51,639 nucleotides of DNA from Roseitalea sp. MMSF_3546 (lineage in GTDB: Bacteria; Pseudomonadota; Alphaproteobacteria; Rhizobiales; Rhizobiaceae). A program made the position numbers and the translations under genes. Positions 1 through 51,639 of this stretch are shown one piece after another (position 1 is the first letter of the stretch; each line of letters begins with the position of its first letter). The notes under the pieces were generated by a model. That model searched no databases. It was given only the letters and a program-made list of their open reading frames with translations, and was not told the DNA's origin. The stretch lies in assembly GCF_030732865.1 (NCBI RefSeq), contig NZ_JASHKB010000027.1:1-51639 (forward strand), read 5' to 3'.

Positions 1-135
1 CCGACGGTGCCGGTGGGCACCGAGCGGCTGAGGATCACGCCGACCCCGTTCCACAGCGATGCCGACATCGCCCATCTCTCGGGCGCGCTGTGCGACCTGT
101 GGAGCCAGTGCGCGCTCGCAAGGGCCGTGGCGTAG
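1..135 (+). CDS. hemA: 5-aminolevulinate synthase, C-terminal end (partial)
   Basis: Frame 1 is open from the window edge to a TAG at 133-135 and gives the last 44 residues of a protein. It contains VPVGTERLRITPTPFH followed by a short helix-forming tail. This is the typical C-terminus of the PLP-dependent 5-aminolevulinate synthase, which condenses glycine and succinyl-CoA in the first committed step of haem and bacteriochlorophyll synthesis in alphaproteobacteria. The catalytic lysine and most of the protein lie outside the window. A hemA gene beside a photosynthesis cluster fits the demand for tetrapyrrole. The call rests on the tail motif alone. Confidence 0.82.
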   Translation, partial: PTVPVGTERLRITPTPFHSDADIAHLSGALCDLWSQCALARAVA

Positions 136-332
136 GGGGCAGAGCGCGCGGATCGCCCATTGTCCTGGCCTGCGCCTGCCCTCGTCCCGCGTGCGGCAAG
201 GTCAGATGAAGTGTATGCGGAGGCTCTCGCTCACCGGAAAGTCTGACTTTCATTGCGTAAGGCATAGGCTACGTTTGGTGGGCCGGCACTGTGGGTCCCC
301 CAAACGAGCGGCAAGGAGCAGCGCACATCGGC

Positions 333-1070
333 ATGCAGATCGTCACGCTTTCGCTTTTCCGTTTTTCCTCGCCGACGGGCAGGCTCTGGGCCTTCGCGCA
401 GATGGGCCTGATGCATCCGGCGATAGGGCGCCTTGAAGGCCTGTGCTTTTACAAGCTGCTGGGCACGGGCGCCGGTGCGGGGTTTTCGCTCAAGCCCGAT
501 TTTTCGACCTATGCCCTGATCTGCGTGTGGCAGGACATGGCGGCCGCGCGCCGGGCGGTCGGGCAGGGAGAGGTCCATGCCGCCTATCGCCGGCATGCGT
601 CGCAGATGGCGACGCTTTATCTGACGCCCACGCGCAGCCGCGGACAGTGGGCCGGCCAGGCGCCATTCACCGTCGATCCGGAGACGGTGCCGCGGCGACC
701 GATCGTGGCGCTCACCCGCGCCACCTTGCGACTGAAGAAGCTCGTCCCGTTCTGGTCGCAGGCGCCGGGCATATCCGACGAGATCGAGACCGATCCGCAC
801 CAGCGCTTCATGATGGGGCTGGGCGAGGTGCCCTACAAGCACATGATGACGTTTTCGATCTGGGACGATGAGGCCGCCATGCGCGCCTTTTCGCTCGACA
901 GTGCCAGCCACGGCGTTGCGGTGCGTCGCGCCTGGCAGGAGGGCTGGTTCGTCGAATATCTGTTCGCCCGCTTCAATCTCATCGCCATCGACGGCGCCTG
1001 GCCGGGCCTTGAGCCCTTCGCGCAAAGGGCGCAGGAGACCGCGCCGGCGGGCGCGCGCGAGGCCGCATAG
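333..1070 (+). CDS. crtA: Spheroidene monooxygenase CrtA
   Basis: The 245-residue product matches the haem-dependent spheroidene monooxygenase family, which adds keto groups at C-2 of spheroidene or spirilloxanthin using O2. Family features seen are the start MQIVTLSLFRF, a GTGAGAGFSLKPDFSTYAL stretch and the YKHMMTFSIWDDEAAMRAF segment. I chose the ATG at 333, with AAGGAG at 313-318, over an in-frame GTG at 291 because family homology begins at MQIV. The gene lies 197 bp after hemA and 2 bp before idi, so crtA-idi is an operon. No exact TGT-N12-ACA box was found in the 136-332 gap. The gene implies ketocarotenoids when oxygen is present. Confidence 0.9.
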   Translation: MQIVTLSLFRFSSPTGRLWAFAQMGLMHPAIGRLEGLCFYKLLGTGAGAGFSLKPDFSTYALICVWQDMAAARRAVGQGEVHAAYRRHASQMATLYLTPTRSRGQWAGQAPFTVDPETVPRRPIVALTRATLRLKKLVPFWSQAPGISDEIETDPHQRFMMGLGEVPYKHMMTFSIWDDEAAMRAFSLDSASHGVAVRRAWQEGWFVEYLFARFNLIAIDGAWPGLEPFAQRAQETAPAGAREAA

Positions 1071-1072
1071 CC

Positions 1073-1606
1073 ATGGACAAGATCAGCGACAACGATATCG
1101 TCATCCCGGCCATTGCGGTCGATGGCTCATACTACCCGGTCGGCAAGCTGCAGGCGCATCGCGAGGGGATATTGCACCTGGCGGTGTCGGTGTTCGTGTT
1201 CTCGGGCGAGCACCTGCTGATCCAGCGGCGCGCATTGGGCAAGTATCACTGCGGCGGACAATGGGCCAATACCTGTTGCACGCATCCGCATTGGGACGAG
1301 CCGATGGCTACCGCCGCGGCGCGCCGCCTGCGCGAGGAGCTCGGCTTCGGCGTCGCGCTGGCCGAGCGCCACGAGGTCGAATACACGGCCGATGTCGGCC
1401 ACGGCCTGCGCGAGAACGAGCGTGTGACCATGTATGTCGGTCAGGCCGACCGGTCCCGGCTGGAGATCAGGCCGGATCCCGAAGAGGTGGCCGAGGTGCG
1501 CTGGGCGACGGCGGAGGAACTGCGCGGCGAGATCGCCGAACGCCCCGAAGACTTCACGCCCTGGTTCCGCATCTACTGCGACCGGTTTCCCGATCTGAAG
1601 ATCTGA
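1073..1606 (+). CDS. idi: Isopentenyl-diphosphate delta-isomerase, type I
   Basis: This 177-residue Nudix-fold protein interconverts IPP and DMAPP and so feeds the prenyl chain for carotenoids and the bacteriochlorophyll tail. The NTCCTHP motif at residues 66-72 carries the family's catalytic cysteine (C69). A Nudix-like helix AARRLREELGF spans about residues 82-92. The RENE glutamates at E114 and E116 match the metal and catalytic glutamates of the E. coli enzyme. The length is close to that of the E. coli enzyme. The ATG is 2 bp after the crtA stop. The gene converges on pufM across a 238-bp gap that holds a terminator on the opposite strand. Confidence 0.93.
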   Translation: MDKISDNDIVIPAIAVDGSYYPVGKLQAHREGILHLAVSVFVFSGEHLLIQRRALGKYHCGGQWANTCCTHPHWDEPMATAAARRLREELGFGVALAERHEVEYTADVGHGLRENERVTMYVGQADRSRLEIRPDPEEVAEVRWATAEELRGEIAERPEDFTPWFRIYCDRFPDLKI

Positions 1607-1691
1607 GTGTCCCGGCCAATCGTTGTCGCCTTTCGGCCGGCGATCGGCGTGCCCGGCGCGCGCGCCGCGACGGACCCCATTGCACGGATGC

Positions 1692-1720
1692 AAAAAACCT
1701 CCGCTTCGGAGAAGCGGAGG
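1692..1720 (-). terminator. Intrinsic terminator of the puf superoperon
   Basis: A perfect 10-bp stem (CCTCCGCTTC / GAAGCGGAGG, loop of 3) is followed on the minus strand by six T residues (A-run at 1692-1697 on the plus strand). It lies about 125 bases past the pufM stop and is oriented to end the minus-strand transcript. On the plus strand no T-run follows, so it should not strongly terminate idi. Confidence 0.88.
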
Positions 1721-1779
1721 TCGGGCCGGCCTTCGACGGAGGGGCGAGACCGGCATGTTCGCCGCGTGTGCGGGGCGGA

Positions 1780-1809
1780 CGATCCGTGCACCATGGCATG
1801 CACGGATCG
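1780..1809 (-). other. Perfect 11-bp hairpin in the pufM 3' untranslated region
   Basis: CGATCCGTGCA at 1780-1790 pairs perfectly with TGCACGGATCG at 1799-1809 around an 8-base loop. It lies between the pufM stop and the terminator and has no T-run. Its likely role is to block 3'-to-5' decay of the reaction-centre mRNA, as is known for hairpins at the end of puf transcripts in Rhodobacter. That role is inferred. Confidence 0.6.
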
Positions 1810-1844
1810 TGGAGCCCGCAGGCGAGCGGAGCGGCGGGCGCCCG

Positions 1845-2834
1845 CTAGCTGCCGTCCTGGCCCCAGGTGGAGACCGTCGAGTCGGGCGTGACCGGCCACC
1901 AGTTCGGATCCTCCGGCACGATGCCGTGCTTGATCCCCCACGACGTCCAGTCGTCGACCACGGTTCCGGTGATCAGGATGCCGATCCCACCGGTCAGCAC
2001 CGTCAGCATGGCGAACCACCAGGCCCAGCGGTGGATTGATTCCATGGTGGCGTTGAAGCCCATGGTCCACCTCCAGAACAGGGCGGCACGCTCGGAGGCG
2101 GTGCCGCGGTCGGTGATCTGCTCGATCTCGCGCTCGCCGCCATAGCGGCTGACCGCAAGGATCGTCGCGCCATGCATGGCAAACAGCAGCGCCGAGCCGT
2201 AAAGGAAGACGATCGACAGCATGTGGAACGGGTTCCAGAACAGGCTGCCGCCCCAGATCAGCGAGAAGTTGTTGGTCCAGTCCAGATGGGTCAGGATGCC
2301 GAAGGGCACGCCCTCGCTCCACGAGCCCATCAGCAGCGGGCGGATGAAACCCAGCACCAGATACAGCCAGATCGCGGCGGCAAAGGCGGCCGGAACATGC
2401 AGGCCCAGGCCGAGTTCGACCGCGCGGCGATACATGCGGAACCACCACAGGATGATCGACGCGGTGATGAAGAAACCGGCCAAGAGCCACCAGCCGCCTT
2501 CCTCGAGGGGCGGAAGCACCTTGGTGCCATGCTCGGGCAGGGGCGGATCGAGCGACAGCCAGGGCATTTCGAGCACGAAACGCACCGGGTTCCAGTCGAC
2601 CTGGGCCCAGTAGTTCAGCCCGATGATGACGAAACCGATCGTGAAGGTGATCAGCGAGGCCACTCCCAGAAAGCCCAGATAGATCGGGCCGAGCTGGGCG
2701 TTGCCTATCTTGCCGAGCCACCAGGAAAAGGTCGCCGTCTTGGTGCGGTCGATCTGGCTTTCGATCGGCACGCCCATTTCCGGCGCCGTGCGAACCTGGA
2801 TGGCGGTGAAGATGTTCTGATATTCGCGAAACAT
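1845..2834 (-). CDS. pufM: Photosynthetic reaction centre M subunit
   Basis: The 329-residue integral membrane protein is one half of the type-II reaction centre core and binds bacteriochlorophylls, bacteriopheophytin and quinone QA with PufL. It has the family's five-span pattern and its four ligand histidines in the expected segments: THLDW and FHMLS for special-pair and accessory bacteriochlorophyll, and AMHG and ESIHRW for the non-haem iron. The ATG at 2834 is 12 bp after the pufL stop and follows GAGGAGG. No pufX or tetrahaem pufC follows; a 3' hairpin and a terminator do. Length is normal for Hyphomicrobiales PufM. Confidence 0.97.
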
Positions 2835-2846
2835 GATCGTGCCTCC

Positions 2847-3704
2847 TCAGCCGGCCCAGCGCAGTGACAGGTTGCGCAGCGGCTCCCACCACTCGATCCA
2901 CGAGCCGCCATAGATCGGCCCGGCCGAGATGAAGATGCACACCGCACTGAAGAAACCGGACGCCAGCGCCAGGAAAAGCCCGAGCCTGTGGATGCCCAGC
3001 GTCCCGATCGAATAGCCGATCGTGTCGCGGAAATAGGTGTCCTCGTATTCGGGCGTCTTGACCTCGACGCGCTCGCCGGCCCGGCGCATGCCCGGCTTGC
3101 GCGGGTTGACCGCCGACAGCACCAGACCGCCATGCAGCGCCAGCGCGAAGGTGGTGGTGAAGAAGAACGTGATGGCGACCATATGCGCCGGGTTGTAGTG
3201 GAAATTGCCGTACTGATAGCCGGTGTCCCACACCCATTGCAGATGGCTCATGATGCCATAGGGGAAACCATGTCCCCACGCGCCCAGCAGCAGCGGTCGG
3301 AAGACGACCAGCGTGACATAGGCGAACACGGCCACGCCGAAGGCGAACGGCACGTGATAGCCGATGCCGAGCTTGCGGCAGATTTCCACCTCGCGCAGCA
3401 GCCAGGAGCCGAACGCCCCGATCGCGCAGATTGTTATGATCTGCCACAGCCCGCCTTCCTCCAGCGGGGCCAGGCCAAGACCATACTCGATGGGCGGCGG
3501 ATTGATCGATATCAGCCAGATGTTCCAGGTCGGGCCAAGCGCTGCACCATAGATGATGAGCACCGTGCCCAGAGCGGCAAAGAACGCCGTGGTGACGCCG
3601 AAGAAGCCGACATAGAACGGCCCGACCCAGAAGTCGAACAGATCCCCGCCGATCAGCGTGCCGCCACGAACGCGATATTTGCGCTCAAAGCTTAGCATTG
3701 CCAT
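2847..3704 (-). CDS. pufL: Photosynthetic reaction centre L subunit
   Basis: The 285-residue membrane protein pairs with PufM and carries the active electron-transfer branch and the QB site. Ligand histidines are visible at H154 (SHLQW), H174 (AHMVA), H191 (LALHG) and H239 (GIHRLG). These correspond to the four classical L-subunit histidines, the last shifted by a small loop insertion. I chose the ATG at 3704 because it gives the canonical start [15 protein letters not shown] and follows GGAGG by about 7 bases. The frame is open further upstream but without homology. It lies in the pufBALM part of the superoperon and is preceded by two hairpins. Confidence 0.97.
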
Positions 3705-3720
3705 GGGTAACCCTCCGATG

Positions 3721-3812
3721 GCGGGCCGATGATGGCCGGCCCGCATATTCGAATGCATCGATCGGCGGCGGGCAGGCGCTTCAAGCCGGAGCTCGCAGCG
3801 CGGTTGCCCGCC
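3721..3812 (-). other. pufA-pufL intercistronic hairpins
   Basis: Two inverted repeats lie in the gap between pufA and pufL. GCGGGCC at 3721-3727 pairs with GGCCCGC at 3738-3744. GGCGGGCA at 3767-3774 pairs with TGCCCGCC at 3805-3812. In Rhodobacter capsulatus, hairpins at this exact place make the pufBA segment more stable than pufLM and so set the antenna to reaction-centre ratio. The pairing is seen here; the function is inferred by position. Confidence 0.65.
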
Positions 3813-3830
3813 ACCATTGGTGAGCCGTCG

Positions 3831-4031
3831 TCAGCCAAAAAGGCGCGGCGTATCCACCGTGCCTTCCATGGACTGCTCCACGGCAGCGCCGCCGACGGGA
3901 TTGCCTTCGAGCCAGTTGTAGCGCTCTGTGCTCAGCAGTACGAAGTGAATCAGAACTGCCAGCGAGAAGAGGAAGACGCCTTGTACGACCAGCGTTTTGC
4001 GCGGGTCGAAGACCATCCAGATTCTCCACAT
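3831..4031 (-). CDS. pufA: Light-harvesting 1 alpha polypeptide
   Basis: This 66-residue single-span membrane peptide starts [14 protein letters not shown]. It has the bacteriochlorophyll-ligand histidine H29 in the [11 protein letters not shown] segment and the NWLEG exit typical of LH1 alpha chains. It forms the core antenna ring with PufB around the reaction centre. About 25 residues follow the membrane span. The ATG has AAAGGAG upstream and lies 12 bp after pufB. Confidence 0.96.
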
Positions 4032-4043
4032 GTCGCTTCTCCT

Positions 4044-4265
4044 TTACGAAAGCATTGGCAGGAGTGCCGACACCGTCTGGTTGACGCTCTCAAGGGATGC
4101 GTAACCTTCCGGCCCCGGAATCCACGGACGCCAGAACCACACAAGGAGGTGGGCAACCACCGCGATCGCGGTGAAGATGCCGAATCCCTGCATGTAGTAT
4201 CTGTGGAACTCCTGGGCTTCGCCTTCCGACATGCCGGAAAGCGAAACGCTTTGTGGACTAGACAT
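4044..4265 (-). CDS. pufB: Light-harvesting 1 beta polypeptide with C-terminal extension
   Basis: This 73-residue LH1 beta chain contains SEGEAQEFH with conserved H21, and the bacteriochlorophyll-ligand histidine H39 in [13 protein letters not shown]. The family usually ends within a few residues of the WRPW motif. Here 25 more residues follow (starting [11 protein letters not shown]). A strong AGGAGG precedes the ATG at 4265. It is co-transcribed with pufQ upstream and pufA downstream. Confidence 0.95.
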
Positions 4266-4347
4266 TGATGGACCTCCTAGTCACGAGTGCCGCGGAACCC
4301 CGCGGCCGGGTGCTTCCGGACACGGCCAGGCCGCGCCCTTCCGCTTC

Positions 4348-4367
4348 CACCGGCTGTCAGGCCGGTG
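4348..4367 (-). other. Hairpin between pufQ and pufB
   Basis: CACCGGC and GCCGGTG form a 7-bp perfect stem around a 6-base loop in the 114-bp pufQ-pufB gap. It may mark a processing or stability boundary upstream of the antenna genes. No T-run follows, so it is not a good terminator. Confidence 0.4.
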
Positions 4368-4379
4368 AAGGGTGCACGG

Positions 4380-4610
4380 TCATGCGATCAGCGCATAACC
4401 GGCGGCGGCGCGGGCCGAAGACAGCGCCTCCGCAAAGATCGTCTCGCCCGCCGGGCGGTGCGGTGCGCTCTCGCCGAGGCGTCCGAGCGTCGCCACGACC
4501 AGGCAGGGCAGGAAGGACACGGCGACCAGCGCACGATATTCCAGGCGGTCGCGACGCCGGTCGGCGCGATGGTGCCGCGGTGCCTTGATCGAGGGCATGT
4601 GTGTCGTCAT
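4380..4610 (-). CDS. pufQ: PufQ-type small membrane protein
   Basis: The 76-residue product lies exactly where pufQ lies in related clusters, between bchZ and pufB. It has a basic N-terminus and a DRLEYRALVAVSFLPCLVV membrane span, matching the PufQ pattern of a basic start, an EY pair and one helix. PufQ is thought to help deliver bacteriochlorophyll or its precursors to assembling complexes. The ATG at 4610 has AAGGAG about 8 bases upstream; a second ATG 4 codons later is possible. Sequence conservation in this family is low, so the call leans on position and topology. Confidence 0.75.
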   Translation of the reverse strand: MTTHMPSIKAPRHHRADRRRDRLEYRALVAVSFLPCLVVATLGRLGESAPHRPAGETIFAEALSSARAAAGYALIA

Positions 4611-4655
4611 CTTCGGTCTCCTTTCGTCCGCAGGGGGCGGACAGTTGGCTGGCCG

Positions 4656-6116
4656 CTACGCGGCCTTGCCCGCCACGATCTGCAGTCGCGCGCGTTCGAC
4701 ATGGCTTTGCTCCACGCGCGGCTGGTTCTCGTTTTGGGCAATGGTTTCGGCGGCATCGCGCAGGCTCTTTGCTGCGGAGATGCGCACCAGAACCGGTTGT
4801 GCCTCGACGATCCGGTCGAGGTCGGTCTGTGCCTGCACGCTCCAGGGCATGGAGCGCTCGGCGCGCGCCGGCGTCGCCTCGACCGAGTCGAGATCGGTGG
4901 CGAGCGGCAGGATGTTGAACAGCGCGTCGAACAGCCCGTTGCAGACCTCCTGGATCATCCAGGACGCGCCCGAATAGCCCATCACCGGCGTGCCGGTGTG
5001 CCGGCGGATGATCGCGCCGGGGAAGGAAAGCGGGATGTAGATCGCCTTGCCGCCGGTCTCGGCCAGATACATGCGCTCGTTGTAGGAGCCGAACAGGATC
5101 AGCGGCGGGGTGTCCTTGATCGCCTGGCGGATCGCCTCGTTGTCCGGCTTGACGCCGGCGCGGCGCTGGAACGAGAAGGTGCAGGGCAGGCCCATTTCGT
5201 CGGCCAGGAAGTGCCTGACGCCGCGCTCATAGGTCTCGTTGGCCACGATCGCGAAAGAGGCGGTGGCAAAGAAGTCCTGCGTCACCGAGCGCCACAGATC
5301 CCACATCGGTTTGAGCGTGGTGTGCTTTTCGCGTTCGATGAACGGTTCGGGATCGAGCCCGAGCATCTCGCCGAGCGTGCGCAGGAAGGCGGTGGTCGAA
5401 TGGATGCCGATGGGCGCCTGCAGATAGGGCCGGTCGAGCGCCTCGCACAGGCCCCGGCCGAACTCGCGATACATGCACACATTGGCGTGGGCGTTGGCGA
5501 GCTTGGGCACGTCGGCCAGATGGCTGCCGAGCGGGAAGGTCATGTTGACCTCGGCGCCGATGCCCTCGATCAGCCGGCGGATTTCGGCCAGGTCCGAGGG
5601 CATGTTGAAGGTGCCGTAGATCGGGCCGATGATGTTGACCTTGGGCCTTTCGCCTTCCTTGACCGGCTTGGCGGCGCGCACCTTGCCCTTCTTGGGCCCG
5701 TACTCGGTCCACAGCCACTTGATGGCGCGGTCGGCCGACTCCCACTGGTCCTCGTCGATGGTGCGCGGCAGGAAGCGCTGGATGTTGGTGCCCTCGGGGG
5801 TCACGCCGCCGCCGATCATCTCGGCGATGGAACCGGTCACGACGACGGCCGGCAGGTCCGCATCGAGCACGGCGCGGGCGTTCTTCATGGCCTGTTCGGT
5901 GCCGGTCTTGCCGAGCTCTTCCTCGGCCAGGCCGGTGACGACGATCGGCAGCTCATGCGGGGGAAGGGCGTCGGTGTAGTGCAGGACCGAAGTGACCGGC
6001 AGGTTCTCGCAGCCCACCGGGCCGTCGATGATCACCTGCAGGCCCTTGATCGCCGTGAAGGCGTAGACCGACCCCCAATAGCCGCCGGCGCGATCGTGAT
6101 CGATGATCAGGGTCAT
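4656..6116 (-). CDS. bchZ: Chlorophyllide a reductase subunit Z
   Basis: This 486-residue protein is one of the two NifDK-like catalytic subunits of chlorophyllide a oxidoreductase, which reduces the B ring of the chlorin to give a bacteriochlorin. It begins [20 protein letters not shown], with the [20 protein letters not shown] segment typical of BchZ. I chose the ATG at 6116; the open frame runs 74 codons further upstream but that part comes from a palindromic repeat and shows no homology. It follows bchY after a 196-bp gap holding the repeat, and precedes pufQ. The puf promoter is often inside bchZ in relatives; none was identified here. Confidence 0.96.
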
Positions 6117-6137
6117 GGGGTGGCTCCTGCGACGAAG

Positions 6138-6290
6138 GGGCCGCCTCCCCCCTGAGGGGAGGCAGCAGAGCCAAGCGGAGCGCAGGCGATGCGGTGGGGG
6201 TATCGATCGAGCGCGATGCCGGCTCTTACCCCCACCCGGCTCTGTCGCGCTTCGCGCGCCACTCGCCGACCTCCCCTCAAGGGGGAGGTT
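6138..6290. repeat. Palindromic mosaic repeat, family A (copy 1)
   Basis: The bchZ-bchY gap holds two inner palindromes: CCTCCCCCCTGAGGGGAGG at 6144-6162 and CCTCCCCTCAAGGGGGAGG at 6270-6288. They are joined by long imperfectly complementary arms that include CAGAGCC and GTGGGGGTA blocks. The right arm, read in reverse, matches the left arm of the copy at 42490-42640 over more than 60 bases. It behaves like an intergenic mosaic element of Hyphomicrobiales and should fold into a large cruciform in the bchYZ mRNA. Confidence 0.85.
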
Positions 6291-6312
6291 GGGAGCGATG
6301 TCTTGACCATCC

Positions 6313-7899
6313 TCATGTCCCCACCGCCTCGCCGGCATCGACGGCGTTCTTCGAGATGTTCATGCGGGCCGCGTACTTCTTGCGGAAGGCGGTGTTGACG
6401 GTCGGCTTGTCTTCCCAGACCCCGGCCGTGTCGCCCGTGCCGACGCCGTCGAAGAACTCGGTCATCTTGTCGAAGCGCGCCTTGTTGGCGATGGCCGCGT
6501 TTATCACGGTGGCGATCGAGCCGGCGCCGGCCGGTCCCATCAGCGGGCGCGCCGAGATCAGGTTGGTGAAATAGAGCGCCGGGGTCGAGGCCTGCTTGGC
6601 GTGCTGGACCACGGGCGTGGTGCCGATGGCCAGATCGGGCGCGAACTCCTCGAAGGCGGCGATGTCCTGTTCGAGCGAGGCGCGATAGCGCACCTCGACG
6701 CCATGGGCCTTGAGCCAGTCGGCGTCGTCTTTCGAGAAGGGGGTTCTGGGGCAGGCGGTGCCGACATATTTGAGGTCCGCGCCCGCCTCGACCAGCAGCC
6801 GGCCGACGAGCAGTTCCGAGCCCTCATAGCCGGACAGGGTGATGCGGCCCGTGATCGGGTTGGCCGCGAGCGCGCCGCGCGTGGCACCCACGAAGGCGTT
6901 GCGCGCCGCGTCGATCTTGCCCCTGGCGACATTGGCCTTGTCGCCGATCGCAGTCAGCCAGGCATCGACGCCGTCGGCGCCGACCGGCGCCGAGCCGACG
7001 ACGGGGCGGCCGGCGGCGGCGAATTCGCGGAAGCTTGCGGTGTAGAACGGATGGATGCCGGCGACCACGGCGCAGTCGAGCGCCGCATACAGCTCGCGCC
7101 ATTCGCGCACGGGCACGACCGGGCCGGCGGCCAGACCCATCGGTTCGAGCATCTGGCCGATCACCACCGGATCGGCGGGGAACATCTCGCCGACCAGCGT
7201 GACGGTCGGCCGTTCGGAAACGCCCTGGCGCGGCGCCATCACCGGGCCGGCGGCCGCCTCGCCTCGGGCATATTTGAGCATGGCGCCGGACAGCACGTCC
7301 TTGGCCTCGGCATGGGTCGGCACGCCGAAGCCGGGCACGTCGATGCCGACGATGCGCACGCCGTCGATCTCCTTGGGCAGCGCGCCCAGCGGAATGCCCG
7401 AAGCGGTCGGCACGCACAGATTGGTGACGACGACCGCGTCATAGTCCTCCGGCTTGGCCATCTCGTGAACGGCGTCGCGGATGTCCTCGTAGAGCTTGCC
7501 GGTGACGAGCGTTTCGGAGTTGAACGGCACGTAGCCGACCGAGCGGCGCGCGCCGTAGAAGTGACTGGTGAAGGTCAGCCCGTAGACGCAGCAGGCGGAC
7601 CCGCTGAGAATTGTGCCGACGCGGCGCATGCGAAGGCCCACGCGCAGCGACCCGAAGGCCGGGCACATGGATTGCGGCTGCTCGTGCGGGCCCTTGGGAT
7701 AGTCGCGCTCGAACCCTTCCATGAGTTCGGCATTGCCGGCGGCCTTGGCGGCCGCCTTCATCTGCTCGGGGCCGGCATGGCAGCCGGCACCGTCGATGGC
7801 CGATTGCGCGGCGGCCTGGCGCGCCAGTTCGGCGTCCTGGTCGGGCGCCTGATCGGGCGGCGCGTCGAGATGCGGATTCCTGATCAGCGTTTCCGTCAT
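6313..7899 (-). CDS. bchY: Chlorophyllide a reductase subunit Y
   Basis: The 528-residue NifD-like subunit forms the catalytic heterotetramer with BchZ and receives electrons from BchX. Family features include the [20 protein letters not shown] region, the [20 protein letters not shown] stretch with paired cysteines, and [12 protein letters not shown]. The cysteines are candidates for the [4Fe-4S] cluster shared with BchZ. The ATG at 7899 lies 1 bp from the bchX stop. The N-terminal 35 residues are rich in Ala, Asp and Gln and are probably disordered. Confidence 0.96.
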
Positions 7900-7900
7900 C

Positions 7901-8905
7901 TCACACCTCGTCGTAGATCACTTCGAGGGAGGGCTTGTCGATCTTGCCGGCCGCGCACATGTCGGCCTGGGTCGCCGGGGTGAGAACGAAGTCGCCGCCG
8001 GTCTCCTCGGTGTCGAACAGGGCAAGCAGGCCGTCCTGGCTCAGCGGTGCGGGCTGATGGGGCGGGGCATCGCAAAGGTTTGTCGCCAGTTCACCGAACA
8101 GGTCGCCCCAGCGCCCTTCGGGATAGCCGATGATCTGATAGTTGGCGCTCTTCTTGCGGATGTCGTCGTTCTGCGGGATCGCGGCGAGAACGGGAATGCC
8201 GACCGCCTCCGCGAAGGCCTTGGCCTCGCCGGAACCGTCATCCTTGTTGACGACCATGCCGGCGACCCCGACATTGCCGCCCAGCTTGCGGAAATATTCG
8301 ACCGCCGAGCAGACATTGTTGGCCACGTAGAGCGATTGCAGGTCGTTCGAGCCGACGACGACCACCTTCTGGCACATGTCTCGGGCGATCGGCAGGCCGA
8401 AGCCGCCGCACACCACGTCGCCGAGGAAATCGAGCAGGACATAGTCGAAATCCCAGTCGTGGAAGCCCAGCTTCTCCAGCGTCTCGAAGCCGTGGATGAT
8501 GCCGCGCCCGCCGCAGCCGCGGCCGACTTCGGGGCCGCCGAGCTCCATGGCGAACACGCCGTCGCGCTTGAAGCAGACATCGCCGATGACGACCTCTTCG
8601 CCCGCTTCCTTCTTGGCCGAGGAGGTGGCGATGATGGTCGGGCAGGCCTTGCCGCCGAACAGAAGCGAGGTGGTGTCGGACTTGGGATCGCAGCCGATCA
8701 GCAGCACCTTCTTGCCCTGGCGGGCGAGCATGTAGGAAAGGTTGGCCAGCGTGAACGACTTGCCGATCCCGCCCTTGCCGTAGATCGCGATGATCTGCGT
8801 TTCCTTCTTCACCTCGCCGGTGGGGACGGCATCGGGTTCGTGGCTCGCCTCCTCGCGCAGGTTTTCGTACATTTCGGCGCTTGGCCGGCCGCTTGCGTCG
8901 GTCAT
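7901..8905 (-). CDS. bchX: Chlorophyllide a reductase iron protein BchX
   Basis: This 334-residue NifH-like ATPase is the electron donor to BchYZ. The P-loop GKGGIGKS spans residues 43-50. C131 (GRGCGGRGI) and C166 (DVVCGGFG) are the two cysteines that bridge the [4Fe-4S] cluster in the homodimer. I chose the ATG at 8905, which overlaps the bchC stop as ATGA. A TTG five codons upstream gives a longer frame but breaks the usual coupling. The 30-residue lead before the P-loop domain is normal for BchX compared with NifH. Confidence 0.96.
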   Translation of the reverse strand: MTDASGRPSAEMYENLREEASHEPDAVPTGEVKKETQIIAIYGKGGIGKSFTLANLSYMLARQGKKVLLIGCDPKSDTTSLLFGGKACPTIIATSSAKKEAGEEVVIGDVCFKRDGVFAMELGGPEVGRGCGGRGIIHGFETLEKLGFHDWDFDYVLLDFLGDVVCGGFGLPIARDMCQKVVVVGSNDLQSLYVANNVCSAVEYFRKLGGNVGVAGMVVNKDDGSGEAKAFAEAVGIPVLAAIPQNDDIRKKSANYQIIGYPEGRWGDLFGELATNLCDAPPHQPAPLSQDGLLALFDTEETGGDFVLTPATQADMCAAGKIDKPSLEVIYDEV

Positions 8906-9843
8906 GCGTCTTGCTCCCAATCAAGGATCATCTTCGTGCAGCCCGGATCATCGAAGGCCGTCCGGTAGGCCGTGTCCGCGCTTCGTGCCGGCGCGGTGTG
9001 GGAAATCAGGCCGGAAAGATCGAGCCGGCCGGCCGCCACCAGTTCGAGCACGGCGCGCACGTCGGCCGGCTGGAACTCGGCGGCGATGGCAATCTGCGCC
9101 TCGCGCATGAAGGCGGGCGGGAACGTGAAGCTGAGCGGCCTGGCGTAGAAACCGGCGAGGACGATCTCGCCGCGGCGCCGCAGCCGCGAGACGGCCAGAT
9201 CGAGGATGCCGACATCGCCGCTGGCATCGATGATGCGGGCATAGTCGCGCCGATCGTCGTCGTCGGCATTGGTCAGGGCATAGCCGCGCGCGCCATCGAG
9301 CCGGGCCGGGTTGATCTCCCAGAGCGTCGGCGCATCGCCGCCCAGCGCGATCGCGATACGCGCGAGCAGCCGGCCCAGAACGCCATGGCCGACGATCAGA
9401 TCGGGCAGCGGGCCGCCGCCGAGCACGAGCGCGTGATGGGCCGTGGCGGCGAGCGCCAGCAGGACGGCGTCCTGGCCGAGCGCATCGGTGACCGGATAGA
9501 CCTTGCCCGCATCGACGACCAAGGTGGCGGCGGTCGCGCCGAACAGCGGGCGCACATCGTCATAGCAGCGCGCGCCGGGCACGAAGACCAGAGTGCCTTC
9601 TTCAAGCGCGCAATCCTCGGCGGCCTCGACGACACGGCCCACCGATTCGTAGCCCGGAACCAGCGGATAGCCCATGCCGGGGAAGGTCGGCATGGTGCCG
9701 TCCCACAGCATCTTCTCGGTGCCGGTGGAAATGCCGCTCCAGTTGACGTCGACAACCGCCTGGCCCGCCTGCGGGTGCGTCAGCGCCACGTCGCGCAGGG
9801 CGATGTGCCTTGGCTGTTCGAGTACGATCGCGGTCGTTTCCAT
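8902..9843 (-). CDS. bchC: Bacteriochlorophyllide 3-hydroxyethyl dehydrogenase BchC
   Basis: The 313-residue product is an MDR-family alcohol dehydrogenase that oxidises the 3-(1-hydroxyethyl) group to acetyl, a late step in bacteriochlorophyll a synthesis. Seen are the GroES-like N-terminus with NWSGISTGTEKMLWDG, the PLVPGYESVGRV motif and a Rossmann-type PDLIVGHGVLGRLLARI stretch. It opens the bchCXYZ part of the superoperon and overlaps bchX by 4 bp. A PpsR-box pair lies 47-90 bp upstream of its start. Confidence 0.95.
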   Translation of the reverse strand: METTAIVLEQPRHIALRDVALTHPQAGQAVVDVNWSGISTGTEKMLWDGTMPTFPGMGYPLVPGYESVGRVVEAAEDCALEEGTLVFVPGARCYDDVRPLFGATAATLVVDAGKVYPVTDALGQDAVLLALAATAHHALVLGGGPLPDLIVGHGVLGRLLARIAIALGGDAPTLWEINPARLDGARGYALTNADDDDRRDYARIIDASGDVGILDLAVSRLRRRGEIVLAGFYARPLSFTFPPAFMREAQIAIAAEFQPADVRAVLELVAAGRLDLSGLISHTAPARSADTAYRTAFDDPGCTKMILDWEQDA

Positions 9844-9889
9844 TGCCTTGGGCCTGGCGCCATTTTGTGGCGTCGGCGCTTCCTCCGAG

Positions 9890-9933
9890 CGTCATCCTAA
9901 AATGACAGGCTAAGGTGTCAACTATTTTTTACA
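9890..9933 (-). promoter_or_regulatory. bchC promoter with paired PpsR/CrtJ boxes
   Basis: Box 1 at 9916-9933 is TGT-N12-ACA exactly. Box 2 at 9890-9907 is CGT-N12-ACA, one base off. The gap is exactly 8 bp, the spacing known for cooperative CrtJ/PpsR binding at bchC in Rhodobacter. On the minus strand a TTGACA (9916-9921) lies in box 1 and TAGGAT (9894-9899) in box 2, 16 bp apart, so the repressor would cover both promoter elements. Boxes and spacing are seen; repression by oxygen is inferred from the family. Confidence 0.88.
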
Positions 9934-9953
9934 CCTATTTGTCCGAAGATGCT

Positions 9954-11141
9954 TCAGATTTGGGCAGAGACCAGGCTCGCCACGACCGGCATTGTCGTTG
10001 CGTGGCTGCGCATGCGGATGAAGCCGGCCGCGCGCAGCAATGCGAAGATGTCCGCGGGCGTCCGGCAGCGGCCCGAGCGCATGGCGAGCAGATAGAAGGT
10101 GAAATAGGCCGCCACGAGCTTGCCGCCGGGTGTGTCGCCGGCCATGGGCTCGCCGATGATCAGCGTGTCGCCGGGATCCATGGCGCGGCGGATGTTGGTC
10201 AGGATGCGAAGGGCCGCCTCGTCGTCGTGGTCGTAAAGGACGCGGATCAGGGCGTAGCAATCGGGCTCGCCAGGAATCGGATCGTCGAAGAACGAGCCGC
10301 CATGAATGGTCAGGCGCGGGCCAAGGATGCCGCGGCCGAGGCGATCGCGGGCACGGTTGGCGACCGCCGGCAGGTCGAACAGGTCGAGCTCAAGGTCCTT
10401 CCAGCGTTCGCCCGCCGCGGCGATGAAAGCGCCGTCGCCGCCGCCAATGTCGATCAGCCGGGCGTGGCCGGCCATGGAATAGGCATCGAGCACCTCGGCG
10501 ATGACCATGTCCTGGCTGACGCGCATCAATTCGGAATAGGCGGCCGCGTCCGGGGCGCCCGGCTCGCCGCCGACATAGGACCAGAAGCGCGAGGTCGCGG
10601 TCTCGGCCGGCGGGTCGCGCAGCAGCGCCACCGGATCGGCAAGGTCGCGATAGACCATGGCGTGATGGCGGACCATGGCGGCGATGCCGGGGCTGGCCGC
10701 GACGACGGCGCCATGGTCGGCGAGCGTCCATCGGCCATCGCCTGTTGTGCAGACGAGATCGAGCCCTTCGGCGGCGCGCAGGAGACGTTCGGTGGCCTCG
10801 GGCGTCAGCGCGACCTGCCGGGCGATCTCCGCCACGCCCAGCGGGGCTGGCGCGAGCCGTGCGAACAGGTCCAGCTCGACGCAGGCGAGCAGGATCTGCG
10901 CATTGGCAAAGCCGGCGGTGATGGCGAACAGACCGTTGGCGCGGCGATTGGCGATGCGGCGCAGGCCGGGCAGGCGCCGCGACAGGCGCCGGAAGCCCGG
11001 ATCGCCGATCATGCCGTTGCGCCAGAGCCGGAAGCGGTCGCGATAGGAAAGGGAGCCGGGGGCCGGTTTCGTCGATGGCATGGGCGGGTCGCGCGGGGCG
11101 ATGCTTGCGCCGCGTTCGTCAAGTCGGGCGGCGTCGGTCAC
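9954..11141 (-). CDS. crtF: Carotenoid O-methyltransferase CrtF
   Basis: This 395-residue SAM-dependent methyltransferase of the acetylserotonin type methylates the 1-hydroxyl of demethylspheroidene or rhodopin derivatives. It shows an N-terminal dimerisation and winged-helix region (YRDRFRLWRNGMIGDPGFR onward), the SAM motif LIDIGGGDGAFI and a later DCYALIRVLYDHDDEAA segment. The start is a GTG at 11141, 5 bp after the crtE stop. An ATG 20 codons inside (11081) is possible, since homology begins after it and neither start has a clear ribosome site. It is cotranscribed with crtE. Confidence 0.93.
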   Translation of the reverse strand: MTDAARLDERGASIAPRDPPMPSTKPAPGSLSYRDRFRLWRNGMIGDPGFRRLSRRLPGLRRIANRRANGLFAITAGFANAQILLACVELDLFARLAPAPLGVAEIARQVALTPEATERLLRAAEGLDLVCTTGDGRWTLADHGAVVAASPGIAAMVRHHAMVYRDLADPVALLRDPPAETATSRFWSYVGGEPGAPDAAAYSELMRVSQDMVIAEVLDAYSMAGHARLIDIGGGDGAFIAAAGERWKDLELDLFDLPAVANRARDRLGRGILGPRLTIHGGSFFDDPIPGEPDCYALIRVLYDHDDEAALRILTNIRRAMDPGDTLIIGEPMAGDTPGGKLVAAYFTFYLLAMRSGRCRTPADIFALLRAAGFIRMRSHATTMPVVASLVSAQI

Positions 11142-11146
11142 GGCGC

Positions 11147-12016
11147 TCAGGCGGCGTTGGAGGCCAGGCCCTTGGGCATCAGCCGCTTGGCCTCGCCGGC
11201 GATGAGCTGGCGCAGGAGCGGCGCGCCGGGACAGTCGGGAACGGCGGCAACGGTCTGCAGCACCATGTCCTGCAACCTTGCGACCGTCGCGGCGATGCCA
11301 CCTTCGGCGACCGCGTTGGGCCGGCCATTATGCGCATCCTGGCCGACCGGCTTGCCCAGTTCGGCTTCGGTAGCGGCGGCATCGCGCAGATCGTCGGCCA
11401 CCTGATAGGCGGCGCCGAGCCGGTCGCCGACGGCCCGCCAGGGCTGCGGATCGGCGCCGGCCGCGATGGCACCGGCCACGGTTGCGCCGGTGAACAGCGA
11501 GGCCGTCTTGGCCCGATGGTATTCGGCGAGCGGGGCGTCCTGCTCGCTCTCCCAGGCCTGTCCGGCGACGAGCCCGTGCGGCATGCCGGCGGCGCGCGCC
11601 ACCGTGCCGACCAGCGGGGCGATCAGGTGCGGGCTGGCCACGCATTCGCGCGCGATCGTCTCGAATGCGGCGATGATCAGCGCATCGCCCGTCAGCAGCG
11701 CCAGCGCTTCCGAATAGGCGGCGTGCACCGAGGGCTTGCCGCGCCGCGTCGCCGCATCGTCGAAACACGGCATGTCGTCATGGACGAGCGAGGCACAGTG
11801 GATCAGCTCGACGGCGACGGCGGCGGCGTCGGCCGCTTCCGGGTTGTCATCGCCGCAGGCCATCGCCACGGCCAGGCACAGCCGCGGCCGGATGCGCGCG
11901 CCGCCCGGAAAGACGGCGTAGCGCAGCGCTTCGGCGATCCGCGGCGGCTGGCCGCCGGCGGTGGACAGCTTTATGCTTCGCTCGAGCGCACGCTCGATCC
12001 GCGCGTTCATATCCAT
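11147..12016 (-). CDS. crtE: Geranylgeranyl diphosphate synthase CrtE
   Basis: The 289-residue polyprenyl synthase makes GGPP, the shared precursor of carotenoids and the phytyl-type tail. The first aspartate-rich motif DDMPCFDD is at residues 80-87 and the second, DDLRD, at 208-212. I chose the ATG at 12016, with GGGAG about 9 bases upstream. The frame extends to a TTG at 12049, but that codon overlaps the -10 element and a PpsR box. It is the first gene of the long minus-strand superoperon. Confidence 0.94.
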   Translation of the reverse strand: MDMNARIERALERSIKLSTAGGQPPRIAEALRYAVFPGGARIRPRLCLAVAMACGDDNPEAADAAAVAVELIHCASLVHDDMPCFDDAATRRGKPSVHAAYSEALALLTGDALIIAAFETIARECVASPHLIAPLVGTVARAAGMPHGLVAGQAWESEQDAPLAEYHRAKTASLFTGATVAGAIAAGADPQPWRAVGDRLGAAYQVADDLRDAAATEAELGKPVGQDAHNGRPNAVAEGGIAATVARLQDMVLQTVAAVPDCPGAPLLRQLIAGEAKRLMPKGLASNAA

Positions 12017-12043
12017 GGAGCGTTCTCCCGCGGTTCGCCGAAA

Positions 12044-12087
12044 CGTCAATTTACATCGACATTCGATACTGTAAAATCAAATTGACA
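12044..12087 (-). promoter_or_regulatory. crtE/crtD divergent promoter with paired PpsR/CrtJ boxes
   Basis: TGT-N12-ACA is exact at 12070-12087 and CGT-N12-ACA lies at 12044-12061, again 8 bp apart. On the minus strand TTTACA (12070-12075) and TAAATT (12048-12053) form a -35/-10 pair with a 16-bp spacer, inside the two boxes. This is the same geometry as at bchC. The pair sits between crtE and the divergent crtD and could control both. No convincing plus-strand -10 for crtD was found. Confidence 0.87.
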
Positions 12088-12128
12088 CATCGAGGCCAAA
12101 TGTCAACGCGGTACAGCGCAAAGGCAGC

Positions 12129-13697
12129 ATGAACACGATCGGACAGCGCCAGCGAATTGTTGTCATCGGCGCCGGCATGGGCGGGCTGGCGGCGAGCATC
12201 CGGCTCGCCGGCCATGGCTATGACGTGCTCGTCATCGAGGCGCAGGAGAGCCCGGGCGGCAAGGCGCGGCATGTGGCGGTGGACGATGCGCACATCGATG
12301 CCGGGCCGACGGTGTTCACCATGAAATGGGTGTTCGACCGGCTGCTGGCCGAAAAGGGGCTGGCGCTCGAGGACGAGGTCGAGCTTGGCCAGGCCGGCAC
12401 GCTGGCGCGGCATGCCTGGCCCGACGGCTCGATGCTCGACCTGCATGCCGACATAGACGCTTCGGTCGAGGCGATCGCCGAATTCTCCGACCGTGCCAAT
12501 GCCGAGGGCTATCGCCGCTTCTGTTCACACTCGCGGGCGATCTTCGAGACGCTCAAGGAGCCGTTCATCGCCGGCCAGCGGCCGAGCATGGCCGGGTTCA
12601 TCGCCCGGCTCGGGCCGCTGTCGATCCGCCGGCATCTGATGCTCAAGCCGTTCACCATGCTGTGGCCGGCGCTGGGACGGTACTTCACCGATCCGCGCCT
12701 GCGGCAATTGTTTGCGCGCTATGCGACCTATGTGGGCTCCTCGCCCTTCATGACGCCGGCGACGCTGATGCTGATCGCCCATGTCGAGCAGGACGGGGTG
12801 TGGACCGTCAGGGGCGGCATGCACGCGCTGGCGCAGGGGCTGGTGCGGCTGGGCGCGCGCTGCGGCGTGCGCCACCGGTTCGGCGCGCGGGTCGAACGCA
12901 TCGTCACCCATGGCAGCCGTGTCACCGGCGTGGTGCTCGAGGACGGCGAGGCGGTCGAGGCCTCGGCGATCGTCTTCAATGGCGATGTGTCGGCGCTCGC
13001 CGGCGGGCTGCTGGGCAAGGCGGCGACGGCCGCCGGCGCCAAGCCCGTGCCGCCGGACAAGCGGTCCATCTCGGCGATCGCGGTGGCCGGGCTGATGGCG
13101 CCGCCCGATTTCCCGCTCGCCCATCACACCGTCTTCTTCGGCAGCGACTATCGGGACGAGTTCGCGGCGATCTTCGAGCGGCGCACTGTCACCGCCGAGC
13201 CCACAACCTACATCTGCGCGCAGGATCGCGCGTCGGACGGAACGCTGTCCGAGGCGGCCCGCAAGGCCGGGCGGGAGCGCTTCCTGATGCTGATCAACGC
13301 GCCGGCGGACGGCGACCTGAAAGACTATACGGCCGGGGAGATCGACCGATGCATGGACAAGGCCATGACGGTGCTGCGCCGGGGCGGGCTGACCCTCGAT
13401 CGGGCGGCGATGCGCGTGCACACGACCGCGCCGGACGGGTTCGCCCGGCTGTTTCCGGGCAGCGGGGGCGCGATCTACGGGCGGGCGTCGCACGGGTGGA
13501 TGGCGTCGTTCAAGCGGCCGGGGGCGCGCACGAGGATATGGGGCCTGTACCTGGCGGGCGGCAGCGTGCATCCGGGGCCGGGGGTGCCGATGGCGACCCT
13601 TTCCGGGATGCTGGCGGGGGACGCGTTTCTGTCGGACCGGTTTTCGACAGCGCGGTTCCAGGACGCGGCTATCTCTGGTGGTATGTCGACGGAATGA
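12129..13697 (+). CDS. crtD: Carotenoid 3,4-desaturase CrtD
   Basis: This 522-residue FAD-dependent phytoene-desaturase-family enzyme introduces the C-3,4 double bond into 1-hydroxy carotenoids. The dinucleotide motif VVIGAGMGGLAASIRLA lies at about residues 11-27, followed by the CrtD-type DAGPTVFTMKWVFD. A C-terminal FAD region LAGGSVHPGPGVPMATLSG matches the family. The ATG at 12129 follows AAGG. Its 3' end overlaps the start of crtC (ATGA at 13694). The last 25 residues appear shaped by that overlap, since the other frame there encodes CrtC-like sequence. Confidence 0.94.
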   Translation: MNTIGQRQRIVVIGAGMGGLAASIRLAGHGYDVLVIEAQESPGGKARHVAVDDAHIDAGPTVFTMKWVFDRLLAEKGLALEDEVELGQAGTLARHAWPDGSMLDLHADIDASVEAIAEFSDRANAEGYRRFCSHSRAIFETLKEPFIAGQRPSMAGFIARLGPLSIRRHLMLKPFTMLWPALGRYFTDPRLRQLFARYATYVGSSPFMTPATLMLIAHVEQDGVWTVRGGMHALAQGLVRLGARCGVRHRFGARVERIVTHGSRVTGVVLEDGEAVEASAIVFNGDVSALAGGLLGKAATAAGAKPVPPDKRSISAIAVAGLMAPPDFPLAHHTVFFGSDYRDEFAAIFERRTVTAEPTTYICAQDRASDGTLSEAARKAGRERFLMLINAPADGDLKDYTAGEIDRCMDKAMTVLRRGGLTLDRAAMRVHTTAPDGFARLFPGSGGAIYGRASHGWMASFKRPGARTRIWGLYLAGGSVHPGPGVPMATLSGMLAGDAFLSDRFSTARFQDAAISGGMSTE

Positions 13698-14593
13698 GCG
13701 ATTGCGGCCGCTACGGCGTGTCGGTCATCGCGTTCGTCGGCTCGGTGTTCTCGCCCTATTACGCCTGGCGCGGCCGGCGCGATCCGGACGATCATGTGTG
13801 CATCAACGTGGCGCTCTACGCGCCGGGCGGCAATCGCTGGACGATGACCGAGCGCGGCCGGTCGGCGCTCGATCGGGGGCCGGGCCATTTCCGGGTCGGA
13901 CCGAGCCGGCTCGACTGGGACGGCCGGGCGCTGACCATCGCCTTTGACGAGATCGCGGTGCCGCGGCCACCGCGCCAGTTCCTGCCGCAGCGCGTGGCGG
14001 GGCGGATCACGCTGGTCCCGCACGCGATCACGGGGCGCACCTTCGACATCGACCTGGCCGGCAGGCAGCGCTGGTGGCCGATCGCGCCCTCCGGCGACAT
14101 CGCCGTCGAGTTCGACAAGGGCGGCATTCCCGACTGGACCGGGCACGGCTATCTGGACAGCAATTGGGGGACGGTCGGGCTCGAGCACAGTTTCGTGCGC
14201 TGGGACTGGGCGCGCGGTGCCCTGGCCGACGGCGAGTCGGTGATCCTTTATGACGCCGATCTGATCGACGGGCGCAAGGCCTTTCTCGTGCTGCGGATCG
14301 ATGCCGAAGGGCGGGTCGCCGAAAAGGGCGAATTGCCATGGAGCGCGCTCGAGCGCGGGTTCTGGGGCGTCGGCCGGGGCGCCCATGCCGATCCCGGACA
14401 TCGCCCGGTGATCGCGCGGACGCTCGAGGACGGCCCGTTCTACATGCGCTCGCTGGTCGACACCGTGCTGTTCGGCCAGAAGGTTCGGCTGATGCACGAA
14501 AGCCTGTCGGGCACGCGCTTTGCCAATCCGATCGTCAAGGCGATGCTGCCGTTCCGCATGCCGCGCCGGGCACACTATCAGCCGCGCGCATGA
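13694..14593 (+). CDS. crtC: Carotenoid 1,2-hydratase CrtC
   Basis: The 299-residue product matches the hydroxyneurosporene synthase family, which hydrates the terminal isoprene double bond. Seen are IAFVGSVFSPYYAW near the start, RWWPIAPSGDIAVEF, and DSNWGTVGLEHSFVRWDWAR, a core motif of the fold. The ATG at 13694 overlaps the crtD stop. Homology seems to continue upstream in the same frame (GYLWWYVDGM), where the nearest ATG is at 13538, so the true start may be inside crtD. It converges on a small minus-strand gene with a 16-bp overlap. Confidence 0.92.
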   Translation: MSDCGRYGVSVIAFVGSVFSPYYAWRGRRDPDDHVCINVALYAPGGNRWTMTERGRSALDRGPGHFRVGPSRLDWDGRALTIAFDEIAVPRPPRQFLPQRVAGRITLVPHAITGRTFDIDLAGRQRWWPIAPSGDIAVEFDKGGIPDWTGHGYLDSNWGTVGLEHSFVRWDWARGALADGESVILYDADLIDGRKAFLVLRIDAEGRVAEKGELPWSALERGFWGVGRGAHADPGHRPVIARTLEDGPFYMRSLVDTVLFGQKVRLMHESLSGTRFANPIVKAMLPFRMPRRAHYQPRA

Positions 14594-14739
14594 GGTGCCT
14601 TGTCGCCGGCGGCGTCGCGCTCGGCCTCGCGCGCCTTGCGCGCCTTGACGTCGCGGTTCAGCGAGCGCATCTGCCAGACATAGAAGATGGCGAATGCCAC
14701 CGCGCCGAAGATCACCTCGATGATGCCGACATATTCCAT
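14578..14739 (-). CDS. Small single-span membrane protein of the photosynthesis cluster
   Basis: A 53-residue ORF starts at an ATG with AAGGGGG upstream, 14 bp past the crtB stop, so it is the last gene of bchIDO-crtIB. It begins MEYVGIIEVIFGAVAFAIFY, a membrane helix. A strongly charged tail follows (RSLNRDVKARKAREAERD), which predicts a cytoplasmic C-terminus. From memory, similar tiny unnamed proteins occur in photosynthesis clusters of other Hyphomicrobiales, but I know no function. Its stop codon overlaps the 3' end of crtC. The ribosome site and operon position argue that it is real. Confidence 0.68.
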   Translation of the reverse strand: MEYVGIIEVIFGAVAFAIFYVWQMRSLNRDVKARKAREAERDAAGDKAPHARG

Positions 14740-14753
14740 CGAGCGTTCCCCCT

Positions 14754-15791
14754 TCAGCGCTGGACCGCTTCGAGCGCCTGGCGGCGACTGTGCGCCTCGG
14801 CCATGATTTCCAGCATGCGTCCGAACTTGGCATCGAACCCGCGCGGCGCGCTCGGGTCGCGGTCGGCCGCCCATTCGACCAGGCTCTGCACGGACGGGTG
14901 GGGCGGATCGGACATGGGCGGGCGCAGCGGAAACGGCGCCAGCGCGGCGACGGCGATCAGCTCGCCCTTGCGACGCGCGGTGGTGTAGGCCCGCGCATCG
15001 ATGCTGTTGCATCCGGCCCGCCGGATCTCGCGGCCGATCTCCTGATAGATCAGGGCCGCCGAGCGGATGGCGGGGCGACAGTCGAGCGGCAGGCCGGCGA
15101 CGCCCGTCAGCGCACGGTCATAGAGCTGGTCGGCGATGTCGAGCAGCCGGGAAACGACGGCGCCCAGCGCTGGCGTGAAACGCGGCGCGGCGCGCAACCG
15201 GTCCGGATCGATGCCGGCCTCGTCGAGCCATCGCAGCGGCAGATAGATGCGCCCGCGGCGGGCATCCTCGCCGACATCGCGGGCGATATTGGTCAGTTGC
15301 ATGGCAAGGCCGAGATCGGCGGCGCGGGCCAGGACGGCGCGCTCGCGCGTGCCCATGACCAGCGTCATCATCACGCCGACGGTGGCGGCGACGCGGGCGG
15401 CATAGTCCATCAGCGCGTCAAGCGTCTCGTAATCGCGACCGGCCTCGTCCCAGCCATAGCCCTCGATCAGGGCGAGCGGGATCTCGCGCGGGATGCGATA
15501 TGTGCGGGCGACGGCGGCGAAGGCCCGGTCGCAAACCAGGTCGATCGGCCGGCCGTCATAGATCAGCTCGATACGCCGGCGCAGGCGGTCGGAGGCATGG
15601 CCGTCATTGTGCGCGTCGTCGACGAGATCGTCCGAGGAGCGGCAGAAGGCATAAAGGGCGCGCGCGGCCAGCCGCTCGTTGCGCGGCAGCAGGCGCGAGG
15701 CGGCGTAAAACGACTTCGAGCCCGCCCGGATGCTCTCATGGCACAGGCGCCGGTCATGGGCGCTCAACAGCGGCGGGCTAGACGCGCTCAT
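14754..15791 (-). CDS. crtB: Phytoene synthase CrtB
   Basis: The 345-residue squalene/phytoene-synthase-family enzyme joins two GGPP molecules to form 15-cis-phytoene. The first aspartate motif DDLVDD is at residues 54-59. The second, NIARDVGEDARRGRIYLP, is at about 168-185, with the QLTNIARD context of phytoene synthases. I chose the ATG at 15791 because family homology starts about 20 residues later. The 14-bp overlap with the crtI stop suggests translational coupling. The upstream part of the open frame is a crtI shadow. Confidence 0.95.
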   Translation of the reverse strand: MSASSPPLLSAHDRRLCHESIRAGSKSFYAASRLLPRNERLAARALYAFCRSSDDLVDDAHNDGHASDRLRRRIELIYDGRPIDLVCDRAFAAVARTYRIPREIPLALIEGYGWDEAGRDYETLDALMDYAARVAATVGVMMTLVMGTRERAVLARAADLGLAMQLTNIARDVGEDARRGRIYLPLRWLDEAGIDPDRLRAAPRFTPALGAVVSRLLDIADQLYDRALTGVAGLPLDCRPAIRSAALIYQEIGREIRRAGCNSIDARAYTTARRKGELIAVAALAPFPLRPPMSDPPHPSVQSLVEWAADRDPSAPRGFDAKFGRMLEIMAEAHSRRQALEAVQR

Positions 15792-17313
15792 GGGCATGGG
15801 GGACGAGCTTGTCGAGAATGGCGGCCGAGGAGACGACGCCAGGCAGGCCGGCACCGGGATGAGTGCCGGCGCCGACAAGATAGAGGTCGCTGATCTCCTC
15901 GGAGATGTTGTGCGGCCGGAACCAGGCGAGCTGGAAGATGGTCGGCTCCATGCCGAAGGCCGCGCCCTTGGTCGACAGCAGCCGGTCCCGGAAATCGAGC
16001 GGCGTCATCATCTTCGAGGTCACCACCGCCTCGGGCAGGCCGGGCAGCAGGGTGCCCGCGAGGTAGGTCTCGATGCGCTTGCGGTAGGGCTCGGCCATTT
16101 CGGCCCAGTCGATATCGGCGTCAAGGTTGGGCACGGGCGCCAGCACGTAGAAGGCGTCGCATCCTTCGGGGGCGACCGAAGGATCGGTCGCCGAAGGCCG
16201 GTGAAGATAAAGGCTGAAATCGTCGGCGAGCACCTTGCGGTCGAAAATGTCGGCGAGCAGGCCCTGATAGCGCGGTCCCATCAGGATGGTGTGGTGGTCG
16301 ACATCGTCATAGCGACGGTTCGTGCCGAAATACCACACGAGCAGGCTCATGGAATATTTCATCCGGGCCAGCTTGCGGTCGGTCCAGCGCTTGCGGGTGT
16401 GGTTGCGCAGAAGGTGGCTGTAGGTCCAGCCGGCCTCGGCATTGGACACGACCAGATCGGCGCGCAGGCTGTCGCCATCGGAAAGGCGCACACCGCGCGC
16501 GGCGTCGCGCTCGACGACGATCTCGTCGACCTCGGTGGCGAGCCGGAACGTCGTGCCGTGGCGCTCGGCGAGATCGGCGATGCCGCGCGCCAGTGCACCG
16601 GTGCCGCCCATCGCGTAGTGGACGCCGTATTCGCGCTCGAGATAGGAGATCAGGCTCATCACGCCCGACGTGCGCATCGGATTGCCGCCGATGAACAGCG
16701 GATGAAAGCTCAGCGACTGGCGCACCTGCTCGTTGCGCACATATCGGGAGACCAGGCCATGCACGGACCGGTCGGCGCGCCGCGCGATCAGGCCCGGCAT
16801 GGACCCGATCATCGTCGTCAGCCTGTTGAACGGCCGGTCGATCATCTTCTGAAAGCCGGTCTTGAAGCATTTGTGGCTTTCGACGAGGAATTCCTCGTAA
16901 CCGCTGACGTCGCCGGGCTCGAAGGCGGCGATCTCCTGGCGCATCTTGTCGCCGTCCGACCAGCAGCGGAACTGGCGGCCGTCATCGAAGCGGATGGTGT
17001 AGTAGGGCTCCATCGGCTTGAGCGTGACGTGGTCGGCCATGCGTTCGCCGCACAGCGACCACAATTGCTCGAAGATGAAGGGCGCGGTGATGATGGTCGG
17101 CCCGGCATCGAAGGTGAAGCCGTCCTGGCGATGCACATAGGCGCGGCCGCCGATCCGGTCGAGCTTGTCGATCACGGTGACGCGGTAGCCGCGCGCGCAA
17201 AGGCGCACGGCCGCGGCCAGCCCGCCGAAGCCGGCGCCGATGACGATGGCATGGGGACGAGCGTCGGTCTGAGCGGGAGCGGCGGTCGGCGGCGGCTGGT
17301 GAACGGTCATCAT
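15778..17313 (-). CDS. crtI: Phytoene desaturase CrtI
   Basis: This 511-residue FAD-dependent desaturase converts phytoene to neurosporene or lycopene. The number of steps cannot be read from sequence. Seen are the Rossmann motif AIVIGAGFGGLAAAVRL at about residues 21-37, the GGRAYVHRQDGFTFDAGPTI stretch, and the C-terminal GAGTHPGAGLPGVVSSA signature. Two adjacent ATGs (17313, 17310) are possible starts and neither has a clear ribosome site. A GTG at 17379 gives a longer frame with no homology. It lies 62 bp after bchO. Confidence 0.95.
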   Translation of the reverse strand: MMTVHQPPPTAAPAQTDARPHAIVIGAGFGGLAAAVRLCARGYRVTVIDKLDRIGGRAYVHRQDGFTFDAGPTIITAPFIFEQLWSLCGERMADHVTLKPMEPYYTIRFDDGRQFRCWSDGDKMRQEIAAFEPGDVSGYEEFLVESHKCFKTGFQKMIDRPFNRLTTMIGSMPGLIARRADRSVHGLVSRYVRNEQVRQSLSFHPLFIGGNPMRTSGVMSLISYLEREYGVHYAMGGTGALARGIADLAERHGTTFRLATEVDEIVVERDAARGVRLSDGDSLRADLVVSNAEAGWTYSHLLRNHTRKRWTDRKLARMKYSMSLLVWYFGTNRRYDDVDHHTILMGPRYQGLLADIFDRKVLADDFSLYLHRPSATDPSVAPEGCDAFYVLAPVPNLDADIDWAEMAEPYRKRIETYLAGTLLPGLPEAVVTSKMMTPLDFRDRLLSTKGAAFGMEPTIFQLAWFRPHNISEEISDLYLVGAGTHPGAGLPGVVSSAAILDKLVPHAHERV

Positions 17314-17375
17314 GGCGCGGAAGTAAAAACTGCGGGTACTGGTTTGGCAAGCTGGCCCGAGCCGGGAAGCGGCCT

Positions 17376-18302
17376 TCACCTGGCGTTGGCGGGCGTCGTC
17401 AGGACGCCGGCATCGGTCGCAATTTTCTCAATGATTTCAGAAAATTGCCGTGGATCGCTTTCATGGGCGACATGTCCTCCCTTCGCAAGGGACAAGACCG
17501 ACGCCGAGTTTGTCTGCCGCGCGGCCTGCCGCGAGACGCGCGCCGGCACCATCGGATCGTCCTCGTTGACCACGAGCGTCAGCGGCGTCTGCAGCGTGTG
17601 CATACGGGCGCGGAGCGGCTTCAGATCCCAATTGGCCATCATGCCGAGTGCGCCGGCGACATGGTCGGGCATGCGCATGAGCGTTTCGTACTGGCCGATG
17701 CCCGCTTCGTCGAGCTCGGAACCGGTGCGTTCGAGCAGACGGCGGGGCAGATTGGTGTGACGCGCCTGAAACGCCACGGTCTGCGCGGTGAAGGGGTTCA
17801 GAAACAGCGCCTTGGCCAGCGGCGACAGGAGCGCGTTGCCCTCGATCGGCTCGAGCGCGGCGTTGAGCCCGACGATGGCGGCCGGATCGATCGATCCGTT
17901 CAGGGCCATCTCGATCAGGATGGCGGCGCCGGCGGAGTGGCCGACGGCGATGGCGGGGCGAAAGGAAAGCCCATCGAGCACGATTGCAAGTTCGGCCGCC
18001 ATGCCGGGCAGGGTGAGCGCCTTGCCGCGCGCGCCGGTGGTGAAGCCGTGGCCGGGCAGGTCCATGGCGAGCACGTCGAAGCGGTCGGCCAGTTGCGGCA
18101 TCAGGTCGCGATAGGAATGGGTCGAGGCGCCGGTGCCGTGCACGAGCAGGCATGCGGGCGCGGTGTCGGCCCCCATGCGCTGGATGTGCCATGTCAGATT
18201 GCCGGCGCGCAGGAAACGGCTGTGTTCGGCATTGGGCCATGTGGCCGCGAGATCGGGCCAGTGCGCGGGCGGCTCGGCGGGCGTGGGGGCGGTCACGGTC
18301 AC
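17376..18302 (-). CDS. bchO: Magnesium chelatase accessory hydrolase BchO
   Basis: The 308-residue alpha/beta-hydrolase-fold protein is encoded with the Mg-chelatase subunits and is thought to support Mg insertion into protoporphyrin IX. The oxyanion-type HGTG is at residues 55-58 and the nucleophile elbow GHSAG at 121-125 (S123). A late KGGHVAHE holds the likely catalytic histidine. The start is a GTG at 18302 that overlaps the bchD stop as GTGA. A second GTG two codons later is equally possible. Position between bchD and crtI is classical. Confidence 0.92.
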   Translation of the reverse strand: MTVTAPTPAEPPAHWPDLAATWPNAEHSRFLRAGNLTWHIQRMGADTAPACLLVHGTGASTHSYRDLMPQLADRFDVLAMDLPGHGFTTGARGKALTLPGMAAELAIVLDGLSFRPAIAVGHSAGAAILIEMALNGSIDPAAIVGLNAALEPIEGNALLSPLAKALFLNPFTAQTVAFQARHTNLPRRLLERTGSELDEAGIGQYETLMRMPDHVAGALGMMANWDLKPLRARMHTLQTPLTLVVNEDDPMVPARVSRQAARQTNSASVLSLAKGGHVAHESDPRQFSEIIEKIATDAGVLTTPANAR

Positions 18303-20131
18303 GGCGCCTTGAGATAGCTTGCGACGACCTCCGACATGGCGCCCGCATCGGCGCGCGGCAAGGTGACGTAGTCGGCATGCATCGTTTCGGCGAGCGTGCG
18401 GGCGCCCTCGCGCGGGCGCCGGGCGATGTCGATGATCACCGACCGGATGCCGAGCGCGGCGCTCTGGCGGGCCAGATCGAGCGCATCGGCGCGGGCGCCG
18501 GCGCGGTCCTGCGTGCCGTCGAGCGCGACATTGCCCTTGCCGTCGGTCAGCATGACCAGCAGCGGCGACTGGCCGCGGCGCTTGGCGCGCACGGACAGGT
18601 CCAGGGCAGCCTTGATGCCATGGGCGAGCGGCGTCGGCCCGCCGCCGGGCAGGGCGGTCAGGGCGCGCTTGGCGCGCACCAGCGAGCGCGTCGGCTCCAG
18701 AAGCGTTTCGGCGCCGGCACCGCGGAAGGCGACCAGCGCCACCTGGTCGCGGCGCACATAGCATTCGGCGAGCAGCATCTCGACGCAGCCCTTGGCCTCG
18801 GCCAGCCGTTCGAGCGCGGTCGAACCGGATGCGTCGACGGCGAAGATGGCCGTCGATTCGGTGTTGTGGGCGTAGCGCGTGTAGCGGAAGTCGGACGGGC
18901 GGACATCGAGCGGCTCGCCCGGCGACCACGGGCCGAGCCCGCGCGCCTTGCGGCGGATGGCCTGCCAGGGCGCAGCGGTGCGCAGCGTGGCGGTGACGTT
19001 GGGCCGGGCGCCCGGAAAGGGCGGGCGCGCGACGAGCCCGGAGGGACGGCCGCGCCGGGCACCCTGGCGCAGGGCGCCGGACTTGCCCGCCGCGCTGTCC
19101 CCGCGGGTGCGCGTCATGCCGGTCTTCTCGAAGGCTTGAAGATCGAGCCCGGCCGACCGGGCCGCATTGACGAGGATGTCGTTGAGAAGGTCGGGATCGA
19201 ACTCGGGCGCCTCGCGCTCATCGGCGTCGCCCCGATCGGCGCCTTCGGCGGGCGGGGGCGGCTCGGGCGGCGGCGCGTCATCGCCATCGCCGGAGGTCTC
19301 GGCCTGGTCATCGGCGTGCTCGGGCGCCTCGATCGCCGCGCCGCAGGTCAGGCGGAGCGCGACGGCCACATCGGCCTCTTCGGCGGCGCTTCGGCCGGCC
19401 ATGGCCGCATGGATGCGGGTCGCCAGCATGGCCTGGACCGGCGCGCGCATGGAGGCGCCGCGCAGCATCGCGGTGGCCTTCACGACGGTGTCGGCCAGCG
19501 GTGCGGCGACCGCGACATCGGCGATGGCCGCCGCGTCGGGCAGCGCGACGCAGCCCGGATCGGCGATGGCGCCGCGCAGGGCGATGCCGTCGAGCCGGAT
19601 CCGCAGTCCGAGCCGGTCGGCGATGGCGCCGGGCAGGTGATGGTCCTCGTCATGATCGTCCGATTCGTCGAGCGCGATCAGGCCGAACCGGGCCGGCCGT
19701 CCGCCGTCGAGCGCATGGCTGTCCATGGCGCGCGCGATGATGCCGGCAAGGGCCGGGGTCATGCGCTCGGCCATGGCGACGATCAGCCAGCCGCCATCGA
19801 GCGTTTCGAGCAGGCCGGCGTCGCGCACCGGCCGGCCCTTTGCAAGCGTTGCGGCGACATCGATGCCGCCGGTCAGCCGGGCGGGCGCGATGGACGGGGC
19901 GATGCGGCGGACCGGCGCGTCGCCGGGCCGGCAGCGTCCTGCGACATCGAGCCACCGGTCGCGCACCGGCGAGGCGCGGCCGAGGACGTGAATGCCGCCC
20001 ATGGCGACCGGCGCGCAGGCGAAGATCCGGGCGGCCAGGCACGCATCGGCAAACGCCGCGTCCGGGGCGTCGCTGCGTGCCGCGGTCCCGGTCGCGGACG
20101 CTGTGTCCGCGCTTGCCACCCGGTCAAGCAT
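18299..20131 (-). CDS. bchD: Magnesium chelatase subunit D
   Basis: The 610-residue AAA+-plus-integrin-I protein is the adaptor of Mg-protoporphyrin chelatase. The N-terminal AAA+-like half is degenerate, with no P-loop visible, as is usual for BchD. A linker rich in acidic residues and proline follows (about residues 300-330). The integrin-type MIDAS motif DASGS is at 433-437, with a later TDGKGN. The ATG at 20131 overlaps the bchI stop by 8 bp. It is followed by bchO with a 4-bp overlap. Confidence 0.95.
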   Translation of the reverse strand: MLDRVASADTASATGTAARSDAPDAAFADACLAARIFACAPVAMGGIHVLGRASPVRDRWLDVAGRCRPGDAPVRRIAPSIAPARLTGGIDVAATLAKGRPVRDAGLLETLDGGWLIVAMAERMTPALAGIIARAMDSHALDGGRPARFGLIALDESDDHDEDHHLPGAIADRLGLRIRLDGIALRGAIADPGCVALPDAAAIADVAVAAPLADTVVKATAMLRGASMRAPVQAMLATRIHAAMAGRSAAEEADVAVALRLTCGAAIEAPEHADDQAETSGDGDDAPPPEPPPPAEGADRGDADEREAPEFDPDLLNDILVNAARSAGLDLQAFEKTGMTRTRGDSAAGKSGALRQGARRGRPSGLVARPPFPGARPNVTATLRTAAPWQAIRRKARGLGPWSPGEPLDVRPSDFRYTRYAHNTESTAIFAVDASGSTALERLAEAKGCVEMLLAECYVRRDQVALVAFRGAGAETLLEPTRSLVRAKRALTALPGGGPTPLAHGIKAALDLSVRAKRRGQSPLLVMLTDGKGNVALDGTQDRAGARADALDLARQSAALGIRSVIIDIARRPREGARTLAETMHADYVTLPRADAGAMSEVVASYLKAP

Positions 20132-21155
20132 GGCCGGCGGCGCCGTTGGCGACCTCGCCCACCGCCCGCTCGACACGGGCGGCCGAGCCGGCCTCGTCGA
20201 GCGGGTCGCGGCGCAGGCGATGGCGCAGCGCCATGGGCGCGATGGCGACGATGTCGGCCTTTTGCGTCTCGGTGCGGCCGGCCAGCGCGGCGCGGGCGCG
20301 GGCGGCGCGCATCAGCGTCAACTCGCCGCGCAGGCCGTCGACGCCGAGCGCCATGCAGATCCGGGAGGCAAGCTCGAGCACATCGTCGGGCACCGAAACG
20401 TCGTCGATCAGGCCGCGCGCCTTGTCGATCTTGCGCCGCACGGCCGCATCCTTGCGCTTGTAGGTGTCCACGAAGCCGTCCCGGTCGCGCTCATAGGCCT
20501 CGCGCCGGCGCACGACCTCGACCCGGTCGGCGAGATTGCCGGGCGAGGCGACATCGACGGCGAGACCGAAGCGGTCGAGCAGTTGCGGGCGCAACTCGCC
20601 CTCCTCGGGGTTGCCCGAGCCGATCAGCACGAAGCGCGCCGGATGGCGTACCGACAGGCCCTCGCGCTCGACGACGTTGACGCCCGAGGCGGCGACATCG
20701 AGCAACAGGTCGACCAGATGGTCTTCGAGCAGGTTCACCTCGTCGATGTAAAGAAAGCCGCGATGGGCGCGCGCCAGAAGGCCGGGCTCGAAGGCCTTTT
20801 CGCCGGCGATCAGCGCGCGTTCGAGGTCGAGCGCGCCGCACACGCGATCCTCGGTCGCGCCCAGCGGCAGGTCGACGACCGGGGCCGGCCGCTTCTTCGG
20901 CCGGCCGGGCGTGTCGGCATTGCATACCGTGCAGATCTCGACCGGCCTGTCGGGCTCGCAATTGTAAAGGCAGGACGGCCGTGTCTGGATGCCGGGCAGA
21001 AGCGCGGCCAGGGCGCGGATGGCTGTCGACTTTCCGGTTCCGCGATCGCCGAAGACGAGCACGCCCCCAAGAAGCGGGTCGACGGCCGTCATCAAAAGGG
21101 CCTGTTTCATTTCCTCTTGGCCGACAATGGCGGCAAAGGGGAACGGCGCTGACAT
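20124..21155 (-). CDS. bchI: Magnesium chelatase ATPase subunit I
   Basis: This 343-residue AAA+ ATPase drives Mg insertion into protoporphyrin IX together with BchD and BchH (BchH is not in this window). Walker A GDRGTGKS is at residues 36-43, Walker B is in GFLYIDEVNLLEDH, and the SGNPEEGELRPQLLDRFGL segment is characteristic. The ATG at 21155 has AAGGAG about 8 bases upstream. The frame is open to 21326, but that part contains the PpsR box and is not coding. It is the first gene of the bchIDO-crtIB unit, divergent from the cytochrome gene. Confidence 0.96.
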   Translation of the reverse strand: MSAPFPFAAIVGQEEMKQALLMTAVDPLLGGVLVFGDRGTGKSTAIRALAALLPGIQTRPSCLYNCEPDRPVEICTVCNADTPGRPKKRPAPVVDLPLGATEDRVCGALDLERALIAGEKAFEPGLLARAHRGFLYIDEVNLLEDHLVDLLLDVAASGVNVVEREGLSVRHPARFVLIGSGNPEEGELRPQLLDRFGLAVDVASPGNLADRVEVVRRREAYERDRDGFVDTYKRKDAAVRRKIDKARGLIDDVSVPDDVLELASRICMALGVDGLRGELTLMRAARARAALAGRTETQKADIVAIAPMALRHRLRRDPLDEAGSAARVERAVGEVANGAAGHA

Positions 21156-21172
21156 CGGTTTCTCCTTCAAGG

Positions 21173-21190
21173 TGTCAATTCCGGTTGACA
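21173..21190. promoter_or_regulatory. Perfect PpsR/CrtJ box between bchI and cycA
   Basis: TGTCAATTCCGGTTGACA is TGT-N12-ACA with extended symmetry (TGTCAA / TTGACA), the most palindromic of the boxes in the window. It lies 18 bp before the bchI ATG and 179 bp before the cycA start. No second box was found 8 bp away on either side. It probably makes bchIDO-crtIB, and perhaps cycA, respond to oxygen and light. Confidence 0.8.
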
Positions 21191-21306
21191 TTGTGGCATG
21201 GTGCCGATGCGATTTCCACGGCGTTTTTCGCAACCCCGGTCGCCATGCAACCGGCCGTGCGCGTGCGTGCCGGGCGCCTGGCGTCAACCACGCCGGACCA
21301 GTCCGG

Positions 21307-21334
21307 TTGACGGGCACATTTGACATGCTAAGTC
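21307..21334 (+). promoter_or_regulatory. Possible cycA promoter
   Basis: TTGACG at 21307-21312 is followed after 16 bp by an extended -10, TGC-TAAGTC (21326-21334). The cycA GTG lies 35 bp further on, with GGAGG in between. The -10 match is weak, so this is tentative. Confidence 0.35.
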
Positions 21335-21368
21335 ATTGCGGCGAAGGGCTCGATTTGGAGGAAACCAC

Positions 21369-21863
21369 GTGAAATCGTTCAATATATTGATTTTGGCGGC
21401 GGGGGCTGTCGTCGCCTCGACGGCCGCTTTCGCATTTGAAGATGGCGATCCGGAAGCCGGCGAACAGGTCTTCCGGACGTGTTCGACCTGCCACAACGTC
21501 GAAGACGAGCGCAACAAGGTCGGCCCGCATCTGGTCAACGTGATCGGGCGGACGCCGGGCACGGTCGAGGGATTTCGCTATTCGCGGGCGATGACGCAGT
21601 TCGGTGAGGAAGGCAATGTCTGGGACAAGGAGACGATCGCCGCCTATCTCGCCGATCCGCGCGGTTACGTTCGCGGCAACCGGATGGCTTTTGTCGGTCT
21701 TCGCAGCGACGAGGAGATCGCCGACGTGATCGCCTATCTGGCGCAGTTCTCCGAAACGCCGGCCGAGGAGGAAGCCGCCGAGGCGGAGGACGCCGAGGAC
21801 GCCGGCGCGCAGGACGATGCTGCCGCACAGGAAGGCGACGAGGAGGCGAGCGACAGCCAGTAG
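21369..21863 (+). CDS. cycA: Soluble class I cytochrome c2 with acidic C-terminal tail
   Basis: The 164-residue precursor has a signal peptide (residues 1-22, ending AFA) and one haem site CSTCH at 38-42. M106 in GNRMAFVGL is the likely axial ligand, and a C-terminal helix ends near residue 127. This is the periplasmic cytochrome c2 fold that re-reduces the reaction centre. The final 37 residues hold 16 Asp/Glu and no Lys/Arg, an unusual addition. The start is a GTG with GGAGG 7 bases upstream. The gene diverges from bchI and ends at an intrinsic terminator. A respiratory role is also possible. Confidence 0.88.
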   Translation: MKSFNILILAAGAVVASTAAFAFEDGDPEAGEQVFRTCSTCHNVEDERNKVGPHLVNVIGRTPGTVEGFRYSRAMTQFGEEGNVWDKETIAAYLADPRGYVRGNRMAFVGLRSDEEIADVIAYLAQFSETPAEEEAAEAEDAEDAGAQDDAAAQEGDEEASDSQ

Positions 21864-21886
21864 GCTTTCGCGTCCTGATCGCATTG

Positions 21887-21917
21887 AAAAGCCCGCCGCT
21901 GGTCCGGCGGGCTTTTT
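21887..21917 (+). terminator. Intrinsic terminator of cycA
   Basis: GCCCGCC and GGCGGGC pair around an 8-base loop and are followed by TTTTT. A matching AAAA precedes the stem, which lengthens it. It lies 23 bp after the cycA stop, so cycA is probably monocistronic. Confidence 0.92.
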
Positions 21918-22246
21918 GCTTTGCAGCGAAAAATGCCGCAATGCGGCGCCGCCGACCTACGACTCATGTCTAATGCGGCGAATGCCGGCCGGGACGGTGC
22001 GGCGCGCCCGAAATCGGGCTCGCGGCAGTCGCCGGATGGCGCGTTCGGGGCGTGGCCACATGGCAGCAACGCTCTGTTTTCCTTGCGGTTCCGGAAACGG
22101 TGGCAAGGCGGTGCGAAGCCGTGTGCAGGTGCGCCGTCCACAACCTCACCGGCGCGCCGAAATCGGTGCGACAACCCTCGCCAGCGGCGCCAATTCGCCC
22201 TATCATGGCCGACGGATGAGGAGTTATCCGCGTGTGAGGAGGCACG
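21918..22246. other. 329-bp gap upstream of the cobalamin-binding regulator gene
   Basis: No gene of convincing quality is seen. The stretch holds a short GCCGC/GCGGC inverted repeat near 21936 and the strong ribosome site GAGGAGG at 22236-22242 for the next gene. No TGT-N12-ACA box and no clear sigma-70 promoter were found, although a promoter should be here because a terminator lies just upstream. Confidence 0.5.
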
Positions 22247-23230
22247 ATGTCAGGTCACCGGGACGGGCCGGATGACCCAGTGGGTGCCAGCGACCAGCCG
22301 GGGAGACCGGCGCCGGATTTTCGATATTCGGTGGTCGCCACGCCCACTGTCGATCGTCGGCTGGATACAGATCTTCTCGAGCGCGCCATCAGACGTCATG
22401 TGGCCACCCAGGTCGTCGCCACCAACAACGGGGCCAGAGAGGGAACCGCCGCTGCCGGCAATGCCCGCAGCGAGGAGGTCAAGGGCGTGGCCGGCATAGA
22501 GCCCGACACGCTGCTCGAGGCGTTCCTTGTCTCCGATCAGACCTTTCTGGACACTGTGGTGCCGACGCTGTTGTCGCACTCGGTCAGCCTGCTGGTGTTC
22601 TACCGGGCCATCGTCAGGCCGGTCGCCACGCGGCTTGGCGACATGTGGTGCGAGGACGAAATCGACTTCGTGAAGGTGGAGGTGGTGTCGACGCGGCTGC
22701 GCCTGATGTGCAACCAGCTCGTCAGCCGCCGGATGACCGGTCACGCGCCATTGCTGGAATCGCCCGACAAGCGCGTCCTGCTGGCCAATGCCGGCGGCGA
22801 CCAGCATACGCTCGGCTTTTCGCTGGCCGAGGCGTTCTTTCAGGATGCGGGCTGGTTCGTGGGCGGGGGCTTCACGCTCACGCCGGGGGAGGAGTACTTC
22901 GATGCGCTGGCCCAGGGTGACTACTTCATCGTGGCGCTGGCGCTCAATCGCGACGATGTCTGCGATCCCGCCGATCTGGTCGCGCGCAGCCGCGCCGCCT
23001 CGTGCAACCGCGATATCCTGATCTGCCTTGGCGGAACGGCGGTGAGCGGCAATCCGGACCGCTACCGGGTGGCCGGCGCCGACGTCGTTGCGGTGGACGC
23101 GCCCGATGCGGTGCGGCAGGCCGAGGCGGCGCTGGGGCGCCGGTCAGGGGCCGGCAACGAGGAGCGGGTCGGCGAGCCGATGCTCGACAAGGTTGTCTCC
23201 GGGGCCGATGCGGTCGACGACCGCAAATAG
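22247..23230 (+). CDS. Cobalamin-binding regulator, AerR/PpaA-like
   Basis: This 327-residue protein has three parts: a variable N-terminus (1-80), a helical cap (about 85-165) with GDMWCEDEIDF around W134, and a Rossmann-type B12 domain (about 173-295). The cobalamin motif DxHxxG is intact as DQHTLG at 185-190 (H187), followed by LGGTAVSG. The usual SxL serine appears to be replaced by alanine (ALAL near 230). AerR/PpaA proteins bind adenosylcobalamin and antagonise PpsR in a light-dependent way. The photosynthesis context supports that role, but no ppsR is adjacent, so the partner is inferred. A MerR-type DNA-binding domain is absent. Confidence 0.75.
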   Translation: MSGHRDGPDDPVGASDQPGRPAPDFRYSVVATPTVDRRLDTDLLERAIRRHVATQVVATNNGAREGTAAAGNARSEEVKGVAGIEPDTLLEAFLVSDQTFLDTVVPTLLSHSVSLLVFYRAIVRPVATRLGDMWCEDEIDFVKVEVVSTRLRLMCNQLVSRRMTGHAPLLESPDKRVLLANAGGDQHTLGFSLAEAFFQDAGWFVGGGFTLTPGEEYFDALAQGDYFIVALALNRDDVCDPADLVARSRAASCNRDILICLGGTAVSGNPDRYRVAGADVVAVDAPDAVRQAEAALGRRSGAGNEERVGEPMLDKVVSGADAVDDRK

Positions 23231-23638
23231 GCCCGGTTCGCCCAGCGGCGTGAGCACGCCGTGCCAGACATTGCGGCCGATATTGATGCCCTGGCCGGGG
23301 CTGGCGAGGAAGGCGCGCGGGGCGACCGGCTTGTCGCTTTCGTCGCTGGCGACGCAGACCAGATAGGGCGAGGCCGCCATGGGAATGAAGGCCTGGCTGC
23401 CCAGCGGATGACGCTCGAACAGGGCGAGCGTGTAGGGCAGGGACCGTGGCCGGGCCTTGAATATGCTGATGCCGGCGCGGCCGTTTGGATCGAAATCGAG
23501 CGCGGCGCGATCGTGCCAGCGCCCGCAATTGCCCTGATTGATGATCAGGTCCGCCTCGCCGCTTGCCTCGAGCACCTCGCCATAGGGCGCAAAGGCGGCC
23601 GCGGTCAGGGGCATGCCGATCAGGTCGGGCGCGCTCAA
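23144..23638 (-). CDS. allA: Ureidoglycolate lyase
   Basis: The 164-residue cupin-fold enzyme splits ureidoglycolate into glyoxylate and urea, the last step of urate breakdown here. Family features are NQGNCGRWHDRAAL, FERHPLGSQAFIP and the metal-site region GRNVWHGVL. The start is a TTG at 23638 overlapping the alc stop (TTGA), which suggests coupling. An ATG 8 codons inside is an alternative. Its last 87 bp overlap the cobalamin-regulator gene tail to tail. It is the last gene of the minus-strand puuE-uraD, alc, allA unit. Confidence 0.92.
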   Translation of the reverse strand: MSAPDLIGMPLTAAAFAPYGEVLEASGEADLIINQGNCGRWHDRAALDFDPNGRAGISIFKARPRSLPYTLALFERHPLGSQAFIPMAASPYLVCVASDESDKPVAPRAFLASPGQGINIGRNVWHGVLTPLGEPGLFAVVDRIGPGDNLVEHRLADPLLVAGP

Positions 23639-24645
23639 TCGGCCAGTCCGAACAGGCGCAGGCGGCTGACGCCGCCATCGGGATAGATGTTGAAGCGCAC
23701 ATGGGTCACCGAGCCCAGATCCGCCAGGTCGGCGAAGACGTGCTCGGTATTGGCGCTCAGCGCGGTCTCGTCGAGCACAGTCGGCCAGAACATGGAATCG
23801 GTGACCAGCGCATCGCTGAGCAGGTCGCCGAAGCTGCGCATGTCGGCGGCCTGAATCGAGCAGCGGTCAGGGTAGTTGCCCTTGAAATGCAGCGTGTCGA
23901 CGATGGCGCGGGTGATGCGGCCGCGCGCGCCGAGCGCGACGATGATCCAGTCATAGCCCGGCTCGCGGCGGCGGCGGGTCTCCCAGGCATCGCCCATATT
24001 GTGCGCCCGGCCGGGCGCCAGAAGCCGCTCATAGGCGCCGAAATGGGCGTCGGAATAAGCCAGGATCCGGCCGCCATTGAGCGAGGCGGCCAGGTCGATC
24101 TCGCCGCTCGGCCCGTCCCGGTGCAGGTCCGGAACGCCATAGGCGCGAAAACGCGCAATGCCGCCATCGGGGAAGATGTGCACGCGCAGATGCGTCCAGG
24201 TCTCGTAATTCTCGCAGGCAAAAAAGTGGTGCGCGCTCGGCCCGAGCGGCTTGTGCGGCAGGATCGTCACCCAGTTCGTGGTCTCGTCGGGATCGCCGTC
24301 CGAAAGGCAGGCCTCCACCATGGCGGCGGGCGCATAGTTGCCGGTGAAATGGGCGGTGTCGACGTCGAACCCCAGAATGCGGCCCGAGGTGGCGAGCGCG
24401 ATCACGCAGTGGTCGTGGCCGCCATCGCGGCGCCGGCGCGTCTCCCAGCCGTCCATCCACTTGCCGTTGTCGTCGAACCGGTCGGGGATGAAGACGGGCG
24501 GGGTGTCCGCAAGCATGCGCGCGAGCGGCGCGAAGAACTCGTCGGTGGCATGGATGCCGCGGGCGCCCAGCCCCGCCGAGGCGAGATTGATGCCGGTGCG
24601 CACGAAGAGCGGCTTGTCGGGCTGGAGACTTTCGATGGTCGGCAT
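23635..24645 (-). CDS. alc: Allantoicase
   Basis: The 336-residue enzyme hydrolyses allantoate to ureidoglycolate and urea. Two tandem allantoicase domains are visible. The first contains DGWETRRRRDGGHD with HFTGNYAP, the second MGDAWETRRRREPGYDW with HFKGNYPD. The ATG at 24645 gives MPTIESLQPDKPLF, where homology begins. The frame is open upstream through a 7-bp tandem repeat that is probably not coding. It lies 53 bp after the puuE-uraD stop and is coupled to allA. Confidence 0.95.
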   Translation of the reverse strand: MPTIESLQPDKPLFVRTGINLASAGLGARGIHATDEFFAPLARMLADTPPVFIPDRFDDNGKWMDGWETRRRRDGGHDHCVIALATSGRILGFDVDTAHFTGNYAPAAMVEACLSDGDPDETTNWVTILPHKPLGPSAHHFFACENYETWTHLRVHIFPDGGIARFRAYGVPDLHRDGPSGEIDLAASLNGGRILAYSDAHFGAYERLLAPGRAHNMGDAWETRRRREPGYDWIIVALGARGRITRAIVDTLHFKGNYPDRCSIQAADMRSFGDLLSDALVTDSMFWPTVLDETALSANTEHVFADLADLGSVTHVRFNIYPDGGVSRLRLFGLAD

Positions 24646-24660
24646 GGCGGTGGTGATGTG

Positions 24661-24695
24661 GTGAATGGTGAATGGTGAATGGTGAATGGTGAAGG
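24661..24695. repeat. 7-bp tandem repeat (GTGAATG)
   Basis: Four perfect copies of GTGAATG (24661-24688) and one imperfect copy (GTGAAGG) lie between the puuE-uraD stop and the alc start. Copy number can change by slippage, which would alter the leader of alc by 7 bp per step without touching its frame. Confidence 0.9.
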
Positions 24696-24698
24696 TGG

Positions 24699-26123
24699 TC
24701 AGGTCTCTGGCAGCAACGATGACAGGCGCAGCAAGGCGATCCGCTCGACCTGCCGGCACGCCTGTGCGAACTCGGTTGCCCGGTCATTGGCGATGCGGCG
24801 CTCGAAGGCGGCCAGGATCGACGCCTTGTCGTGATCGCGCACGGCGATGATGAAGGGAAAGCCGAACTTGTCGGTATAGCGGTCATTGAGCGCGGTGAAT
24901 CGGGCGCGCTCGGCATCGGTGAGCGCATCGAGCCCGGCCGAGGCCTGCTCGGCGGTGGACTGAGCCGTCAGGCGCCGTGCGGCGGCGAGCTTGCCGGCGA
25001 GATCGGGATGGGCCTTGAGGACAGCGAGGCGCTCGTCTTCGCTTGCGGCGCGGAACTTGTCGGCGAGCGCGGCGTGCAGGCCGATGGCGGTGTCGTTGGC
25101 CGGGCCGAGTTCGCCATCGAAGGCGCGCTCGGCGATGAAGGGCGAATGCTCGAAGATCGACCCATAGGCATCGACAAAGGCCTGCCGATCCATCGTCGAG
25201 GGCCGGTTTGCGCGCGCGGGCGGCGGGAAACGGGCGATCCAGTGCTCGGCGATATCGATGCGGCGGGCGAACCAGACATCGGGCTTGGCGCTTGCATGGT
25301 CGATGAAGCGCCTGAGCGCCATGATGCGGCCGGGCCGGCCGGCCAGGCGGCAATGCAGGCCCACCGACATCATCTTCGGGCGGCCGGCCCGGCCCTCTTC
25401 GTAAAGCGAATCAAACGCATCGCGCAAGTAATTGAAAAACTGATCGCCTGCGTTGAAGCCCTGTGCGGTGGCAAAGCGCATGTCGTTGGCATCGAGCGTA
25501 TAGGGCACGATCAGCTGGTCGCGCCCGCCATGATGGTGCCAGTAGGGAAGATCGTCCGCATAGCTGTCGGCGAGATAGGCAAAGCCGCCAAGCTCGGTCG
25601 CGATGTCGACCGTGTTCACCGAACAGCGGCCGGTATACCAGCCGCGCGGCGGGCTGCCGGTGACGTGCTCGTGCAGCGCGATCGCCTGACGCATATGGGC
25701 GCGCTCGTCGTCGGGCGAAAAGTCCTTGTACTCGATCCATTTCAGGCCGTGGCTGGCGATCTCCCAGCCCGCTTCGGCCATGGCCGCTACCTGCGCCGGC
25801 GCGCGGGCGAGCGCGGTGGCGACGCCGAACACCGTGACCGGGATCCCGGCTTCGGTGAAAAGCCGGTGCAGCCGCCAGAAACCGGCGCGGGCGCCATATT
25901 CGTAGATCGATTCCATGTTCCAGTGACGCTGGCCGGGCCAGGGCGCAGCGCCGACAATCTCCGACAAAAAGGCCTCGGACGCCGCATCGCCATGCAGGAG
26001 GTTGTTCTCGCCGCCTTCCTCGTAATTGACGACGAACTGCACCGCGATCAGCGCGCCGCCGGGCCATTGCGGGTCGGGCGGGGTCTGGCCATAGCCATGC
26101 ATGTCGCGCGGGTAGCGGATCAA
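24699..26123 (-). CDS. puuE-uraD: Fused allantoinase (PuuE) and OHCU decarboxylase (UraD)
   Basis: This 474-residue protein has two enzymes. Residues 1 to about 305 are a PuuE-type allantoinase of the polysaccharide-deacetylase fold: [21 protein letters not shown], and a late [14 protein letters not shown]. Residues 311-474 are 2-oxo-4-hydroxy-4-carboxy-5-ureidoimidazoline decarboxylase, with [12 protein letters not shown] (catalytic-type His) and [16 protein letters not shown]. The pair makes S-allantoin and then allantoate. The start is taken as a TTG at 26123 because YPRD is conserved in the family. An ATG at 26102 would cut that motif. It diverges from uraH. Confidence 0.93.
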
Positions 26124-26235
26124 CGGGCGGTGTCCATTGCCTCGGAGACGGGTTCACATCGACCGGCGATGCTGTCAGATAGGGCTCTGTTTGCCGTTTT
26201 TTGGCGGCGCTGACAAGCGAGAGGCGGCCTCGACC

Positions 26236-26598
26236 ATGAGCCAAGGCGGGTTTCTGACCACCCATGTGCTCGACACCGCGCGCGGCGTGCCGGCGGCGGG
26301 CATGGGCATCCGCCTTTATCGGATCGAGGGCGGAAGCGTGGAACTGCTCGCCGACACGGCAACCAACCAGGACGGTCGCACGGACACGCCGATCCTGCCG
26401 GCCGACAATTTCGCGGCCGGCGAATACGAACTCGTCTTTTCGGTCGGCATCTATCTGAGGGCGATTGGCCTGGCCGGCCCCGAACCGATGTTCCTCGATG
26501 TGGTGCCGATCCGCTTCGGCATCGCCGACCCGGCGGCGCACTACCACGTGCCGCTGCTGGTTTCGCCCTATGGCTATTCGACCTATCGGGGGAGTTGA
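26236..26598 (+). CDS. uraH: 5-hydroxyisourate hydrolase
   Basis: The 120-residue transthyretin-like protein hydrolyses 5-hydroxyisourate, the product of PuuD, to OHCU. The N-terminal [10 protein letters not shown] holds the first catalytic histidine (H10). The C-terminus has [19 protein letters not shown] with the YRGS signature that separates this enzyme from true transthyretins. The length is typical. The frame opens earlier at 26137, but homology starts at the ATG 26236. puuD follows after 95 bp on the same strand. Confidence 0.95.
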
Positions 26599-26693
26599 CC
26601 GCGCGTTTCGCCAAACGCGCGCTGCTGCGCACGATTTGCCCTTCCAACATGCGTCGAACCGGCTAGCTTGGCGCGGTCGGAAGGGACGAAGGC

Positions 26694-27917
26694 ATGTACG
26701 ATTTCGCCGTCATCATGGAGTGGATCGAGTTCGCGGTGCGCTGGGCGCATGTCATCACCGCGATCGCCTGGATCGGCTCGTCTTTCTATTTCATCGCGCT
26801 CGATCTGGGCCTGAACCGGGACATTGCCGGCCCCGCCGATGGCGAGGAATGGCAGGTCCATGGCGGCGGGTTCTACCACATCCAGAAATATCTGGTCGCG
26901 CCCGACGCGCTTCCCGAACACCTGACGTGGTTCAAGTGGGAGGCTTATTCGACCTGGTTGACCGGCTTTGCCATGCTGGTGCTGGTCTATTATCTGGGCG
27001 CCGATCTGTATCTGGTCGACCCGAACGTCGCCGACATTCCGATCTGGCTGGCCATCGCCGTCTCGGCGGCCTCGCTCGGCCTTGGCTGGGTCATTTACGA
27101 CCAGTTGTGCAATTCGCCGCTGGGCGAGCGCCCGACCGTGCTGATGGTGCTCTTGTTCGTGCTGCTGGTCGCCATGGCCTGGGGCTACACGCAGGTGTTC
27201 TCCGGCCGGGCGGCGATGCTGCACCTTGGCGCGTTCACCGCCACGATCATGAGCGCCAATGTGTTCTTCACGATCATCCCCAACCAGCGGATCGTCGTCG
27301 CCGACCTGAAGGCTGGGCGGACGCCGGACGCCAAATACGGCAAGATCGCCAAGCTGCGCTCGACGCACAACAACTATCTGACGCTGCCGGTCCTGTTCTT
27401 CATGCTGTCGATCCATTATCCGCTCGCGTTTGCCAGCGAATACAACTGGCTGATCGCGGCGCTGGTATTCCTGATGGGCGTGACGATCCGGCACTATTTC
27501 AACACGCGCCACGCGCGCGCCGGCAACCCGACCTGGACGTGGCTGGCGACCGCGATCCTGTTCATCGTGATCATGGCGATCTCCACCTGGCCGCTGTTTT
27601 CGAACGATCCGGAGAACCCCGAGAACGCCAGGGCAACGCCCCGTCAGGCGCGCATCATGGCGTCCGAAGGGTTCGACCAGGTCGCCTCGATCGTGCAGGG
27701 GCGCTGCGCCATGTGCCATGCCAGAGAGCCGTTCTGGGACGGTGTCGTCTTTCCGCCCAACGGGGTGCGGCTGGAAACCCATGCGCAGATCGCCGCCCAT
27801 GCCCACGACATCTACATCCAGTCGGGCCTTACCCATGCCATGCCGCCGGCGAACGTGTCGTGGATGGAGGACGACGAGCGCCGCGCGATCGTCGAGTGGT
27901 ACCGCTCTATCCGTTGA
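26694..27917 (+). CDS. puuD: Membrane urate hydroxylase with cytochrome c domain
   Basis: The 407-residue PuuD-type protein oxidises urate to 5-hydroxyisourate. About the first 300 residues are membrane-spanning (for example EFAVRWAHVITAIAWIGSSF near the start). A C-terminal cytochrome c domain has the haem site CAMCH at 338-342. PuuD passes electrons to the respiratory chain rather than making H2O2. It lies next to uraH and opposite puuE-uraD, so the whole urate pathway is here. Its stop overlaps the ackA 3' end by 11 bp, tail to tail. Confidence 0.94.
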   Translation: MYDFAVIMEWIEFAVRWAHVITAIAWIGSSFYFIALDLGLNRDIAGPADGEEWQVHGGGFYHIQKYLVAPDALPEHLTWFKWEAYSTWLTGFAMLVLVYYLGADLYLVDPNVADIPIWLAIAVSAASLGLGWVIYDQLCNSPLGERPTVLMVLLFVLLVAMAWGYTQVFSGRAAMLHLGAFTATIMSANVFFTIIPNQRIVVADLKAGRTPDAKYGKIAKLRSTHNNYLTLPVLFFMLSIHYPLAFASEYNWLIAALVFLMGVTIRHYFNTRHARAGNPTWTWLATAILFIVIMAISTWPLFSNDPENPENARATPRQARIMASEGFDQVASIVQGRCAMCHAREPFWDGVVFPPNGVRLETHAQIAAHAHDIYIQSGLTHAMPPANVSWMEDDERRAIVEWYRSIR

Positions 27918-29070
27918 GCGCCTGGCCGACGGCGCCCGCCATCACCGCTTCCTCGTCGGTCGGCATGACCAGCACGCGCACGCGGCCGGTGCCGATGTCG
28001 CGGGCGTTGTCGCCGTTTGCGACCGCGTCGACGGAAAGGCCGAGCCAGTCCATGCCGGCGCAGACCTTGCGGCGGATCAGCACCGAATTCTCGCCGATGC
28101 CGCCGGTGAAGACCAGCGCGTCGAGCCCGCCGAGCACGGCGGTCATGGCGCCCAGTTCGCGCCGTATGCGGAAGACGAAATAGTCGATCGCCTCGATGGC
28201 GCGCGGGTCGTCGCTTGCCTCCAGCGTGCGCATGTCGTGGCTGATGCCGGACATGCCCTTGAGCCCGCTCTGCCGGTAGAGGAGATCGGATATGGCGTCC
28301 GCGTCCATCCCCTCCTGCTGCATCATGTACAGCAGCACGCCCGGGTCGATCTGGCCGCAGCGCGTGCCCATGGGCAGGCCGTCGAGCGCGGTGAAGCCCA
28401 TGGTCGAGCCGACGCTGCGCCCGTCCCGGACCGCGCACATGGAGGCGCCATTGCCCAGATGGGCGATCACCAGCCGGCCTTGCGCGAGAGCCGGCTCGGT
28501 GCGTGCGATCTCGGCGGCGATGTACTGGTAGGACAGGCCGTGGAAGCCGTAGCGGCGAACGCCCCTGTCATACCACTGCCGGGGCAGGGCGAAGGTGTCG
28601 TTGACGAAGGGATGGGTGCGGTGAAAGGCGGTGTCGAAGCAGCCGATCTGCACCGCAGCCGGGAAGGCGGCGATCGCCGCTTCGACGCAGGCCAGATTGT
28701 GTGGCTGGTGCAGCGGGGCGAGCGGTTCGAGCGCGCGCAGCGCGGCGATGGTGTCGGGGTCGAGCCGCGCCGGTTCGGTGAAGCCGGTACCGCCATGGAC
28801 GATGCGGTGGCCGATGCCGGCAACGGCGGCGCCGTCGAGCAGATCGTCGGCATTGTCCAGGATCGCGGCGAGCGCGCCGGCATGGTCGTCGGCCTCGATG
28901 TCGGTTGTCAGGTCCTCGCCGTCCCTGTCCACCGTCAGCCGTGCCTGCCGGCCCGGCGCGATGCTTTCGACCTGGCCGCGCGCGACCGGTTCCGGCGCGG
29001 CGGGATTGCGATAGATGGCGAACTTGATCGAGGACGAGCCGGCATTGAGCGTGAGGATCACACGGGCCAT
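27907..29070 (-). CDS. ackA: Acetate kinase
   Basis: The 387-residue ASKHA-fold kinase interconverts acetyl phosphate and acetate with ADP/ATP. Seen are the N-terminal phosphate motif LTLNAGSSSIKF, the VFTGGIGENS adenosine motif and an IAHLGNGASMCA motif. The ATG at 29070 is 3 bp from the stop of the phosphotransacetylase gene upstream, so the pair is an operon. The length is slightly below the usual 395-400. Confidence 0.94.
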   Translation of the reverse strand: MARVILTLNAGSSSIKFAIYRNPAAPEPVARGQVESIAPGRQARLTVDRDGEDLTTDIEADDHAGALAAILDNADDLLDGAAVAGIGHRIVHGGTGFTEPARLDPDTIAALRALEPLAPLHQPHNLACVEAAIAAFPAAVQIGCFDTAFHRTHPFVNDTFALPRQWYDRGVRRYGFHGLSYQYIAAEIARTEPALAQGRLVIAHLGNGASMCAVRDGRSVGSTMGFTALDGLPMGTRCGQIDPGVLLYMMQQEGMDADAISDLLYRQSGLKGMSGISHDMRTLEASDDPRAIEAIDYFVFRIRRELGAMTAVLGGLDALVFTGGIGENSVLIRRKVCAGMDWLGLSVDAVANGDNARDIGTGRVRVLVMPTDEEAVMAGAVGQALNG

Positions 29071-29073
29071 CGG

Positions 29074-30471
29074 TCAGCGGCCCGCCGCCTGCTGGTGCTG
29101 CCATGTGTGAAACAGCGCCGCCACCGCGCAGGAGGCAAGGCGCGCCTTGTCGTCATCGGCGCGCGAGGACAGGATCACCGGGCACTTGGCGCCGAGCACC
29201 AGCCCGCCCGCCTCGGCATGGGCCAGGAAGGTCAGTTGCTTGGCGATCATGTTGGCCGATTCAAGGTTCGGTGCCATCAAAATGTCGGCATGGCCGGCGA
29301 CCAGCGAGCGGATGCCCTTGGTCTTCGCCGCTTGCTCGTCGACTGCATTGTCCATGGCGAGCGGGCCGTCGACCACGCCGCCGCGGATCTGGCCCCTGTC
29401 GGCCATCTTGGCGAGCGCGGCGGCCTCGATGGTCGAGGGAAGCTTGGGGTTGACCGTCTCGACCGCCGACAGGACGGCGACCTTGGGCACCTCGACGCCG
29501 AGCGCGCGGGCGAGATCGATCGCGTTCTGGATGATGTCGATCTTCTCGTCGAGGTTCGGCGCGATGTTTATCGCCGCATCGGTGATCATCAGCAGGTGGT
29601 CGAGGCCCGGCACGTCCATGACGAAGACATGGGACAGCCGCCGGCGCGTGCGCAGCCCGCCATCGGATTTCACCACCGCGCGGAGCAGGTCGTCGGTATG
29701 AAGATGGCCCTTCATGACGGCGCCGGCCCTGCCTTCGTTGACGAGCGCGACGGCGCGCATGGCGGCCATCGCCTCGTCGGGCTCGTCGATCAGCTCATGG
29801 CCCGTCAGGTCGGCGCCGATCTTGTCGGCCGCCGCCCCGATGCGCGCCTTGTCGCCGATCAGGATCGGCTCGATCAGCGTATGGCGGTGAGCGAGCAGGG
29901 CGCCGCCGAGCGAATTGGGATCGTCGGGAGCAACGACGGCCGTCGGCAGGGCAGGCAGCGGCTCGGCCAGTTCGAGAAGCCGGTCGAAGTGGACGTGACG
30001 CTGTACGGTCAGGCCCGGCAGGTCGCCGGCGGCAAAGCGCATCGCCGTCGCCGGTGCGATGACCGTGGCGACCCCTTCGACGATGCGGGTGCCGTCGGCC
30101 TTTTCGATGACCGTGTCGAAGACGGCGACGCGATCGGGGCGCTTTTCGGTGAGCGTGACGGTGGTGGTCAGTTCGTCGCCGGCATGGGCGCGCCCGCGGA
30201 ATTCGAGATTCTGGGAGAGATAGAGCGTGCCGGGTCCGGGAAGCTGGTTGCCGAGCACGGTCGAGATCAGCGAGGCGACCCACATCGATGGCGCGATCGG
30301 CTCGTCCGGGGCGCCATCGCCGTCATGGTCGGCCCTTGGCAGGTGCACCGGATTGTGGTTTCCCGAGGAGGACGCGTAGACGAGGAAATCCTCGGCCCGG
30401 CACAGGCGCCTGGCCGAGGCCTGCATGCCGGTCTCGAGCGCGTCATAGGGCGTGTTGGCATAGGTGTTCAT
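29074..30471 (-). CDS. MaoC hydratase-like domain fused to phosphate acetyl/butyryltransferase
   Basis: The 465-residue protein has an N-terminal MaoC-like hotdog domain (residues about 15-150). A C-terminal PTA/PTB domain (about 165-465) includes GHLHTDDLLRAVVKSDGGLR, RLSHVFVMDVPG, and GGLVLGAKCPVILSSRADD. This fusion is common in alphaproteobacteria. With AckA it would convert acyl-CoA and phosphate to acyl phosphate and then acetate plus ATP. Acetyl or butyryl preference cannot be told. In the MaoC half, GNHNPVHLPRADHD resembles the hydratase motif, so the domain may be active. Confidence 0.9.
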   Translation of the reverse strand: MNTYANTPYDALETGMQASARRLCRAEDFLVYASSSGNHNPVHLPRADHDGDGAPDEPIAPSMWVASLISTVLGNQLPGPGTLYLSQNLEFRGRAHAGDELTTTVTLTEKRPDRVAVFDTVIEKADGTRIVEGVATVIAPATAMRFAAGDLPGLTVQRHVHFDRLLELAEPLPALPTAVVAPDDPNSLGGALLAHRHTLIEPILIGDKARIGAAADKIGADLTGHELIDEPDEAMAAMRAVALVNEGRAGAVMKGHLHTDDLLRAVVKSDGGLRTRRRLSHVFVMDVPGLDHLLMITDAAINIAPNLDEKIDIIQNAIDLARALGVEVPKVAVLSAVETVNPKLPSTIEAAALAKMADRGQIRGGVVDGPLAMDNAVDEQAAKTKGIRSLVAGHADILMAPNLESANMIAKQLTFLAHAEAGGLVLGAKCPVILSSRADDDKARLASCAVAALFHTWQHQQAAGR

Positions 30472-30621
30472 GGCGTGAGCCGTCTTTGGGCGGAAGTTGG
30501 GTGCCTGATCTCCTCCACCGATCCCCTGTCATAGTCAACCGCCGGCCGTGCCCCTTCGGAAAGCGGGGAGGACGTGGCGGCTGCGATGGTGTAGTCTGGC
30601 CGGATCGGAAAGGAGCCAGCT

Positions 30622-31947
30622 ATGCGGCGGGTCGCATTTGCTCTGTGGTTGGCGGTGGCCGGTGCCGCCGGGGCGCAGGCCACGGGTCTGCCCGCGCCGG
30701 TCACCGACGCCCTTTACGCTCCGGTAGACAGGGCCGAAGCCGAGCTCGGCCGACTCCTGTTCTGGGACCCGATCCTTTCGGGCAACCGCAACATTTCCTG
30801 CGCAAGCTGCCATCATCCGCGCTTTGGCACCTCGGACGGGGTGTCGCTGTCGCTCGGCGAGGGCGGGATCGGGCTCGGCCCGGACCGGCGCGTCGACCCC
30901 GACAATCCGCCCGAACAGCGCATTGCGCGCAACGCGCCGGCCCTGTTCAATCTCGGCGCGCGCGAGTTCACGGTGATGTTCCATGACGGGCGGATCGAGG
31001 CCGACCCCGACCGGCCCTCCGGCCTGCGCACGCCGATGGAAGACGAAATGGTCGAAGGCTTTGCCAACGTGCTTTCGGCGCAGACCATGTTCCCGGTGCT
31101 CTCTCAGGACGAGATGGCCGGCCATTACGGCGAGAACGAAATCTCCAGGGCCGTGCGCCAGGGGCTGATCACCGGCGAGGGCGGCGCATGGGACCTGATC
31201 GCCAGGCGCGTGGCGGCAATCGACGAATATCGGGCGCAGTTCGAGGCGGTCTATCCGCACGTCGCCGAGGGCGCGCCAGTGCGCTTTACCGACATCTCCA
31301 ACGCGATCGCGGCCTTCATCGCCTTCGAATGGCGATCCGACGACAGCCTCTTCGATGCGGTCTTGCGCGGCGAAGCGGAACTGGACGGGGTGGCGGCGCG
31401 CGGCATGAAGCTGTTCTATGGCGAAGCGGGTTGCGCGGACTGCCATTCGGGGCCGTTCCTGACCGATCACGGTTTCCACGCCATGGGCCAGCCGCAGATC
31501 GGACCCGGAAAGGCCGAACGGTTCGAAAGCCATGCCCGCGATGTCGGCCGCATGCGGGTGACGGGCGATCCGGCCGACGCCTACAGATTCCGCACGCCGT
31601 CGCTGCGCAACGTGGCGCTGAGCGCGCCCTACGGACATGCGGGTGCCTATCGCGAGCTGTCGGCCTTTGTGCGCGACCATGCCGACCCGAAGGCGGGCCT
31701 TGCGGGCTATGACGCTTCGCAGGCCGTGCTGCCGGTGCTCGACGGTGCGGACGATTACGCGGTTCTCAACGATACGGGCGAAGTGTCGGCGATTGCCGGG
31801 GCGGTGCAGATCGCGCCCGTCGCGCTCGTCGACGACGACATCGCCGCGCTCGTCGCCTTCCTGAACACGCTGACCGACGAGGCCGCCGCCAAGGGACGCC
31901 TGGGCATTCCCGACACCGTGCCGAGCGGGCTCGAGGTAGAGCGTTAG
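30622..31947 (+). CDS. Di-haem cytochrome c peroxidase (MauG family)
   Basis: The 441-residue precursor has a signal peptide (about residues 1-20) and two haem c sites, CASCH at 60-64 and CADCH at 271-275. This is the pattern of bacterial di-haem peroxidases and MauG-like enzymes. The periplasmic role is H2O2 reduction or protein-radical chemistry. Other family stretches are RNAPALFN and [20 protein letters not shown]. The ATG has AAGGAG upstream. It stands alone after the divergent pta gene. Cytochrome c2 is a plausible electron donor, by inference only. Confidence 0.9.
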
Positions 31948-31952
31948 GCTGT

Positions 31953-32168
31953 TTGCGATCGGCTGCGGACGCGCTGGAATACGATTGTGAGCCAGACGGA
32001 CGAAAAGCCCGACTTCGGGAACTGACCGAGCCGCGCCCCGCGGCGGGAGATCAGGATTACCTCGACTGGGCCGATCGCAAGATACGCCGTTCGCTTGCCA
32101 ATGCCGACGCGAATCCGGAACGACGAAATCCCCTTGCGGCGGTCATGAAGCGAATTGGCCTCCGTTGA
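31953..32168 (+). CDS. Small hypothetical protein
   Basis: A 71-residue ORF starts at a TTG 6 bp past the peroxidase stop and has no clear ribosome site. The second half, from GDQDYLDWADRKIRRSLANA to the end, looks like a helical, charged segment. It faintly recalls the DNA-binding-free half of small stability or antitoxin proteins. No toxin partner follows: the next frame is a 35-codon stub ending near 32274. It may be a decayed gene. I do not assign a function. Confidence 0.3.
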   Translation: MRSAADALEYDCEPDGRKARLRELTEPRPAAGDQDYLDWADRKIRRSLANADANPERRNPLAAVMKRIGLR

Positions 32169-32255
32169 GCTTTGCAGGTCGGCCCGTCGTCACCGCGATC
32201 TTTCACGACCGGCAGCAATATCCACCCGATGATGCCGATACGCAGCCTCTGCGCC

Positions 32256-33785
32256 TCAATCGCGTTCGATGACCCAGGCGCGGTTGGCGGCCAGGGTCTG
32301 CCATGGCGAAATCGCCCCGTCGGGCCAGATCACCCGCACCTGGGCCGTCTCGGCGTCGCCGAGGCCGAAATGCTCGGGCAGAGCCGTGCCGCCGGCATGG
32401 CCGCCGCCGACGGTGATCTCGCGGGTTGCCAGCCGGTCCTTTGTCCTTGATTCAATGAACGCGCCGACCGCGTTGATATTGCTGCCTTCCTGGCGCACAG
32501 CGACGGTCATCCAGTTGCCGGTGACCGGCGTTGCGTTCTGATAGACCTCCAGCGGCGCGCGGCGGTTGACCACGATCAGATCGAGCTTGCCGTCGGCGTT
32601 CAGATCGGCGAGCGCGGCGCCGCGGGCGCGCTCTGTCGTGGCGACCCCGGCCAGATGGGCGGTTTCGACGAAGGTGCCGTCCGCTTGCTGCATCAACAGA
32701 TTGTTGGGGTCGTGGATTGCGTTGGACGGCATCTGGTCGACATTGCCCTTGGCGATGAACAGATCGTCCCGGCCGTCATTGTCGACATCGCCGAACTGGG
32801 CGTGCCAGCCGGTCGATGGCCGGCCGTCATCGCCGATGAAGGGCCGTTGCGCATAGGTGCCCTTGGAAAAGGGCGCGGCCCGATAGCCGTCGCGGGTGGC
32901 GATCTGCAGAAGCTGATCGCCCATGGAGGTCGACATGACCTCGGCGCGGCCGTCACCGGTGATGTCGCGCGCGGCGATGCCCATGCCCCACAGCGACACC
33001 TCGGGCCAGCCGTCGTCTTCATCGAGGAATGTCAGCGTGCCCAGATCGAGTTTCTGCTCGGCGCCGCCGCGCACGTAATAGTGACGGTCATTGGAAATGC
33101 GCAGGTAACGCTCGCCAAGACGCCGTTCGTCCGAGATCAGCATGGACAGCGCGCAGAACCCCGGTTCAAGCACGATGGGCGGGGCGAAGCGGCGGCTGGC
33201 CGGGCGGTGCAGTTCATTGGTGTCGCACGCCTCGAACGGGCCGTCCGGATCGGCGCGATCGACATAATTGCCGATGGCGAGCGTCGGCCAGGCGGCGCCG
33301 TCCTCCCAGGTCGCCGAGAACGATGTCGACCAGTGATCGCCCGCGCTGAAGCTCCACGCATCGCTCGCGTCGGTGAAGGTGCAGCCGGGCCCGCCGCGCA
33401 GCAGCACGTTCGGTCCGACACGCAGCACGACGAGGTCCATATGCCCGTCGCCGTCGATGTCGAGCGGATAGGCGCCGGCGACGCCGGTCAGGTCGGGCGC
33501 GCCATCGCCCGGTACGAAACGGATCGGCGCGCCGGGTCCTTCGGTTGCGTTGACGAGAAGCCGCGCGGGATTTTCCCCGCCGGCGACATAGGCATCGGCC
33601 AGCCCGTCGGCGTTGCAGTCGAAGACCGCGACGCCGCCGCCGACGAAATGCTCCCAGCCACCGCCATAGACATGGGCGACCGGCAGGTCGGCGGAGCGGT
33701 CGACAAAGGCCGGGTGATGGGTCGGCTCGCCGGCCATGGCCGGGCCGGCCAGCGCCAGGACGAGGGCGGCGGGGCGCGCTCTCAC
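32256..33785 (-). CDS. Secreted FG-GAP/VCBS repeat protein (CRTAC1 type)
   Basis: The 509-residue protein starts with a signal peptide (about residues 1-18, ending AMAG). It carries at least five calcium-binding-like repeats of the Dx(N/D)xDGxxD form: DCNADGLAD, DIDGDGHMD, DITGDGRAE, DVDNDGRDD and DLNADGKLD. The C-terminal VIWPDGAISPWQTLAANRAW is an ASPIC/UnbV-type motif. The predicted shape is a beta-propeller outside the membrane. The start is a GTG that overlaps the ROK stop (GTGA). The open frame continues upstream through the ROK gene, but that is a shadow. The function is unknown. Confidence 0.83.
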   Translation of the reverse strand: MRARPAALVLALAGPAMAGEPTHHPAFVDRSADLPVAHVYGGGWEHFVGGGVAVFDCNADGLADAYVAGGENPARLLVNATEGPGAPIRFVPGDGAPDLTGVAGAYPLDIDGDGHMDLVVLRVGPNVLLRGGPGCTFTDASDAWSFSAGDHWSTSFSATWEDGAAWPTLAIGNYVDRADPDGPFEACDTNELHRPASRRFAPPIVLEPGFCALSMLISDERRLGERYLRISNDRHYYVRGGAEQKLDLGTLTFLDEDDGWPEVSLWGMGIAARDITGDGRAEVMSTSMGDQLLQIATRDGYRAAPFSKGTYAQRPFIGDDGRPSTGWHAQFGDVDNDGRDDLFIAKGNVDQMPSNAIHDPNNLLMQQADGTFVETAHLAGVATTERARGAALADLNADGKLDLIVVNRRAPLEVYQNATPVTGNWMTVAVRQEGSNINAVGAFIESRTKDRLATREITVGGGHAGGTALPEHFGLGDAETAQVRVIWPDGAISPWQTLAANRAWVIERD

Positions 33786-35059
33786 CGGCCCGTGCCCTGG
33801 GCGCCGAGCGTTGCGTCGGTCACCGCGGCAAGGGCGAGGGCGGCGGCGCCCTGGGCCCAGACCATGTCGCCCCAGGCATGGGTTTCCACCCTCGGTCCGG
33901 CCCGGTGCGCCGCCGACGAAAGGCTGGCGATCTCGGTCATCACCTCGCGCGCGTAAAGATAGTCGTAGCGCATGCGCGCGCCCGACAGGATGATCAGCCC
34001 GGGGTCGAACATGGTCACCACATTGGCGATGCCGAGCGCCAGGTAGCGGCCGGCACGGTGGAAGATGGAACGGGCGGCGGCATTGCCGGCCTTGGCCTGG
34101 CTGAACAGGCTTTCGAGCACGATGTGGGGCTCGCGCGTGCCGTCGGGCCAGTTGAGCGCGGTCGATGCTTCGCGCACGAGCGCGTAGTCGGCGACATAGG
34201 CTTCGAGGCAGCCGCGCTGGCCGCAGCGGCACAGGGCGCCATCGAGATGCACCTTGGTGTGGCCCAGTTCCATGCCCATGCCGCCACCGCCGCGGTAGAT
34301 TTCGTGATTGACGACAAGGCCCATGCCCACGCCGTGTTCGATCGTCACCACGGCGAAATCGGCGAGCGCCCGGCCGGCGCCGAACCACAATTCGGCCATC
34401 GTCAAAAGGTTGGCGTCGTTGTCGATGCAGACATTCAGGCCCAGCCGTTCGGCGACCATGGCCTGAAGCGGAACCTCGCGGTCGGCCATGATCGGCGACC
34501 AGGATACCCGGCCCGTCCCGGTGTCGACGAAGCCGGGTATGCCCAGCCCCACCGCGGCCAGATCGGCGCGGTCGAGGCCGCTCTTTTCGAGCGCCGAATC
34601 GAGCATGCGCACGGCTTCGGCGATCGTGTCGGCGCTCGAGTGCCGGGCGAAGGCACGTGGCGCGCTGGCCTGGCTGAGCCTGTTGCCGGCAAAGTCGACG
34701 ATCACCGCCGAATGGGTCGGCGAGGACAGCTTGATGCCGGCGACAAAGCGCGCTTCGGGCCGGACGCGCAGGGCCACCGGCGGACGGCCGCGAGCGGCTT
34801 CGGTCTCGCGCTGGGAGGCGCCGCTCTCGCCGATCAGGCCGGCATCGATGAGTTCGGACGTCAGGGCCGTCACCGAGCCCGGGCTGATGCCCACCGTCCG
34901 GGCGACATCGACACGGGCGATGGAGCCGGCGGCGCGGATCGCCTCGAACACCTGCTGGCGCAGCGGCTTGACCGAGCTCGAAAGCGGCGGCGTCAGCGGC
35001 CCGCAGCCATTGGGCTGCTCCAGCGTGTCGATCGCGATGGCTTCCGCCTGAATCCGCAT
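33782..35059 (-). CDS. xylR: ROK-family transcriptional repressor of the xylose operon
   Basis: The 425-residue protein has an N-terminal winged helix-turn-helix (about 30-85, VARTVGISPGSVTALTSELI) and a C-terminal ROK sugar-binding domain. The zinc motif CRCGQRGCLEAY and the nucleotide-type VVTIEHGVGMGL are both present. ROK XylR proteins repress xylose genes and release on xylose binding. I chose the ATG at 35059; a GTG at 35092 gives a longer frame without homology. It diverges from xylF, with an operator-like palindrome between. The symbol is by context. Confidence 0.88.
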   Translation of the reverse strand: MRIQAEAIAIDTLEQPNGCGPLTPPLSSSVKPLRQQVFEAIRAAGSIARVDVARTVGISPGSVTALTSELIDAGLIGESGASQRETEAARGRPPVALRVRPEARFVAGIKLSSPTHSAVIVDFAGNRLSQASAPRAFARHSSADTIAEAVRMLDSALEKSGLDRADLAAVGLGIPGFVDTGTGRVSWSPIMADREVPLQAMVAERLGLNVCIDNDANLLTMAELWFGAGRALADFAVVTIEHGVGMGLVVNHEIYRGGGGMGMELGHTKVHLDGALCRCGQRGCLEAYVADYALVREASTALNWPDGTREPHIVLESLFSQAKAGNAAARSIFHRAGRYLALGIANVVTMFDPGLIILSGARMRYDYLYAREVMTEIASLSSAAHRAGPRVETHAWGDMVWAQGAAALALAAVTDATLGAQGTGR

Positions 35060-35168
35060 TTTCTTCAGTCGCCGACAAAAATGCCGCGCCACGGCAACGG
35101 CGATGCTGCAATTGCGAACGTGTCGGCGATGCTCCCTGCCAGAAATCTAATCCCAACTCCGAAAAGAG

Positions 35169-35208
35169 GTCAAATTAATTTTGACAAATGAATTTAATGT
35201 GGCATTGT
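35169..35208 (+). promoter_or_regulatory. xylF promoter with overlapping ROK operator
   Basis: GTCAAA-TTAAT-TTTGAC (35169-35185) is an inverted repeat with perfect 6-bp arms. It overlaps a TTGACA -35 box (35181-35186), followed after 16 bp by CATTGT (35203-35208) as a possible -10. The xylF ATG is 65 bp further, with GGAGG at 35261-35265. The palindrome is a good candidate for the XylR operator, and its place on the -35 fits repression. Confidence 0.7.
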
Positions 35209-35272
35209 CCGCTCCAGCGGCGTTGAGGCCGTCGCGCCCGCAGGAGGGCGCTGGAACCCGGGAGGAATCATC

Positions 35273-36298
35273 ATGCGCAGTGCAATCGTGCTTGCGGCGG
35301 CCATGGCCGTGGGCCTGTCGTCAACCGCCATCGCCCAGGACATCACCGTCGGCGTGAGCTGGTCCAATTTTCAGGAAGAGCGCTGGAAGACCGACGAGGC
35401 GGCGATGAGGGCCGCGCTCGAAGAGGGCGGCGCCGAATACATCTCCACCGACGCGCAGTCGTCGTCGGCCAAGCAGCTTTCCGATGTCGAGAGCCTGATC
35501 GCGCAGGGCGCCGACGTGCTCGTGCTGCTCGCCCAGGATACGCAGGCGATCATTCCGGCCGTCGAGGCGGCGGCGAACGAGGGCATTCCGGTGATCGCCT
35601 ATGACCGGCTGATCGAGGATCCGCGCGCCTTCTACCTGACCTTCGACAATGTCGAGGTCGGCCGCATGCAGGCCCGCGCCGTGCTCGAGGCGCAGCCCGA
35701 AGGCAACTATGTCATGATCAAGGGCTCGCCCACCGACCCGAACGCCGACTTCCTGCGCGGCGGGCAGCAGGAAGTGTTGCAGGACGCCATCGACGCCGGC
35801 GACATCACCATTGTCGGCGAGGCCTACACGGACGGCTGGCTGCCGGCCAACGCGCAGCGCAACATGGAGCAGATCCTGACCGCCCAGGACAACGATGTCG
35901 ACGCGGTGGTCGCCTCCAATGACGGAACGGCCGGCGGCGTCGTCGCCGCGCTGACGGCGCAGGGCATGGAGGGCATTCCCGTCTCCGGCCAGGATGGCGA
36001 CCATGCCGCGCTCAACCGTGTCGCGCAAGGCACGCAGACCGTCTCGGTGTGGAAGGACGCGCGCGATCTGGGCAACCGGGCCGGCGAAATCGCCATCGAA
36101 CTGGCCGGCGGCACCGCGATGAGCGAGATCGAGGGCGCCGAGCAGTGGACCTCGCCGGCCGGCACGACGCTGTGGGCCGAGTTCCTCGAGCCGGTGCCGA
36201 TCACCCAGGAGAACCTGGAAGTCGTCGTCGATGCCGGCTGGATCGACCAGGAGACGCTGTGCCAGGGCGTCGAGGACGGCCCGGCACCGTGCAACTGA
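35273..36298 (+). CDS. xylF: Xylose ABC transporter, periplasmic binding protein
   Basis: The 341-residue precursor has a signal peptide (residues 1-21, ending AIAQ). Its periplasmic-binding fold is of the XylF/RbsB type: [19 protein letters not shown], a [16 protein letters not shown] hinge region and [10 protein letters not shown]. It captures D-xylose in the periplasm for XylHG. It is the first gene of xylFHGBA and has a strong GGAGG site. Confidence 0.95.
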
Positions 36299-36378
36299 CC
36301 GGATCGATCCGGCTCGACTGAACCGAAACCGACCGCCCTCCGCGCGGAGGGCGGCCAACCTCTTTCGGGAGACACGCC

Positions 36379-37677
36379 GTGGTCGACACGCCAGCCATGT
36401 CCGGCTCCGCGCCCGGTGTGAAGGGTCTTGTCAGAACGCTCGAGATCGACACCCGCCTTGTCGGCATGATCGGTGCGTTCATCGCCCTTTGCCTGGTGTT
36501 CCACTTTCTGACCGACGGCCGGTTCCTGACGCCGCGCAACATCTTCAACCTGACCATCCAGACCGTCTCGGTGGCGATCATGGCGACCGGCATGGTCTTC
36601 GTCATCGTCACCCGGCATATCGACCTGTCGGTCGGCTCGCTGCTGGCCACGTGTTCGGCGATGATGGCGATGACGCAGACGGTGGTCACCCCCGACTGGC
36701 TGGGGCTTGGCCTCAACCATCCGGCGACCGCGCCGATCGCCATCGGCGTCGGCGTGCTGACCGGCCTGGTCATCGGGGCCTTTCACGGCTGGCTGATCGG
36801 CTATCTGACGATCCCGGCCTTCATCGTCACGCTGGGCGGGCTGCTGGTCTGGCGCAATGTCGCCTGGTATCTGACCAACGGACAGACGATCGGCCCGCTC
36901 GACGAGAACTTCCTTTTGTTCGGCGGCATTGGCGGCACGCTGGGGGAAGCCGCGAGCTGGGTCTTCGGGGCGCTTGCGGTCGCGGCGGCGCTGGCCGCGC
37001 TATGGCAGTCGCGGCGCAACAAGATCGCCCATGACTTTCCCGTCAAGCCGCTGTGGGCCGAGGGCGTGATGGGCGCGATCATCGCAGCCTCGATCCTGGG
37101 CTTCATCGCCATCCTCAATGCCTATGACATTCCCGAGCGCCGTCTTGCGCAGATGTTCGAGGCGCGCGGCGAAGTCATGCCCGAGGGCTTTTCGGCCGGC
37201 TACGGCCTGCCGATCTCGGTGCTCGTGCTAATCGCGGTCGCGGTCGTCATGACGGTCGTTGCCAACCGCACCCGGCTGGGGCGCTACATCTTCGCCGCCG
37301 GCGGCAACCCGGACGCGGCCGAACTGTCGGGCATCAATACGCGCATGCTGACCGTCAAGGTGTTCGCCATAATGGGCGTTCTGTGCGCGGTCAGCGCGGT
37401 CGTCGCCTCGGCGCGGCTGTCGTTCCACTCGAACGACATCGGCACGCTGGACGAGTTGCGCGTCATCGCCGCCGCGGTGATCGGCGGCACGGCGCTGTCG
37501 GGCGGGGTCGGCACGGTCTATGGTGCAATCCTGGGCGCGCTGATCATGCAGTCGCTGCAGTCGGGCATGGCCATGGTCGGCGTCGACGCCCCGTTCCAGA
37601 ACATCGTCGTCGGCTCGGTTCTTGTCGCCGCGGTGCTGATCGACATCATCTATCGCCAGCGCACGGGAGGCCGGTGA
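36379..37677 (+). CDS. xylH: Xylose ABC transporter, permease
   Basis: This 432-residue polytopic membrane protein belongs to the sugar-permease family of the XylH/RbsC/AraH type. Seen are VSVAIMATGMVFVIVTRHID near residue 60 (the family's conserved cytoplasmic motif region) and AEGVMGA in mid-protein. The C-terminal half has GGTALSGGVGTVYGAILGAL. The start is a GTG. The stop overlaps the xylG ATG by one base. About 10-12 spans are expected. Confidence 0.94.
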   Translation: MVDTPAMSGSAPGVKGLVRTLEIDTRLVGMIGAFIALCLVFHFLTDGRFLTPRNIFNLTIQTVSVAIMATGMVFVIVTRHIDLSVGSLLATCSAMMAMTQTVVTPDWLGLGLNHPATAPIAIGVGVLTGLVIGAFHGWLIGYLTIPAFIVTLGGLLVWRNVAWYLTNGQTIGPLDENFLLFGGIGGTLGEAASWVFGALAVAAALAALWQSRRNKIAHDFPVKPLWAEGVMGAIIAASILGFIAILNAYDIPERRLAQMFEARGEVMPEGFSAGYGLPISVLVLIAVAVVMTVVANRTRLGRYIFAAGGNPDAAELSGINTRMLTVKVFAIMGVLCAVSAVVASARLSFHSNDIGTLDELRVIAAAVIGGTALSGGVGTVYGAILGALIMQSLQSGMAMVGVDAPFQNIVVGSVLVAAVLIDIIYRQRTGGR

Positions 37678-38435
37678 TGACGGCACGCGGCACGCCGCTC
37701 GTGGAGATGCGCGACATGCACAAGTCGTTCGGCGGCATCAAGGCGGTCGATCACGTCACGGTCGACCTGCATGCCGGCGAAGTGGTGGGCATTCTGGGCC
37801 ACAATGGCGCGGGCAAATCGGTGCTGATGAAGATGCTGTCGGGCGCCATTCAGCGCGATGGCGGCGAGATCATCATCAACGGCAAGCCCGCCCACATCAA
37901 CAATCCGCGCGATGCGCGCGACTACAATATCGAGACGATCTACCAGACGCTCGCGCTGGCGGACAATCTGGACGCCGCTTCCAACCTGTTCCTGGGGCGC
38001 GAGCTGACGACGCCGCTGGGCTTTGTCGACGATGCGAAGATGGAAGCGGAAACGCGCAAGATCATGAACCGGCTGAACCCGAACTTCGTGCGGTTCTCGG
38101 CGCCGGTCAGTGCGCTTTCGGGCGGCCAGCGCCAGTCGGTCGCGATTGCCCGAGCGGTCTATTTCAACGCCAGGATCCTGATCATGGACGAGCCGACCGC
38201 CGCGCTGGGCGTGGAGGAGACGCGCATGGTCGCTGAACTGATCGAGGAGCTCAAGAAGCAGGGCATCGGCATCTTCCTGATCGACCACGACATCCACCAG
38301 GTCAAGGCGATGTGCGACCGGGCGTCGGTGATGAAGAACGGCCAGCTCGTGGGCACCGTCAATGTCAACGAGGTCACCGAGGACGATCTTCTGGGGATGA
38401 TCATCCTGGGCAAGCAGCCGCAACTGGCCGCCTGA
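37677..38435 (+). CDS. xylG: Xylose ABC transporter, ATP-binding protein (single domain)
   Basis: The 252-residue ATPase has Walker A GHNGAGKS, signature LSGGQRQS, Walker [13 protein letters not shown] and the switch histidine in LIDHD. E. coli XylG has two tandem ABC domains (about 510 residues); this protein has one, so it presumably works as a homodimer. Single-domain sugar ATPases of this type are frequent in alphaproteobacteria. Translation is coupled to xylH (TGATG). Confidence 0.93.
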
Positions 38436-38438
38436 GCC

Positions 38439-39875
38439 ATGTATATCGGGCTCGATCTGGGCACCTCCGGCGTCAAGGGCGTTCTCGTCGATGCGGGTCA
38501 GCGGATCGTCGCCGAAGCCGGTGCGCCGCTGAACGTCTCGCGCCCGCATCCGGGCTGGTCCGAGCAGAGCCCGGCCGACTGGCTCGCCGCCGCCGAAACC
38601 GTGCTCGACGCGCTGGCCGCCGAACACCCCCTTGGTGACGTCAAGGCGATCGGCCTTTCCGGGCAGATGCATGGCGCAACGCTGCTCGATGCATCCGAGG
38701 CGGTGCTGCGCCCATGTATCCTGTGGAACGACACGCGCAGCCACCAGCAGGCGGCCGCGCTCGATGCCGATCCGGCTTTCCGGGCGATATCGGGCAATAT
38801 CGTCTTTGCCGGCTTCACCGCGCCGAAGATCGCCTGGGTCCGGGACAACGAGCCGGCGATTTTCGAACGCATCGCCAGGGTGCTGCTGCCCAAGGATTTC
38901 CTGCGGCTGTGGCTGACCGGCGAACACGTCAGCGAGATGTCCGACGCGGCGGGCACGAGCTGGCTCGATACCGGCGCGCGCGCCTGGTCGGACACGCTGC
39001 TCGCCGGGACCGGTCTCGGCCGCGATCACATGCCGGGTCTGGTCGAGGGCAGCGCGGTGTCCGGCACGCTGCGCGCCGAGATCGCCGCGCGCTGGGGCCT
39101 TGCGGACGGCGTTGTCGTCGCCGGGGGCGGGGGCGACAATGCCGCTTCGGCCGTCGGTGTCGGCGTGACCGGGCCCGGCGAGGCCTTCGTGTCGCTGGGC
39201 ACGTCGGGCGTGCTGTTCGCCGCCTGCGACGCCTATGCGCCGGCCCCCGAGACGGCGGTGCACACCTTCTGCCACGCGCTGCCGCGCACCTGGCACCAGA
39301 TGGGCGTGATCCTTGCGGCGACCGATGCGCTGAACTGGTATGCAGGGCTCGTGGGCGCCGAACCGGCCGAACTGACCGCCGCGCTGGGCGATCTTCAGGC
39401 GCCCGGCCGGACGCTGTTCCTGCCCTATCTGGGCGGCGAGCGCACCCCGCACAACGATGCAAGCGTGCGCGGCGCGCTGGTCGGTCTCGAGCACGCCACC
39501 GATCGACGCGCTGTCGCCCGCGCGGTGCTGGAAGGCGTCGTGCACGCCGTGCGCGACTGCCGCGACGCGCTGGCGGCGACCGGCACGCGGTTCGACCGGC
39601 TGATCGCGGTCGGGGGCGGGTCGAAATCCGACTACTGGCTCAAGGCGCTGGCGACGGCGCTCGACGTCGCCATCGACCGGCCGGCAGCGGGCGATTTCGG
39701 CGCGGCCTTCGGGGCGGCGCGGCTTGCCATGATGGCGGCGGGCGATCTCGGCGTAGACGGGCTGACGCAGCCGCCGATCGATGCGACCTTCGAGCCCGAC
39801 CGGGCGCTCACCGACGCGTTCACCGAGGCACACACGCACTTCAAGACCGCCTATCAGCACACGAGGACGTTGTGA
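38439..39875 (+). CDS. xylB: Xylulokinase
   Basis: The 478-residue FGGY-family kinase phosphorylates D-xylulose to xylulose 5-phosphate. The N-terminal phosphate loop [16 protein letters not shown] and the catalytic-aspartate region [16 protein letters not shown] are typical. So are QMHGATLLD and the C-terminal [16 protein letters not shown]. It lies 3 bp after xylG, and its stop overlaps the xylA start (TGATG). The length matches E. coli XylB. Confidence 0.96.
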
Positions 39876-41182
39876 TGACCGATTTCTTCGCCGGCATCGA
39901 GCCGATCAGATATGAAGGGCCGGACAGCGACAACCCGCTCGCCTTTCGCCACTACGATCCCGACGCGGTCGTGATGGGCAAGCGGCTCGAGGACCATCTG
40001 CGCTTTGCTGTGGCCTGGTGGCACTCCTTTGCCTGGCCGGGTGGCGACCCGTTCGGCGGGCAGACCTTCGAGCGGCCCTGGTTCGGCGACACCATGGACC
40101 ATGCCAAAATGAAGGCGGACGTTGCCTTCGAGATGTTTTCGATCCTCGGCCAGCCCTTCTTCTGCTTCCACGACGCCGACATCCGGCCCGAGGGCGCCGA
40201 CTTCGCCGAGAACACTGCGAAACTTGACGAAATGGTCGACCATATCGGCGCCAGGATGGAGAAGGTCGGCACGAAGCTCCTGTGGGGCACGGCGAACCTG
40301 TTCACCAACCGCCGCTACATGGCCGGCGCCGCGAGCAATCCCGATCCGGACGTCTTCGCGTTCGCGGCGGCGACGGTGAAGACGTGCATGGACGCCACGC
40401 ACAGGCTGGGCGGTGCCAACTATGTGCTGTGGGGCGGGCGCGAGGGCTACGAGACGCTGCTGAACACCGATATCGGCCGCGAGGACGCGCAACTCGGCCG
40501 GTTCATGAACCTGGTGGTCGAATACAAGCACAAGATCGGTTTCGACGGCACCATCCTGATCGAGCCCAAGCCGCAGGAGCCGACCAAGCACCAGTACGAC
40601 TATGACGTCGCCACGGTCTATGGCTTCCTCAAGCGGCACGGGCTCGAAGACGAGATCAGGTTGAATATCGAGCAGGGCCACTCGATCCTGGCCGGTCATT
40701 CCTTCGAGCACGAGATCGCGCTCGCCACGGCGCTCGGCATCTTCGGGTCGATCGACATGAACCGCAACGACTACCAGTCGGGCTGGGACACCGACCAGTT
40801 CCCCAACAATGCGGCCGAGGTGGCGCTGGCCTATTACGAGATCCTCAAGGCCGGCGGGTTTTCCACCGGCGGCACCAATTTCGATGCCAAGCTGCGGCGG
40901 CAGTCGCTCGATCCCCAGGATCTGGTCGCCGCCCATGTCGGCGCCATGGATGTGTGTGCGCGCGGGCTCAAGGCGGCCGCGGCGATGCTCGAGGACGGCG
41001 AGCTCGAGCGCCTTCGGGCGGAACGCTATGCGGGCTGGGAGAGCGAAAAGGGCAGCAAGCTGCTGGCCGGCGAGTGGTCGCTGGAGGAGATCGCGGACCA
41101 TGTCCGGCGCGCCGGTGTCAATCCGGCGCCGCGCTCGGGCCGCCAGGAGATCCTGGAAAACCTGGTCAATCGATATGTGTAA
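39875..41182 (+). CDS. xylA: Xylose isomerase
   Basis: The 435-residue TIM-barrel metalloenzyme converts D-xylose to D-xylulose. Family signatures are [12 protein letters not shown] (catalytic His and Asp), [17 protein letters not shown] (metal-site Glu and Lys) and [37 protein letters not shown] holds further metal-site aspartates. It is the last gene of the xylose operon and of normal class-II length. A 95-bp gap separates it from the acyl-CoA dehydrogenase gene. Confidence 0.97.
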
Positions 41183-41277
41183 GGCGCTTCAATCGGTTTA
41201 GGGTCCGGGGGCGGCTTGCCACCGGGGATGGACGTGTTATTTCACGCCTAAAATATCTCTGGACGGGACCCGAAACC

Positions 41278-42480
41278 ATGTTGAAAAGCGCAAAGCCTGA
41301 CCTTTCCACCTTCGATTGGGAAGACCCGTTCCGGCTCGAGGACCAGCTTGCCGACGACGAGCGGATGATCCGCGATGCGGCGCGCGCCTATGCCCAGGAC
41401 CGGCTGGCGCCGCGCGTCATGGAGGCCTATCGCGACGAGCGGACCGACCCTGCGATCTTCGCCGAGATGGGCGAGATGGGCCTTCTGGGCGTGACGATCC
41501 CGGAAGCGTATGGCGGGGTCGGCGCCGGCTATGTCTCCTACGGCCTCGTCGCGCGCGAGGTCGAGCGCGTCGATTCGGGCTACCGCTCGATGATGAGCGT
41601 GCAGTCCTCGCTGGTCATGTATCCGATCCATGCCTATGGCACCGAGGAACAGCGGGAAAAATACCTGCCGAAACTGGCCTCGGGCGAATGGATCGGCTGC
41701 TTCGGGCTGACCGAGCCCGACGCCGGCTCCGATCCGGGGGGCATGAAGACCGTCGCGAAGAAGACCGATGGCGGCTATGTGCTGTCGGGCACCAAGATGT
41801 GGATCTCCAACTCGCCGATCGCCGATGTTTTCGTGGTGTGGGCGAAGTCGGAGGCCCATGACGGCAAGATCAAGGGCTTCGTGCTGGACAAGGGGATGAA
41901 GGGGCTGAGCGCGCCCAAGATCGAGGGCAAGCTCTCCCTGCGCGCCTCGGTCACCGGCGAGATCGTCATGGACGGCGTCGAAGTGGGCGAGGATTCGCTG
42001 CTGCCGCATGTGGAGGGGCTGAAGGGCCCGTTCGGCTGCCTGAACCGGGCGCGCTACGGCATCTCCTGGGGCGTGATGGGCGCGGCCGAGTTCTGCTGGC
42101 ACGCCGCGCGCCAGTATGGGCTCGACCGCAAGCAGTTCGGCAAGCCGCTGGCGCAGACACAGCTTTTCCAGAAGAAACTGGCGGACATGCTCACGGAAAT
42201 CGCGCTGGGTCTGCAGGGCTCGCTGCGCGTCGGCCGGCTGATGGACGAGGGCGAGGCGGCGCCCGAGATGATTTCGCTTGTCAAGCGCAACAATTGCGGC
42301 AAGGCGCTCGATGTCGCCCGCGCCGCGCGCGACATGCATGGCGGCAACGGCATTTCCGAGGAGTTCCATGTGTTCCGGCACATGGCGAACCTGGAGACCG
42401 TGAACACCTATGAGGGCACGCACGACGTGCACGCGCTGATCCTGGGCCGCGCGCAGACGGGCCTGCAGGCGTTTTTCTGA
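41278..42480 (+). CDS. gcdH: Glutaryl-CoA dehydrogenase
   Basis: The 400-residue FAD acyl-CoA dehydrogenase resembles glutaryl-CoA dehydrogenases, which oxidise and decarboxylate glutaryl-CoA to crotonyl-CoA in lysine and tryptophan breakdown. Seen are [20 protein letters not shown], the [15 protein letters not shown] segment, and the catalytic glutamate E379 in [17 protein letters not shown]. The ATG at 41278 gives the usual N-terminus (SFDWEDP-like, here TFDWEDP). It seems to be a single-gene unit, followed by a palindromic repeat. Confidence 0.92.
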
Positions 42481-42489
42481 GGCGTTGAC

Positions 42490-42640
42490 ACCTCCCCCTT
42501 GAGGGGAGGTCGGCGAGTGCCGAGAGAAGCGAGGCAGAGCCGAGTGGGGGTATATGCAAGCTGCAGCGTTTGGCTGTCATCCCCACCCGCTCAACCATCG
42601 CAAGCTCGGTTTCGCGTGCCTCCCCTCAAGGGGGAGGCGG
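42490..42640. repeat. Palindromic mosaic repeat, family A (copy 2)
   Basis: The left palindrome ACCTCCCCCTTGAGGGGAGG starts at 42490 and the right one, CCTCCCCTCAAGGGGGAGG, lies at 42619-42637. Between them are CAGAGCCGAGTGGGGGTA and CCCCACCCGCTC blocks. The left half is nearly the reverse complement of the right half of the copy at 6138-6290. It fills the gap between gcdH and the convergent rutR and could serve as a terminator for both. Confidence 0.87.
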
Positions 42641-42652
42641 GGCGCTTGCCAG

Positions 42653-43294
42653 CTATCGCGGCCGGATCCCGTTCAGCAGGATCGAAAGCACGGCGTGCGA
42701 GGCCTGCTCGCTGAAGCCCGGCCCCTTGGCCTGGCTGCCCAGCAGCGCGCCGATCTGCGCCTCGAAATCGGCGTAATGCTGCGTCGTTGCCCAGATGGCG
42801 AAGATCAGGTGATAGGGATCGACGGGGGCGAGGCGGCCCTGGTCGATCCAGGTGCCGATCACGGCGGCCTTTTCGTCGACCAGCGCCTTCAGCCGCGTGG
42901 TCAGGAACTCCATGACGAGCGGGGCGCCGCGCTGGATCTCGTTGGCGAACAGGCGCGAGGCCTCGGGGCTGGTCTCCGACATCTTGAGTTTGACGGTGAT
43001 GTAGCGTCGCAATTCCTCGATCGGCTCGCCGTCCGGGTCGATCTGGGCAAAGGGCCGCAGCCAGTCCTCCACGGTCTGCTCGATCACCGTGCGGTAGATG
43101 TCTTCCTTGGACGGGTAATAATAAAGCAGGTTGGTCTTGGACATGCCGGCGCGTTCGGCGATGCGGTCGACCGTGGCGCCGCGATAGCCGTCGGTTGAGA
43201 ACACGTCGAGCGCGGCCTGCGTGATCAGGGCGCGGTTCTCGGTCTGGATCCGGCTTCGACTGCCGCTTCTCGCCTGCGCCGCGCCCGCTGCCAC
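42653..43294 (-). CDS. rutR: TetR-family pyrimidine regulator RutR
   Basis: The 213-residue regulator has a TetR HTH (about 22-70) with GMSKTNLLYYYPSKEDIY, nearly as in E. coli RutR. The effector domain includes SRLFANEIQRGAPLVMEFLT, HLIFAIWATTQHYADF and the C-terminal NGIRPR. E. coli RutR binds uracil or thymine and leaves DNA. The start is taken as a GTG at 43294, which gives the E. coli length; a TTG at 43336 would add 14 residues. It diverges from mmsA, with a RutR-like operator in between, and sits near hyuC and hydA. Confidence 0.9.
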   Translation of the reverse strand: MAAGAAQARSGSRSRIQTENRALITQAALDVFSTDGYRGATVDRIAERAGMSKTNLLYYYPSKEDIYRTVIEQTVEDWLRPFAQIDPDGEPIEELRRYITVKLKMSETSPEASRLFANEIQRGAPLVMEFLTTRLKALVDEKAAVIGTWIDQGRLAPVDPYHLIFAIWATTQHYADFEAQIGALLGSQAKGPGFSEQASHAVLSILLNGIRPR

Positions 43295-43344
43295 GTGCTG
43301 TCCCCGCCTCTGCCTTGAGCTTTCCGGTCGAGACAAATACCATC

Positions 43345-43358
43345 TTGACCGTGGTCAG
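43345..43358. promoter_or_regulatory. Short palindrome near the rutR start
   Basis: TGACC-GT-GGTCA arms are perfect, but the half-sites are two bases closer than in the RutR consensus. It may be a secondary RutR site or another regulator's site. It overlaps the leader of rutR. Confidence 0.35.
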
Positions 43359-43379
43359 TCGCTCCCATAGCGTCCAATT

Positions 43380-43395
43380 TTGACCAGTTAGTCAA
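43380..43395. promoter_or_regulatory. RutR operator between rutR and mmsA
   Basis: TTGACCAGTTAGTCAA matches the E. coli RutR consensus TTGACCANNTGGTCAA at all but one position. It lies 27 bp upstream of the mmsA ATG and 86-101 bp upstream of the rutR start, so it could govern both genes. The match is seen; regulation by uracil is inferred. Confidence 0.78.
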
Positions 43396-43422
43396 GAAAT
43401 TTGCCTATCGAGCGGGGATCCC

Positions 43423-44925
<1,503 letters not shown>

Positions 44926-44936
44926 CGGAGTTCCGA

Positions 44937-45887
44937 TTGAACGTAGTCGATATCCTGAACGAACAGCAACGGCTGTTGACCGACCAACTGAATGCGGCTC
45001 GCAGAAAGTTCAGCCAATCTGGTAATCGCGGCGACCATCTTGAAGACGCGTTCCGGAGCTTTTTGAATGATCATACTCCAAGCAGCCTTACGGTTGGCAC
45101 CGGTGAGGTTGTATCGCTGGATGGCTATGACAATCACCGAGTTTCGCGCCAATTGGACGTGGTTGTGAATACAAGAAACCAGCCGTTTCGCAATGATGTG
45201 AACGAAGCAGGAGTCTACCTGATAGAAGGTGTTGCAGCGGCTGGAGAAGTTAAATCTGTTCTGAATTCCAGCATGATTGAAACAGAACTATTAAAATCAA
45301 GTCAGTTCCGTTCTCTTATTGCGAAACCTGTTTCGAATCTAATCGCGGTTCGAAATCCCGATACGTGGGAGTCGTACTACTGTTTCTACAGGCCATATTT
45401 CTTGCTCTGCCTTGAGTCCAAGTTGCCATGGCAGCGTGTTGCTATATCGATTTTGGAGTGCATCCGCGATACGCGGCGTATCCCTATCGACGCAGTATTT
45501 TTTCTCGATTCCGGAATGATTTTTTTGATTTCTCCCTTTCAAAAAAGGCCTTGGAGTTACAGCAAGGGTACCCCTTTTGGACACGATATCTATTCTTACA
45601 AGAGCGTTGTCGGCTTCTTTGATTTAATGAAAATCAGTTCGCCTTTAGCTATGTTCATAGCGTGGCTTTCATATTTTCGAGGTTCGATGGTGGAGGATAT
45701 GAACCCTATTCAATATTACATTCAGGAAGGCCTGCCGATTGCAGAAGATATTGTGCTTCCGCAAGGCCGTATTTGTCTGGCTGACGGTGAAGATATCAAC
45801 AGTTGGGCTGTGCGTAGAGCAGGAGAGTTCGTCGCAGATCCACTCAATGGATTGCTTGACGCTCTGAAGTCGAGCCTGAGGAACTAG
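44937..45887 (+). CDS. DUF6602-like protein, possible nuclease fold, AT-rich island
   Basis: The 316-residue product resembles DUF6602 proteins of unknown function. The N-terminal half has GNRGDHLEDAFRSFL, then D74 in RQLDVVV and E104-x-K106 in AAGEVKSV, an order seen in PD-(D/E)xK nuclease folds. The second half has hydrophobic stretches (about 145-155 and 230-240). The start is a TTG with GGAG 6 bases upstream. The gene is clearly AT-richer than its neighbours: 23 of 60 bases are G/C at 45481-45540, against 44 of 60 at 45961-46020. It has probably been acquired, yet sits neatly between mmsA and hyuC. Confidence 0.7.
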   Translation: MNVVDILNEQQRLLTDQLNAARRKFSQSGNRGDHLEDAFRSFLNDHTPSSLTVGTGEVVSLDGYDNHRVSRQLDVVVNTRNQPFRNDVNEAGVYLIEGVAAAGEVKSVLNSSMIETELLKSSQFRSLIAKPVSNLIAVRNPDTWESYYCFYRPYFLLCLESKLPWQRVAISILECIRDTRRIPIDAVFFLDSGMIFLISPFQKRPWSYSKGTPFGHDIYSYKSVVGFFDLMKISSPLAMFIAWLSYFRGSMVEDMNPIQYYIQEGLPIAEDIVLPQGRICLADGEDINSWAVRRAGEFVADPLNGLLDALKSSLRN

Positions 45888-45889
45888 AT

Positions 45890-47146
45890 ATGAGTATTGC
45901 AGCACCCGGCGAAAACCTTCGCATCGACGGCGACCGGCTGTGGGACGCCATCCACGCCATGGCCGAGATCGGGCCGGGTGTCGCCGGCGGCAACAACCGC
46001 CAGACCGTGACCGACGAGGACGCCGAGGGCCGCCGCCTGTTCCAGCGCTGGTGCGAGGAGGCGGGGCTTACCATGGGCGTCGACGAGATGGGAACGATGT
46101 TCATGCGGCGCGAGGGCACCGACCCCGACGCGCTGCCGGTCTATGTCGGCTCGCATCTGGACACCCAGCCCACCGGCGGGCGCTATGACGGGGTGCTGGG
46201 CGTCCTCGCCGGGCTGGAGATCGTGCGCACCATGAACGATCTCGACATCAGGACCAAGCACCCGATCGTCGTCACCAACTGGACCAACGAGGAGGGCACG
46301 CGCTTCGCCCCGGCGATGATGGCCTCGGGCGTGTTCGCCGGCGTGCTCGACCAGGCCGATGTCTACGGGCACACCGACGCCGAGGGCAAGACCTTCGGCG
46401 CCGAACTCGAACGCATCGGCTGGAAGGGCACCGAGAAGGTCGGCGACCGCAAGATGCACGCCTTTTTCGAACTGCACATCGAGCAGGGGCCGATCCTGGA
46501 AGCCGAGGGCAGGGACATCGGCGTGGTCACGCATGGCCAGGGGCTGCGCTGGATCGAGTGTACGGTGACCGGCAAGGAGAGCCATACCGGCTCGACGCCG
46601 ATGCCGATGCGCAGGAATGCGGGCAGGGGGCTGGCGCAGATCACCGAGCTCGTGCATCGGATCGCCATGGACAACGCGCCCAATGCGGTCGGCGCGATCG
46701 GCCATGTCGACGTCTACCCCAATTCGCGCAACATCATTCCCGGCAAGGTGGTGTTCACGGTCGATTTCAGGAGCCACGAGCTCGACCGTCTGAACGCGAT
46801 GGTCGACCGGCTGCTGGAAGAAGCGCCGAAGCTGTGCGAGGCGATCGGGGTCGGTTTCCAGGCGCAGATCGTCGGCCAGTTCGACCCGCCCGCCTTCGAC
46901 GAGGAGTGCGTGCGGATGATCCGCGAGGCGGCCGAGCGGCTGGGCTATTCGCACATGGACATCGTCTCGGGCGCCGGGCACGATGCGTGCTGGATCAACC
47001 GGGTGGCGCCGACGGCGATGGTGATGTGCCCGTGCGTCGACGGGCTTTCCCACAACGAGGCCGAGGAGATCACCAAGCAGTGGGCGAAGGCCGGCGCGGA
47101 CGTTCTGTTCCACGCCGTGATGGAAAAGGCGGAGATCGTGGGGTGA
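45890..47146 (+). CDS. hyuC: N-carbamoyl-beta-alanine amidohydrolase (HyuC/AmaB family)
   Basis: This 418-residue M20-type zinc hydrolase cuts the carbamoyl group from N-carbamoyl-beta-alanine, giving beta-alanine, CO2 and ammonia. Motifs seen are YVGSHLDTQPTGGRYDG and TNWTNEEGTRF (metal ligands), HIEQGPILEAEG and the late SGAGHDACWINRVAP. Family members also include allantoate amidohydrolases. The RutR, MmsA and dihydropyrimidinase neighbours favour the pyrimidine role, and purine breakdown here already uses allantoicase. The ATG has GAGG upstream, 2 bp after the previous stop. Confidence 0.9.
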   Translation: MSIAAPGENLRIDGDRLWDAIHAMAEIGPGVAGGNNRQTVTDEDAEGRRLFQRWCEEAGLTMGVDEMGTMFMRREGTDPDALPVYVGSHLDTQPTGGRYDGVLGVLAGLEIVRTMNDLDIRTKHPIVVTNWTNEEGTRFAPAMMASGVFAGVLDQADVYGHTDAEGKTFGAELERIGWKGTEKVGDRKMHAFFELHIEQGPILEAEGRDIGVVTHGQGLRWIECTVTGKESHTGSTPMPMRRNAGRGLAQITELVHRIAMDNAPNAVGAIGHVDVYPNSRNIIPGKVVFTVDFRSHELDRLNAMVDRLLEEAPKLCEAIGVGFQAQIVGQFDPPAFDEECVRMIREAAERLGYSHMDIVSGAGHDACWINRVAPTAMVMCPCVDGLSHNEAEEITKQWAKAGADVLFHAVMEKAEIVG

Positions 47147-47156
47147 GTGCCGCGTC

Positions 47157-47290
47157 TCCCCCTCACCCAACTGCGGCTAAGGCTTTGCTGTGCAAAGCCA
47201 AGCCTCGTATCCTTCTCCCCGGCGGGGAGAAGAAGAACGCGTCGATGCCGGCGACTATTCCTTCTCCCCTCGGGGAGAAGGATACGAAGA
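47157..47290. repeat. Palindromic repeat, family B (hyuC-DUF559 gap)
   Basis: TCGTATCCTTCTCCCC at 47205-47220 pairs perfectly with GGGGAGAAGGATACGA at 47272-47287. Inner CTTCTCCCC/GGGGAGAAG palindromes also occur on each side. It fills most of the gap between hyuC and the DUF559 gene. Confidence 0.87.
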
Positions 47291-47311
47291 CACAATGAGC
47301 GGAGCGAATTG

Positions 47312-47794
47312 ATGTCGAAGTTGGATGAGGGGGCATATGCGCCCAAACCAAGTCCGCACACCAAAACCTTCGCCCGTGCCATGCGCGCCGCACCGACGGA
47401 TGCCGAGCATCTGCTGTGGTTCGAGCTTCGCAACCGGCACCTGAACGGCTATCGCTTCAGCCGGCAGGTTCGCATCGGCCCCTTCATCGCCGATTTTGCG
47501 TGTCGTGCAAGGAAGTTGGTTGTCGAGCTTGATGGCAGTCAGCATGCTGGCAGCATCCATGATGAGAGGCGAACACGCAGCCCGAAATCGCGTGGATATG
47601 CTGTCCTTCGCTTCTGGAACGATGAGGTCGTCTTCGAACGCGGTGCGGTGCTTGATACGATCCTTGCCGTGCTCGACGGCCGCATCCATTCCCCCTCACC
47701 CGGCCTGCGCTTTGCGCCGGCCGACCTCTCCCCGATGGGGAGAGGAGAGCAGGCCTTCGGCCGCCACGCCCCAAGATCCGGGAGAAAGCCATGA
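47312..47794 (+). CDS. DUF559 Vsr-like endonuclease-domain protein
   Basis: The 160-residue product carries a DUF559 domain (about residues 18-122), related to very-short-patch-repair endonucleases. Seen are LRNRHLNGYRFSRQVRIGPF, D61 in FIADFACRARKLVVELDG (E72-x-D-G) and H78 in GSQHAG, then RGYAVLRFWNDEV. These are the residues expected for the Mg site. The role in cells is unknown. The last 35 or so residues are coded by a palindromic repeat. The ATG at 47312 has GGAG upstream. The stop overlaps the hydA start (ATGA), placing it inside the pyrimidine operon. Confidence 0.85.
   Translation: MSKLDEGAYAPKPSPHTKTFARAMRAAPTDAEHLLWFELRNRHLNGYRFSRQVRIGPFIADFACRARKLVVELDGSQHAGSIHDERRTRSPKSRGYAVLRFWNDEVVFERGAVLDTILAVLDGRIHSPSPGLRFAPADLSPMGRGEQAFGRHAPRSGRKP
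47688..47758. repeat. Palindromic repeat, family C (end of the DUF559 gene)
   Basis: GGCCTGC...GCAGGCC arms surround an inner CCTCTCCCCGATGGGGAGAGG palindrome. The element is read through as the C-terminal tail of the DUF559 protein, so the gene's end appears to have been made by the repeat. Confidence 0.75.
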
Positions 47795-49245
47795 CCACCA
47801 CCATCATCAAGAACGGCACCATCGTCACAGCCGATCTGACCTACAAGGCGGACGTGAAGATCGAGGACGGGGTGATCGCCGAGATCGGGCCGAACCTGTC
47901 GGGCGGGGAGGAACTGGACGCGACGGGCTGTTACGTCATGCCCGGCGGCATTGATCCGCACGTGCATCTGGAAATGCCGTTCATGGGCACCTATTCGACC
48001 GACGATTTCGAATCGGGCACGCGCGCGGCGCTGTCGGGCGGCACCACCATGGTGGTCGATTTCTGCCTGCCCAACCCCGAACAGTCGCTGCTCGACGCGA
48101 TCCAGCGCTGGGACAACAAGTCGACGCGCGCCCATTGCGACTATTCCTACCACATGGCGATCACCTGGTGGGGCGAGCAGGTGTTCAACGAGATGCCCGA
48201 GGTGGTGAACCGGGGCATCAACACCTTCAAGCACTTCATGGCCTACAAGGGCGCGCTGATGGTCAATGATGACGAGATGTTCGCCTCGTTTCAGCGCTGC
48301 AAGGAGATCGGCGCGGTCCCGCTGGTCCATGCCGAAAACGGCGATGTCGTCGCCGACCTTCAGCGCAAGCTGATGGAAGAGGGCAACAATGGGCCGGAAG
48401 GCCATGCCTATTCGCGCCCGCCCGAGGTCGAGGGCGAGGCGACCAACCGTGCCATCATGATCGCCGACATGGCCGGCGTGCCGCTTTATGTCGTCCATAC
48501 CTCCTGCGAGCAGGCGCACGAGGCGATCCGCCGGGCCCGCCAGAAGGGCATGCGGGTGTGGGGCGAGCCGCTGATCCAGCACCTGACGCTCGACGAGAGC
48601 GAATATTTCGACAAGGACTGGGACCATTCGGCGCGGCGCGTGATGAGCCCGCCCTTCCGCAACAAGGCGCACCAGGATTCGCTGTGGGCCGGGCTGCAGG
48701 CCGGTTCGCTGTCGGTGGTCGCGACCGACCATTGCGCGTTTTCCACCGAGCAGAAGCGCACCGGCGTGGGCGATTTCACCAAGATTCCGAACGGCACGGG
48801 CGGGCTCGAGGACCGGCTGCCGATGCTGTGGACCCATGGCGTGAGCACCGGCCGGCTGACCATGAACGAGTTCGTCGCCGTCACCGCGACCAACATCGCC
48901 AAGATCCTGAACATCTATCCGAAAAAGGGCGCGATCCTGGTCGGTTCGGACGCCGACATCGTCGTGTGGGACCCGAACAAGGAAAAGACGATCAGCGCAT
49001 CCACGCAGCAATCGGCGATCGACTACAACGTCTTCGAGGGCAAGCATGTGAAAGGCCTGCCGCGCTTCACCCTGACGCGCGGGCGCGTTGCCGTGCACGA
49101 TGGCGAAGTGCGGGGCGAGGAAGGCCACGGCCAGTTCGTCGAGCGCCCGGCCAACAATCCGGTCAACCGGGCGCTGTCGACCTGGAAGGAGCTGACGGCT
49201 CCCAGAAAGGTCGAACGCACCGGCATTCCGGCGAGCGGGGTGTGA
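47791..49245 (+). CDS. hydA: Dihydropyrimidinase
   Basis: The 484-residue amidohydrolase opens dihydrouracil and dihydrothymine to N-carbamoyl-beta-amino acids. The metal residues are visible: H57 and H59 in GGIDPHVHLEMPF, the carboxylated lysine K153 in MAYKGAL, histidines in LVHAENGD and YVVHTSCEQ, and an aspartate in ATDHCAF. The length matches bacterial dihydropyrimidinases. The ATG overlaps the DUF559 stop. The pathway order HydA, HyuC, MmsA agrees with RutR control. Dihydropyrimidine dehydrogenase genes are not in the window. Confidence 0.96.
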   Translation: MTTTIIKNGTIVTADLTYKADVKIEDGVIAEIGPNLSGGEELDATGCYVMPGGIDPHVHLEMPFMGTYSTDDFESGTRAALSGGTTMVVDFCLPNPEQSLLDAIQRWDNKSTRAHCDYSYHMAITWWGEQVFNEMPEVVNRGINTFKHFMAYKGALMVNDDEMFASFQRCKEIGAVPLVHAENGDVVADLQRKLMEEGNNGPEGHAYSRPPEVEGEATNRAIMIADMAGVPLYVVHTSCEQAHEAIRRARQKGMRVWGEPLIQHLTLDESEYFDKDWDHSARRVMSPPFRNKAHQDSLWAGLQAGSLSVVATDHCAFSTEQKRTGVGDFTKIPNGTGGLEDRLPMLWTHGVSTGRLTMNEFVAVTATNIAKILNIYPKKGAILVGSDADIVVWDPNKEKTISASTQQSAIDYNVFEGKHVKGLPRFTLTRGRVAVHDGEVRGEEGHGQFVERPANNPVNRALSTWKELTAPRKVERTGIPASGV

Positions 49246-49260
49246 CGGCTGTGAACCGGT

Positions 49261-49383
49261 ACCCCCCTGTGTCCCTTCGGGACATCTCCCCCACATGGAG
49301 GGAGAGGAGGCGCCGAGCGCGACCCCAGGCCCCCGCTCTCCCCCCTTGTGGGGGAGATGTCGGCGAAGCCGACAGAGGGGGGT
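49261..49383. repeat. Palindromic repeat, family D (upstream of the ABC ATPase gene)
   Basis: The arms ACCCCCCTGT...ACATCTCCCCCA (from 49261) and TGGGGGAGATGT...ACAGAGGGGGGT (to 49383) are inverted copies. The element occupies nearly all of the 148-bp gap between hydA and the ATPase gene and should fold into a long stem. Confidence 0.86.
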
Positions 49384-49393
49384 GCTGACGACG

Positions 49394-50191
49394 ATGCTCT
49401 CCCCGTCGCCCCAATCGGAAACGGTCATCGCCGCCGACAATCTCGATCTGACCTTCCAGACCGGCGATGGCCCTGTCCACGCCCTGTCGGACATCACGCT
49501 CGACATCGCCAAGGGCGAGTTCGTCTCGCTGATCGGGCCGTCGGGCTGCGGCAAGACCACGCTCTTGCGCGTCATCGCCGATCTCGAGCACCCCACGGGC
49601 GGCACGATAACCGTCAACGGGCTGAGCCCGCACGAAGCGCGCCTCAAGCGCGCCTATGGCTATGTGTTCCAGGCGGCCGCGCTGTTCCCGTGGCGGACGA
49701 TCGCCGACAATGTGGCGCTGCCGCTCGAAGTGATGGGGCTGTCGGGCGCCGAGCGCGCAAAGCGCGTTGCCGAAAACCTCGAACTGGTCGATCTGGCCGG
49801 GTTCGAGAAGAAGTTTCCATGGCAATTGTCAGGCGGCATGCAGCAACGCGCCTCGATCGCCCGTGCGCTGGCCGTGCAGCCGGACATGTTGCTGATGGAC
49901 GAGCCGTTCGGCGCGCTCGACGAGATCGTGCGCGATCACCTGAACGTGCAGCTTCTCAAGCTTTGGGCGCGCACCGACAAGACCATCGTCTTCGTCACGC
50001 ACTCGATTCCCGAGGCGGTGTATCTTTCGACGCGCATCGTCGTGATGAGCCCGCGCCCGGGGCGGATCCACGAGGTCATCGATTGCGATCTGGGGGAAGA
50101 CAGGCCGCTCGACATCCGCGAGGACCCGAAATTCTTGGAGATCGCGCACCGGGTGCGCGAGGGGCTGAAGGCGGGCCACGCCTATGACTGA
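49394..50191 (+). CDS. ABC transporter ATP-binding protein (nitrate/taurine/pyrimidine type)
   Basis: The 265-residue ATPase belongs to the SsuB/TauB/ThiZ-like group. Walker A is GPSGCGKTT, the Q-loop is YVFQAAALFPWRT, the signature LSGGMQQR, Walker B MLLMDEPFGALDE, and the switch histidine lies in VTHSIPEAV. With the permease at 50696 it would form an importer, perhaps for pyrimidines or hydantoins, given the operon. The substrate is not shown by the sequence. The ATG at 49394 is the first after the palindromic repeat. Confidence 0.92.
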   Translation: MLSPSPQSETVIAADNLDLTFQTGDGPVHALSDITLDIAKGEFVSLIGPSGCGKTTLLRVIADLEHPTGGTITVNGLSPHEARLKRAYGYVFQAAALFPWRTIADNVALPLEVMGLSGAERAKRVAENLELVDLAGFEKKFPWQLSGGMQQRASIARALAVQPDMLLMDEPFGALDEIVRDHLNVQLLKLWARTDKTIVFVTHSIPEAVYLSTRIVVMSPRPGRIHEVIDCDLGEDRPLDIREDPKFLEIAHRVREGLKAGHAYD

Positions 50192-50222
50192 GGCACTGGC
50201 CCGCGCATATCCCCGCACCGGA

Positions 50223-50468
50223 TCATTCGCCCGGCGCGTTGCTGGTGTGGGAGCGGCTCGAGGTGTCCATCAACGGCTTGAGCAGATAGATGCCGTAGAC
50301 GCCGGCGATGCCGACCAGAATGTAGATGATGGCGCTGAGCGCGGAAACCGTTCCGAGTTCGCCGCCAAAGATCAGGCGGACGAGATCGAGGCGGAAGAGC
50401 CCGACAAGGCCCCAGTTGATGGCGCCGACGATGATCAGGATCATCGCGGTTATGTTCAGTGCACGCAT
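50223..50468 (-). CDS. DUF378 small membrane protein
   Basis: The 81-residue product starts MRALNITAMILIIVGAINWG, followed by LVGLFRLDLVRLIFGG and a second span (ALSAIIYILVGIAGVYGIYL). This is the standard two-helix DUF378 pattern. The function is unknown. The ATG at 50468 has GGAGG 7 bases upstream. The gene lies antisense in the gap between the ATPase and permease genes of one transporter, so it interrupts the unit without breaking a frame. It needs its own promoter. Confidence 0.88.
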   Translation of the reverse strand: MRALNITAMILIIVGAINWGLVGLFRLDLVRLIFGGELGTVSALSAIIYILVGIAGVYGIYLLKPLMDTSSRSHTSNAPGE

Positions 50469-50695
50469 GAAATGCCTCCGTTTGATCTGACGCGGACGCG
50501 TGTGTTGGTGCGGTGCCGCGTCCTTGCCGACTTCAACGGGTTGGATGCCCGGTCGTTCCGGGGTTTTTCGGCACTCTTTGACACTGCGGCGATGTGGCGC
50601 CGGACGCACTGCGCCCCGGCCGTAGCCAGGTGCGGTCCGGCGGGCGTGCCTGTTGCGGAGATATCGGCAAAGTCGACGGCGCGGGGCATGGCCGC

Positions 50696-51574
50696 ATGAT
50701 CCGCGCGCGCCTCATCCCCATCGCCACCGTCGTCGCCGTGATCATCGGCGTGTGGTACCTGGCCGCGATGCTGCTGAACGCGCCGTTCGAATACAACCGC
50801 GCCGATCGATCCGGCGAGACGCTCACGCTGACCCAGGTCATCCCGCTGACGATGGCCCAGCAGCGTCCCGTGCTGCCGGCGCCGCACCAGGTGGCCGCCG
50901 AGATCTGGGACACGACGGCGATGAAACCCGTCACCTCCAAGCGCTCTCTGATCCATCACGCCTGGATCACGCTGTCGGCGACCCTGCTCGGCTTCGTTCT
51001 GGGCACTGCGCTCGGCATCGCGCTGGCGGTCGGCATCGTCCATTCGCGCGTGCTCGACAAGTCGATGATGCCGTGGATCATCACCTCGCAGACGATCCCG
51101 ATCCTGGCGCTGGCGCCGATGATCATCGTGGTCTTCAACTCGGTCGGCGTCACGGGGCTGCTGCCCAAGGCGCTGATCTCGACCTATCTGTCGTTCTTTC
51201 CCGTCGCGGTCGGCATGGTCAAGGGGCTGCGCTCGCCCGAGACCATGCATCTGGACCTGATGCGAACCTATTCGGCGAGCCGTGCCCAGACCTTCTTCAA
51301 GCTGCGCTGGCCCTCCTCCATGCCGTTCCTGTTCACCTCGATGAAGATCGGCATCGCCGCGAGCCTTGTCGGCGCGATCGTCGGCGAATTGCCGACCGGC
51401 GCTGTCGCCGGGCTCGGCGCAAGGCTGCTGGCCGGCTCCTATTACGGGCAGACCGTGCAGATCTGGTCGGCGCTGATCGTCGCGGCGATCATGGCCGGTC
51501 TCCTGGTCGGGCTGATCGGCTGGATCGGCGGCCGCGTGAACAAACGCATGGGCGTCCAGGAGGTGGCAGCCTAA
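50696..51574 (+). CDS. ABC transporter permease (SsuC/TauC family)
   Basis: The 292-residue membrane protein has an N-terminal span (LIPIATVVAVIIGVWYLAAM) and a binding-protein-dependent permease domain. The latter holds HAWITLSATLLGFVLGTALG, a long central TSQTIPILALAPMIIVVFNS and the EAA-like cytoplasmic loop near YSASRAQTFFKLRWPSSMP. It probably pairs with the ATPase at 49394. The ATG at 50696 was chosen because the span begins just after it. Up to 34 more codons are open upstream. Confidence 0.92.
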   Translation: MIRARLIPIATVVAVIIGVWYLAAMLLNAPFEYNRADRSGETLTLTQVIPLTMAQQRPVLPAPHQVAAEIWDTTAMKPVTSKRSLIHHAWITLSATLLGFVLGTALGIALAVGIVHSRVLDKSMMPWIITSQTIPILALAPMIIVVFNSVGVTGLLPKALISTYLSFFPVAVGMVKGLRSPETMHLDLMRTYSASRAQTFFKLRWPSSMPFLFTSMKIGIAASLVGAIVGELPTGAVAGLGARLLAGSYYGQTVQIWSALIVAAIMAGLLVGLIGWIGGRVNKRMGVQEVAA

Positions 51575-51639
51575 TGTTTGAGTCAAGCAGCATTTTTGAA
51601 GTTTGTCGCGTAGGGCGTCCGGTTGCTGACGATGGCCCA
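51574..51639 (+). CDS. Possible start of a further gene (partial)
   Basis: An ATG at 51574 overlaps the permease stop by one base. AGGAGG lies 11 bases upstream, and 22 codons are open to the window edge (MFESSSIFEVCRVGRPVADD...). The base composition turns more AT-rich here. It could be the next gene of the transporter operon or the edge of an inserted element. Too little is present to tell. Confidence 0.3.
   Translation, partial: MFESSSIFEVCRVGRPVADDGP

Follow-up and report, generated by a model that had tools for sequence, protein, structure and literature searches.

The DNA analysed here, a stretch of 51,639 nucleotides of Roseitalea sp. MMSF_3546 (hereafter the window), raises the question of how a single AT-rich gene for a predicted nuclease came to lie between two catabolic genes, and what it may do there. 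The gene (44937–45887, + strand; 316 amino acids, TTG start, TAG stop) is predicted to encode a solitary PD-(D/E)xK nuclease of the NucC superfamily (DUF6602). It follows mmsA, which encodes a CoA-acylating methylmalonate-semialdehyde dehydrogenase (43423–44925, + strand; TIGR01722, 724 bits), and precedes a gene for a hyuC-type hydantoinase/carbamoylase amidase (beta-ureidopropionase-like; 45890–47146, + strand; NF006769, 677 bits; TIGR01879, 386 bits). Downstream of hyuC are a dihydropyrimidinase (47791–49245, + strand; TIGR02033, 601 bits) and the ATPase and permease of an ABC transporter, a cluster that we take to be one for reductive pyrimidine catabolism.

Composition and borders of the DUF6602 gene

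The G+C content of the gene is 0.467, as compared with 0.667 in mmsA, 0.671 in hyuC and 0.668 in the window. The sharp drop that the first-pass annotation had described as confined to this gene was borne out by 951-base stretches starting outside 43900–46000 (step 10 bases), which have a mean of 0.673 (sd 0.029) and never fall below 0.608. Codon use is likewise unlike that of the neighbours, as had been proposed, with a GC3 of 0.49 versus 0.90 and 0.91 in mmsA and hyuC. In 2000 base shuffles of the gene, no 316-codon open frame arose (longest 225), and the TTG start is backed by a relative in genome G908, in which an ATG aligns with residue 1. Membership in DUF6602, suggested at first from the letters of the sequence, held in a profile search (PF20247, 63.1 bits; curated gathering cut-off 27).

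The gene had been placed 12 bp after mmsA and 3 bp before hyuC, borders that are accurate to one or two bases. An 11-base spacer (CGGAGTTCCGA; 44926–44936, + strand) with a putative ribosome-binding GGAG precedes the TTG, and 2 bases (AT) separate the TAG stop from the ATG of hyuC. The gene had also been described as placed in frame with the operon's spacing; the coordinates put mmsA, the DUF6602 gene and hyuC in three different frames. The insert ends carry no direct repeat of at least 10 bases, hence no target-site duplication of that size. Within 43200–47400, no sigma-70-type promoter was found, and shuffled sequence gave more terminator-like sites than the two present. The gene was most likely acquired from an AT-rich source and inserted at the mmsA/hyuC junction.

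Predicted fold and active site

The residues on which the nuclease assignment had been based are present at the positions first given and align with the catalytic residues of NucC: D74 (codon 45156–45158, + strand) with the catalytic Asp (E. coli D73, Serratia D83), and codons 104–106 (E-V-K; 45246–45254, + strand) with E104-x-K106 (Serratia E114). The predicted model comprises helix 31–46, strands 51–59, 73–79 (with D74) and 99–108 (with E104 and K106), helix 111–125 and strand 154–160. The nuclease core is present in the predicted fold with D-ExK intact, and model elements, fold matches and aligned residues together place D and E-x-K on adjacent strands of the core, as is characteristic of the PD-(D/E)xK superfamily, and also give the fold and catalytic residues of NucC. 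For the N-terminal ~250 residues, a NucC-type PD-(D/E)xK fold with an intact active site is thus supported as a prediction from alignment and model. The structure model is biased towards NucC, because the alignment behind it held canonical NucC rows; a second model from 9 rows was poorer (pLDDT 58.5) and retained the core strands and helices. A putative C-terminal extension beyond the NucC fold (approximately residues 253–316; 45693–45884, + strand) has low model confidence, and the fold comparison barely covers the last 60 residues, which is no evidence for a new fold. The Type II restriction endonucleases NgoMIV and BbvCI differ from the window protein in a fold-match Z far lower than that of NucC and in genomic setting, as the window gene is flanked by mmsA and hyuC, with no methyltransferase there.

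The triad, whose invariance had been suggested as a check, is intact in the window protein and does not hold throughout the family: Ser replaces E104 in 3 of 26 further DUF6602 members (L054, L105 and L106), and the D-ExK triad is not universal in DUF6602. These three proteins are possibly inactive or have a shifted active site.

Relationship to NucC and other DUF6602 proteins

The NucC structures compared (E. coli 6p7o/6p7p, P. aeruginosa 6q1h, V. metoecus 6uxf and Serratia 7zgv) are 16–20% identical to the window protein in fold alignments, and the window protein has ~60 extra C-terminal residues. In the literature passages retrieved, NucC is always an effector activated by cA3 of CBASS or type III CRISPR, its trimer assembling into a hexamer on cA3, followed by DNA destruction (PMC10419184, PMC10952713).

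Phylogenetic analysis placed the 24 canonical rows on one side of a branch (91/90) with the window protein outside, although its exact place is unsure on a long branch (6.03). We take R53, Y81 and T226 to be the cA3 contacts of E. coli NucC. All 24 canonical rows carry R, Y/F and T/S at these positions, and none of the 13 non-canonical rows carries the three together. The window protein has S, a gap and V there, the T226 column sitting in the poorly alignable C-terminal half; in the G908 relative, the first position is R and the second is a gap. Single residues of the set are found in other non-canonical rows (R in L055; Y in L039 and L058; T or S in L072 and L082).

The window protein scores 125 against the non-canonical profile (residues 21–198) and 82 against the canonical one (residues 3–187), and the non-canonical proteins of L055, L062, L064, L050, L051, L119 and L061 have a higher profile score to it than canonical NucC. 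They also resemble it in having no linked CD-NTase and an incomplete set of the presumed cA3 residues. The window and G908 proteins form a lineage of their own compared with these proteins, distinguished by placement behind mmsA and, in the window protein, by the longer C-terminus. The best PADLOC match was the PD_DExK model PDLC01495 (residues 2–127, 71 bits), which is CRISPR-associated, whereas no CRISPR RAMP gene was detected in the window genome. Because the presumed cA3-contact residues are missing and no cyclase partner was found in the window or with three probes of the genome, the gene is filed under the DUF6602/NucC superfamily and not as NucC. A literature search on DUF6602 gave no match, and the passages returned for NucC (orphan, standalone or NucC-like) and for pyrimidine degradation with phage defense describe no cyclase-free NucC group.

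Cyclase partners and genomic neighbourhoods

No CD-NTase was found in the window, and three probes of the host genome (99.5% complete) detected no SMODS, no RAMP and no relative of the R. leguminosarum-type CD-NTase. In the flanks examined, CD-NTase-like genes occur at 20 of 24 canonical loci versus 0 of 17 non-canonical ones (Fisher p = 5e-8, with loci taken as independent despite their relatedness). The 17 consist of 16 loci and the window, some loci being shortened by contig ends; four of them (L088, L091, L123 and L125) are outside alignment A4, and the residue trio is missing in all four. Two of the 20 CD-NTase-positive canonical loci (L037 and L086) supplied search seeds. Counted per genome, SMODS is present in 16 of 24 canonical-bearing versus 3 of 15 non-canonical-bearing genomes; in the non-canonical-bearing G504 and G631 it lies on a different contig from the DUF6602 gene, and the contigs of G880 are unmatched. 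Six R. leguminosarum plasmid records match in the N-terminal part only, and the two plasmid loci examined (L086 and L087) contain pairs of nucleotidyltransferase and NucC-type genes and are therefore CBASS-like. On these conjugative plasmids, the nucleotidyltransferase gene overlaps the DUF6602-type gene by 4 bases, and one of the nuclease genes is annotated as hypothetical protein only.

A Pfam scan covered chosen neighbours of 5 of the 16 non-canonical loci. At L061 the neighbours are an OLD-like ATPase together with a type I R-like protein, KAP NTPases adjoin both L040 and L062, L089 adjoins AbiEi and AbiEii, and L094 (genome G804) is near a cytosine-5 methylase in a region that is prophage-like by eye. 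As a selection of loci and not an enrichment test, these five neighbourhoods lean towards defence. Several other non-canonical loci, e.g., L064, L090, L092 and L093, have ordinary genes around them and no defence neighbour obvious by eye.

Distribution and a relative in a second genus

DUF6602 is sparse, with matches in 6 of 151 relatives, 8 of 385 genomes of the class (7 over the cut-off) and 19 of 394 of the family, in samples that overlap. A class match in G182 (21.7 bits, below the cut-off) was rejected, as the matching stretch is part of a far longer ORF that is RNA polymerase subunit-like by eye. Searches for close members in 398 genomes of the phylum, 251 relatives of G908 and 297 genomes of the order yielded one strong match besides the window, G908 (256.9 bits), all others having at most 45 bits. 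A protein-only scan of named genomes matched 16 stretches with no relative among them, and searching with alignment A1 brought up 25 loci, each of them more distant. Phages gave no match, and none of 101 and 12 pattern matches on viral contigs was confirmed. A PF20247 match in the congener G002 (L041), considered as a close homologue, was actually a piece of canonical NucC cut by a contig end.

G908 represents a different genus of the same family and carries its DUF6602 gene directly behind mmsA; the contig breaks off within the DUF6602 gene, and a search of the assembly detected no hyuC. The two nucleases share 46% identity over 127 residues, and the MmsA proteins are 74–81% identical. The G908 gene has a G+C content of 0.39 in a contig of 0.62. 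Comparison of the two nuclease genes gave a dN of 0.57, with dS not computable, as with saturated synonymous sites. Upstream are PreA of dihydropyrimidine dehydrogenase (735 bits, cut-off 335), an omega-aminotransferase (766 bits, cut-off 500) and, further upstream, an NAD(P)-binding partner-like protein (328 bits, below the cut-off). The mmsA copy ahead of the relative (L104:1–1440) matches in two frames and is thus broken or misassembled. Matches at one place in two genera are the strongest sign that the position matters. Two imports, or exchange via the flanks, seem likelier than old common inheritance, because both copies are still AT-rich and are far apart in sequence.

The mmsA/hyuC junction

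The survey took in 42 genomes whose hyuC is close to that of the window (identity of 60% or more), and 11 have mmsA within ~6 kb upstream. The gap contains the nuclease gene in the window genome (G000); an AT-rich (48% GC) 177-aa membrane-like ORF in G003 (L002:2756–3286, - strand), with a weak 8xMP match below the cut-off and no PADLOC match; a cupin, a Phd-type antitoxin and a PIN protein of ordinary G+C content in G046 (L154:44–1109, - strand); and a cupin in G006. In G004, G041, G051 and G049 there is a longer stretch with no gene seen, which looks repeat-like in all of these but G049, and the gap is nearly empty in G001, G002 and G008. The nuclease gene is missing from the gap in 4 of 4 congeneric species in which mmsA and hyuC are still neighbours. 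HyuC begins with MSI in the window, MP in G001, G002 and G003 and MPSQP in G004; homology returns only at GCAGCACCC, and therefore the insert extends up to the hyuC start. The window is a case of a metabolic gene junction acquiring foreign genes singly, and two genera carry related nucleases behind mmsA. Such a junction offers a concrete place in which to seek more one-gene defence cargo outside classical defence islands.

Proposed function and alternatives

We favour, at even chances, a solitary NucC-superfamily DNase that is uncoupled from a CBASS cyclase or Cas10, was imported from an AT-rich source and acts in defence as a single-gene effector, through abortive infection or DNA degradation. 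The predicted DNase would not be wired to a CBASS cyclase or Cas10, given that the three probes found no gene and the presumed cA3-contact residues are missing. Its gene would be co-transcribed with mmsA and hyuC from a junction that carries other cargo in relatives, and the nuclease would be kept inactive until some cue, perhaps with activation via a non-canonical pocket or the C-terminal extension; its most likely effect would then be abortive infection or DNA degradation in defence. The earlier interpretation as a foreign nuclease with a possible defence function is upheld in part: the analysis supports homology, conserved catalytic residues, the predicted fold, foreign composition, absence from congeners and a second case behind mmsA, and from these we infer DNase activity, inactivity until a cue, a phage-defence role and co-transcription. 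Several non-canonical loci without an obvious defence neighbour, the NucC bias of the structure model, the Ser-bearing family members and the lack of any phage or confirmed viral-contig match count against this explanation. If relatives that lack the residue set and a linked CD-NTase are recurrent and mostly catalytically intact, the nuclease would have been re-wired to another trigger.

The gene could also be a stray NucC-type effector that left a CBASS or CRISPR locus and lost its cyclase, and that is decaying or works only with a cyclic oligonucleotide from a cyclase acting in trans, either unlinked or newly arriving. Homology to a cyclase-dependent effector, the very diverged sequence (branch length 6.03) and the sparse family (19 of 394 genomes) fit this explanation, which we nevertheless consider unlikely: the ORF is intact, the catalytic residues are kept, 46% protein similarity to G908 is retained (dN 0.57) though dS is not computable, all three presumed contact residues are missing, and non-canonical members without a linked cyclase recur and are not a single accident. 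A housekeeping role, in which the nuclease serves pyrimidine catabolism, e.g., by breaking down DNA for bases, or is regulated by its intermediates, would explain why both known subfamily members (only two were found), which belong to pyrimidine-catabolism clusters of two genera, come directly after mmsA, and why a RutR-like regulator and box lie upstream in the window. We regard it as distinctly unlikely, as the gene is AT-rich in both hosts like recent imports and is absent from the gap in all four congeneric species with adjoining mmsA and hyuC; G908 provides one of only two cases, is without a detected hyuC, and has neither RutR box nor window-TetR match in 12.3 kb. Least probable of all is a site-directed selfish nuclease that cuts the empty mmsA/hyuC junction and is copied in like a homing endonuclease. 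The same site behind mmsA in two genera despite only 46% protein identity and the compact insertion would suit it, but unrelated genes fill the junction in G003 and G046, empty-site sequences vary between species, the insert ends are without a direct repeat of at least 10 bases, and NucC is described as a non-specific DNA cutter in the passages of a review.

Possible control by a RutR-like repressor

A divergent RutR-like TetR-family regulator (42653–43336, - strand) scores below the cut-offs of both TIGR03613 (246 bits, cut-off 368) and PRK15008 (226.9 bits, cut-off 230). Between this gene and mmsA lies a RutR-box-like palindrome (TTGACCAGTTAGTCAA; 43380–43395) with one mismatch to the presumed RutR consensus. 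Two matches with at most two mismatches were found in the window versus 0.07 expected, the second, at 40224, having two mismatches. According to passages of one study, RutR binds a palindrome of ~16 bp (PMC10891134). All 4 of 4 congeners have a one-mismatch site in the corresponding position; G908, over the 12.3 kb examined, showed neither a RutR box with up to 2 mismatches nor a match to the window TetR. RutR-like gating of the window gene is possible, and is unseen in these 12.3 kb. A wider reading, which we consider very improbable, is that cyclase-free NucC relatives form a separate class of defence nucleases with another trigger, the window member, once captured by the pyrimidine-catabolism operon, being gated in its transcription by a uracil/thymine-sensing RutR-like repressor, such that nucleobases freed in phage takeover arm a suicidal DNase.

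A further endonuclease-fold gene of the DUF559 type (PF04480, 119 bits; 47147–47794, + strand) lies between hyuC and the dihydropyrimidinase gene, amid repeat-like sequence. It was not found in the 12 kb examined of G001, G002 and G004, and an 86% identical copy is present in G003.
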